Both the position numbers and the translations under genes were made by a program. From assembly GCA_022822375.1 (NCBI GenBank), contig JAJEBU010000126.1, positions 132,659 through 172,766 of the forward strand: a stretch of DNA of 40,108 bases, read 5' to 3'. The notes beneath the pieces were generated by a model. That model did not search any database. It saw only the letters and a list, made by a program, of their open reading frames with translations, and had not been told where the DNA came from. This document shows, one piece after another, positions 1-40,108 of the stretch (the stretch's first letter is position 1; every line of letters starts with the position of its first letter). Source of the DNA: Dehalococcoidia bacterium (GTDB lineage: Bacteria; Chloroflexota; Dehalococcoidia; Bin125).

Positions 1-2834
1 CACAGGAAGCACGAGCCGGCACGGACCATCAACGAGCCGCACAAGGCGCAAACCGGTGCGTCAATCTGGCCCGTCCCCGGTTGACTGGACGTCACGGGGC
101 TGACGGTGATCGGCGCAGGGCCAGCCTCCTCGTCCGCGACGGCGTCTTCGTTGGGGGTCATTGGCATGCGGCCTTGCACGGCGACGGTGTCGGTCGCAGC
201 AGCCGGCAGGTAGCGCAGTCCCATCCAGCGGAAGACGTAATCGAGGATCGAGTCGGCCTGTCGGATGTCACGGTTTCGTGTCCAGCCGCTCGGCTCGAAT
301 CGCGTGTGGGCGAACTTCTTGACCAAGGTCTCCAGCGGCACGCCCGATTGCAGCGAGACCGAGGTCAGCGTGCCGACCGCGTCCATCAGTCCCGAGACCA
401 CGGAGCCTTCCTTGGAGATGTAGACGAACAGCTCGCCGGGACGGCCGTCCTCGAATTCACCAATGGTCATATAGCCTTCGTGATCGCCGATCGTGAACTT
501 GTGGGTGACCGCGCGGCGTTCGTCGGGCAGGCGGTGGCGTCGGTAGGCGGGCGGAGACGGGGAGTTGTCGATCACGACAGGCGCGTCCGATGGCGACGAC
601 GGCCCTGCAGGCTCGTCAGCCGTGGCGGCATTGGCGCCTGGGGTTGCTGAGCTTCCGCGCGACTCCAGCGGTTGCGAGCGCTTGGAATTGTTGCGGTAGA
701 TGGCAATCGCCTTGACGCCTAGGCGCCATGCCTCGACGTACGTGTCCATGATCTCTTCGACGGTGGTGTCCTCAGGCGCGTTCACCGTCTTGGAGATGGC
801 GCCGGAGAGGAATGGCTGCAACGCACCGAGCATGCGCACGTGTCCGAGCGGGGCGATGCTGCGCTCGCCGTGTGCCGGCGTCAAGGAACAGTCGAAGACC
901 GGCAGATGTTCAGGCTTGAGGTCGGCGGCACCTTCGATCGTCTCTGTCTTCTTCAGGTGCTCATCGATGCGAACGATTTCGGCTTCCGAGTAGCCGAGCC
1001 GTCGCAGCGCGACGGGCACCGTCTGGTTGACGAACTTCATTCGCCCGCCGCCGGATAGATTCTTGTGCTTGATCAATGACAGGTCAGGTTCAACACCGGT
1101 GGTGTCACAGTCCATCATCAGGCCGATCGTGCCGGTCGGCGCCAGGACCGTGGCCTGGGCGTTGCGGTAGCCATGTTGCTCGCCGAGCTCGATCGCCTGG
1201 CGCCCGGCGTCGGCGGCAGCCAGGCGCACCGCGTCTGGCACGCGGTGCAGGCCGTCGATGCGGGCCACCGCGTCCTGGTGCTTGTGCATCACGCGCATGA
1301 ATGACTCGCGATTGACGGCGAACTGGTTGAACGGGCCAATCCGCTCGGCCATGCGGGCGGACTGAGTGTAGGCCTCGCCGGTCATCAGGGCGGTCAGGGC
1401 GGCGGCCAAGGCGCGTCCGTCGACCGAGTCATAGGGCAACCCGCGCGCCATGAGCAGCGCGCCGAGGTTGGTGTAGCCCAGTCCGAGCGGGCGGAATTCC
1501 TCGGAGTTTTCGCTAATCAGTTCAGAGGGGTAGGAGGAGTTGGAGACCAGGATCTCCTGCGCGGTGAACATCACGCGACAGGCGTGGCGATAGGCCTCGA
1601 CATCAAACTCGTGCGTCGCGAGATCGTAGAACTTGAGCAGGTTCAACGAGGCCAGGTTGCAGGCCGTGTCGTTCAGGAACATGTACTCGGAGCATGGGTT
1701 GGAGGCGTAGATGCGATCGGTGCCGGCGCAGGTGTGCCAGTCGTTGATGACGGTGTCGAACTGCATGCCGGGGTCGCCGCATTGGTGCGTGGCGGCGGCG
1801 ATGGCTTTCAGGATCTCCCGCGCGGGCATCTGCTCGAGCACCTCGCCCGTGACCACGGCGCGTGTCGACCACTGCTCATCGGCCACGACGGCCTGCATGA
1901 ACTCATCGGTCACCCGCACCGAGTGGTTGGCGTTCTGGAACGCGATCGAAGAGTACGCATCGCCGTTGACGCTGCCGTCGAAGCCAGCGTCAATCAAGGC
2001 CCAGGCCTTGCGCTCCTCGTCGGCCTTGCAGTTGATGAACTCGATCACGTCTGGGTGGTCAGCGTCGAGAATGATCATCTTTGCCGCGCGACGGGTCTTG
2101 CCGCCCGACTTGATCACGTTGGCGAACGCGTCGAAGCCGTACATGAAGGAGACGGGGCCGGAGGCCCGTCCGCCGCCGGTCAGCGGTTCCCTGCTCGAGC
2201 GCAGCGTGGAGAGGTTGGAGCCCGTGCCGCTGCCCCACTTGAAGAGCATCGCCTCGCGCGTGGCGAGGTCCATGATCGACCCCAACGAGTCCTCGACGGA
2301 GTTGATGAAGCAGGCCGAACACTGCGGATGCTCCTCGACGCCGACGTTGAACCAGACAGGCGAGTTGAATGCGGCGTACTGATTGATCAGCAGGAACCGA
2401 AGTTCGGACGAGAAGGCGGAGACGGCGGCCAGGTCGCGGAAGTAGCCGCCCGCGCGTCCCCAGCGGCTGATCGTGTCCACAACGCGGTCGACGAGCGTCT
2501 TCATCGACGTCTCCCGCTGCGGCGTGTTGAGCGGGCCCCAGAAGTACCTCGAGGCGACGATGTTGACGGCGTTCTCCGACCAGAAGCTGGGCGCTTCGAT
2601 GCCGGATTGTTTGAAGACGGCCTTGCCGGTGTCCGTCATGATCGACGCGGTGTGCAGCTTCCACTCGATTTGGTCGTAGACGTTTTCGCCGGGCCTGGTG
2701 AAGTGGCGCTCGATCAGCGGCTCGCTGACGACGCGTTGAGCAGGCAGCTCGAATGGGCGCTCGTCCTGTTCCAACTCGCTGGGGGCAACGGCGGAAACAA
2801 CCTCAGCGTCGTCGTGATCATCGTTGCGCGCCAT
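1..2834 (-). CDS. nrdJ: Class II (adenosylcobalamin-dependent) ribonucleotide reductase, partial at C-terminus
   Basis: This enzyme reduces ribonucleotides to deoxyribonucleotides in the cytoplasm, using adenosylcobalamin as the radical source. The frame opens at an ATG (2834-2832) seven bases after AGAAGGA and stays open for 944 codons to the window edge. Class II signatures are present in order: CSACFINSV in the N-terminal part, NPCSE at residues 379-383 with the active-site Cys, GYTNLGALL, PTGTI at 566-570, and FLSGAISKTVN. The last visible residues hold a Cys-rich tail (C929, C932, C942) like the terminal zinc-ribbon or redox tail of long NrdJ proteins, so only about 10-20 residues should be missing. 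I see no intein and no N-terminal ATP-cone. It is divergently transcribed from the methionine-synthase-like gene. I looked for a cobalamin riboswitch upstream and did not recognise one. The identification is very secure. Confidence 0.95.
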   Translation of the reverse strand, partial: MARNDDHDDAEVVSAVAPSELEQDERPFELPAQRVVSEPLIERHFTRPGENVYDQIEWKLHTASIMTDTGKAVFKQSGIEAPSFWSENAVNIVASRYFWGPLNTPQRETSMKTLVDRVVDTISRWGRAGGYFRDLAAVSAFSSELRFLLINQYAAFNSPVWFNVGVEEHPQCSACFINSVEDSLGSIMDLATREAMLFKWGSGTGSNLSTLRSSREPLTGGGRASGPVSFMYGFDAFANVIKSGGKTRRAAKMIILDADHPDVIEFINCKADEERKAWALIDAGFDGSVNGDAYSSIAFQNANHSVRVTDEFMQAVVADEQWSTRAVVTGEVLEQMPAREILKAIAAATHQCGDPGMQFDTVINDWHTCAGTDRIYASNPCSEYMFLNDTACNLASLNLLKFYDLATHEFDVEAYRHACRVMFTAQEILVSNSSYPSELISENSEEFRPLGLGYTNLGALLMARGLPYDSVDGRALAAALTALMTGEAYTQSARMAERIGPFNQFAVNRESFMRVMHKHQDAVARIDGLHRVPDAVRLAAADAGRQAIELGEQHGYRNAQATVLAPTGTIGLMMDCDTTGVEPDLSLIKHKNLSGGGRMKFVNQTVPVALRRLGYSEAEIVRIDEHLKKTETIEGAADLKPEHLPVFDCSLTPAHGERSIAPLGHVRMLGALQPFLSGAISKTVNAPEDTTVEEIMDTYVEAWRLGVKAIAIYRNNSKRSQPLESRGSSATPGANAATADEPAGPSSPSDAPVVIDNSPSPPAYRRHRLPDERRAVTHKFTIGDHEGYMTIGEFEDGRPGELFVYISKEGSVVSGLMDAVGTLTSVSLQSGVPLETLVKKFAHTRFEPSGWTRNRDIRQADSILDYVFRWMGLRYLPAAATDTVAVQGRMPMTPNEDAVADEEAGPAPITVSPVTSSQPGTGQIDAPVCALCGSLMVRAGSCFL

Positions 2835-2853
2835 GGCCTTGTCCTTCTGAACT

Positions 2854-2859
2854 AATGTA
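2854..2859 (-). promoter_or_regulatory. Possible -10 element for nrdJ
   Basis: On the minus strand TGC-TACATT forms an extended -10 candidate about 20 bases before the nrdJ start, followed by the AGAAGGA ribosome binding site (2848-2842). No good -35 lies at the usual spacing, so this is tentative. The rest of the divergent spacer (2860-3075) holds short GTAC-containing repeats, but nothing I can assign. Confidence 0.3.
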
Positions 2860-3075
2860 GCACATACGTACCGTCCGCATGCAGTACATCCTTATGTTGA
2901 CTAGCGAAGCCGGCTGGGAGCAGCGCCGATGGAGACACCGCCACGGAGGCCAACCTCCGCTTCGAAAATGATCACCTGCATCAGCAAGTGGGCCGTAATC
3001 GTAGCAATCTGCTACCGACTCTGCAACTGCCGACAATCGCGGGCTCACAGCTAAACTAGACGAGCCCGCCCGCCC

Positions 3076-4179
3076 ATGCTGGCGCGCTACACATCATCAA
3101 CGGAAGCGGTTGACAGCGTGGACGCACCGATTCATCTGCCTCTGCTGCCCTGCGGAATCGGCTCGACGCGCCATGTCGACGCCGCAGAGGCGGTCGCCGA
3201 GGTGCTCGACGGCTATTGGCGGCTACCGTTCTGGCCCCAACTGCCCAACAGATCCGCACAAGAACTGATGCTGCCGCAGATCGGCCTGTCGCTGCCCGAC
3301 GCGTCCTGGGACGGGGAGCTGATCCACTGGAGCGGAGAACTGTCGGACGCTGACATCTCCAACGCCGGTCTGCCGCCTCGGGACCGAGCAGCTGGGCTCT
3401 ATGAGCTGATCGAGCAGCTGCCCAAGGTGGCGGAGGGTCGTCAGTCAAAGGTGGTCAAAGGCCAACTGGTCGGCCCGCTGACACTGGCTCGCTGGTCGCG
3501 AACCGCGGCCGGCGCGTCTCCACTCGAGGATCTCGAGACGCTGGAGCGGCTCGGTGCGTGGCTGGGCGCGGCGGCGGCGGAGCAGGCCCGCGTCTTTCAA
3601 CGGCTCGGTTATCAGGCGATCATGATGTTCGACGAGCCCGAGTTGGCGATGGTCGGCGAACTGAGCATTCCGCTGCCCTGGCGCGAGGTGACGCCGGTGC
3701 TGCGCGCCGCCATCGAACCCGTGCAGCGGGTCGGCGCGATCGCCGGCATCCATTGCTGCGCCGCGCCGAACTGGACCCGCGTGCTCGACTCGAGGCCCAA
3801 TCTGATTCACTTCGACGCACGCGACGGCCATGTGGACGACGTGATCCGGCACCATCGAGCCGTCCGCGAGCATGTGGCGCGCGGCGGATACCTGGGTTGG
3901 GGCCTGTGGCCCACGGACGGCCGCGGGCCGATGCCGTTCGACTCCAGAGAGATGCAGTACTTCCTGGCCAACAAGGCGCGCGATCTGTCCTTCGTCGACG
4001 CTTCGGTTGGCCTGATCTTCAAGCGGTCGATGCTGACTGGCGTCTGTGGAGGCGCGGGTCTCGACGAGGCGACCGAGCGGCAAGTGGCGCAGGACCTGGA
4101 AGAGCTGTCGATGGGTATTCGCCACCGCTATTGGATTGCCGAGTCGACCGACGTCGATCCCGACGCACCGTTGACCTAG
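3076..4179 (+). CDS. Core methionine-synthase-like (UROD/MetE superfamily) methyltransferase
   Basis: The 367-residue protein matches the catalytic barrel of cobalamin-independent methionine synthase and lacks the long N-terminal half of canonical MetE. The N-terminal GIGSTRH and FWPQLPNRS stretches are typical of the short UROD/MetE-like proteins. The zinc-site pattern is visible: H226-x-C228 in GIHCC, and C324 in TGVCGG, matching the His, Cys and distal Cys ligands of MetE. Short core-MetE proteins known from Dehalococcoides take the methyl group from methylcobalamin or a corrinoid protein rather than from methyl-tetrahydrofolate, so this may be a methionine synthase of that type. It could also be another corrinoid or thiol methyltransferase. 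The ATG at 3076 has only a weak ribosome binding site, and a GTG a few codons later is possible. It diverges from the B12-dependent nrdJ. Confidence 0.75.
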   Translation: MLARYTSSTEAVDSVDAPIHLPLLPCGIGSTRHVDAAEAVAEVLDGYWRLPFWPQLPNRSAQELMLPQIGLSLPDASWDGELIHWSGELSDADISNAGLPPRDRAAGLYELIEQLPKVAEGRQSKVVKGQLVGPLTLARWSRTAAGASPLEDLETLERLGAWLGAAAAEQARVFQRLGYQAIMMFDEPELAMVGELSIPLPWREVTPVLRAAIEPVQRVGAIAGIHCCAAPNWTRVLDSRPNLIHFDARDGHVDDVIRHHRAVREHVARGGYLGWGLWPTDGRGPMPFDSREMQYFLANKARDLSFVDASVGLIFKRSMLTGVCGGAGLDEATERQVAQDLEELSMGIRHRYWIAESTDVDPDAPLT

Positions 4180-4200
4180 CTTGACATAGCTTGAGTGACC

Positions 4201-5226
4201 CTAGCTCGGGCTGCTTCCGCCCAGCGGATCGCGGTAACGCTCGAGGAACTCGATCATCAGCCGATTGACGTCTTCGGTGCCTTCTTGCTGGACCCAGTGG
4301 CCGCAGTCGGGCAGGTAGGTCAGCTCGAAGGGGCCGCTGAACAGATCGTCCATACCCTCGGTCAACTCCCGGCCGAGCGCGGTGTCCCGCTCTCCCCAGA
4401 GCAGCAGGGTCGGTGAGCTGATCTTTGCATAGCTGACCGCGGCGGGCGCGGGACCGAGCACGCTGTCCAACGCCTTGCCGAGTCCGACGAAGCGGCCCGC
4501 GATGCGAGCCCGCGACTCACCAGCACCTGCGCGAACGGCCGCTCGGTAGTAGTGCAGCGGACCGCTCAGCCCCTGACGGGCGGCGGCGCGGCGATACTCA
4601 TGGAGTACTTCCGGCGGGAAGGCGTCTTGGCGGGCGGAGTTCTGACGGATGATCCAGCCGACGCGTTCGTAGTCGTTGACCGCGAGCCATCGTTCGGGCG
4701 CTCTGGGAATCTGGAACAGGAACATGTACCAGGAACGGCCGATCTGGCGAATGTTGGGACGAGCGCCGAAGGCTTCGGCCATCCGCTCAGGGTGCGGAGC
4801 GTTCATCACAACCAGACGGTCCACGGAATCGGGATAGTCCATCGCAAAGCGCCAGGCGACGACGCCGCCCCAATCGTGTCCGACGATGACCGCCTTGACC
4901 CGATCGCAATGCTCGATCAGCCGCTGGACATCTTCTGTCAGCGTGTCAATGCGGTAGTCCTGGACGTCTGGCGGGCTCTCGGAGAGGTTGTAGCCGCGCA
5001 GGTCGGGCGCGACGACCCAATAGCCGGCAGCCGCGAGCGCGGGCATCTGCATTCGCCATGACCACCAGAACTCGGGGAACCCGTGCAACAAGATGACGAG
5101 CGGCGCGTCGTCACCGCCAACGGCGGAACGCATCTCGGCGTAGTGCAGTCGGACGCCGCCGGCGCCGTCGGCGAAGCGATGCGTCCATGCGCCGCGCGGT
5201 TGGTCTTCAGTTGAGGGATCGGCCAT
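4201..5226 (-). CDS. Alpha/beta hydrolase, epoxide-hydrolase-like
   Basis: This 341-residue protein is an alpha/beta hydrolase of the epoxide hydrolase and haloalkane dehalogenase group. It shows the oxyanion motif HGFPE (48-52), the nucleophile elbow VGHDWGG with Asp118, a pair of tyrosines in the cap (Y226/Y227) where epoxide hydrolases place the ring-opening Tyr, an acid candidate D281 in GERD, and the catalytic His310 in CGHW. An Asp nucleophile with cap Tyr favours epoxide hydrolysis, though the substrate is unknown. The start ATG overlaps by one base the stop of the upstream paralogue (TGATG), so the two are probably translationally coupled and co-expressed. No signal peptide is evident, so it should be cytoplasmic. 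Confidence 0.85.
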   Translation of the reverse strand: MADPSTEDQPRGAWTHRFADGAGGVRLHYAEMRSAVGGDDAPLVILLHGFPEFWWSWRMQMPALAAAGYWVVAPDLRGYNLSESPPDVQDYRIDTLTEDVQRLIEHCDRVKAVIVGHDWGGVVAWRFAMDYPDSVDRLVVMNAPHPERMAEAFGARPNIRQIGRSWYMFLFQIPRAPERWLAVNDYERVGWIIRQNSARQDAFPPEVLHEYRRAAARQGLSGPLHYYRAAVRAGAGESRARIAGRFVGLGKALDSVLGPAPAAVSYAKISSPTLLLWGERDTALGRELTEGMDDLFSGPFELTYLPDCGHWVQQEGTEDVNRLMIEFLERYRDPLGGSSPS

Positions 5227-6128
5227 CAGGACGCGGGCCCGGCCGTTGCGGCGGCTGGCGCGAGGAACTCGAGCATCGCCGCGGTGACCTGTGCGGGCTG
5301 CTCTTGCTGAACCCAGTGGCCGGCGTTGTCGATGATCACCTGTTGCAAGTCGTCGACGTACTCGGCTGCTTCTTCCATGAAGGGCAGACGCACCGCGCGG
5401 TCTTCGCGCCCCCAGATGAACTGCGTCGGACAGGTCACGCGGAGATTGCGGTCCGGCCAGGTCAGGAACCAGTTGGGCCAGTAGATGTTGCGGTAGTACC
5501 GCATCGCGGCCGAGAGCGCGCCCGGCTGTTTGAGCGCGTCGGCGAAGATGTCGATGTCCTCAGCGCTGAACGCGTCGTCGTCGGCTGCGACGCTCTGGAA
5601 GACACGACGGGTCGTCTCGTCAATGTCCGACCAGGACCGCCGCTCGGCCAGGCCCGGCACCTGCATCATCAGCGCATAGGTGTTGTTGGGGAAGTTGCGG
5701 CGACCCCAGTACCAGGAGCGGACGAGTGGGGCGTTCAGCACGATCAGGCGATCGCACGCGTTGGGATAATCGCGCGGAAACTGATGCGCGATCACGCCAC
5801 CCCAGTCGTGTCCGACGATGGTCGCCGATTGCTCGCCGAACGCGCGGATCAGGCCGCGCACATCCTTGGTCAGGTTCTTGATGTCGTAGCCGCGGCGGGG
5901 CTTGTCGGAGATGTTGTAGCCGCGCATGTCAGGCGCGACGACGCGGAAGCCGGCCTCGGCCAGCGGCGCGATCTGGTGCCGCCACGAGTACCAGTGCTCG
6001 GGGAACCCGTGCAGCAAGAGGACGAGCGGGCCCTCTCCCTGTGTGACGTAGTGGAGTCGGACGCCGTTGGTCTCGACGTGGTCGTGCTGCCAGCCAGAGC
6101 GATCGAAATCGAACTGATCAGTGCTCAT
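5226..6128 (-). CDS. Alpha/beta hydrolase, epoxide-hydrolase-like (paralogue)
   Basis: This 300-residue protein is a second alpha/beta hydrolase of the same family as its downstream neighbour. It carries HGFPE (40-44), the nucleophile elbow VGHDWGG with Asp108, cap tyrosines Y211/Y212, the acid candidate D243 in GRED and His271 in AGHW. The two proteins share the core motifs but differ in the cap and in the N-terminal segment, so they are divergent paralogues and may act on different epoxides or esters. It lies 36 bases downstream of the LysM/M23 gene on the same strand and overlaps the next hydrolase by one base. Epoxide hydrolase is the best guess; dehalogenase or esterase activity is not excluded. 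Confidence 0.85.
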   Translation of the reverse strand: MSTDQFDFDRSGWQHDHVETNGVRLHYVTQGEGPLVLLLHGFPEHWYSWRHQIAPLAEAGFRVVAPDMRGYNISDKPRRGYDIKNLTKDVRGLIRAFGEQSATIVGHDWGGVIAHQFPRDYPNACDRLIVLNAPLVRSWYWGRRNFPNNTYALMMQVPGLAERRSWSDIDETTRRVFQSVAADDDAFSAEDIDIFADALKQPGALSAAMRYYRNIYWPNWFLTWPDRNLRVTCPTQFIWGREDRAVRLPFMEEAAEYVDDLQQVIIDNAGHWVQQEQPAQVTAAMLEFLAPAAATAGPAS

Positions 6129-6164
6129 GGTGCTCTCCGATCGCGGATCCGCAGCGGACGCTGC

Positions 6165-7457
6165 CTACTCCAGCCGGCCGAGCGGGTCGACCGCCGCGCC
6201 GTTGATGATGATCTCGAAGTGTAGGTGCGCACCTGATGAGTTGCCGGTGTTGCCGACCGTGCCGATGAACTCGTTGGCGCTGACCCACTGACCCTCCCAG
6301 ACCCAGATCTCGTCCAGGTGCGCGTAGCGGGACTTGTACCCGCCACCGTGGTCGATCTCGATCCAGTTGCCGTACGACGGCCCCCAGGTCGCGACGGAGA
6401 TCTGACCCGCGGCGGTGGAGCCGACGATCGTACCGACCGGCGCTGTGAAGTCCACGCCGGTGTGATAGCCGTACGCGTTTCCGCGAGGCGTCCCGAACGG
6501 ATCGCTGATGCGGTCGTAGCCGAGCGGCCATTTGAAGATCGGCGGCGACCAGACGGCCGCGCCGGCTCCCGAGCCGGACGAGATCGACGGCGTGGAGACG
6601 ACGGAGGCCGATCCCTGCACCAAGAGCAGCGTCTGGCCGGCGTAGATCTGTTGCGGGTTGCTGATCTCGTTGGCAGGCCAGGCCAGGGTCAGCGCCTCGT
6701 CGGCCTGGAACTTGTGCATTAGCGACGAAAATGCGTCGCCTGGCTGCACGGTATAGACCAGGCCGTCCACGGGCGGCAACACGATCTCGTGGCCGATCGT
6801 CAGCTGGTTGGGGTCGTAGATGTCAAAGTTGTTGAAGAGCACCGTCGCCTCGTTCAGTCCGAAGGCGTCGGCGATGCTGGACGCGGTATCGCCCGCCTCG
6901 ATGGTGTAAACGAACGAAACGGGCAACTGGACGCCGGCGCTCAGCCCCAGGTAGTTGCGCAAACGCGAAGCGGGATCAGCCAAAGTCGCCGACTCGGTAC
7001 TCGATGCCGCGTCGGTCGCGGCCGTCTGCTCGTCGTTAGCAGCTGTGACATCTGCCGCTGCCGTTGTGTTCGCCGGACCCTCCGCCGGAGTGTTTGCCGG
7101 ACTCGTTGACGGATCGGCCGCCAGGCGAACTGAGTCCGCCGTCGCTGACGCGTTCGTTGGTGCGCCCTCGAGCGCTGGAGCTGTTGTGGGATCAGCGGCG
7201 TTGGCCGATGCCGCGGGCGCAGTTGACTGCGGCAGCTCAATCGTCACCGGCGGCAGCTGTTGCTGCACGGCAGCAGGGAGCCGCAGGTCGAACACGACCG
7301 CCGCCATCGCTGCGATGGCGGCGATGAGCACGATGATCAGTGAGGTCCGGCGGTCAGCGGGGGCGACGCGCAGCAAGCGCGACTGGTCATCCAGCGCCCA
7401 ACCGCCCAGTAAGTCGGCTCCGGCGAACCGGCTTCGCGCCTCAGCTTGCCTCAGCAT
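6165..7457 (-). CDS. Membrane-anchored LysM / M23 peptidase
   Basis: The 430-residue protein (from the ATG at 7457) probably cleaves or binds cell-wall peptide cross-links. A short basic cytoplasmic segment is followed by a membrane segment (about residues 39-56). An Ala/Thr/Ser/Pro-rich low-complexity spacer comes next, then two LysM repeats (about 182-228 and 233-279, each starting YTxxxGD), and a C-terminal M23 domain. The zinc ligands are visible as H332-x3-D336 in YHTGVDF and H411-x-H413 in HLHFE, so the catalytic site looks intact. Outside LysM and M23 the sequence is low complexity. An upstream in-frame ATG at 7514 would add 19 residues that look like translated leader DNA, so I prefer 7457, but neither start has a strong ribosome binding site. 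It heads a minus-strand group with the two hydrolases. Confidence 0.88.
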   Translation of the reverse strand: MLRQAEARSRFAGADLLGGWALDDQSRLLRVAPADRRTSLIIVLIAAIAAMAAVVFDLRLPAAVQQQLPPVTIELPQSTAPAASANAADPTTAPALEGAPTNASATADSVRLAADPSTSPANTPAEGPANTTAAADVTAANDEQTAATDAASSTESATLADPASRLRNYLGLSAGVQLPVSFVYTIEAGDTASSIADAFGLNEATVLFNNFDIYDPNQLTIGHEIVLPPVDGLVYTVQPGDAFSSLMHKFQADEALTLAWPANEISNPQQIYAGQTLLLVQGSASVVSTPSISSGSGAGAAVWSPPIFKWPLGYDRISDPFGTPRGNAYGYHTGVDFTAPVGTIVGSTAAGQISVATWGPSYGNWIEIDHGGGYKSRYAHLDEIWVWEGQWVSANEFIGTVGNTGNSSGAHLHFEIIINGAAVDPLGRLE

Positions 7458-7548
7458 GGGGTCGTCCGCTCTGTGGCCATAATGCCATCTTAACGCAGCC
7501 CATCCAATCGGCATGGATCGGCGTCCGCCGTTTTGATCTCAGCTTCGC

Positions 7549-7577
7549 GTGACATCTTCCGTCGCTTGTGATACTAT
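7549..7577 (+). promoter_or_regulatory. Strong sigma-70-type promoter for the 7608 small ORF
   Basis: GTGACA (7549-7554) and TACTAT (7572-7577) are separated by 17 bases, and TGA just before the -10 gives an extended -10. This is the best promoter match in the window. Transcription should start near 7584, about 24 bases before the small ORF. The spacer between the M23 start and this promoter holds no gene. Confidence 0.75.
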
Positions 7578-7607
7578 GAGGACGTCGGGACGAGAGAGGA
7601 GGCGCTG

Positions 7608-7673
7608 ATGCGCAAGCTGAATATCCACCTCGTCTTTGGAGTCCTTCAAGTTGACAGGCCAGGCTCCCACTAG
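7608..7673 (+). CDS. 21-residue small ORF, possible leader peptide
   Basis: A 21-codon ORF begins MRKLNIHL, ends DRPGSH and stops at TAG (7671-7673). It has the strongest Shine-Dalgarno seen here, AGAGAGGAGG (7593-7602), five bases before ATG, and sits directly behind a strong promoter. Its stop codon lies in the loop of one hairpin, and an intrinsic terminator follows 18 bases later, just before the sirtuin gene. This arrangement is typical of a leader peptide that senses translation, but there is no run of one codon as in classic amino-acid attenuators; Leu and Val occur three times each. It may instead be an independent small protein or an arrest peptide. I know of no family match. Coding is well supported by signals, not by conservation. 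Confidence 0.6.
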   Translation: MRKLNIHLVFGVLQVDRPGSH

Positions 7674-7679
7674 GGAGCC
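7662..7679 (+). other. Perfect hairpin spanning the small ORF stop codon
   Basis: GGCTCCC (7662-7668) and GGGAGCC (7673-7679) form a perfect 7-bp stem with the loop ACTA. The stop codon TAG begins in this loop, so a ribosome finishing the small ORF would melt the stem. Confidence 0.75.
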
Positions 7680-7691
7680 AGATCCTCAGTC

Positions 7692-7716
7692 AAACGCCCC
7701 CGAGAGGGGGCGTTTT
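7692..7716 (+). terminator. Intrinsic terminator between the small ORF and the sirtuin gene
   Basis: AAACGCCCCC (7692-7701) pairs perfectly with GGGGGCGTTT (7706-7715) around a GAGA tetraloop and runs into TTTT. It ends 22 bases before the sirtuin ATG, so it would stop or attenuate transcription into that gene. Confidence 0.85.
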
Positions 7717-7738
7717 CGTATCTGCGGAACAGGCGCCC

Positions 7739-8536
7739 ATGACTGAATCGTCCGGCCAGCATCAGGAATCGATCGAGCGCGCCGCGGCCTTGCTGGCGCA
7801 GTCTCGATATTGCATCGCCCTGACCGGCGCGGGCATTTCGGCCGAATCGGGCATTCCGACCTTTCGCGGTAAGGACGGCCTCTGGACCAAGCACGGCGAG
7901 CCGCCGCTGAACCAGTACGAGCAGTTCTCCGCCGACCCCGCGCTGTGGTGGGAGAACGTCGCAGAACGCCGTCGCCACCCTGATGAGTTGACCGCCACGA
8001 TTGCCGAGGCGCAGCCCAATGACGCCCACTACGCCATGGCCGAGCTGGAGCGCATTGGCGTCCTGAAGCACATCATCACCCAGAACGTGGATGGCCTGCA
8101 CCGCGCCGCGGGCGCTGAGTCGCTCACCGAGATTCACGGCTGCACCAGCCTGCTGCGCTGCATTGAGTGCAACACGCGCTCGCCCTTTGACGAGCTGCCA
8201 GAGCTCTTCCCGCCGCGCTGCGATCAGTGCGGCGGCATCGTCAAGACCGACACCGTGATGTTCGGCGAGCCGATTCCGCCCGATTGCCTGCAACGCTGCT
8301 ACGAGGAGTCGTCGAAGGCAGACTGCGTGATCCTGGTGGGCACGACGGCGGTGGTCTCGCCGGCGGCGGACTTCGCCTTCGCCATCGGACAGCGCGGACA
8401 TCCGATGATCGAGGTCAATCTCGATCCCACGATCATCACCCAGTACTGCGCGGTCGCGATTCATGATCGCGCTGGCGAGTTGATGTCGCGGATCGCGGCC
8501 GAAGTGAAACGCATCCAGTCTGATCCCGCGTTCTGA
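7739..8536 (+). CDS. Sirtuin NAD-dependent protein deacylase
   Basis: This 265-residue cytoplasmic enzyme removes acyl groups from lysines using NAD. It shows the sirtuin sequence set: GAGIS (30-34) and FRG for NAD binding, TQNVDGLH (114-121), the catalytic His133 in IHG, and a four-cysteine zinc site (C141, C144, C161, C164). GTTAVVSPA replaces the more common GTSxxVxPA. Known bacterial sirtuins regulate acetyl-CoA synthetase by deacetylating its catalytic lysine, and an Acs-type gene lies at 22175, though not adjacent. The gene starts 22 bases after an intrinsic terminator, so its transcription probably depends on read-through or on another promoter. ACAGG upstream of the ATG is a weak ribosome binding site. 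Confidence 0.93.
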   Translation: MTESSGQHQESIERAAALLAQSRYCIALTGAGISAESGIPTFRGKDGLWTKHGEPPLNQYEQFSADPALWWENVAERRRHPDELTATIAEAQPNDAHYAMAELERIGVLKHIITQNVDGLHRAAGAESLTEIHGCTSLLRCIECNTRSPFDELPELFPPRCDQCGGIVKTDTVMFGEPIPPDCLQRCYEESSKADCVILVGTTAVVSPAADFAFAIGQRGHPMIEVNLDPTIITQYCAVAIHDRAGELMSRIAAEVKRIQSDPAF

Positions 8537-8559
8537 GGCGGGTTGGACAGATCGGTCCG

Positions 8560-8565
8560 TATACT
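8560..8565 (+). promoter_or_regulatory. -10 element for a probably leaderless M20 transcript
   Basis: TATACT ends six bases before the ATG at 8572, and no Shine-Dalgarno lies between them. Transcription would begin at or next to the start codon. No -35 is found at normal spacing. Confidence 0.45.
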
Positions 8566-8571
8566 CGCGGC

Positions 8572-9897
8572 ATGACCACCACACCTGACCTCGGCATCAA
8601 CTGGGACGACGTGACCGCGGAGATCACGTCAACCCTGCGCGACTACCTGCGGATCAACACGTCGAACCCGCCCGGCAACGAGCAGGCGGCGGCTGAATGG
8701 CTCGCCACGCTGCTGGAGCCTGAGGGCTTCGAGTGTGAGTACGTCGAAGCGGGCCCGGGCCGCGTCTCGATGCGCACGCGGTTGGCCGGCACTGGCGACG
8801 CCGCTCCGTTGATGCTGCTCAATCACACCGATGTCGTGCCGGTCCAAGAGGAGTTCTGGGACGTGGATCCCTTCGCGGCCGTCGAGCAAGACGGCATGCT
8901 CTGGGGTCGCGGCGCGCTGGATATGAAGGGCATGGGCACGCTCGAACTGCTGATCATGCTGCTGTTCAAGCGGCTGAATCTGACGCCGCAGCGCGACATC
9001 ATCTTCCTCGCCGTGGCCGACGAAGAAGCCGGCTCCGCCTTCGGTATGGAGTGGTTGGACCAGCACGAGCAATCGTGGATCACCGAGCCCGAGTACGCGC
9101 TCAATGAGGGCGGCATGGGCGCGTTGAACATGCTCGGTTCGAACCGACCGGTCTTCGCCTGTGCGCCGTCCGAAAAATCCCCGCTCTGGCTCAAGCTCCG
9201 AGCCGAAGGGCAGCCCGGGCACGGCTCCACGCCGCACGGCGACAACGCCGTCGAGCGGCTGATTCGCGCCCTCTTCGCGATCCAGAACTGGGATCGCGCG
9301 GTGACGGTCCAGCCGCACACCGCCGAAGCGTTGCAGCGGATGCGCGACGCTCACGCCTGGCCCGGCTCCGCGCCGAGCGTGGCCCAGCTGTGCCAGACCT
9401 ATCCGGCATTCGCCGCCGTCACGCGGGACACCATTTCCAACACCGGCGCGACGAGCGGTATCAAGCACAACGTGATCCCCGCCGACGCCGAAGCCACGCT
9501 CGATTGTCGCCTGCTGCCCGGCGAAACCTACGACAGCTTCATCAAGCAGATGCGCGACGTGATCGACGATGACAAGGTCGATGTCGAGGTCGTGTTCGGC
9601 AGTATGGGCCCGTCGAGCAGCTTCGAGACGGAGATCGTGAGCGTGATCGAAGATGTCGTCCGCGAGCAGGTGGAGGGCGCACTGGTCGTGCCGTCGACGT
9701 GTGTGGGCTTCACCGACTCGCGTGTGCTGCGTCGACATGGCGTACATTCCTATGGGTTCGTGCCGACGTTGATGGACGCCTCGCTCGCGGCCGGTGTGCA
9801 CGGACACAACGAGCGCACACCGATCGAGGGTTTGAACACGGGCATCCAGATCCTCTTTGAGGTCGTGCGGCGCTTCACCAACGCACAGCGCCTGTAG
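8572..9897 (+). CDS. M20-family metallopeptidase / amidohydrolase
   Basis: This 441-residue protein belongs to the M20 family of di-zinc peptidases and acylases (ArgE/DapE/carboxypeptidase type). Metal ligands and catalytic residues are visible: H85-x-D87 in NHTDVV, D118 in GRGALDMKG, the general base and ligand pair E151-E152 in DEEAGS, and a C-terminal His in HGHNERTP. The central dimerisation domain begins around LKLRAEGQPGHGSTP. The substrate is unknown: a dipeptide, N-acyl amino acid or carbamoyl compound is possible. It lies 35 bases after the sirtuin gene and seems to have its own promoter. The protein has no signal peptide and is of usual length. Confidence 0.9.
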   Translation: MTTTPDLGINWDDVTAEITSTLRDYLRINTSNPPGNEQAAAEWLATLLEPEGFECEYVEAGPGRVSMRTRLAGTGDAAPLMLLNHTDVVPVQEEFWDVDPFAAVEQDGMLWGRGALDMKGMGTLELLIMLLFKRLNLTPQRDIIFLAVADEEAGSAFGMEWLDQHEQSWITEPEYALNEGGMGALNMLGSNRPVFACAPSEKSPLWLKLRAEGQPGHGSTPHGDNAVERLIRALFAIQNWDRAVTVQPHTAEALQRMRDAHAWPGSAPSVAQLCQTYPAFAAVTRDTISNTGATSGIKHNVIPADAEATLDCRLLPGETYDSFIKQMRDVIDDDKVDVEVVFGSMGPSSSFETEIVSVIEDVVREQVEGALVVPSTCVGFTDSRVLRRHGVHSYGFVPTLMDASLAAGVHGHNERTPIEGLNTGIQILFEVVRRFTNAQRL

Positions 9898-9940
9898 CCG
9901 CCGCCGCGACTCCATTCCACTGTCAACAGGAGGTTGCATC

Positions 9941-10753
9941 GTGCGTCACTCACAGCTGGACGGTCAGTGGGCGCTGATTCTGGGCGCGTCGTCGGGCTTT
10001 GGCGGTACGACCGCGGTCGCGTTGGCCGAGGCCGGCATGCACATCGCTGGTGTGCATCTTGACCGCCGCTCGACGATGGTGAACGTGGATCGGATCACGT
10101 CTGAGATTGCGTCGCACGGGCGAGAGGCGCACTTCGTCAACATGAACGCCGCTGACGCCGCCAAGCGCACCGAGATGCTGGACGAGCTGAGGGCCAAACT
10201 CGACGCATCCGATGGACCGGCCACGGTGAGGATCATGCTGCACTCGTTGGCCTTTGGGACGCTCGGACCGTACATCGGCGAGGCGGATGACCGACCGATC
10301 ACGCAGCGCCAGATGGAGATGACGCTGGATGTGATGGCCAACTCCGTCGTCTACTGGTCGCAGGACATGATGGCGCGTGGGCTGCTCGGCGCGGGCAGCA
10401 AGATCTATGGCATGACCTCGGGCGGCGACGTGCGGGTCATTCCGCAGTACGGCGCCGTCTCAGCGGCCAAGGCGGCGCTGGCGGCGCACTTGCGGCAGCT
10501 GGCGGTCGAGCTCGCACCGGCGGGTGTGGCGGCCAACGCGATCAAGGCGGGCATTACGCACACCCCAGCGCTGGAGAAGATTCCCGCCGGCATGCAGTTG
10601 CTCGACTTCGCAGAGAATCACAACCCATCCGGCCGCGTGACCGAGCCGTCCGACATCGCCCGCGCGATCATTGGGCTCAGCCTCGACGATTCCAACTGGG
10701 TCACGGGCAACACGATCAACGTCGACGGCGGCGAGGACATCACGGTTCTGTAA
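9941..10753 (+). CDS. SDR oxidoreductase, divergent enoyl-ACP reductase (FabI)-like
   Basis: The 270-residue protein is a Rossmann short-chain dehydrogenase. GASSGFGG (15-22) binds NAD(P). HSLAFG (101-106) resembles the HSIxFA segment of FabI, and the active site is Y170-x6-K177, the spacing used by enoyl-ACP reductases rather than the Y-x3-K of ordinary SDRs. It may therefore reduce an enoyl thioester, but the overall sequence is divergent, so a role in fatty acid synthesis is not proven. I chose the GTG at 9941 because AGGAGG lies seven bases upstream and the homology begins just after it; an in-frame ATG at 9857 would overlap the preceding gene. The next genes are a thiolase-like/DUF35 pair, consistent with acyl-CoA metabolism. 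Confidence 0.82.
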   Translation: MRHSQLDGQWALILGASSGFGGTTAVALAEAGMHIAGVHLDRRSTMVNVDRITSEIASHGREAHFVNMNAADAAKRTEMLDELRAKLDASDGPATVRIMLHSLAFGTLGPYIGEADDRPITQRQMEMTLDVMANSVVYWSQDMMARGLLGAGSKIYGMTSGGDVRVIPQYGAVSAAKAALAAHLRQLAVELAPAGVAANAIKAGITHTPALEKIPAGMQLLDFAENHNPSGRVTEPSDIARAIIGLSLDDSNWVTGNTINVDGGEDITVL

Positions 10754-10784
10754 GACACACCGGCACAGGGCGCAGACCGTGCGT

Positions 10785-10793
10785 TGGTAGACT
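10785..10793 (+). promoter_or_regulatory. Possible extended -10 promoter for the thiolase-like gene
   Basis: TGG-TAGACT is an extended -10 candidate about 35 bases before the ATG at 10829. The -35 region is poor. Confidence 0.3.
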
Positions 10794-10828
10794 GCATGCA
10801 TTCTGCACGGGATGGTTTGGAGCATGGC

Positions 10829-12019
10829 ATGAGCGATCCGATTCGAGGGCAAACGGCGATCTGCGGTCTCGGCATTACCGAGATGGGCAAGGTCTACGGC
10901 CACGACGCGTCATGGTTCGCCGGTGAGGCGATCCGCCTTGCGGTGGAGGATGCCGGACTGCAGAAGGACGACCTGGACGGTCTGCTGATCAACCCCGGCA
11001 TCACCGGGATGATGGGTACGGGGATCAGCATTCCGCTGCAGAACTATCTGGGCCTGCGCAACCTGCGGCTGCTCAATCACATGAACTCATTCGGCGCAAC
11101 GGCCTCGGCGATGGTGCACTTTGCGGCGATGGCCGTGCATCACGGGATGGCGAACTACGTAGCCTGCGTCTTCTCCGACGCTCCGCTGCAGCAGGGCGGA
11201 TCGGCCGGCGCGGCCTATGGCGGCGCGGGACGCCGCGGACCGACCGGCATGGCCTCGCTGATGCCGGCCTTCGGCTTCTACGGCGCCAACACGTCGTACG
11301 CGCTCGCGGCGCGACGCTACATGGAGCAGTACGGAATCACCAACAACGATCTCGGCCGCGTCTCCGTGACCCAGCGCCGCTACGCCGTCGACAATCCGCA
11401 CGCAACCATGCGTCAGCCGTTGACCCTGGAGGATTACCACAACTCGCGCTGGATTGTGGATCCGTTCCACTTGCTCGACTGCTGCCTGGTCTCCAATGGC
11501 GCGGTCTGCACGATCGTGACGACGGCCGAACGGGCCAAGGACTTGCCGTCATCGCCGGCCTACATCTGGGGCATGGGACAGGGCCACCCGGGTAACCTGC
11601 CGCACGCCGAAGTGGAGACGTACACGACGTCCGGTGCAAGCATCGCCGGTGAGACCGCGTACAAGATGGCCGGCGTCGGGCCCGAAGATGTCGACATCTG
11701 CGAGTTCTACGACTGCTACACCTACACGGTGCTGCGCACGATCGAAGACTACGGCCTGGCCAAGCCCGGCGAGGCGATTGGCCTGTACCCCGAGGACCCG
11801 TCGGACCCCGAAGCGGATCTGCCGCTGATCAACACCGGCGGGGGGCAGCTCTCCTCCTATTACATGTGGGGCATGACGCCGATCTCCGAGGGCGTCATTC
11901 AGGCGCGTGGATCGGGTGGCGAGCGGCAGGTCGAGCAGCATGACATCGTGCTCTGCTCCGGCAACGGTGGCACGCTGGACACCCACGGCACGCTGATCCT
12001 CTCGCCCAACGCCAACTAG
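10829..12019 (+). CDS. Thiolase-like protein (SCP2-thiolase / Ltp2 family) lacking the thiolase cysteine
   Basis: This 396-residue protein has the thiolase fold of the SCP-x lipid-transfer group. The segment that normally carries the nucleophilic Cys reads NSFGATASA (86-94) and has no Cys, and the C-terminal His segment reads GGGQLSSYYMWG (337-348), so ordinary thiolysis is unlikely. A Tyr-containing segment, EFYDCYTYT (292-300), corresponds to the region used by Ltp2-type retro-aldolases of steroid side-chain degradation, which also lack the Cys and act with a DUF35 protein. A DUF35 gene follows nine bases later, so this pair may be an acyl-CoA retro-aldolase or a related lyase. I chose ATG 10829, which has GGAG upstream, over an in-frame alternative at 10784. 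Confidence 0.82.
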   Translation: MSDPIRGQTAICGLGITEMGKVYGHDASWFAGEAIRLAVEDAGLQKDDLDGLLINPGITGMMGTGISIPLQNYLGLRNLRLLNHMNSFGATASAMVHFAAMAVHHGMANYVACVFSDAPLQQGGSAGAAYGGAGRRGPTGMASLMPAFGFYGANTSYALAARRYMEQYGITNNDLGRVSVTQRRYAVDNPHATMRQPLTLEDYHNSRWIVDPFHLLDCCLVSNGAVCTIVTTAERAKDLPSSPAYIWGMGQGHPGNLPHAEVETYTTSGASIAGETAYKMAGVGPEDVDICEFYDCYTYTVLRTIEDYGLAKPGEAIGLYPEDPSDPEADLPLINTGGGQLSSYYMWGMTPISEGVIQARGSGGERQVEQHDIVLCSGNGGTLDTHGTLILSPNAN

Positions 12020-12028
12020 GAAGCGCAT

Positions 12029-12433
12029 ATGGCATACGACAAGCCGCTCCCCAACCCCGACGAGCAAACGCAGCCGTTCTTCGACGCGTTGCAGAACCAC
12101 AAACTGCTGCTGCAGTACTTCCCATCGGCCGACCATTACCAGTTCCCCTTCAGCGACCGCTGCTACAAGGATTGGTCGACCGATTGGGAATGGCGCGAGT
12201 CGACCGGCTCAGGCGAGGTCTACTCGTGGGTGCGGATGCATCAGCTGTATCACCCGTCGTGGCAGGCAGAGATTCCCTACACGCTGGCCGTGGTGCAGCT
12301 CGACGAGGGCCCGCGCATGAACACCAACCTGGTCAATGTGGAGCCGGACGACATCGTCGTCGGCATGCGCGTGCAGGTCCTCTTCGATGACGTCACCGAC
12401 GAGTTCACGTTGCCTAAGTTCGAGCCTGCGTAG
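12029..12433 (+). CDS. DUF35 OB-fold protein with degenerate zinc ribbon
   Basis: This 134-residue protein is a DUF35 (ChsH2-type OB-fold) partner of the preceding thiolase-like protein. The C-terminal OB-fold is recognisable (GEVYSWVRMHQLYHP, then PYTLAVVQLDEGPRMNTNLV and VGMRVQVLFDD). In the N-terminal segment, where DUF35 proteins usually have a four-cysteine rubredoxin-like zinc ribbon, only one Cys remains (in SDRCYKDW), so metal binding has probably been lost. In characterised systems the DUF35 subunit completes or stabilises the active site of the thiolase-like aldolase. It starts nine bases after its partner with a weak ribosome binding site. The following 111 bases hold no gene I can identify. 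Confidence 0.8.
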   Translation: MAYDKPLPNPDEQTQPFFDALQNHKLLLQYFPSADHYQFPFSDRCYKDWSTDWEWRESTGSGEVYSWVRMHQLYHPSWQAEIPYTLAVVQLDEGPRMNTNLVNVEPDDIVVGMRVQVLFDDVTDEFTLPKFEPA

Positions 12434-12544
12434 AGTTCCAACGCGTGGCAGCCGTTCCTCGTTCGCTCAGCGATTAGCCCCGACGTCATGATCTGGATTT
12501 TGCTACGTTATGCAAACCGGTTCACGACAGAAGGGTGACGAACG

Positions 12545-13048
12545 ATGAACCTGAGCAGCATCAATCCTCTCGAGCGACTTGCGGACCACTTGGAGAAGAT
12601 TGGCGGAGTCATCACCCTGCCAGCTGTGCTGACCCTTCACTGGGCGCTGTTCTTCATCTGGCACGGGATGGACAAGTGGTTCAATGGCGAGCACTTTTTC
12701 GGGGTGCGCTTCGGCGGCTTGCTCGAGAACCAGGCGCTGCCTGCGATTGGGATCAGCGGATCGCTAGGCGAGCCGATGGCAATCGTCGTTGGTCTGATCG
12801 AGTTTTCGCTCGGCATCCTGTTCCTCTTGGCGCTGCCAATGGTGCTCCACAAGCACGCGAAAGCGCTCAACTTGACCTCGCTCTTCACAGTGTTGAGTAT
12901 CCTGACCTTTGCCGTATTCACGATGGGTTCGGTCATCTTTGGCGAGCGCGGCCATGTACAAACCCAGGCGATCGTGATTGGCGCGCTGATCCTGACTTGG
13001 ATCGGCTACCACATCCACAACAACGCTGATTCCGGAGCGGACTCCTGA
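12545..13048 (+). CDS. Four-helix membrane protein, DoxX-like (tentative)
   Basis: The 167-residue protein has about four hydrophobic segments (roughly residues 27-41, 78-101, 109-133 and 138-158) and polar ends. The first hydrophobic stretch contains WHGMDKWF. Size and topology resemble DoxX and related small quinone-linked or redox membrane proteins, but I see no diagnostic residue, so the family is tentative. GAAGGGTGA precedes the ATG. It is the first gene of the long plus-strand run, separated by 11 bases from the CoA-transferase gene, and could be a membrane component of that module. The 111 bases before it contain AT-richer sequence where a promoter may lie, but I cannot pick one with confidence. 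Confidence 0.7.
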   Translation: MNLSSINPLERLADHLEKIGGVITLPAVLTLHWALFFIWHGMDKWFNGEHFFGVRFGGLLENQALPAIGISGSLGEPMAIVVGLIEFSLGILFLLALPMVLHKHAKALNLTSLFTVLSILTFAVFTMGSVIFGERGHVQTQAIVIGALILTWIGYHIHNNADSGADS

Positions 13049-13059
13049 GCAACGAAACC

Positions 13060-14328
13060 GTGTCCGAAGCGTCTCCCGAAGGGCCGCGGCCGTCCGCGTC
13101 GCCGCTCGACGGTGTCCGCGTGATTGACTTCACCTGGATCGTCGCCGGGCCGACCTGTACGCGACTGCTCGGTGACCTCGGCGCGGAGGTAATCCGCGTC
13201 GAGAACGAGCAGACGCTGGACTCGATTCGCTTTGGGCGTCCGCATCCGAACGGCTTCGATCCGCCGAACTCGAGCGGCATGTTCAACTGGCTGGACCGCA
13301 ACAAGCGATCGATCACGGTCAACGCGCGGCATCCAGACGGCCTGGGCCTGATCAAGCAGCTGATCGGCGTCTCCGACGTGCTGGTCGAGAACTACTCCTC
13401 GCGCATCCTCGAGAACTGGGGACTGAGCTACGCGGAGCAGTGCGCTGAGAACCCGCAGATCATCTACGTCTCGCTGTCGGGATTCGGACACTCGGGTCCG
13501 CAGCGTGACTACTCGACCTGGGGTCCGACGGCGCAGGCGTTGAGCGGGCTGACCTCGATGTCGGGCCTGCCAGAGGCGCCCGAGCCGGCTGGCTGGGGGT
13601 ATTCCTACCTCGATCACATGGCGGGCTTCACGGCGGCGGCGGCGATCACCGCCGCTCTGCGCCATCGACGCGAGACAGGGCAGGGACAGTGGATCGATCT
13701 ATCGCAGGTCGAAACCGGCATGGCCCTGACCGCCGGCGCCACCCTGGACTTCACGGTCAACGAGCGCCGCTACCGAGAGACCGGCAATCCACCCGGCAAC
13801 CGCGCCGTCTGGCCGCAGTCCGCGCCGCACAACACCTATCCAACCGCCGGCGATGACAACTGGATCATGATCACCTGTACCTCCGACGCCGAATGGGAGC
13901 GGTTCTGCGAGGTCAGCGATCACCCGCATTGGCGATCGGACGACCGCTTTGCCACGCTGCCCGCCCGACTCCGACATCAGGACGAGCTCGACGAACAGAT
14001 CGGTTCGTGGACGGCCGGTCAGGATGGCCGTGCGCTGATGCAGCGTCTTCAAGCGGCTGACGTGCCGGCCGGCGTCGTCCAGAACGGTGTCGACCTGGTC
14101 GTCAACGATCCGCAGATGCGGGCTCGCGAGTGGACGGCGACGCGCGACCACCCGATCATCGGCGAGCACCTGACAGACGGACTGCAGATTCGATTCTCTC
14201 GCACGCCAGCCCACCGCGACCGATCAGCTCCAGTGCTCGGTGAGGCTAATGGTTACGTCTTCGGCGATTTGCTCGGTCTCAGTGATGCACGAATCGCCGA
14301 GCTGCATGAGAACGGCGCGCTGGGATGA
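13060..14328 (+). CDS. Class III CoA-transferase (CaiB/BaiF), catalytically competent subunit
   Basis: This 422-residue protein is a family III CoA-transferase, which moves CoA between acyl donors and carboxylates through aspartyl anhydride and thioester intermediates. The N-terminal LDGVRVIDFTWIVAGP and LGAEVIRVE motifs are typical, and the catalytic Asp is D185 in SYLDHMAGF, equivalent to Asp169 of formyl-CoA transferase. The start is a GTG at 13060, 11 bases after the previous stop. Its stop overlaps the ATG of a second CaiB-type gene (ATGA), suggesting a heteromer with the paralogue, in which this subunit would supply the active site. The substrate is unknown; succinate, carnitine-like acids or aromatic acids are all precedented. 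Confidence 0.92.
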   Translation: MSEASPEGPRPSASPLDGVRVIDFTWIVAGPTCTRLLGDLGAEVIRVENEQTLDSIRFGRPHPNGFDPPNSSGMFNWLDRNKRSITVNARHPDGLGLIKQLIGVSDVLVENYSSRILENWGLSYAEQCAENPQIIYVSLSGFGHSGPQRDYSTWGPTAQALSGLTSMSGLPEAPEPAGWGYSYLDHMAGFTAAAAITAALRHRRETGQGQWIDLSQVETGMALTAGATLDFTVNERRYRETGNPPGNRAVWPQSAPHNTYPTAGDDNWIMITCTSDAEWERFCEVSDHPHWRSDDRFATLPARLRHQDELDEQIGSWTAGQDGRALMQRLQAADVPAGVVQNGVDLVVNDPQMRAREWTATRDHPIIGEHLTDGLQIRFSRTPAHRDRSAPVLGEANGYVFGDLLGLSDARIAELHENGALG

Positions 14329-15584
14329 CGACGGTCACTCAAGCGAGGGCGTTGGCGGGCATCCGCGTGCTCGATTGCTCGGAGCCGCAGGGTCACTTCA
14401 CGGGCAAGCTGCTGGCTGGCCTCGGCGCGGACGTGATCCAGATCGAACCGCCCGGTGGCAGCGCCGGACGCTCGATCGGCCCGTTCCTCGACGATCAGCC
14501 GGGACTCGAGCGCAGCCTCTACTGGTGGCACTACGCGGGCGGCAAGCGATCGGTGGTGTTGGACCTCTTCTCGGACGACGGACTCGATGTCTTCTTGCAG
14601 ATGGCAGAGTCGGCGGACGTGGTGCTGGAGACCTGGCAACCCGGCCGCGATCGGCCCTTCGATCCGCTGGCGTTGGCCGAGCACGTGCCAGAACTCGTCG
14701 TCCTGAGCCTGACGCCGTTCGGACAGACGGGACCGTGGCGTGATTTCGCGTGGTCGGACGCTGTCGGACTGGCACTCGGCGGGCCGATGGGCAGCTGCGG
14801 ATACGACAACATTCCTGGCACACCGCCGATTCGACCGACGGAGCACCATGCATCGCATATCGCCGGCTACTACGCGGCGACCGGGGTCTGCGCGGCGTTG
14901 TACGAGCGTCAGTCGAGTGGACTCGGCCAGCACCTGGACGTGTCCATGCACGAGTGCATGGGATTCACCATCGAGTCATCGGCGCCGTGGGCGCTCTACG
15001 AGCAGCATCCGCTGATCCGCCAGGCCGGACGCCATGCGGGTCCGCAGCCGACCGAACCGTGGCAGTATCCGACGGCGGATGGGCGGCTGATCAACATCTT
15101 CGGCATGCCTCGCTCGGAGGCCAGCTGGCTGAGTCTGGTGGGATTCATTCAGTCCAAGGGCATGGGCGAGCATCTCTCCGACGTCGAGTTGCTCGACGGT
15201 CGCAAGCGGCAGCTGGGACTTCAACAGCCCAGCGTCGCGATGATGTTGGCCGACATCGCCGAGTTCATTGCGGCGAACGAGGCGGAAGAGATATACGCTG
15301 GCGCACAGGCAGCCGGGGCCGCATGGAGCATCATCAGAACGCCGGACGAGTGCCTGTCCGACGAGCATTGGCACGCACGTGGGTTCTTCGTAGACGTGGA
15401 GCATGAGGAGCACGGTCGAACGGTGACGTTTCCAGGCGCGCCTTATGTCTTGAGCGAGACGCCGTGGCAGCATGGTCGGCGTGCGCCGCTGCTCGGTGAG
15501 CACACGTCCGAGCTGCTCTGCGCAGAGTTGGGGCTGAGTACAGAGGAGTTGGGCATGCTCGTCGCCGCAGGAGTCGCACAATGA
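14325..15584 (+). CDS. Class III CoA-transferase (CaiB/BaiF) homologue lacking the catalytic Asp
   Basis: This 419-residue protein has the full CaiB/BaiF fold (LAGIRVLDCSEPQG, LGADVIQIEPP, SLTPFGQTGPW). At the position of the catalytic Asp, where its neighbour has LDHMAG, it has ASHIAG: Ser177 replaces the Asp while flanking residues are kept. It is therefore probably a non-catalytic partner forming a heteromer with the 13060 gene product, as in two-subunit CoA-transferases such as BbsEF, or it has acquired another function. It overlaps the preceding gene and the following DUF3105 gene by four bases each (ATGA), so expression is tightly coupled. The length is normal and no other damage is visible, which argues against a pseudogene. 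Confidence 0.9.
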   Translation: MTTVTQARALAGIRVLDCSEPQGHFTGKLLAGLGADVIQIEPPGGSAGRSIGPFLDDQPGLERSLYWWHYAGGKRSVVLDLFSDDGLDVFLQMAESADVVLETWQPGRDRPFDPLALAEHVPELVVLSLTPFGQTGPWRDFAWSDAVGLALGGPMGSCGYDNIPGTPPIRPTEHHASHIAGYYAATGVCAALYERQSSGLGQHLDVSMHECMGFTIESSAPWALYEQHPLIRQAGRHAGPQPTEPWQYPTADGRLINIFGMPRSEASWLSLVGFIQSKGMGEHLSDVELLDGRKRQLGLQQPSVAMMLADIAEFIAANEAEEIYAGAQAAGAAWSIIRTPDECLSDEHWHARGFFVDVEHEEHGRTVTFPGAPYVLSETPWQHGRRAPLLGEHTSELLCAELGLSTEELGMLVAAGVAQ

Positions 15585-16375
15585 GCAATCAACAGCCGCG
15601 CCGCCGCCGCCGTCGACGCCGGCCGGCACGTCCCGCGGGCGCAAGTGGCGAGTCCGAAGTGGGACGGCAGACGGACGCGGCCGTCGATGACGAGTCGCGC
15701 GGTCCAGGTGGCGGACGCCGATCTGGCGCCGCCGCGACCCAAGAGCCGCCGCGCCGCACGCTCTTCGGCATGCCGCGCATGTCCGTCGCGCTGCTCGGTG
15801 GACTGCTGGTCGCGATGATCGCCGTCTTCGCCATGCAGCTGATCTTCCCGCCGGATGAGGTGCTCCGCGTCGAGGGCGTGCAGAACTTCCCCGACCAGGG
15901 TCGACGCCATTTGGGCGAGGGCGAGACGTTCGACGCGTACAACTCGTATCCGCCGACGTCCGGGCCGCAGCCCGCCGAAGGCGCAGCCGCAGAGGTCTAC
16001 CTGCCCGACGCGGAGGCCATTCCGTCGCCTGCCCAGATGCTGCCGCTGCTCGAGCGTGGCGGTGTGGTGATCTACTACGACGCTGAGGTCTACACATCCG
16101 CGGATGATCCGGGCGGATTGCTGGGCGCAATGCAGAGCTTGCGCCAATTCCGCGAGCGCCTGGCCGTCGTGCCGCTGGAGGGCATCGGCGAGCAGTACGA
16201 GGGTGCGACCATCGTCGTGGCCGCCTGGCGGACACTGTTGCCGGTGCTCGCCTGGGACTCCGACGGCAACGAGCAGATCAGCTCGTTCATGCAGAACGCG
16301 CCCGACGGCTACTACGACCGCTATCGTCTCGAGCGCGGAGACTCGGTCATTTCAGCGGGGAACACTCAACGATGA
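15581..16375 (+). CDS. DUF3105 protein with Arg-rich N-terminus and one membrane anchor
   Basis: The 264-residue protein has an Arg-rich cytoplasmic N-terminus, including eight consecutive Arg at residues 7-14 from CGC/CGT repeats. One membrane segment (about 68-89) follows, then an outside domain carrying the DUF3105 signature YNSYPPTSGP (120-129; the usual following His is Gln here). DUF3105 proteins are surface-exposed and of unknown function, found mainly in Actinobacteria and Chloroflexota. It overlaps the second CoA-transferase gene by four bases and the following lipoprotein gene by four bases. Its place inside a metabolic operon suggests a role linked to uptake or processing of the substrate, but that is speculation. 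Confidence 0.78.
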   Translation: MSNQQPRRRRRRRRPARPAGASGESEVGRQTDAAVDDESRGPGGGRRSGAAATQEPPRRTLFGMPRMSVALLGGLLVAMIAVFAMQLIFPPDEVLRVEGVQNFPDQGRRHLGEGETFDAYNSYPPTSGPQPAEGAAAEVYLPDAEAIPSPAQMLPLLERGGVVIYYDAEVYTSADDPGGLLGAMQSLRQFRERLAVVPLEGIGEQYEGATIVVAAWRTLLPVLAWDSDGNEQISSFMQNAPDGYYDRYRLERGDSVISAGNTQR

Positions 16376-16935
16376 GCACGCGGGGAGCCAGGACGCTCGC
16401 GTTGGCCGCGGTCGCGTTGGCATTGGTGGCGGCAGCGTGCTCCGACGGCGCCGGTGAAAGTTATGTCAATATCCGTGACCGCGCCGAGCTTGAAGTCTAC
16501 GACAACGAGCACACGACATCCGTGCAGATTCATCTGCCCGTCGGGGAGACGGCGGACTACACCGTCATTCCCCCGTACGGCGAAGAGCACTCGCCGATTC
16601 CGCTCGCCTGCGGCATCTACAGCGCGACCCCGACATTCGAGATGGTCGTGCACGCCATGGAACATGGAGCGGTCGTGCTGTGGTACGCGCCGACTGAGTT
16701 GTCGGACGACGGCCTGGCCTCGCTCACAGAAATCGCCTCCAACCACCTGAATGACAATGATTACGTGATCCAGGCTCCGTATGGAGCGTTGGGCAGCCCG
16801 ATCATGTTGGTCGCCTGGGGTGTGCGGCTGCCTCTGGCAACGGCCGAGGCGCGCGCCATCGAGCAGTTCTTCGACGAGTTCCACGACGACGCACCGGAGC
16901 CGTTGGCTGCCGGTGGTTGCAGCACGGCCGGTTGA
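16372..16935 (+). CDS. DUF3105-like lipoprotein
   Basis: This 187-residue protein starts with a signal peptide ending in a lipobox-like VAAAC with the lipidated Cys at residue 23, so it should be a surface lipoprotein. The mature part resembles DUF3105: PPYGEEHSPIPLACGIY corresponds to the family's PPTSGPHxxxxxxCGIY segment, and HAMEHGAVVLWY to its conserved EHG core. The PPTSG motif is degenerate. It overlaps the previous DUF3105 gene by four bases. The two adjacent, related proteins (one membrane-anchored, one lipid-anchored) may work as a pair on the cell surface. Function is unknown. Confidence 0.72.
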   Translation: MSTRGARTLALAAVALALVAAACSDGAGESYVNIRDRAELEVYDNEHTTSVQIHLPVGETADYTVIPPYGEEHSPIPLACGIYSATPTFEMVVHAMEHGAVVLWYAPTELSDDGLASLTEIASNHLNDNDYVIQAPYGALGSPIMLVAWGVRLPLATAEARAIEQFFDEFHDDAPEPLAAGGCSTAG

Positions 16936-16942
16936 GCATCCC

Positions 16943-18388
16943 ATGACCCAACACGCGGCGCCGCATCCGCTCGATCCGATCTTTTATCCGCGCGGCGTGG
17001 CCGTCGTCGGCGCATCCCGCGACAGCAGCAGCGCCCGCGGTCCGGGCGGTTGGATCGCCTCGCTCACAGACGCCGGGCAGCCCAACATCTATCCAGTCAA
17101 TCCGAAGGCGACGGAGATCGATGGTCTGCCCTGCTACGCGCGGTTGACCGATATTCCAGGCCCCGTTGACCACGTGATCAGCGCGATCCCCGCGCAGTAC
17201 GTTCTGCCGATGCTGGAGGTCGCCGCTAAGTCTGGGGTGAGATCGATCCACCTCTTCACCGCAGGATTTGCCGAGACCGGTATGAGCGACCGACTCGAGC
17301 TGCAGGAGCAGCTGAGGTCTCGCGCGGCGGAGCTGGGTATTCGCCTGATCGGCCCCAACTGCATGGGCCTCTACGTGCCCGACGGACGCGTCTCCTTTGC
17401 GCAGGAGCTGCCAACCGATTCCGGCCCGGTGGCGTTCTTTTCTCAGTCGGGGACGAATGCGAACGATGCCGCCTACAACGGAGCGGTGCGCGGGCTGCGA
17501 TTCTCGAAAGTCGTCTCGTTCGGCAACGCGATTGATGTGTCCGCGTCGGAGCTGATTGACTACGCCGCCGCAGACCCGCAGACAGAGTTGATCGGCGCAT
17601 ACATCGAGGGCATGCAAGACGCGCGGCAGTTCTTCCGCTCGTTGCGTCACGCGGCGGCCGAGAAGCCAGTGGCCATCCTCAAAGGCGGGCTGCTGCCCTC
17701 CGGCAGCCGCGCGACCCAGTCACACACCGCTTCCCTGGCAGGCTCCGGACAGATCTGGTCGGCAGCCGCGCGGCAGACCAATGCCGTGCTCGTCCACAAC
17801 ATGCAGGAGATGGTCGACCTGCTCGTCGGCTGGCGATTCCGAGCCGTTCCCGCCGGCCCGCGGATCGGACTGGTGGTGGGCGGCGGCGGCATATCGGTCC
17901 AGGGCGCGGACGATGTCGAGCGGGAGGGTCTGGAGCTGCCTGCGCTCAGCGAGGACACCCTGCGTCGACTCGGCGACGTGACCCCGCTCGCCGGCACGGG
18001 CATCCGCAATCCCGTCGACACGATGTCCCTCTGGGACGGGCGCAGCCTCAAGCCAACGTTGGATGCGGTGGCAGAGGATCCCAGCGTTGATGCGATCATC
18101 ATGCAGGTCGGCATGAACTGGGGCGTCAACCGCTACGACCTCGACCAGATTGAGGCTCGACGCGGGATGATCGAGCAGATTGCGTCGGCACGCGAGCGGC
18201 ACGGCATCGCGCTGTCAGTCGTGGTGCCGATCCAACTCGACCACAGCTCGGGCCGCATGAATGCCGAAATGGCAGGCATGATGTCCGAGGCCGGCCTGCC
18301 GGTCTACTACAGCATCCGAGACGCGGCGCGCGCGATGCGGCGTCTGCTGACCTGGAGCGACAAGCGCGCTGAGAGGGCTGCCACATGA
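16943..18388 (+). CDS. CoA-binding / acyl-CoA synthetase (NDP-forming) alpha-type protein without ATP-grasp
   Basis: The 481-residue protein has the layout of the alpha part of NDP-forming acyl-CoA synthetases. It has an N-terminal CoA-binding Rossmann domain (PRGVAVVGAS at 16-25, then NIYPVNPKATEIDGLPCY) and a succinyl-CoA-ligase-like domain (GPNCMGLY, FFSQSGTNA). The phospho-His region is SHTASLAG with H261. The third, ligase-CoA-like domain follows to the end. The ATP-grasp beta domain is absent, and no separate beta subunit lies in the window. It may use a partner encoded elsewhere, or act as a CoA-binding carrier with the CoA-transferases. I chose ATG 16943, seven bases after the previous stop, over a longer in-frame extension that would overlap the lipoprotein gene. 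Confidence 0.85.
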   Translation: MTQHAAPHPLDPIFYPRGVAVVGASRDSSSARGPGGWIASLTDAGQPNIYPVNPKATEIDGLPCYARLTDIPGPVDHVISAIPAQYVLPMLEVAAKSGVRSIHLFTAGFAETGMSDRLELQEQLRSRAAELGIRLIGPNCMGLYVPDGRVSFAQELPTDSGPVAFFSQSGTNANDAAYNGAVRGLRFSKVVSFGNAIDVSASELIDYAAADPQTELIGAYIEGMQDARQFFRSLRHAAAEKPVAILKGGLLPSGSRATQSHTASLAGSGQIWSAAARQTNAVLVHNMQEMVDLLVGWRFRAVPAGPRIGLVVGGGGISVQGADDVEREGLELPALSEDTLRRLGDVTPLAGTGIRNPVDTMSLWDGRSLKPTLDAVAEDPSVDAIIMQVGMNWGVNRYDLDQIEARRGMIEQIASARERHGIALSVVVPIQLDHSSGRMNAEMAGMMSEAGLPVYYSIRDAARAMRRLLTWSDKRAERAAT

Positions 18389-19005
18389 GCAAGACATCCG
18401 ACATCTACGAAGTGATGCAGACGCAGCGGGCAATTCGCCGCTGGACCGACCAACCGGTCGACCGCGACGTGATTGAACGAATCATCCAGGCCGCGTGTTG
18501 GGCGCCGAGCGGCAGCAACTCGCAGCCGTGGGGATTTCTGGTCGTGACCGACGACGGCATCCGCGAGCGGTTGGCGGAAGCGATTCGCAATTGGTTCACA
18601 GCGGGCTTGGCCGATCGACCCGACCCATCACAGCTGCCCGATCCGACTCAGCGCCGGATGCTGACCGGGGCGTTCAACCTGTTCGACAACTTCGCCGCTG
18701 CGCCGGTCTGGATCATCCCCTGCCTGGTGCGGCCTGAGTCGCCCGCGGCCGACGGCCTGATCGCAGGCAGCAGCATCTATCCGAGCATCCAGAACCTGAT
18801 GCTTGCGGCGCGCGCGGAAGGCCTGGGCACCGTCCTCACGACGCCGCAGGAAGGCATCATGGATGACTTGCGCGCCGAGCTCAGCATTCCCGACAACGCG
18901 CGGCCCGTGGCCATCATCCCGATGGGCCACCCAGACGCCAACTTCGGACCCGTCACGCGCAAGCCGCTCGAGACATTCCTGCACTGGAATGGCTGGAGCG
19001 GGTAG
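18385..19005 (+). CDS. Nitroreductase-family flavoprotein
   Basis: This 206-residue protein is an FMN-dependent oxidoreductase of the nitroreductase superfamily. The N-terminal QRAIRRWTDQPV and APSGSNSQPWGF bind the FMN phosphate and ring in this family, and the later segment SSIYPSIQNLMLAARAEGLGT is the conserved helix at the dimer interface. It probably uses NAD(P)H in the cytoplasm. The substrate is unknown: quinone, nitro compound, enone or iodotyrosine-type dehalogenation are all seen in the family. It overlaps the preceding CoA-binding gene by four bases (ATGA) and is followed three bases later by the AlkA-like gene, so it belongs to the long operon. Confidence 0.88.
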   Translation: MSKTSDIYEVMQTQRAIRRWTDQPVDRDVIERIIQAACWAPSGSNSQPWGFLVVTDDGIRERLAEAIRNWFTAGLADRPDPSQLPDPTQRRMLTGAFNLFDNFAAAPVWIIPCLVRPESPAADGLIAGSSIYPSIQNLMLAARAEGLGTVLTTPQEGIMDDLRAELSIPDNARPVAIIPMGHPDANFGPVTRKPLETFLHWNGWSG

Positions 19006-19008
19006 CCG

Positions 19009-19656
19009 ATGGCCCCGGTTCGGCGGAAGTTTTCGGTTCGCCAGGCGTCGGCACACCTGCGAGCGGCTGATCCGGTGCTCGCCCGGCTGATCGACCAGTT
19101 CGGCAGCTACGAGCCGCGGCCCTCGCCCGATCCGTGGTCAGCGCTGGTGCGATCCATCCTCTTTCAGCAGTTGGCCGGCGGTGCGGCGTCGGCGATCCAG
19201 CGCAAGTGGTTTGCGTTCTACGGCGATGAGGCCGCCACGCCCACGCCCGATCAGATCCTGGCGACGTCGGACGAGGAATTCCGCGCCTGCGGCATCTCGC
19301 GGCAGAAGATGTCATACTTCCGCGACCTCGCCGAGCGCGTCTCGAGCGGTCAGCTGCAGTTCTCGCGGATGAGCCGCATGTCAGACGACGCGGTGATTGC
19401 GGCGTTGACCACTGTGCGAGGCGTCGGCGAATGGACCGCGCACATGCATTTGATGTTCCACCTGGGCCGGCCCGACATCCTGCCGACCGGCGACCTGGGC
19501 GTGCGCAAGGGCATGCAGATCGCCTACGGTTTGGACGCGATGCCGACGCCCAAGGAGGCCCTGGCGATTGGCCAGAAGTGGGCGCCCTTCCGCTCGGTCG
19601 GCAGCTGGTACATGTGGCGCGCGATCGAGGGTGAGAGCGACCTCTGGGGCGAGTGA
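19009..19656 (+). CDS. DNA-3-methyladenine glycosylase II-like (AlkA family, HhH-GPD)
   Basis: This 215-residue protein is a helix-hairpin-helix GPD DNA glycosylase that removes alkylated bases from DNA in base excision repair. The hairpin is LTTVRGVGEWTA (133-144), and the catalytic Asp is D162 in PTGDLGVRKG. The N-terminal SILFQQLAGGAASAI is the usual helix before the hairpin (SIxxQQxS). The iron-sulfur cluster cysteines of the EndoIII/MutY branch are absent, as expected for AlkA. It lacks the N-terminal TBP-like domain of E. coli AlkA and is close to the short glycosylase form of other bacteria. A repair gene inside a metabolic operon is unusual; spacings of three bases on both sides show it is co-transcribed. 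Confidence 0.9.
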   Translation: MAPVRRKFSVRQASAHLRAADPVLARLIDQFGSYEPRPSPDPWSALVRSILFQQLAGGAASAIQRKWFAFYGDEAATPTPDQILATSDEEFRACGISRQKMSYFRDLAERVSSGQLQFSRMSRMSDDAVIAALTTVRGVGEWTAHMHLMFHLGRPDILPTGDLGVRKGMQIAYGLDAMPTPKEALAIGQKWAPFRSVGSWYMWRAIEGESDLWGE

Positions 19657-19659
19657 AAC

Positions 19660-20577
19660 ATGCCTGACAGCGAACGCGACCGACGTGTTGGATTCATTGG
19701 CACGGGCAACATCGGCAATCCGATGGCTCGCAACCTGATCGCCGCGGGGCATCAGCTCGTCATCTTCGATCTGCGTCCCGAGGCGATGGAGAACTTGCTC
19801 GAGCTGGGTGCGGAGTCAGCGGAGAGCCCGGCGGAGATTGCCAGCCGATGCTCGGTGGTCTTCACCTCGCTGCCGGGTGATCCGCAGCTCGCAAGGGTTG
19901 TGGAGGGCGACGAGGGTCTGTTGGCGGCGGCGGCAACGGGTGATATCCACGTGGATCTGAGCACGAAGTCGGTCTCGGGCGCGCTGCGTCTGGCCGAGCT
20001 CGAAGCGGCAGCTGGCGTCGTCTATCTGGACGCTCCAGTCACGGGCGGAGTGGTCAGAGCGTCCGACGGCACGCTCACCGTCCTCGGCAGCGGCGACGTC
20101 GAGGCCTTTGAACGGGTACGGCCCATGCTCGAAGCGATCGGCGACCATGTACTGCATCTCGGCGACGCCGGCATGGGGGTCCGCTACAAGCTGGTCAACA
20201 ACACGATCTCGCTCTGCGCGCACATGATCGTCCAGGAGGCGCTCGTGTTGGGCCAGAAGGCTGGACTCGACCTCGCCGACCTGGTCGAGAAGCTGCGCTT
20301 GGGCACCGCACGGCCCTTCATGGGCGCTGCCGATATCTTCCTCGAGCGCGACTTTGAGGATCCGACATCGACCCTCACGATTGGGGCGAAGGATGTCACG
20401 CTGGCGCTCGACTTCGCGCGCGAGCTCGCGGTGCCGATGCCGGCCGTCAGTGCGGCTCATCAGACATACCTGCAAGCGTTGGCGGCCGGCGACGACGACC
20501 TCGCCCACTACACGACCATTCTGGCGCTCGAGGCGGGCGCCGGCATTGAGCGATCGACAGATGGAGGCGCGACATGA
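19660..20577 (+). CDS. 3-hydroxyisobutyrate dehydrogenase-family oxidoreductase, copy 1
   Basis: The 305-residue protein is a beta-hydroxyacid dehydrogenase (3-hydroxyisobutyrate, tartronate semialdehyde or 6-phosphogluconate type). It binds NAD(P) through GFIGTGNIGNPMA (11-23), has the substrate motif DAPVTGG (124-130), and carries the catalytic Lys177 with N180-N181 in YKLVNN. The residue after the second Rossmann strand is Asp (FDLRPEA), which usually favours NAD over NADP. Residues 11-56 are identical to the next gene apart from one I/V change, showing a tandem duplication. It oxidises or reduces a 3-hydroxyacid or semialdehyde; the substrate is not readable. It overlaps copy 2 by four bases (ATGA). 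Confidence 0.92.
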   Translation: MPDSERDRRVGFIGTGNIGNPMARNLIAAGHQLVIFDLRPEAMENLLELGAESAESPAEIASRCSVVFTSLPGDPQLARVVEGDEGLLAAAATGDIHVDLSTKSVSGALRLAELEAAAGVVYLDAPVTGGVVRASDGTLTVLGSGDVEAFERVRPMLEAIGDHVLHLGDAGMGVRYKLVNNTISLCAHMIVQEALVLGQKAGLDLADLVEKLRLGTARPFMGAADIFLERDFEDPTSTLTIGAKDVTLALDFARELAVPMPAVSAAHQTYLQALAAGDDDLAHYTTILALEAGAGIERSTDGGAT

Positions 20578-21506
20578 CCAGCAACGTCCGCGACGAGCGA
20601 ATCGGCTTTATCGGCACCGGCAACATTGGCAATCCGATGGCCCGCAACCTGATTGCGGCGGGGCATCAACTCGTCGTCTTCGATCTGCGTCCTGAGGCGA
20701 TGGAGAACCTGCTTGAGCTCGGCGCGGAGTCTGCCGAGAGCTGCGCGGATGTTGCGTCGCGCTGTTCGGTGGTGATCACCTCGCTGCCAGGTCCGCCTGA
20801 GATCGAAGCGGCGATCACCGGCGCCGAGGGCATTCTGGCCGGCGCGTCGCGGGGCGACGTGCATGTCGATCTGTCCAGCAACTCGATCACCACCGTGCGT
20901 CGGCTGGCTCAGCTGGAAGCCGATGCGGGCGTCTCATACATCGATGCGCCAGTGACCGGAGGCGTACCCGGTGCGGAGGCCGCCACCCTGACCGTGCTCG
21001 GCAGCGGCGATGAGGCCGCCTTCGAGCGAGTGCGTCCGCTGCTTGATGCGATTGGCGAGAACATCTTCCATCTCGGCGAGGCGGGCTCGGGCTGTCTGTT
21101 CAAGCTGCTGAACAACGTGATCATCCTCTGCGGGAACCAGATTGTGCAGGAGGCGTTGGTGCTCGGCGCCAAAGCAGGCCTCGATCCCGAGGACATGGTC
21201 GAGAAACTGCGACTTGGCACGGCACGGCCCTATGTCGGGCTCGCTCCGTACCTGATCGGCAAGCGCTTCGACAACCCCTCTTTCACGCTCCGCCTGGCCG
21301 AGAAGGACGTCTCGCTCGCGCTCGAGGCGGCGCGCGCCAACCACGTCCCGATGCCTGTGGCCAACGCCGCGCACCAGACGTATCTGCGAGCGCTCAGTCA
21401 GGGTCTCGGCGAGCAGTCGTTCCTGGCGACGTTGTCAGCGTTGGAAGCGGCGGCGGGTCACGAGATTCCTGAGGTGCAGATTACGGGCGGCCGTTCTTCG
21501 CTCTAG
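20574..21506 (+). CDS. 3-hydroxyisobutyrate dehydrogenase-family oxidoreductase, copy 2
   Basis: This 310-residue paralogue of the preceding protein has the same NAD site (GFIGTGNIGNPMA, FDLRPEA), DAPVTGG (124-130), and catalytic Lys177 with N180-N181 in FKLLNN. The N-terminal Rossmann half is almost identical to copy 1, while the substrate-binding C-terminal half has diverged clearly (for example GGVPGAEAATLT against GGVVRASDGTLT, and the segment after AEKDVSLALE). This pattern suggests the copies share cofactor but differ in substrate, or that the 5' parts are kept alike by gene conversion. It is the last gene of the operon. No terminator hairpin with a T-run is visible in the 68 bases before the convergent gene. 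Confidence 0.92.
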   Translation: MTSNVRDERIGFIGTGNIGNPMARNLIAAGHQLVVFDLRPEAMENLLELGAESAESCADVASRCSVVITSLPGPPEIEAAITGAEGILAGASRGDVHVDLSSNSITTVRRLAQLEADAGVSYIDAPVTGGVPGAEAATLTVLGSGDEAAFERVRPLLDAIGENIFHLGEAGSGCLFKLLNNVIILCGNQIVQEALVLGAKAGLDPEDMVEKLRLGTARPYVGLAPYLIGKRFDNPSFTLRLAEKDVSLALEAARANHVPMPVANAAHQTYLRALSQGLGEQSFLATLSALEAAAGHEIPEVQITGGRSSL

Positions 21507-21574
21507 GCACCCCGCGCCGCCCGCTTCTTCAGCCGGCCTGCCGATCAAGGCTGGGGGCAGACTCCCGCAAGGCG

Positions 21575-21964
21575 TCAGTCCGGGTAGACACCGGGGTTTG
21601 CGTCTTTCATCCACTGGGGGACCATCGCGTCGAAGATAGCGCAGCCGTTACCGGTCATGTTGCAGTTGGCCTGGGCGATGTCGGTTGAGGTGAGGGTCAC
21701 GGTCCCTGTGACATTGACCGAGCTGCCGTCGTGCAAGTTGACGTCAACCTGTTCCCCGACCCTGGGGTTATCGAATGAGTAAGTTCGAATCAGTTTCTCG
21801 TAGCACTCCTCGAGGGTGTACTTCCAAGATCCGTCAGTATTGGTTTCGTCTAGGCAGGCGTAGTAGTCATCTAGGCCAAACTCGTCAGACGCGCTCACCC
21901 CCCCCCCTCCGATGGTGGCCGCGAGCACAATTCCGACACCAATGAAGAACAGCTTCGTGAGCAT
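21575..21964 (-). CDS. Small secreted protein with a G-tract in its signal peptide
   Basis: The 129-residue protein has a typical signal peptide (MLTKLFFIGVGIVLAATIGG, predicted cleavage after VSA at 25). The mature domain of about 104 residues has four cysteines (C37, C54, C101, C108), which could form two disulfides outside the cell, and Thr/Asn-rich strands. I do not recognise the family. The start ATG at 21964 follows a strong AAGGAGGG; longer in-frame extensions upstream look non-coding. A run of ten G (C at 21898-21907 on the plus strand) encodes the glycines just before the cleavage site, so slippage would shift the frame before the mature protein. It is convergent with the dehydrogenase operon and divergent from the acs-type gene. 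Confidence 0.8.
   Translation of the reverse strand: MLTKLFFIGVGIVLAATIGGGGVSASDEFGLDDYYACLDETNTDGSWKYTLEECYEKLIRTYSFDNPRVGEQVDVNLHDGSSVNVTGTVTLTSTDIAQANCNMTGNGCAIFDAMVPQWMKDANPGVYPD
21898..21907. repeat. Ten-base homopolymeric C/G tract inside a coding region
   Basis: Ten consecutive C on the plus strand (G in the coding sense) lie within the signal-peptide codons of the 21575 gene. Tracts of this length are prone to replication slippage. Confidence 0.95.
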
Positions 21965-22174
21965 GATGTTGCCCTCCTTCACAGCCACTGTAGCGATTTG
22001 CGCACGGCCACGTGAGATCGGCTGGCTCCATCCAGTCGAGCCTGTGCGCGGTGCCGTCGTCCAGCACCCTCTCCTCAAAGATCGCGTCATTCATCGGGAT
22101 CTCCCGCGCCGCTGATACCCTCCGCATACAGCATTCGCACGCTCGTCCTGCGCAGACTGGGTTGGAGTTGGTTG

Positions 22175-24109
22175 ATGGCATCCGAGATCGATCTCGTTGG
22201 TCCAATCGTTCGGGAGATTCAGCGCCGTGCGCTCGATGAACCGGATGCGTTCTGGTCAGAAGCGGCATCGCGCATTCCCTGGTTCCGCGAGTGGGATGAG
22301 GTGTTCGAGTGGACACCGGGCGAGGTGCCGGCCTTCCGCTGGTTCATCGGCGGCGAGACGAATCTCGCCTACGCCTGTCTCGACGCGCAGGTCGCCGACG
22401 GCAACGGCGGGCGCGCCGCGCTGATTTGCCTGGACGAGACCGGCGGGCAGCGAGTCTTCACCTACGCGCAGCTGCTGCGGCAGGTCGAGCGAATGGCCGC
22501 CTCGCTGCGGGCCATCGGCATCGAGCGCGGAGATCGGGTCGCCATCTACATGCCGACCAACTTCGAGGCCATCGCGCTCATGCTGGCCTGTGCCCGGATC
22601 GGCGCTGTCCACCTGGTCATCTTCGCTGGCTTCGGCGCCGGCGCCATTGCCGAGCGAATCAAGCTCTCCCAGGCCAAAGCGATCTTCTGCACCGACTCCA
22701 CCTACCGTCGCGGCCGCAACGTCCCGCTCGATCACTTCGTCCGCGGAGCGCTCGAGAATGAGGGCGCGAACGAGTTCGTCGAGACGGTCGTCGTCGAACG
22801 GCGTCTGGCCGACAGTCCGAACATCGGCGGCGACGCCGAAATGAGCTGGGAGGACTTCCTCGCGGCCGGCGAGGGCGGCGACGGTTCATGGACGCCAATG
22901 GAAGCCAACGATCCCGCGTACATCCTCGCCACGTCAGGTACCACCGCCCGGCCAAAGCTCTGCGTCCACACGCACGGCGGATATCCCGTCTGGATCGCCA
23001 GCATGGCGGACTGGGTGTTCGACATTCAGCCCGAGGACGTCTGGTGGGCGACCTCCGACATCGGTTGGGTGGTGGGCCACTCGTACATCGTCTACGGACC
23101 GCTGCTGTCCGGAGCGACGACCATCGCCTACGAGGGCGCGCTCGACTACCCCGATGTGTCGACGTTCTACCAGATCATCGAAGACCACGGCGTCACCGGG
23201 ATGTTCACCTCGCCGACGGCGATCAGGCTGCTCATGCGTTCGGGCACCGAGCCGGCAGAGTCGGTCGACATGTCGTCGTTGACGCGCACGTTCTCAGCCG
23301 GGGAAGTGCTCAACCCGCCCGCCTGGGAGTGGTTCCAGCACGAGGTCTTCGGCGACCAGATTCCAGTGCTCGATCACATGTGGCAGACGGAGACGGGCGG
23401 ACCGATTGTCGGCAACCCGTACGGGATTCAGATGCTGCCAATCAAACCTGGCTCGGCCGGCATACCGCTACCCGGCGTTGAGGGCGTCGTGTTGTCGCCC
23501 GAAGGCGACGAGCTGTCCGCCGATGACAAGGGCATCTTCGCCATCACGCGGCCGTTCCCGGGCCTGACCGCACGACTCTGGGGTGAGCCTGAGCGCTATC
23601 AGACCGACTACTGGGGCAAAGTGCCGGGACGCCAGGTCTACTTCACCGGCGACGCGACCTCCGTCGATGAGGACGGCTACGTCTGGTTCTCTGGCCGCGC
23701 CGACGAGATCATCAAGATCGCCGCGCACCGGATCGGCACCATCGAGGTTGAGTCAGCCATCCTCAGACATCCAGGCGCGGCCGAGGCTGGCGTGACTGGC
23801 CGCCCCGACGAGCTCCGCGGCGAGGTGATCTCCGCCTTCGTGGTGCTCAAGGCCGGCTTCCAAACGAGCGACGACCTCAAGACCGAAATCCTCCAGACCA
23901 TTCGTGGCGAGCTTGGGCCTGTCGCGGTGATTGGGGAACTGAACTTCGTCGACGCACTCCCGAAGACCCGCTCCGGCAAGATTATGCGGCGAGTCCTCAA
24001 AGCCGTCACCCTCGACACTGACCCTGGCGACATCTCGACGATCGAGGATGAGGGTTCCGTCGAGGATGCGCGTTCGGCCTGGGAGACGATGCGCTCGAGC
24101 CTCCGCTAG
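22175..24109 (+). CDS. Acetyl-CoA synthetase-type AMP-forming acyl-CoA synthetase
   Basis: This 644-residue cytoplasmic enzyme activates a short-chain acid to acyl-CoA through an acyl-AMP. FRWFIGGETNLAYAC near the N-terminus is typical of the Acs/PrpE branch. The phosphate loop is TSGTTARPK (253-261), the TE motif is WQTETGG, and the hinge is GRADEIIKIAAHRIG. The C-terminal PKTRSGKIMRR carries the catalytic Lys that acetylation silences in Acs and that sirtuins reactivate. HMWQTE suggests a pocket close to acetate or propionate enzymes, but the acid is uncertain. The ATG at 22175 has TTGGAG upstream; a TTG one codon earlier is in frame. The 210-base divergent spacer before it holds no gene or clear promoter that I can defend. 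Confidence 0.9.
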   Translation: MASEIDLVGPIVREIQRRALDEPDAFWSEAASRIPWFREWDEVFEWTPGEVPAFRWFIGGETNLAYACLDAQVADGNGGRAALICLDETGGQRVFTYAQLLRQVERMAASLRAIGIERGDRVAIYMPTNFEAIALMLACARIGAVHLVIFAGFGAGAIAERIKLSQAKAIFCTDSTYRRGRNVPLDHFVRGALENEGANEFVETVVVERRLADSPNIGGDAEMSWEDFLAAGEGGDGSWTPMEANDPAYILATSGTTARPKLCVHTHGGYPVWIASMADWVFDIQPEDVWWATSDIGWVVGHSYIVYGPLLSGATTIAYEGALDYPDVSTFYQIIEDHGVTGMFTSPTAIRLLMRSGTEPAESVDMSSLTRTFSAGEVLNPPAWEWFQHEVFGDQIPVLDHMWQTETGGPIVGNPYGIQMLPIKPGSAGIPLPGVEGVVLSPEGDELSADDKGIFAITRPFPGLTARLWGEPERYQTDYWGKVPGRQVYFTGDATSVDEDGYVWFSGRADEIIKIAAHRIGTIEVESAILRHPGAAEAGVTGRPDELRGEVISAFVVLKAGFQTSDDLKTEILQTIRGELGPVAVIGELNFVDALPKTRSGKIMRRVLKAVTLDTDPGDISTIEDEGSVEDARSAWETMRSSLR

Positions 24110-24121
24110 CGCATCAACACA

Positions 24122-24886
24122 ATGGATCAGCCACAATCGTCCCAACCCGCCGACTTCCGCGCAACGCTGCGACAGTTCCGGGTGGGACGCAACGACCGAC
24201 TCCTCCAGCGATGGGAGCAGCGCAGCAACCTCCCGCTGCTCATCCTCGCCGCGGCGATGCTGCCACTGATCCTCTTTCCACTGCTCGACGACCTCGACGC
24301 CAGTACCGAGCGCGTCATCTTCTATGCCGACCTCGGCATCTGGTTCGTGTTCGCGGTCGACCTCGCTGGACGACTGTGGCTCGCAGAAGATCGTCGCAAC
24401 TTCCTCCGACGCAACTGGATCGACGTCCTCATCGTTGTCGTTCCATTCTTCCGACCGCTGCGAGTCCTACGCGCAGTCGTGGTCGTAGCCAGAATCTGGG
24501 AGCTGCTCGACCGCCGCGGCGTCCGCGGCACGGTGATTCTCGCCCTGACGATCATGCTCGGCGCCACAATCGCCATCTGGATGGCTGAGCAGGGCGCCGA
24601 CAGCGAAGTGCAGAGTTGGGACTCAGCGCTTTGGTGGACCCTCCACACCATGGCCACCGGCGACGGCGTCAAAGAAGCCAACTCAGTCTTCGGACGCATC
24701 GTCGGCGCGATCGTCACCCTGCTGGGATTCGCCTTGCTCGGAATGGTGACGGCCACCATCGCCGCCTGGTTCGTCGAGCAAGACCAAGACGAAGACCAGC
24801 AGCAAATCCTCAATGAACTCGCCATCCTCCGAGAAGAAGTGCGAGGCTTGCGGGAAAGCATCGAACGCTCATCGGGCGAGGACTGA
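24122..24886 (+). CDS. Voltage-gated-like ion channel subunit with atypical selectivity filter
   Basis: The 254-residue protein has the layout of a six-helix cation channel subunit. Membrane segments start near residue 37, and an S4-like helix has spaced arginines (R111, R114, R117, R124 in FFRPLRVLRA and ARIWE). A pore helix begins ALWWTLHTM, and a last helix ends near 219. Where potassium channels have TVGYGD, this one has TGDG (179-182) followed by VKEANSVFGR, so normal potassium selectivity is doubtful. The acidic C-terminus (about 220-250) looks like a coiled coil and could assemble the tetramer. It starts 12 bases after the acyl-CoA synthetase and is followed by a small gene. Confidence 0.82.
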   Translation: MDQPQSSQPADFRATLRQFRVGRNDRLLQRWEQRSNLPLLILAAAMLPLILFPLLDDLDASTERVIFYADLGIWFVFAVDLAGRLWLAEDRRNFLRRNWIDVLIVVVPFFRPLRVLRAVVVVARIWELLDRRGVRGTVILALTIMLGATIAIWMAEQGADSEVQSWDSALWWTLHTMATGDGVKEANSVFGRIVGAIVTLLGFALLGMVTATIAAWFVEQDQDEDQQQILNELAILREEVRGLRESIERSSGED

Positions 24887-24910
24887 TACCATTTGACACG
24901 AGGAATACCA

Positions 24911-25120
24911 ATGTCCAAACAGCAACTCCACGACATCAAGGCCGACGACACAGGCTTGCCGCTTCCTCCACCTGGCCCCATCGACCTCATCTCAGAGCAT
25001 GGTTTCGGCCCCGTCGGAACGTTCGACGAAATGCCGCCAGATGGCTCCCTGATGGACAAGCTGAAGGAGTTCTTCGGGATCGGGGAGCCATGGTGGAAGA
25101 AGTACTTGAAGTCGGACTAA
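24911..25120 (+). CDS. Small protein of unknown function (69 residues)
   Basis: This 69-residue protein is soluble and acidic to neutral, with a Pro-rich stretch (LPLPPPGP), a central Gly/Phe region and an amphipathic C-terminal end (LKEFFGIGEPWWKKYL). The ATG at 24911 has GAGGAA five bases upstream, a good ribosome binding site; the in-frame TTG at 24893 is less likely. It lies 24 bases after the channel gene and may be co-transcribed. I recognise no family. The aromatic, basic C-terminus could bind a membrane or a partner such as the channel, but that is a guess. It is convergent with the next gene. Confidence 0.6.
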   Translation: MSKQQLHDIKADDTGLPLPPPGPIDLISEHGFGPVGTFDEMPPDGSLMDKLKEFFGIGEPWWKKYLKSD

Positions 25121-25145
25121 CGGACCCCGATAGGGCAAGGGCGAG

Positions 25146-25658
25146 TCACGCGGCCGCCCCATAGTGGCTCGTGAGCGCAATCGCGAGGGCGACGAGAACG
25201 ACTGCGAGCAGAGATGCGACTGTCGCCCGCCCGGCCCACTTTGCCTTGCTCGTGAGACCTGGCTCGTTTCGCTCGACAACACGCATGATTCGCGCCACGG
25301 TCCAGAACGTCAGCTCTGACACATTGGTCCCTTGGCGGACCAAGGCTGTCATGGCATCGAGGTTCGGGCTCCGGACAAAGCTCCCGGCCTTGAGCCCCCA
25401 CAACAGAATCGCGATGTTCAACAGGAGATTTGAGATGGTCACATAGATGACGATCTCGACGAATGTCGGCAGCGGGAGGTCGCCGAATCTCAGGGACGCG
25501 CCAAGAAGCGCAAGCACCGCGAAGTTGAGCGCGAACAACGTCGCCAACCGTTGATTGAGCCCGGCCTGACGAGCAACCTGATCATCACGACGCCAACGCG
25601 CCTCCTCCAGCAAGAGTCTGGCGTTCGACTCGACGTCTTGCGCAGAGAGGTCAGCCAT
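25146..25658 (-). CDS. Three-helix membrane protein of unknown function
   Basis: The 170-residue protein has a charged helical N-terminus, probably cytoplasmic (about 1-37), membrane segments at about 39-56, 65-88 and 145-163, and a charged loop between the last two with two conserved-looking Arg/Glu clusters (VRQGTNVSE and MRVVERNEPG). The overall layout of cytoplasmic helix plus a few membrane helices resembles small effector or accessory membrane proteins, but I can name no family. Its ATG shares one base with the stop of the HtpX-like gene (TAATG), so translation is coupled. It may be an accessory to, or a substrate of, that membrane protease. Confidence 0.72.
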   Translation of the reverse strand: MADLSAQDVESNARLLLEEARWRRDDQVARQAGLNQRLATLFALNFAVLALLGASLRFGDLPLPTFVEIVIYVTISNLLLNIAILLWGLKAGSFVRSPNLDAMTALVRQGTNVSELTFWTVARIMRVVERNEPGLTSKAKWAGRATVASLLAVVLVALAIALTSHYGAAA

Positions 25659-26647
25659 TAGAACGGGCGGCCGATGTCCTCGCCGATCTTGCGCAGACGC
25701 TCGACTCGCTGCTCCGTTGGTGGGTGCGTCGAGAAGAATCGACCTGCGCCGCCTGCCAGCGGGTTCACGATGAACATGTGATTGGCCGCTTCGGCCGTTT
25801 TCATTTCTTCGGCGGCGTAGCGCGATTCAGGCGTGCGGACGCCTTGCTCCATCTTCATGAGCGCGTAGGCGAGGGCTTCCGGGTCTCCGCAGCGTCGCGC
25901 TCCCGTGTCGTCAGCCTTGAGCTCTCGCTGGCGACTGACCGCCATCTGGATCAGCCCGGCAATGAGCGGCGCGATGATCGCCACGATCAGTGCCCCGGCG
26001 AGGTGTCCCGCGCCGCCGCCGTTGTCGTCTCGTCCCCCGACGCCGCCGAACATGAACCCGATGATCAGCATCCACTGGGCCAACATCGCGACGAAGGTAA
26101 TGACCATGGCCATCGAGGCAACGATCGTGGACCAGAGCGTGTCACGGTTGGTGATGTGCGCCAACTCGTGCGCCATGACGCCGGCCAACTCTCGTTGCGT
26201 CAACAGTCCCATGATCCCGGTCGTCGCCGCGACGGCGGAATGCTTGGGATGCCGACCCGTTGCGAACGCGTTGGGGATTGGCGTGTCGATGATGAAGACG
26301 TCAGGGATGTGGCGCGGACAGTCGCCGGCGCGGCAATGTCCCGAACAGCGAGCTTCCAAGTGTTCGAACGTGAACTGTTCCAGCAGCTCAGGCTTGAAGG
26401 GCATCTTGGCCTGGCAGGCGGCGCGCTCGATGGTGCGGTACAGCTCGGGCGCCTCTGTGGCGGTGACCAGTTGGCCGCCCATCAGCTTGGGGACCATCGA
26501 GTGCGAGTTGAAGTAGCTGTAGAAGTTGACGCCGACAGCGATGACGAACATCACGATCAGGCCAATCTCGCCGGCGACGGCGAAGCCTGCGACCATCATC
26601 AGGCCGGCCATCAGCACGACCAGGATCATCGTCCGCAGTCCGTACAC
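25658..26647 (-). CDS. htpX: HtpX-like membrane zinc metalloprotease (M48) with Cys-rich insert
   Basis: This 329-residue protein is an M48 protease that degrades misfolded membrane proteins. Two N-terminal membrane segments (about 7-26 and 28-46) are followed by the cytoplasmic catalytic part with HELAH (160-164). The third ligand is probably Glu242 in SRQRELKADD, and two further membrane segments lie at about 175-205 and 217-236. Between EAPELYRTIERAA and DVFIIDTPIPNAFATG, where family members normally run straight on, there is an insert of about 30 residues carrying C101-x3-C105-x4-C110 followed by H113, with C78 nearby, perhaps a metal or redox site. The GTG start at 26647 has AGGAGG six bases upstream. 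Confidence 0.88.
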   Translation of the reverse strand: MYGLRTMILVVLMAGLMMVAGFAVAGEIGLIVMFVIAVGVNFYSYFNSHSMVPKLMGGQLVTATEAPELYRTIERAACQAKMPFKPELLEQFTFEHLEARCSGHCRAGDCPRHIPDVFIIDTPIPNAFATGRHPKHSAVAATTGIMGLLTQRELAGVMAHELAHITNRDTLWSTIVASMAMVITFVAMLAQWMLIIGFMFGGVGGRDDNGGGAGHLAGALIVAIIAPLIAGLIQMAVSRQRELKADDTGARRCGDPEALAYALMKMEQGVRTPESRYAAEEMKTAEAANHMFIVNPLAGGAGRFFSTHPPTEQRVERLRKIGEDIGRPF

Positions 26648-26742
26648 GAGGCGCCTCCTCAGTCCGACAGGTGCGAGAGTCCCATGAAGATCGTACCATC
26701 GGATCAGAGCCGTCGAACGGACGGTGCCGTCAGGAGCGCGAC

Positions 26743-27039
26743 ATGCCGATCTACGAGTACGCCTGCCGAACCTGCGGCGTCGAGTGGGAACACTTCACTC
26801 GCAAGATGGACTCGCCGCCGCCCGTCTGTGAGGCGTGCGATTCAGCGGAGGCCGTGGAGCGGCTGATTGCCCGGACGGCATTCATCAAGGACGAGAACAC
26901 GAAGATGGCCGAGATGCATCCCAAGTACGCCAAAATGGTGGACGCGGCTTGGGAGAAGTCGTCGCGCAACGATCCGCTCAGCAAGACCCGCTTCGCGCCG
27001 CTCGTGGACTCGGGCAAGCGTGTGCAGGACATGACCTAG
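26743..27039 (+). CDS. FmdB-type zinc-ribbon protein
   Basis: This 98-residue protein starts with MPIYEYACRTCG, the hallmark of the FmdB family, with zinc ligands C8, C11, C29 and C32. FmdB proteins are small putative regulators of unclear role. The C-terminal half (FAPLVDSGKRVQD) is not part of the zinc ribbon and looks family-specific. I chose ATG 26743, nine bases after AGGAG, rather than the in-frame ATG at 26671, because family members begin exactly here. It is divergent from the HtpX-like gene and convergent with the formyltransferase gene. Confidence 0.88.
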   Translation: MPIYEYACRTCGVEWEHFTRKMDSPPPVCEACDSAEAVERLIARTAFIKDENTKMAEMHPKYAKMVDAAWEKSSRNDPLSKTRFAPLVDSGKRVQDMT

Positions 27040-27057
27040 GTCATCCGTCCGGACCGC

Positions 27058-28002
27058 TCACTCCGTGTCGACCCGCTCGAACGTTGCGCCAGCCTCAACG
27101 CTGTTGGCCGAGGCCCATTCGTGCGCTTCCTGACGGTCGCGCCCCACAGCCAACGTACTCACCCGGATCGACTCGCCGTCGCCGCAGATGATGGTCATGC
27201 CCGATGCATCAATCGATGCCACCTGGCCTGCCTGCCCGCCGCTGTGACTGGCCCGCGTTGAACCGAGCAGGGTGACTCTGTTGCCGTTGATCGTGCTCCA
27301 AGCGCCCGGTGCGCGGTCGGAGCCACGGATGAAGTTGTGCACCGCCTGGGCATCCTGCGACCAGTCGATCTGCGCGATGTCGCCTTCCCAGGGACCTTCA
27401 TAGGTCATGTCGTCTTCGTTCTGGACGTGGCGCGGCGCTTGTCCCGCCTCGACGAGGCTGACCGCCTCTGACATCGTCTCGACGCCCAGCGGGAAGAGGT
27501 GTTCGCGGTAGACCTCATTGATCGTCGCGTCGGGGCCGATCGGGCAGGATCGCTGAAGCAGGATCGGGCCGGTATCCAGACCCTCGTCGACCCAGAAGAT
27601 GGTGACGCCCGTCATCGTGTCGCCCTGCAAGATGGAGTGGTTGATCGCTGATCGGCCGCGGTGCTTGGGGAGGATTGACGGGTGGTACTGAATCGTCTTG
27701 CGCGGCGGAAACTCGAGCACCCTCGACGGAATGATCTGGGTGACGAACGCCATCACGTTCAGCTCTGGTTGGGTGGCCTCGTACTGCGCGATGACCTCTT
27801 CGTCGACGACGCCGCGACGCTGCCAACGGCGCGGCTGGACGAGCGTGATGCCGGCGTCGCGGGCAGCCTGGGCGAGCGGATCGGGGCGGCCGCCTTCACG
27901 CTCGGGCGGCGTGAAGACGCCGCAAATCTCGTGGCCATCGGCCAGCAGCCGCTCAAGGATCGCGGCGCCAAACGGGGCTTGACCAATCAGGGCGATGCGC
28001 AT
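27058..28002 (-). CDS. Formyltransferase-domain protein, 10-formyltetrahydrofolate hydrolase-like
   Basis: The 314-residue protein has the fold of methionyl-tRNA formyltransferase, but closely follows the N-terminal domain of 10-formyltetrahydrofolate dehydrogenase (ALDH1L1). The sequence IGQAPFG, YHPSILPKHRG, SAINHSILQGD and FWVDEGLDTG matches, and the catalytic pair H107 and D143 aligns with His106 and Asp142 of that enzyme. The C-terminal oligosaccharide-binding-like part (from about residue 205, IDWSQDAQAVHNFIRGSDRAPGAW) is also of that type. It lacks the aldehyde dehydrogenase part, so it may act as a free-standing formyl-THF hydrolase or transfer formyl to another acceptor. It ends 18 bases from the convergent FmdB gene and is co-directional with the next upstream gene. 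Confidence 0.85.
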   Translation of the reverse strand: MRIALIGQAPFGAAILERLLADGHEICGVFTPPEREGGRPDPLAQAARDAGITLVQPRRWQRRGVVDEEVIAQYEATQPELNVMAFVTQIIPSRVLEFPPRKTIQYHPSILPKHRGRSAINHSILQGDTMTGVTIFWVDEGLDTGPILLQRSCPIGPDATINEVYREHLFPLGVETMSEAVSLVEAGQAPRHVQNEDDMTYEGPWEGDIAQIDWSQDAQAVHNFIRGSDRAPGAWSTINGNRVTLLGSTRASHSGGQAGQVASIDASGMTIICGDGESIRVSTLAVGRDRQEAHEWASANSVEAGATFERVDTE

Positions 28003-28028
28003 GGCGGCAACCTCTCATCCTCTCCGCG

Positions 28029-28499
28029 TCAGCTGGACGCGCGCCAGATTCTGGGCAGTTTGTCGGCGATGATGTCTTTGAACGTTGTGATTGAGACGCG
28101 CCTCAGCCTGATCTTGATCAGCGCCGGCGGCCGTAGGTCCGGACCGAAGAAGTCGTCCACGACGTATGGGAAGTACGGAGCGACCTCTACGATCTTCTCA
28201 ACGTCGAATGAGATCTCGGCGCGGCCAGCCAGATTCAGGTGGCGGAAGTCGGCGGTCCAGTGCAAGAGCTCGACGCGGTCGTTGCCCTCGATCTGATTGA
28301 TCTTCGGTGCGCCCTGCGAGGTGAGCACGTAGGCGTCCAGGCCGACGTAGGCAGGCGTGACCGGCCGCACGTGCGGTTGCGCTCCATGCGCCGTTGCGAG
28401 TAGCGCAATCGGCGCGGCATGGATCAGATCCAACGCCTCGGGCCAGAAGTCCGGCGCGTCGAGCGGCAGAGCATCGGGTTGGTCCTGCTGCTGCGTCAC
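28029..28499 (-). CDS. Pyridoxamine 5'-phosphate oxidase-like FMN split-barrel protein
   Basis: This 156-residue protein belongs to the PNPOx-like split-barrel group that binds FMN or F420. The N-terminal ALLATAHGAQPHVRPVTPAYV is the typical first strands of the barrel, followed by LTSQGAPKINQIEGNDRVEL. True PNPOx signature residues are not seen, so it is probably not a pyridoxine enzyme; a general stress protein or flavin reductase role is possible. The start is a GTG at 28499 after GGAGG. It lies 26 bases upstream of the formyltransferase gene on the same strand and 57 bases after the ABC transporter genes. Confidence 0.75.
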   Translation of the reverse strand: MTQQQDQPDALPLDAPDFWPEALDLIHAAPIALLATAHGAQPHVRPVTPAYVGLDAYVLTSQGAPKINQIEGNDRVELLHWTADFRHLNLAGRAEISFDVEKIVEVAPYFPYVVDDFFGPDLRPPALIKIRLRRVSITTFKDIIADKLPRIWRASS

Positions 28500-28556
28500 G
28501 TGTCCTCCATGCTGGCGGCGCGGGCGCGATCACCGTCGCTGACCGCAGGGTAACGG

Positions 28557-29291
28557 CTACTCTTCCGTGCGCGCAGCGGACGGATCGACTTCGCGGATGC
28601 CGCCGTCGCGCATCAGGAACAGACGGCTGGCGCGGCGCGCGATCTCCAGATTGTGGGTGACCATCACGATGGTCTGCCCGGCTCGGTTGAGGTCCTCCAA
28701 CAGCGAGACGATCTCGCGGCCGGTCTGAGAGTCGAGGTTGCCCGTCGGCTCGTCGGCCAGGATCACATCCGGGTTGTTGGCCAGCGCTCGGGCGATCGCG
28801 ACGCGCTGGCGTTCGCCGCCCGAGAGCTGCAGCGGGCGATGCTCCAACCGCTGAGCGAGGCCGACGGCGCTCAGCAGTTCCACGGCCCGGTTGCGTCGCT
28901 GGCGGCGCGGCACGCCAGCCAACGCCAGCGCGATCTCCACATTCTGCCGAGCGGTCAGCATCTGCAGGAGGTTGAATGCCTGGAACACGAACCCCAAGGT
29001 GCGCAGTCTGAGCGCCGCGCGCTGTTCCCCGCCGAGTTCTTGCGCCGAGCGGTCGCGCACGCGCACCTCGCCGTGCGTTGGCGAGTCGACCAGGCCGAGC
29101 AGCTGCAACAACGTCGATTTGCCAGAGCCGGACGGACCCGCGATGGCGATAAAGTCACCTTGATGGATCTCGAGGTCGAGCGGTCGCAGCGCGTGGATGG
29201 TCTGTTCGCCCAGGCGGTACACGCGTTCGAGATTGCGCACTGAGATCAGTGGTTCTCGCTTGGCCTTCGAGGTCGGACTGACTTCGGTCAT
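28557..29291 (-). CDS. ABC transporter ATP-binding protein (MacB/LolD type)
   Basis: This 244-residue ATPase energises the adjacent FtsX-type permease. It shows Walker [10 protein letters not shown] (52-60), the Q-loop in FVFQAFNLL, the signature LSGGERQ, Walker [14 protein letters not shown] and the switch His in VTHN. The FQAFNLL region and DEPTGNLD are typical of MacB/LolD exporters rather than importers. Its ATG overlaps the permease stop by four bases (ATGA), so permease and ATPase are made together with the permease first. The role is probably export of a lipid, peptide or drug, or mechanotransmission at the cell surface. An in-frame extension to 29393 overlaps the permease and is unlikely. 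Confidence 0.92.
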
Positions 29292-30499
29292 TCGTAACGC
29301 AGCGCGATGATCGGGTCGACCTGGACGGCGCGATAGGCGGGCATCAGCGCGGCGATCATTGAGCAGACGCTGAGGATGCCGGCCGCGCCCCACTCAATCT
29401 TGCGCGAACGCAGACCCACTGCGTCGGAGCCGAGCGCCTGGCGAATCACGATCCGCGACATTGGCACGCCGACGAGCGAGCCGGCCAGGGCGAATCCAGC
29501 CGACTCGGACAGGATCAGCGACAGCAGAGAGCGTCTGGATGCGCCGATCGCTCGCAGGGTGCCCAGCTCGCGCGTGCGTTCCAGCACCGAGACGAACATC
29601 ACAATCGCGATCAACAGCGCGGCGACGGAGACGGAGGTCCAGCGCACGACATCAAACAACTGGTTGACGCGGTCGAGCAGCTTGCGCGCGTTCTCGGCGA
29701 GCTGCTTGTCCGAGATCACCATCAGTTCCGCATGGCTGGACTCGATCGTGGTTTGCAGCGGCTCGATATCGGACGCCCGCTTGGGTGAAACGAGCATGGC
29801 GGTCACGGAGCGCGGCGACTGCAACACGCATTGGGCGTCCGGCAGCGGCACCATCACGGCTGAACGCAGCAGCTGGTTCGTCTCCGGTTCGATGATGCCC
29901 TGCACCTCGAACTCCTGACCGCGCACCGAGATCGTGCTGCCGAGCGCCGCCAGCTCAATCGGCCCCACTGGAGAGGGCACTTCCGTGGTCATCGACGCAA
30001 CTGGCGCGAAGTGACGCGCCGCGAGCACGCCGAGAATCGCCGGCGGCGCGCCCTCCGCGCCGTTCCGAGTCGGAAAGTCGCAGCGTCCCGCGGCAGGAGT
30101 CGCGCCATTGAGGAACACGTCCTCTTTGCCTTCCTCAATCCCGACCAACAGCGCTTCAGGCGGCGCAGTCGGATACGGAGGCGGGGCGAGCGCCGCAAAC
30201 GAAATCTTGGTCGAACGCGCCTGATCGACCGCGGGATCGTCGAGCACCTGGTCCGCCTCTTCGACGGAGATGGTTGAGGAGATGGGCGGCCATTCAATCC
30301 CGGACAGGCCGGCCAGTCCACGCGACTGGACGAAGAGCACGCCGGTGAATCGCTGTACCTGCAAGTCGAGGTCATCGGTGATAAACCGCATCACGGTGGT
30401 CACCACGATGTAGAGGTTGACGCAGACGCCGAAGCCCAGCACGGTCAGCGCGCTGCGCAGCTTCTTCGTCAGCAACTGCTGAACCGCCAATGTGAACAT
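29288..30499 (-). CDS. MacB/FtsX-type ABC permease
   Basis: The 403-residue protein has the MacB layout: an N-terminal membrane helix (about 18-38), a large extracytoplasmic domain of about 240 residues, and three C-terminal helices in the FtsX domain. RTRELGTLRAIGASRRSLL is the family motif just after the second helix. It pairs with the overlapping ATPase gene. The start ATG at 30499 has no Shine-Dalgarno; TACGCT on the minus strand ends seven bases before it, so the transcript may be leaderless. The periplasmic-type domain is divergent, so the substrate is unclear. Confidence 0.88.
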   Translation of the reverse strand: MFTLAVQQLLTKKLRSALTVLGFGVCVNLYIVVTTVMRFITDDLDLQVQRFTGVLFVQSRGLAGLSGIEWPPISSTISVEEADQVLDDPAVDQARSTKISFAALAPPPYPTAPPEALLVGIEEGKEDVFLNGATPAAGRCDFPTRNGAEGAPPAILGVLAARHFAPVASMTTEVPSPVGPIELAALGSTISVRGQEFEVQGIIEPETNQLLRSAVMVPLPDAQCVLQSPRSVTAMLVSPKRASDIEPLQTTIESSHAELMVISDKQLAENARKLLDRVNQLFDVVRWTSVSVAALLIAIVMFVSVLERTRELGTLRAIGASRRSLLSLILSESAGFALAGSLVGVPMSRIVIRQALGSDAVGLRSRKIEWGAAGILSVCSMIAALMPAYRAVQVDPIIALRYE

Positions 30500-30506
30500 C
30501 AGGGAT

Positions 30507-30512
30507 AGCGTA
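30507..30512 (-). promoter_or_regulatory. -10 element for a probably leaderless ABC permease transcript
   Basis: TACGCT (minus strand) ends seven bases before the permease ATG at 30499, with no ribosome binding site between. Confidence 0.35.
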
Positions 30513-30538
30513 CCGCCAGTCGGCGACGGCGGTTGACA

Positions 30539-31378
30539 TCAGCTGCCGACGAAGATGCCGCCGTCAGGGTGCAGAATCTGTCCCGTGATGTAGCTCGCCT
30601 GGTCGCTGAGCAGGAAGAGCGCCGATTCCGCGATGTCCGCTGGTTCACCGAGCCGGTTGAGCGGGATCGCCTCGATCCGCCGCTGTCGGCGCTCCTCGTC
30701 GGACGTGACGGCTAGGGTCATCGGCGTGTCGATCAGTCCGGGCGCGACCGTGTTGACGCGAATCTGATGCGCGGCCAGCTCGAGCGCAAGTACGCGGGTC
30801 AGCATCCAGACGCCAGTTTTGGAGACACAGTAGTCGGCCATGCCGCGGATCGGGGCCTTGGCCGCGCCAGAGGAGATGTTGACGATTGAGCCGCCTTGCC
30901 CCTGGTCGATCATGCGCCGCGCGACAGCGCGGTTGGTCAGCATCACGCCGGTCAGATTGACGGCGAGGACCTTCTCCCAATACTCGACGGGTTTGTCCAG
31001 CACGTGACGGCCGCGTCCGCCGAGCAGCGGCTCGCCCTCGGTGACCTCACCCGACACGTAGCCGGCGTGTGAGATGCCGGCCGCGGCGATGCAGAGATCG
31101 AGCCGTCCGAAGTTGTCAATCGCCGCCTGCGCCATGGCCTCGCACTCTGCCTCGCGCGTGACGTCGACTCCGACGTAGAGCGACTGACCACCGGCAGCCT
31201 CGACGAGCGACACGGTCTCAGCACCGCGCTCATCGTCGGCCAGTCCGGCGACGATCACCGACGCCCCCTCGCGGCCGAGCCGAATCGCGGCCTCGCGTCC
31301 CATCCCGCTGGCGCCGCCGGTGACCACGGCGACTTTGCCGTCGAATCGATTCAGTGACGTTTCTGGGGGGAATGGCAT
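30539..31378 (-). CDS. SDR-family oxidoreductase, copy A
   Basis: This 279-residue short-chain dehydrogenase has TGGASGMG (20-27) for the cofactor, Ser169/Ser170, and the active-site pair Y183-x3-K187 in YCVSK. The usual NNAG motif reads AAAG (98-101), and between GISHAGYVSGEV and the KPVEYWEKVLAVNLTG helix there is an extra stretch of about 20 residues (TEGEPLLGGRGRHVLD). It closely resembles the next SDR gene upstream, so the two are a tandem duplication. Cofactor and substrate are uncertain; 3-hydroxyacyl-CoA or a secondary alcohol would fit the neighbouring thiolase-like and DUF35 genes. AGGAG precedes its ATG by eight bases. The 160-base space to the ABC permease start contains only the putative permease promoter. 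Confidence 0.9.
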   Translation of the reverse strand: MPFPPETSLNRFDGKVAVVTGGASGMGREAAIRLGREGASVIVAGLADDERGAETVSLVEAAGGQSLYVGVDVTREAECEAMAQAAIDNFGRLDLCIAAAGISHAGYVSGEVTEGEPLLGGRGRHVLDKPVEYWEKVLAVNLTGVMLTNRAVARRMIDQGQGGSIVNISSGAAKAPIRGMADYCVSKTGVWMLTRVLALELAAHQIRVNTVAPGLIDTPMTLAVTSDEERRQRRIEAIPLNRLGEPADIAESALFLLSDQASYITGQILHPDGGIFVGS

Positions 31379-31413
31379 GTCGTCGCTCCTGGCGTATGGG
31401 TCGCTTGCGGAAA

Positions 31414-32241
31414 TCAGCCGGTGAACAGGCCACCGTCAGGATGGAGAATCTGGCCGGTGATGTAGCCGGCGTAGTCGCTCAAGAGGAACAGCGACGCCTC
31501 TGCGATGTCCGCCGCCTCGCCCAGTCGGCCGAGCGGCACAAACCGCTCAAACGCGGCGCGGCGTTCCTCATCCTGCGACAGCGCGAGCGCCATCGGCGTG
31601 TCAATCACGCCGGGAGCGACGGTGTTGACGCGGATGTCGTGCGGCGCCAACTCCTGCGCGAGGACACGCGTCAGCATCCAGACACCAGTCTTGGACACCG
31701 AGTACTCGGCCGAGCCTGGCATCGGAATCTTGGCCGCGCCCGACGAGATATTGACGATCGAGCCGCCCTCACCCTGATCGATCATCCGACGCGCGACAGC
31801 ACGGTTGGTCAGCATCACGCCGGTCAGATTGACCGAGAGCACTTTCTCCCAGAGCTCGACCGGCTTGTTGATCAGGTATCCATCGCGGCGATCAGCGGCG
31901 AGCTCGCTGTCAGAGACCTCGCCTGAGACGTAGTCGGCGTGCAGGATGCCGGCTGCGGCAATACAGAGGTCGATCCGCCCGAAGGCGTCGACGGCCGCCT
32001 GCGCAGCCGCATCGCAGTCTGACTCGCGGGAGACATCGGCGCCGACGTAGATCGCCTGACCGCCGTCTTCTCGAATCTGCTGGACGACCTCAGCGCCGCG
32101 CTGATCGTCGGGCAAGCCGACGACGGCGACGGCCGCGCCCTCGCGGGCGAGGCGAATCGATGACTCCGCGCCCATCCCCGACGCACCGCCGGTGACCAGG
32201 GCGACCTTGCCAAGGAATCGGATGGGACGAGGTTCAGCCAT
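31414..32241 (-). CDS. SDR-family oxidoreductase, copy B
   Basis: This 275-residue protein is a paralogue of the SDR that follows it. It has TGGASGMG near residue 17, AAAG (95-98) in place of NNAG, the family-specific insert (DSELAADRRDGYLIN) and Y180-x3-K184. The two copies are nearly identical through the KPVELWEKVLSVNLTGVML region and differ most in the N-terminus and insert, suggesting shared chemistry with altered substrate. The ATG at 32241 begins the family homology. A longer in-frame reading that begins at 32409 would translate the hairpin repeat upstream and should be ignored. It lies 67 bases downstream of the DUF35 gene and 35 bases upstream of copy A. Confidence 0.9.
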   Translation of the reverse strand: MAEPRPIRFLGKVALVTGGASGMGAESSIRLAREGAAVAVVGLPDDQRGAEVVQQIREDGGQAIYVGADVSRESDCDAAAQAAVDAFGRIDLCIAAAGILHADYVSGEVSDSELAADRRDGYLINKPVELWEKVLSVNLTGVMLTNRAVARRMIDQGEGGSIVNISSGAAKIPMPGSAEYSVSKTGVWMLTRVLAQELAPHDIRVNTVAPGVIDTPMALALSQDEERRAAFERFVPLGRLGEAADIAEASLFLLSDYAGYITGQILHPDGGLFTG

Positions 32242-32281
32242 AGTGATGTCCTGTTTGAGCCGCTTTGGGCCCTCACCCTCG

Positions 32282-32302
32282 CCCTCTCCCTCGGGGAGAG
32301 GG
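32282..32302. repeat. REP-like intergenic hairpin
   Basis: CCCTCTCCC (32282-32290) and GGGAGAGGG (32294-32302) form a perfect 9-bp stem with a 3-base loop, next to a CCCTC-rich stretch (32270-32290). It sits in the 67-base space between the DUF35 and SDR genes and has no T-run. Such motifs are common dispersed intergenic elements in bacteria. Here it could stabilise the upstream part of the transcript or tune the downstream genes. Confidence 0.6.
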
Positions 32303-32308
32303 GACAGG

Positions 32309-32845
32309 TCAGACGCCGTTGACTGCTTGCGGATAGCGCCACGGGGTTTCGGGCTGCTCAGCCTCGTCGTCGAGCGTCCAGTGCGGCAGCGCCAGACCCT
32401 CGGCGACATCGGCGAAGACCATCCGCATTCTTGATCCGATGCCGACTTGCTTGACGAGGTCGGGACCGGCGAAGTTGCCGTCGGCGTCGACGAGGTTCCC
32501 GGCGACGCGCAGCGCCTCGTGCTCAGTCGGTTCGCCTGCCTGCGTGTCGAGCTCGACGAGCAGGATCATGTACGGCGCGCGCTCGCGGAAGGCAGGCTGG
32601 ATCGCGTGGTGGACCTCGCCGTATGAGTGCACCGTGCCGCGTGCGTCGACGGGTACCCAGTTGAACTCGCGCCCAGAGCACCACGGGCAGGCCGTGCCTG
32701 GTGGATAGCGGATCAGCGCGCATTCCGGGTCGGCGCACTGCTGCAGGTGGAAGTCGTGATCGGCGCAGTGTTGGAAGTAGGCCAGGTTCTCGTTGTCCAG
32801 GTCGAGGACGGTCAGCGTCATCCCCAAGTATTCGCCCTGCGGCAT
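32309..32845 (-). CDS. DUF35 OB-fold protein with intact zinc ribbon
   Basis: This 178-residue DUF35 protein probably partners the thiolase-like gene just upstream (minus strand). Its N-terminal zinc ribbon is intact: C37, C42, C53 and C56 in QQCADPEC and TACPWC. It is followed by the OB-fold (GTVHSYGEVHHAI, then YMILLVELDTQ and GIGSRMRMVFADV). This contrasts with the degenerate copy at 12029. In known DUF35-thiolase systems the ribbon contributes to CoA binding or assembly. GGAG precedes ATG 32845; an internal ATG eight codons later is also possible. It lies 50 bases after the thiolase-like gene. Confidence 0.82.
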   Translation of the reverse strand: MPQGEYLGMTLTVLDLDNENLAYFQHCADHDFHLQQCADPECALIRYPPGTACPWCSGREFNWVPVDARGTVHSYGEVHHAIQPAFRERAPYMILLVELDTQAGEPTEHEALRVAGNLVDADGNFAGPDLVKQVGIGSRMRMVFADVAEGLALPHWTLDDEAEQPETPWRYPQAVNGV

Positions 32846-32895
32846 CTGTCTCTCCAGTTCGTGAAGTCGTCGTTGTGTCCGTCTCTAGCCCGTGA

Positions 32896-34155
32896 TCAGC
32901 CTTTACGCATGATCAGCGAGGAGCCCGTGCCGGGCATCGCCCAGCCGAGGTTCTGCGTGATCTCCAGGTCGGGAACTTGTCGGCAGCCGCCTCCCTCTTC
33001 CGGCGGCGCGTAGTTGTAGCTGTGAATCCGCTTGCCGTTGTCGTCCTGCGGGCAGTAACAGTCGACCTCGCCGCGCAGCTGGCGCACGTTCTCGATGATC
33101 ATGTTCATCCCGTGCGTGTAGCCCTCGCAGAGGTGTCCGCCCGAGGTGTTGTTGGGACGCTCGCCGCCCAGCCGCATGATCCCCGACGACACGTAGTCGC
33201 CGCCTTCGCCCTTCTCGCAGAAGCCGTAGTCCTCGAGCTGCAGCATCGAGGTGAAGGTGAACGCGTCGTAGGCGCCGGTGCACTGGATGTCCTCCGGCCC
33301 GACTCCCGCGTTGCGGTAGATGATGTCCTTGATGTAGTGCCCGGCCACCGTTGAGATCGGTCCGTGCTGGAAGTGCATGTCGATGCGCGGCTTGCAGACG
33401 CGGCCCGCCACGCCCAGAATCCGCGCCGGCGTGTTGCGGTAGTCGTAGGCCTTGTCGACTGATGTCACAATCAGCGCCGTCGCGTTGTCTGTCTCGACGC
33501 AGCAATCGAGCAGGTGCAGCGGCTTGCAGATCATCCGCGAGTTGACGACATCCTCAACCGTCACCCGCTGCTTGTAGTAGGCCTTCGGGTTGTTCGAGGC
33601 GTGCTCGGAGTGGATCACCTTGACCATCGCCACTTGCTCGGGCGTGGTGCCGTAGTCGTACATGTGACGCATGAAGGTGGGCGAAAAGTTCTGCCCGGCC
33701 GAGAACCAGCCGTACGCAGCCGAATGCAGCGCGTCGCCGCCGACCGGCACCGACGCACGTGCGCCCGTTCCGCCGATTCGCACCTGCGAGAAGCCATTCA
33801 TCGAGCGGAAGACGACGACGGTCTCGCACATGCCGGCCTCGATTGCGCCGATCGCGAGTCCAATCAACGCCTCAGACGACGATCCGCCGCCTTGCACGTC
33901 CATGTAGAAGTTGAGCCGAATGCCGAGGTCGCCGGCGAGCATCGGTGAGGCGGTCGAGTCGTTGCCCGAGTACGACATCATCCCGTCAATCTCGGAGGCC
34001 GGGATGCCCGCATCGTCCATCGCGTTCTTGATCGCCCAGGTGCCGAGCGCGCGCGTGGTCATGCCCGACCCGCGCGTGTAGGTCGTCTCACCGACGCCGA
34101 TGATGGCGTACTTGTCGCGCAGATACTTGTCTGCAGTGGTGTCAATGTCAGTCAT
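32896..34155 (-). CDS. Thiolase-like protein (SCP2-thiolase / Ltp2 family), second copy, without the thiolase cysteine
   Basis: This 419-residue protein is a thiolase-superfamily member of the lipid-transfer type. It starts YAIIGVGETTYTRG. The nucleophile segment is QGGGSSSEALIG (89-100), with Ser where thiolases have Cys. The C-terminal region has GAYDAFTFT and NTSGGHLCEGYTHG. A Cys-rich extra tail (DCYCPQDDNG onwards) follows. The absence of the Cys together with the Tyr segment points to an Ltp2-like retro-aldolase or other non-thiolytic C-C bond enzyme working with the DUF35 protein downstream. GGAGGAG lies seven bases before ATG 34155. It is only distantly similar to the 10829 protein, so the two pairs are separate lineages. 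Confidence 0.85.
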   Translation of the reverse strand: MTDIDTTADKYLRDKYAIIGVGETTYTRGSGMTTRALGTWAIKNAMDDAGIPASEIDGMMSYSGNDSTASPMLAGDLGIRLNFYMDVQGGGSSSEALIGLAIGAIEAGMCETVVVFRSMNGFSQVRIGGTGARASVPVGGDALHSAAYGWFSAGQNFSPTFMRHMYDYGTTPEQVAMVKVIHSEHASNNPKAYYKQRVTVEDVVNSRMICKPLHLLDCCVETDNATALIVTSVDKAYDYRNTPARILGVAGRVCKPRIDMHFQHGPISTVAGHYIKDIIYRNAGVGPEDIQCTGAYDAFTFTSMLQLEDYGFCEKGEGGDYVSSGIMRLGGERPNNTSGGHLCEGYTHGMNMIIENVRQLRGEVDCYCPQDDNGKRIHSYNYAPPEEGGGCRQVPDLEITQNLGWAMPGTGSSLIMRKG

Positions 34156-34221
34156 GCGGACTCCTCCCCAGTTCCCAATGAGATCAGGCGCAATGCTGCG
34201 CGTGCGCAGTCTAGTGTGCGG

Positions 34222-34791
34222 CTAGCGGCCTGTGGACGCCGGCTCGCGAGCAAACACATCGGCATACAGCGCCTCCGCGCCGACGAACGTCGCCATCTCG
34301 CGGTAAGCGCCGCGACGGTAGTCCCAACCCAGCTCCGACCGCTCGACCTGTTCCAGCCAATCGAAGAGATGAACGGTCGCCAGATCGCGCAACTCCTCGA
34401 TGGAGACGACAATCGGCGGGCTGCCCTCGCGGTCGTTGACGCTCAGCGTCGACTCGCCGGCGAGCGCATGCGAGACGGCCGAATCAAAGGTGGCGCGATC
34501 CATGACGCAGTTGAGCCATGCCGTCCGCTCGGCGCGTTCACCGATCAACGATCGCACCTGCTCGCGTTCGCTGAGCGGCAGCGAGAAGTCCTGGAAGTGC
34601 TCGGTGCCGTAGATCGAATGGTAGAGTCCGGCCGCGACCAACTCGGCGTCGTTGCCATGCTCGGCCAGCAGATCGCTGACCGCGCGGAGGTGCGTGAGGA
34701 AGTCGTGGCCGGTGTGGTCAACGTCGGCGGTGCCGAGCGAATACAGGAAGTCGACGAGCTCGTGGATCGGTCGCGGTGTGTCGTTCATCAT
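34222..34791 (-). CDS. DUF6817-like (HD-related) protein
   Basis: The 189-residue protein shows the DUF6817 pattern: HELVDFLYSLGTADVDHTGHDFLTHL, then a histidine-rich helix AAGLYHSIYGTEHF (about 58-71). This resembles an HD-type metal-binding helical domain of unknown activity. It is soluble and has no signal peptide. The start ATG has no Shine-Dalgarno, and the -10-like TAGCCT ends six bases before it, so it may be translated from a leaderless transcript. It is divergent from the hydratase-like gene and lies 66 bases from the thiolase-like gene. Function is unknown. Confidence 0.78.
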   Translation of the reverse strand: MMNDTPRPIHELVDFLYSLGTADVDHTGHDFLTHLRAVSDLLAEHGNDAELVAAGLYHSIYGTEHFQDFSLPLSEREQVRSLIGERAERTAWLNCVMDRATFDSAVSHALAGESTLSVNDREGSPPIVVSIEELRDLATVHLFDWLEQVERSELGWDYRRGAYREMATFVGAEALYADVFAREPASTGR

Positions 34792-34797
34792 GCCGGC

Positions 34798-34803
34798 AGG
34801 CTA
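34798..34803 (-). promoter_or_regulatory. -10 element for the probably leaderless DUF6817 gene
   Basis: TAGCCT (minus strand) ends six bases before the ATG at 34791, with no ribosome binding site in between. Confidence 0.35.
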
Positions 34804-34852
34804 GCGCCCTATCCTGCGGAGGCATGACCACCGAGTTGTCCTGGAGCTGACC

Positions 34853-35611
34853 ATGTCCGAATCCTTGACCGAGGCGCAGATTGTCGAAGCCGCCGATTTC
34901 CTCGACCAGGCGGCGGCTGACGGCTTGCCGCTGCCAGCGATCCCTGATGCCTTCGCGCCGCAGACAGCCGCCGATGGCGGGCGTGTCTATTGGGAGCGTT
35001 GGTCGCGCAACCATCGACCTGCGGTTGCCTGGAAGGCGGCCGTGATCGGCGGCGACATGGTGCTCGCACCGTTTTTCGAGGGCATGGTGCTGGAATCGCC
35101 GGCATCGATGGCGGCGAGCGACTTCGTCTTCTGCATCCTCGAGGCCGAGGTCGCCTTCCGTATGGGACGCGATTACGCGCCGTCCGACGGCGGACACTCG
35201 GAGGCTGACGTGTTGGACGGGGTGTCCAATGCCTACATCGTGATCGAGGCGCCCAACAACCGTTACGGCGGCGCCGCGGTGATGCCCAGCATGGCCGCCG
35301 ACGGAGTGGGCAATCAGGCGCTGATCATCGGTCCTGAGATCGTTGACTGGCGATCCAGCGACCTCGCCGCGCTGCCCTGCCAGATCGTGCTCGACGGCGA
35401 GGTGATCGCCGAGGGCCGCGACGAACGTCCGCGCCCGATTGAGGTGCTCGTCGCCACGATCAACGAAATCAACAATCGCGGAATGACCGTCTCGGCCGGC
35501 GAGGTCGTCACGACCGGCGCGGCGGCGTTGCACCCGCTCGGCCCGACCGGCCCGCGCGAGGTAGTCATACGCTTCCCGACGATCGGCGATGTCGAATTGA
35601 GCCTGACTTAG
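34853..35611 (+). CDS. 2-keto-4-pentenoate hydratase-like (FAH/MhpD family) enzyme
   Basis: This 252-residue protein belongs to the fumarylacetoacetate hydrolase / MhpD superfamily. The metal-binding carboxylates are visible: E97 and E99 in ILEAEVAF, and E132 in VIEAPNNRY. The later GEVVTTGAA is the conserved C-terminal loop. MhpD-type enzymes add water to 2-hydroxypenta-2,4-dienoate in meta-cleavage pathways, while relatives decarboxylate or hydrolyse beta-diketones. Close to a retro-aldolase-type thiolase and SDRs, it fits a catabolic route for aromatic rings or side chains, but it is transcribed the other way. GGAG lies before ATG 34853. Confidence 0.83.
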   Translation: MSESLTEAQIVEAADFLDQAAADGLPLPAIPDAFAPQTAADGGRVYWERWSRNHRPAVAWKAAVIGGDMVLAPFFEGMVLESPASMAASDFVFCILEAEVAFRMGRDYAPSDGGHSEADVLDGVSNAYIVIEAPNNRYGGAAVMPSMAADGVGNQALIIGPEIVDWRSSDLAALPCQIVLDGEVIAEGRDERPRPIEVLVATINEINNRGMTVSAGEVVTTGAAALHPLGPTGPREVVIRFPTIGDVELSLT

Positions 35612-35614
35612 GCG

Positions 35615-35926
35615 TTAGTCCTCGACGCGGCCGATGGCGTCGACCTGCCAACCCATCGGCCCTTCGACCCACTGGGTGAAGATGGCGCCGTCGCCGCCGG
35701 CGCTCTCTGGGCCGCGGAAGGTGATGTGCAGCAGGTTGTCGCCCTGATCTTCGATCTCGTAGCTGGTCGAGCCGACCGCGGAGCCCGCGTTCGGGTCTTG
35801 CTGCATCGCCATCGCCTGGCCGATGCCGACCGGGGTGAACATCGGCATCAGACCGGCCAAATTGTTGGCGATCAGGTCCTGGGCGAACTGGTCAGCTCTG
35901 TCCATCAGGCTCGGGGCGTCGGTCAT
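35615..35926 (-). CDS. Small protein of unknown function, possibly NTF2-like
   Basis: This 103-residue soluble protein begins with an amphipathic helix (MTDAPSLMDRADQFAQDLIANN), continues with a Met-rich segment (LMPMFTPVGIGQAMAMQQ) and ends with several beta-like stretches (SYEIEDQGDNLLHITFRG, IFTQWVEGPMGWQVDAIG). That alternation and size would suit an NTF2/SnoaL-like fold, but I cannot show it. AAGGAG precedes ATG 35926; the in-frame extension to 36016 is unsupported. Its stop is only three bases from the convergent hydratase stop. Confidence 0.65.
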   Translation of the reverse strand: MTDAPSLMDRADQFAQDLIANNLAGLMPMFTPVGIGQAMAMQQDPNAGSAVGSTSYEIEDQGDNLLHITFRGPESAGGDGAIFTQWVEGPMGWQVDAIGRVED

Positions 35927-36109
35927 CTGCGGGGCTCCTTCACATTGTGGTCCCGGCACGGGGCAGCTTGGCGGCATTGGTGCTCGTCGTCGGTGTGCAG
36001 TAGGCGACAGCCACAACAGGGCGCAACTGCGCTGACGTTCAGGCTACAGGCACTACGGATACGCTGAAATCGAGCCGCACACCGATCCCGCGGCACGAGG
36101 AGTGATGCC

Positions 36110-36874
36110 ATGAGTGACTCGCCGATCGGGCTGGAGGCCGAAGCGGCGCCGCAGAAAGGCGTCGTCCGGAGTCGCGACGAGATCATCGTCGCCGAGGACG
36201 TGCACAAGACCTACGACGCTGGAGGTCAGCCGGTGCACGCGCTGCGTGGCGTCTCCCTTTCGGTCGCGCGTGGCGAGATGGTGACGATCATGGGCCCCTC
36301 TGGTTGCGGCAAGACCACGCTGCTCAACTGCCTGTCCGGCCTCGAGACCATCGACCGCGGTGAGATCATCATCGAGAACCGCACGATCCACGACATGCCA
36401 GACACCGAGCGAACCGACCACCGCGCGCGACGGATGGGGTTCGTCTTCCAGTTCTACAACTTGCTGCCGGTGCTGTCGTCGGTGGAAAACGTCGAGATGC
36501 CGCTGCTCTTGAGCGGCGTCGGACAGCGTGAATCACGCGAACGTGCGCAGGACGCGCTGGTCCAGGTCGGACTCGGCGACTGGGCGGGGCATCGACCCGC
36601 GCAGCTATCTGGCGGACAGCGCCAGCGCGTGACCATCGCCCGTGCGCTCGTCAACGACCCAGCGATTGTCTGGGGTGACGAGCCGACCGGCGACCTTGAC
36701 TCCACGAACGCCAACCAGGTCATGGAGCTGCTGGAGGATCTGAATAGCCGCAATCAGCAGACATTTGTGATCGTGACGCACGACGAGGCAATCGGGCGTC
36801 GCGCCAACCGCACGATTCACATGCGCGACGGCGAGATCGAAGGTGAGACCATGCACCGGCCGTTGGGCAGCTAG
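36110..36874 (+). CDS. ABC transporter ATP-binding protein (MacB/FtsE type)
   Basis: This 254-residue ATPase has Walker [10 protein letters not shown] (62-70), Q-loop [10 protein letters not shown], signature LSGGQRQR, Walker [14 protein letters not shown], and the switch His in VTHDEA. The first 25 residues are an acidic extension absent from most relatives. It partners the very long permease that starts 24 bases later. The [18 protein letters not shown] stretch is typical of the exporter/mechanotransmission branch. AGGAG lies before the ATG. The divergent spacer on its left contains only a weak promoter-like TACGCT near 36075. Confidence 0.92.
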
Positions 36875-36898
36875 CGGCGCACCTGAAGGACGAGCCTG

Positions 36899-39800
36899 GT
36901 GGAAGAACTCTTCGGTCTGCCAACGATCACCCTCATGTGGATCGTGGTCGCGATTGCCGGTGTCGCTGTGGCGGTGGTCGCGTTCATCTTCCTGAAGCGT
37001 CCGATCCTGGTGCGGATGGGACTACGCAATCTGCCTCGACGCCGCGCCCAGACCATCCTCGTCACGATGGGGCTGACGCTGGCGACGATCATCGTCACCA
37101 TCGCATTCTCAACCGGCGACTCGCTCGCGGTCAGCATCCGCAACCTGGCGCTCGATAGCCTCGAGCGGATCGATCACTTCATCACCGCGGAAGAGGTCCA
37201 ATCTAATGCCGGGAACGACGCGGGCGGGATCCCCAATCAGGTGCTGCTCGATTTGCAATCGCACTTTGCCGACGACGAGCGCGTCGAGGCCATCTTCGGA
37301 ACACGGTTCGATCTCGTGCCGACCGAGCATCCAGAAGCTGGACAGATCGAGCCGCAATTTTTTCTTGTCGGCATCGATCCAGCGTTAGCTGATGAGCTTC
37401 AGGCAGTCCGCGACGTTGACGGCGATCTGTTGGCGCTGTCCGAGCTCGGCCCTGATGAGATTGTGATCAACGAACGGGCCGCGTTGGAGCTCGATGCTGA
37501 ACCGGGCGACCAGGTCCAGCTCTACGTGCTCGGCGCTCCGCACGCATTCACCGTTGCCGAAATCGGGCGAGATGCGGTTCTGACCGGCAATCTGGAAGCA
37601 GGCGGCGCCGGCGGTCTGCTGCCCATGGATGCATATCAGGCCCTGTTAGGCGCGCGGCTGTCCCCGCCCGACCAATGGGATTCGATCGTGATCAGCGGAG
37701 CAGGAGGAGTTGAGGATCCGCTGGAGTTCTCAGGCACGCTAGATGGAGACATCGGCGCCGCGCTGAAGCAGCTGGAGCGCGCCAACCCGGATCTCTATCT
37801 CAGCCACGAATTGTCGCGGTTCGAGACCCAGCCGATCAAGGCCGACAGCCTGGAAGAGGGCGAGCTCGTCGCCAACATCTTCACCACCCTGTTCCTGTTT
37901 ATGGGATCATTCTCCGTTGCGGCCGGCGTGCTGCTGATCTTCCTGATCTTCGCCATGCTCGCCGAAGAGCGGAAGCCGGAGATGGGCATCGCCCGAGCAG
38001 TCGGCATGCAGCGCAACGACCTGATCCAGATGTTCATCTCGGAGGGCATGGTCTACAACATGGGGGCAGCCGTGGTCGGCGTGGTGCTCGGGCTGCTGTT
38101 TGCGATCGGCATGATTGCAGCGCTGAACTCGGGCTTCGAGAGCTTCGGCTTCCAGTTCGCTTGGACCGTGACGCTCAAGAGCCTCGTGATCTCCGCCTGC
38201 ATCGGCATCGTCATCACCTTCGTCACCGTGGTCTTCTCCAGTTTCCGCGCCGCGCGGCTGAATATCGTCGCCGCCATTCGAGACATCCCCGAGTCGCAGT
38301 ACGAGGAAACCTATCCGCTCACCGCCGGGCGTGTGCTGCGGAACGTGCTCGGAGTCTTCACCACGGCGGTCGGCCTCTTGCTGGTGCTGACGACGCCGAT
38401 CACGCTCGTGCTGGGCGCTCCGATTGCGCTCATTCTGCAGGTCACCGGCTCCCGCCGCGCGCGGCGTCTCATTCCATGGGTGATGCTCTTTGGTTGGCGT
38501 GTGATGCGCTGGAATCCGCAGTGGTGGGGCTTGTTTGTCGTTGCCGGCTTGCTCCTGCTCGATCAAGGCCTCGCGATGGAGAGTTTCTTCCTCTATATGA
38601 CGGGCGTGTCGTTGGTTCCCCTTGGCATCGTGATGGGCATGAGCAAGCTGCGGCTGCGCGGACGGCGGATCAATCAGCGCCTGCTCTACACCGCCGGGGC
38701 GGGATTCCTGCTCTTCCTCTGGTTCATCCCCAACGATTGGCACGAGAACTTCTTCGACAACAACCTCAACGGCGGACCGGAGCTGTTCGTGCTCGCCGGC
38801 ACGATGCTGACTGCCGCGGGCACGTTGCTGCTGGTCTTCAACCTGGATTTGATCGTGCTGGCAATCCGCAACACCGTCGGAGGCATCGGACGAATGGCGC
38901 CGGTCATCCGCACCGCTGCCGCATATCCGGCCGCTGCTCGCTATCGGACTGGCATGACGATCGCGATGATCGCGCTGATCACCTTCGCGCTGGTCAACTT
39001 CAGCACGATCAATGCCTCCTTCAGTGAGGCATTCACCGGCGACGACACCGCCGGCGGCTTCGAGGTGTTGGCCTTCAACACTGACGTGAACCATATCTCC
39101 GATATCCGTGCTGGTCTCGCCGACGCGGGCGCGGACGATGTGCTCGCCGGCATCGAGAACGCTGGGCGGATCCAAGCCGGGCCAGAGCGGGGCACCCGCG
39201 CGGTCACCGTCCTCACCGAACGTTGGGATCCAGTCTCGGAGCGCCACATCCTCGACAGTGATGGTGACATCCGAACCATCGAAACCGATCTCTCCGAGGT
39301 CCGCCTGGAGGACCGCGATGCGGTCGTGATCGGCGGCGTCAACGACGAGTTCATCGACGGCCAGGAAGTCAAGTTGCAGGCAATCTCCTACCGCTATGAC
39401 GACGAGGACGCCGTGTGGTCGGCGTTACGCAGCGGCGAGATGGTCGCGGTCGCGACCGTCGACGCGATCGATGGCGCGTTCGGATTTGCCGGCAATGACC
39501 TCGACCCGTGGTCGACGCCCAACTCCGTGACCGACGAGTCGACTCTGCTGCCCCGCATTGTGGTCGAGGTGGGGTTGGGCGCGCAGTCGCGGCAGGTGGA
39601 AGTGATCGCCGTGCTCGAGCGTGTGTCCGGCGCGTTCGTCGATCTCGACGGCGAGGACGGCGGTCTCCCGACGCTGCTGCTGCCGGAATCAATCGCCACA
39701 CAGGTGACTGGATCGCCCGAGTCCACACGCCACTACATCTCAGTCGCCGATGGAGGCGACTCGCTCGATGTGGCACAGGGCATCGAGCGCGAGCTGCGTA

Positions 39801-40108
39801 TCTTCGCCGTGGACATCAAGGGCGAACTTGAGCGCCAGCAGAGCACGCAGTCGTCGATTCTGGCATTGTTTCAGGGTTTCATCGGTATCGGCCTCGTCGC
39901 AGGGCTCGCCGCGCTCGGCGTGATCGCCCTGCGCGCGGTGGTCGAGCGACGTCAACAGATCGGCGTGCTCCGAGCGATCGGCTTCCAATCGAGACTGGTT
40001 GGGCTGGAACTCCTGCTTGAAATGGGCTTCATCGCGCTGTTGGGACTCGGGCTCGGCACGGCGCTGGCGCTGGGCCTTGCCTGGCGGCTCTTTGCGGAAG
40101 GAACGTTC
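36899..40108 (+). CDS. Long FtsX-type ABC permease (two FtsX domains), partial at C-terminus
   Basis: The reading frame runs without a stop for 1070 codons to the window edge. A GTG start eight bases after AAGGA is preferred. It begins with one membrane helix and a second hydrophobic segment (RRRAQTILVTMGLTLATII). A first extracytoplasmic domain follows, then an FtsX helix set with EERKPEMGIARAVGMQRNDL. A mid-protein cluster of helices comes next, then a second extracytoplasmic domain, and finally a second FtsX set with ERRQQIGVLRAIGFQSRLV at the right edge. This doubled layout is the LolC/E-like 10-helix-plus form seen for large FtsX-domain permeases. It works with the ATPase upstream. The substrate is unknown; lipid or lipoprotein transport is likely for the type. 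Confidence 0.9.
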   Translation, partial: MEELFGLPTITLMWIVVAIAGVAVAVVAFIFLKRPILVRMGLRNLPRRRAQTILVTMGLTLATIIVTIAFSTGDSLAVSIRNLALDSLERIDHFITAEEVQSNAGNDAGGIPNQVLLDLQSHFADDERVEAIFGTRFDLVPTEHPEAGQIEPQFFLVGIDPALADELQAVRDVDGDLLALSELGPDEIVINERAALELDAEPGDQVQLYVLGAPHAFTVAEIGRDAVLTGNLEAGGAGGLLPMDAYQALLGARLSPPDQWDSIVISGAGGVEDPLEFSGTLDGDIGAALKQLERANPDLYLSHELSRFETQPIKADSLEEGELVANIFTTLFLFMGSFSVAAGVLLIFLIFAMLAEERKPEMGIARAVGMQRNDLIQMFISEGMVYNMGAAVVGVVLGLLFAIGMIAALNSGFESFGFQFAWTVTLKSLVISACIGIVITFVTVVFSSFRAARLNIVAAIRDIPESQYEETYPLTAGRVLRNVLGVFTTAVGLLLVLTTPITLVLGAPIALILQVTGSRRARRLIPWVMLFGWRVMRWNPQWWGLFVVAGLLLLDQGLAMESFFLYMTGVSLVPLGIVMGMSKLRLRGRRINQRLLYTAGAGFLLFLWFIPNDWHENFFDNNLNGGPELFVLAGTMLTAAGTLLLVFNLDLIVLAIRNTVGGIGRMAPVIRTAAAYPAAARYRTGMTIAMIALITFALVNFSTINASFSEAFTGDDTAGGFEVLAFNTDVNHISDIRAGLADAGADDVLAGIENAGRIQAGPERGTRAVTVLTERWDPVSERHILDSDGDIRTIETDLSEVRLEDRDAVVIGGVNDEFIDGQEVKLQAISYRYDDEDAVWSALRSGEMVAVATVDAIDGAFGFAGNDLDPWSTPNSVTDESTLLPRIVVEVGLGAQSRQVEVIAVLERVSGAFVDLDGEDGGLPTLLLPESIATQVTGSPESTRHYISVADGGDSLDVAQGIERELRIFAVDIKGELERQQSTQSSILALFQGFIGIGLVAGLAALGVIALRAVVERRQQIGVLRAIGFQSRLVGLELLLEMGFIALLGLGLGTALALGLAWRLFAEGTF

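Follow-up and report, generated by a model that had tools for sequence, protein, structure and literature searches.

Several described systems combine a small open reading frame (ORF) with RNA structure. The arrest leaders TnaC, ErmCL/ErmBL, SecM and MifM have a short translated ORF with a strong Shine-Dalgarno sequence (SD), often before a gene, together with residues conserved just before the pause and an adjoining hairpin. In the trp, his and pyrBI/pyrE attenuators, a leader ORF is followed by a terminator-like stem before the gene; SgrS/SgrT, RNAIII/hld and SR1 are stand-alone RNAs with a promoter, a small ORF, a structured 3′ part and a terminator. The stimulatory hairpins of −1 frameshift signals start 6–8 nt after the critical codon, a spacing that places the stem at the mRNA entry. 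The element described here, which precedes a sirtuin gene, resembles each of these in part. It has the ORF, the SD, the conserved residues before a presumed pause and the hairpin of arrest leaders; the gene order of the attenuators, with one lineage preceding a PyrE-like gene as in pyrBI/pyrE attenuation; in its long forms, the stand-alone architecture of the dual-function RNAs; and a stem 6–8 nt after its critical codon. We place it, as a short form, in a family of translated leader RNAs that extends over the phylum and that we name the QVD leader.

Results

The window, the whole stretch of 40,108 nucleotides analyzed here, belongs to contig C120, part of a 2.7-Mb genome whose closest named relatives are metagenome assemblies of Dehalococcoidia (Chloroflexota). 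Its sirtuin gene (7739–8536, plus strand, as are all leader features below) encodes a CobB-type NAD-dependent deacylase (Pfam SIR2, E = 1.8e-45; NCBIfam NF001753, above cut-off) and begins with the ATG at 7739, downstream of a leader whose layout is real and conserved. An extended −10 promoter (GTGACA-17-TACTAT, with TG before the second hexamer) occupies 7549–7577; it has 9/12 matches, was the one site found by a promoter scan versus 0.0 expected in shuffles, and has equivalent hexamers in relatives. The original prediction had considered a separate sirtuin promoter after 7716, and the scan ahead of the sirtuin returned no sigma-70-like promoter besides 7549–7577. The SD AGAGGAGG (7595–7602), of which most members retain GGAGG, precedes a 21-codon ORF (7608–7673) that encodes MRKLNIHLVFGVLQVDRPGSH, shows protein-type codon conservation and is conserved in the genus. 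Within it lies the peptide core F-G-V-L-Q-V-D (7635–7655), delimited by codon conservation in 46 members, with the Asp codon at 7653–7655. Hairpin H1, with 7 bp (GGCTCCC-ACTA-GGGAGCC, 7662–7679), is supported by register and covariation; it starts at +9 nt, counted from the first nucleotide of the Asp codon, and, as read directly from the window, holds the TA of the TAG stop codon in its loop. The promoter, the ORF with its SD, and the hairpin with stop-codon bases in its loop had all been predicted as we found them.

The proposed terminator stood in part. The 10-bp GNRA-loop stem AAACGCCCCC-GAGA-GGGGGCGTTT (7692–7715), identified by sequence and folding and conserved in the genus, is indeed perfect, but its T-run is poor, with three Ts inside the stem, and a terminator scan calls none; it is best described as a weak intrinsic terminator, a stable stem with a weak T-run. 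Most relatives have TTGTCGTA or TTCTCATA as the T-run. The leader as a whole is more stably folded than shuffles (z = −2.7). The GCGC/GCGC stem proposed to enclose the start codon is missing in most relatives and is therefore probably a chance feature; we rejected it as a functional element. Elsewhere in the window, the minus strand carries two alpha/beta-hydrolase (epoxide-hydrolase-like) genes in tandem (4201–6128); they adjoin a LysM/M23-type peptidase gene, which diverges from the leader.

A search of related genomes, as originally proposed, found the ORF and both hairpins conserved by the sirtuin in the window's genus. The leader ORF occurs in 15/15 genus members. In 14 of them the assembly includes the sirtuin gene, and there the ORF is located upstream of it; in genus member G003 the ORF lies beside a sirtuin gene fragment. 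The pattern MRKLNIHL-x-[FY]-GVLQVD describes the start of the ORF in the window and the 14 other members. Mean majority identity across these 15 is 0.93 for codons 1–16, 0.97 for H1 and 0.91 for the terminator stem, whereas the upstream DNA has 0.61 and the beginning of the sirtuin gene 0.82. The sister genus (G017, locus L045) has a shorter ORF, MRKLNIHLVFGVLQVD, by a sirtuin about 81% identical, and an H1 of different sequence in the same place. Two same-family genomes (G016 and G019) possess the sirtuin, with no leader detected. The predicted link to the sirtuin was seen in two genera only. Elsewhere the module heads unrelated genes or stands alone; the leader module is not sirtuin-specific.

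A peptide-core search from the window's leader gave the same module, [FYWL]-G-V-[LW]-Q-V-D followed by a hairpin, in distant genomes, and genome surveys covered Chloroflexota. In one order, other than that of the window, a peptide profile had matches in 21/81 genomes; most of these matches were inspected and are of QVD-leader type. A covariance model trained only on members from this order recovered the window and all genus loci tested. The final sequence model matched 85/393 genomes of the class and 17/18 genomes of one order in which the module often lies ahead of a PyrE-like gene; an earlier model with stricter filters matched 26/400 genomes across the phylum. Model R2 was built without base pairs, so its searches score sequence only, and it includes six sirtuin-type leaders, so its matches at such leaders are partly by construction. 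Some genomes contain several copies, up to five in G311. The most divergent members are putative homologs, assigned by the short motif and its register. Motif matches within DnaE (FGVFQVD, L106–L110), within an alcohol dehydrogenase gene (L092) and within coding sequence at L093, L098 and L101 were set aside as chance. Searches of plasmids (tblastn) and of viral contigs (two scans) gave no matches to the element.

The codons of the core show what is being conserved. Across 46 members, the G, V, V and D codons do not vary at positions 1 and 2, and Q changes once, to E; position 3 varies by up to 1.9 bits and is near saturation at both V codons. Because positions 1 and 2 are near-invariant and position 3 is free, the C-proximal part of the encoded peptide is under selection. 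The N-terminal half and the residues after Asp are variable among members, and the position following Asp is R, S, K, T, W or a stop, so no particular residue is required there. Most ORFs span about 13 to 30 codons. As in arrest leaders, then, a short ORF, whose translation we infer from the codon pattern and the SD, carries conserved C-proximal residues. The original statement that no codon of one amino acid is repeated was borne out: there is no codon run in MRKLNIHLVFGVLQVDRPGSH or in its relatives, and codon-run attenuation was rejected on that ground. Programmed −1 frameshifting was rejected as well, there being no slippery heptamer; the sequence is CAR GTN GAY in all but one of the 46 members.

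Counted from the first nucleotide of the Asp codon, H1 starts at +9, +10 or +11 nt in 63/68 distinct members, which are not independent, since 15 come from the window's genus, and among which the H1 sequence differs between lineages. In the same 68 members the stop codon falls at +3 (5), +6 (39), +18 (15) and up to +66, the window being among those whose stop falls inside H1. Because the stop position varies and the H1 start is fixed, the conserved geometry is that of H1 to the Asp codon. H1 of other lineages occupies the same place with a different sequence, and covaries in another order. Given the ribosome footprint, the base of H1 would sit at the mRNA entry of a ribosome whose A or P site is occupied by Asp, and it is mainly for this reason that we infer a pause at the Asp codon; H1 is so placed, as in an arrest leader, in the 63 members above. 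The conserved peptide and the fixed hairpin distance together suggest that the peptide makes the ribosome pause there.

The family comprises long and short forms. In the long ones, H1 is followed by a covarying domain and a strong terminator; in one other order, 19/26 pairs of H1 and the downstream helices show double changes (0/500 shuffles), and a second long-form subtype has covarying helices of its own. Many members are stand-alone RNA genes, as a convergent gene lies downstream; these are ~300 nt long and end in their own terminator. Long forms combine, like dual-function RNAs, their own promoter and terminator with a translated ORF; the window form has no structured 3′ domain and its terminator is weak. 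After H1, loci L138, L142, L146, L149 and L151 share a block, CCTCAGGCTA-R-CCC ... GGG-AGA-GTCCTGAT, that forms a covarying helix with an asymmetric internal loop and a riboswitch-like look. Loci L099, L100 and L111–L113 (genus g279) have a highly conserved GGTGTTCCGCGGAACGGAGCA block, including an inverted repeat, between promoter and SD.

The genes downstream of the module (sirtuin, PyrE-like, amidase, pyruvate dehydrogenase E1, ABC ATPase and secreted proteins) share no obvious pathway. In genome G023, MRLHLRFGVLQVDS is encoded ahead of a pyruvate dehydrogenase E1-alpha gene, and a second copy, the short form L176 (G023:C165:288-343), precedes an aliphatic amidase gene, itself followed by an apparent AmiS/UreI-type channel gene. 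A short form precedes an ABC ATPase gene in the same-family genome G018, and short forms in G311 and G156 precede secreted-protein genes; those with no evident terminator lie about 90–110 nt before such genes. The G311 short forms L203, L204 and L205, which begin MKLNMLHGVWQVDW, MTVKLNILYGVWQVDC and MRRISFNKLYGVWQVDS, stand before secreted/lipoprotein-like genes, and two of the three follow an apparently duplicated upstream gene. The long form precedes an orotate phosphoribosyltransferase-like (PyrE-like) gene at L183, L186, L190, L192, L194, L195, L143 and L163; the terminator of this lineage lies about 10–30 nt ahead of the gene, and the arrangement is kept across several families of one order, which makes it the best lineage for testing cis regulation.

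Folding of 16 sirtuin leaders, free or with a ribosome parked on the Asp codon, gave terminator-stem pairing probabilities of 0.87–1.00, and no mutually exclusive antiterminator was found in either state. Because the stem folds with or without the parked ribosome, we found no RNA switch in these leaders and rejected an antiterminator switch. No hairpin clearly hiding the sirtuin SD was seen in the window. The U-tract is weak in sirtuin leaders, whereas the T-runs of most stand-alone members are strong; this difference suggests that transcription reads through constitutively into the sirtuin.

Discussion

We consider it probable that the window carries a pause-peptide leader of a phylum-wide kind, which heads the sirtuin by read-through. 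This reading draws on the conservation of the leader, selection on its peptide, the fixed H1 register, the lack of a structural antiterminator, and the reuse of the module before different genes and as a stand-alone unit. The promoter and strong SD would drive translation of the short QVD ORF. Once [FYWL]-G-V-[LW]-Q-V-D forms the end of the growing peptide, a pause of the ribosome is most likely, with the Asp codon occupying the A or P site and H1 lying against the mRNA entry. The window leader would form the 5′ end of the sirtuin transcription unit, the gene being reached by read-through of the leaky terminator stem at 7692–7715. The pause may then tune the transcript downstream by shielding or marking the 5′ portion of that transcript, and not through an RNA switch. 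Stand-alone members lack a cis target and may work in another way. A more speculative extension, which we hold only tentatively, is a phylum-wide and often stand-alone class of ribosome-parking RNAs, in which the nascent peptide would stall its own ribosome against the hairpin, the ribosome-bound RNA would be the working form, and the module would be reused as a 5′ leader, for example of the sirtuin.

The window element could instead be an independent small gene, giving an RNA of ~130 nt (~300 nt in other members) that acts through its peptide or in trans, with the sirtuin a mere neighbor expressed by leakage. That alternative, raised in the original prediction, is true of many members, in which the next gene downstream is convergent and the RNA ends in its own strong terminator; neighbors also vary by lineage, and the long forms have a covarying 3′ domain. 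However, where the neighbor is the sirtuin, a PyrE-like gene or a membrane-protein gene (g279), the terminator stem ends about 10–90 nt before the start codon and the neighbor is kept within the genus or across genera and families. The position of the terminator-less short forms before secreted-protein genes and the window form's missing 3′ domain also speak against it, and for the window we judge it rather unlikely.

Two regulatory alternatives to the pause-peptide leader have less in their favor. Classical translation-coupled attenuation, in which the ribosome's position on the leader would choose between terminator and antiterminator and so control the sirtuin, accounts for the arrangement, in which a leader ORF with a hairpin over its stop codon is followed by a terminator-like stem and then the gene. 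Yet it is very improbable, given the absence of a repeated codon, a stem probability of about 1 whether or not a ribosome sits at Asp, a weak T-run not called as a terminator, and a stop position not kept across the family. From the original proposal of attenuation with a possible ribosome-arrest mode, arrest in place of a codon run is retained, but switching of RNA structure is not. An arrest leader induced by a ligand, as in the erm, cat and TnaC systems, would sense a drug or metabolite and free the downstream ribosome-binding site; it would fit the short ORF, strong SD, conserved C-terminal residues and adjacent hairpin, and ErmBL reportedly stalls with Val-Asp at its end. With the sirtuin SD not clearly hidden by any hairpin and downstream genes that do not form one class of resistance or transport genes, we regard this, too, as highly unlikely.

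The pause-peptide reading explains the window layout without a sirtuin-specific regulator, and it offers an arrest motif that can be tested, G-V-x-Q-V-D followed by a hairpin at a distance of about 10 nt. The family itself, peptide plus RNA, is present in roughly one in five genomes of the class and spread over Chloroflexota, and is absent from the RNA and protein libraries searched: in Rfam 15 the window element fell below the gathering threshold everywhere, with only sub-threshold matches for its relatives in a permissive search, and Pfam and NCBIfam hold no entry matching the QVD peptide. Searches of an open-access library yielded nothing relevant on QVD peptide strings or on a sirtuin leader peptide, in line with the original remark that no described leader like this one was known upstream of a sirtuin, and we know of no arrest motif that matches G-V-x-Q-V-D.

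Each of the closest systems differs from the QVD leader in a definable way. Unlike the hairpins of arrest leaders, H1 is in register with an internal Asp codon rather than the stop, and the same core heads unrelated genes or none; the pause, moreover, is read here from sequence. The trp, his and pyrBI/pyrE attenuators differ in that the QVD leader has no codon run or antiterminator, its peptide sequence is itself conserved, and the window ORF's stop ends 18 nt before the terminator stem. Unlike a −1 frameshift signal, CAR GTN GAY is not an X XXY YYZ heptamer, and we noticed no conserved shifted frame. In contrast to SgrS/SgrT, RNAIII/hld and SR1, the QVD peptide is conserved mainly in its last 6–7 residues, and the window form has no structured 3′ part. 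We class the QVD leader as a variant of the leader-peptide or dual-function RNA and assign it to no named family.
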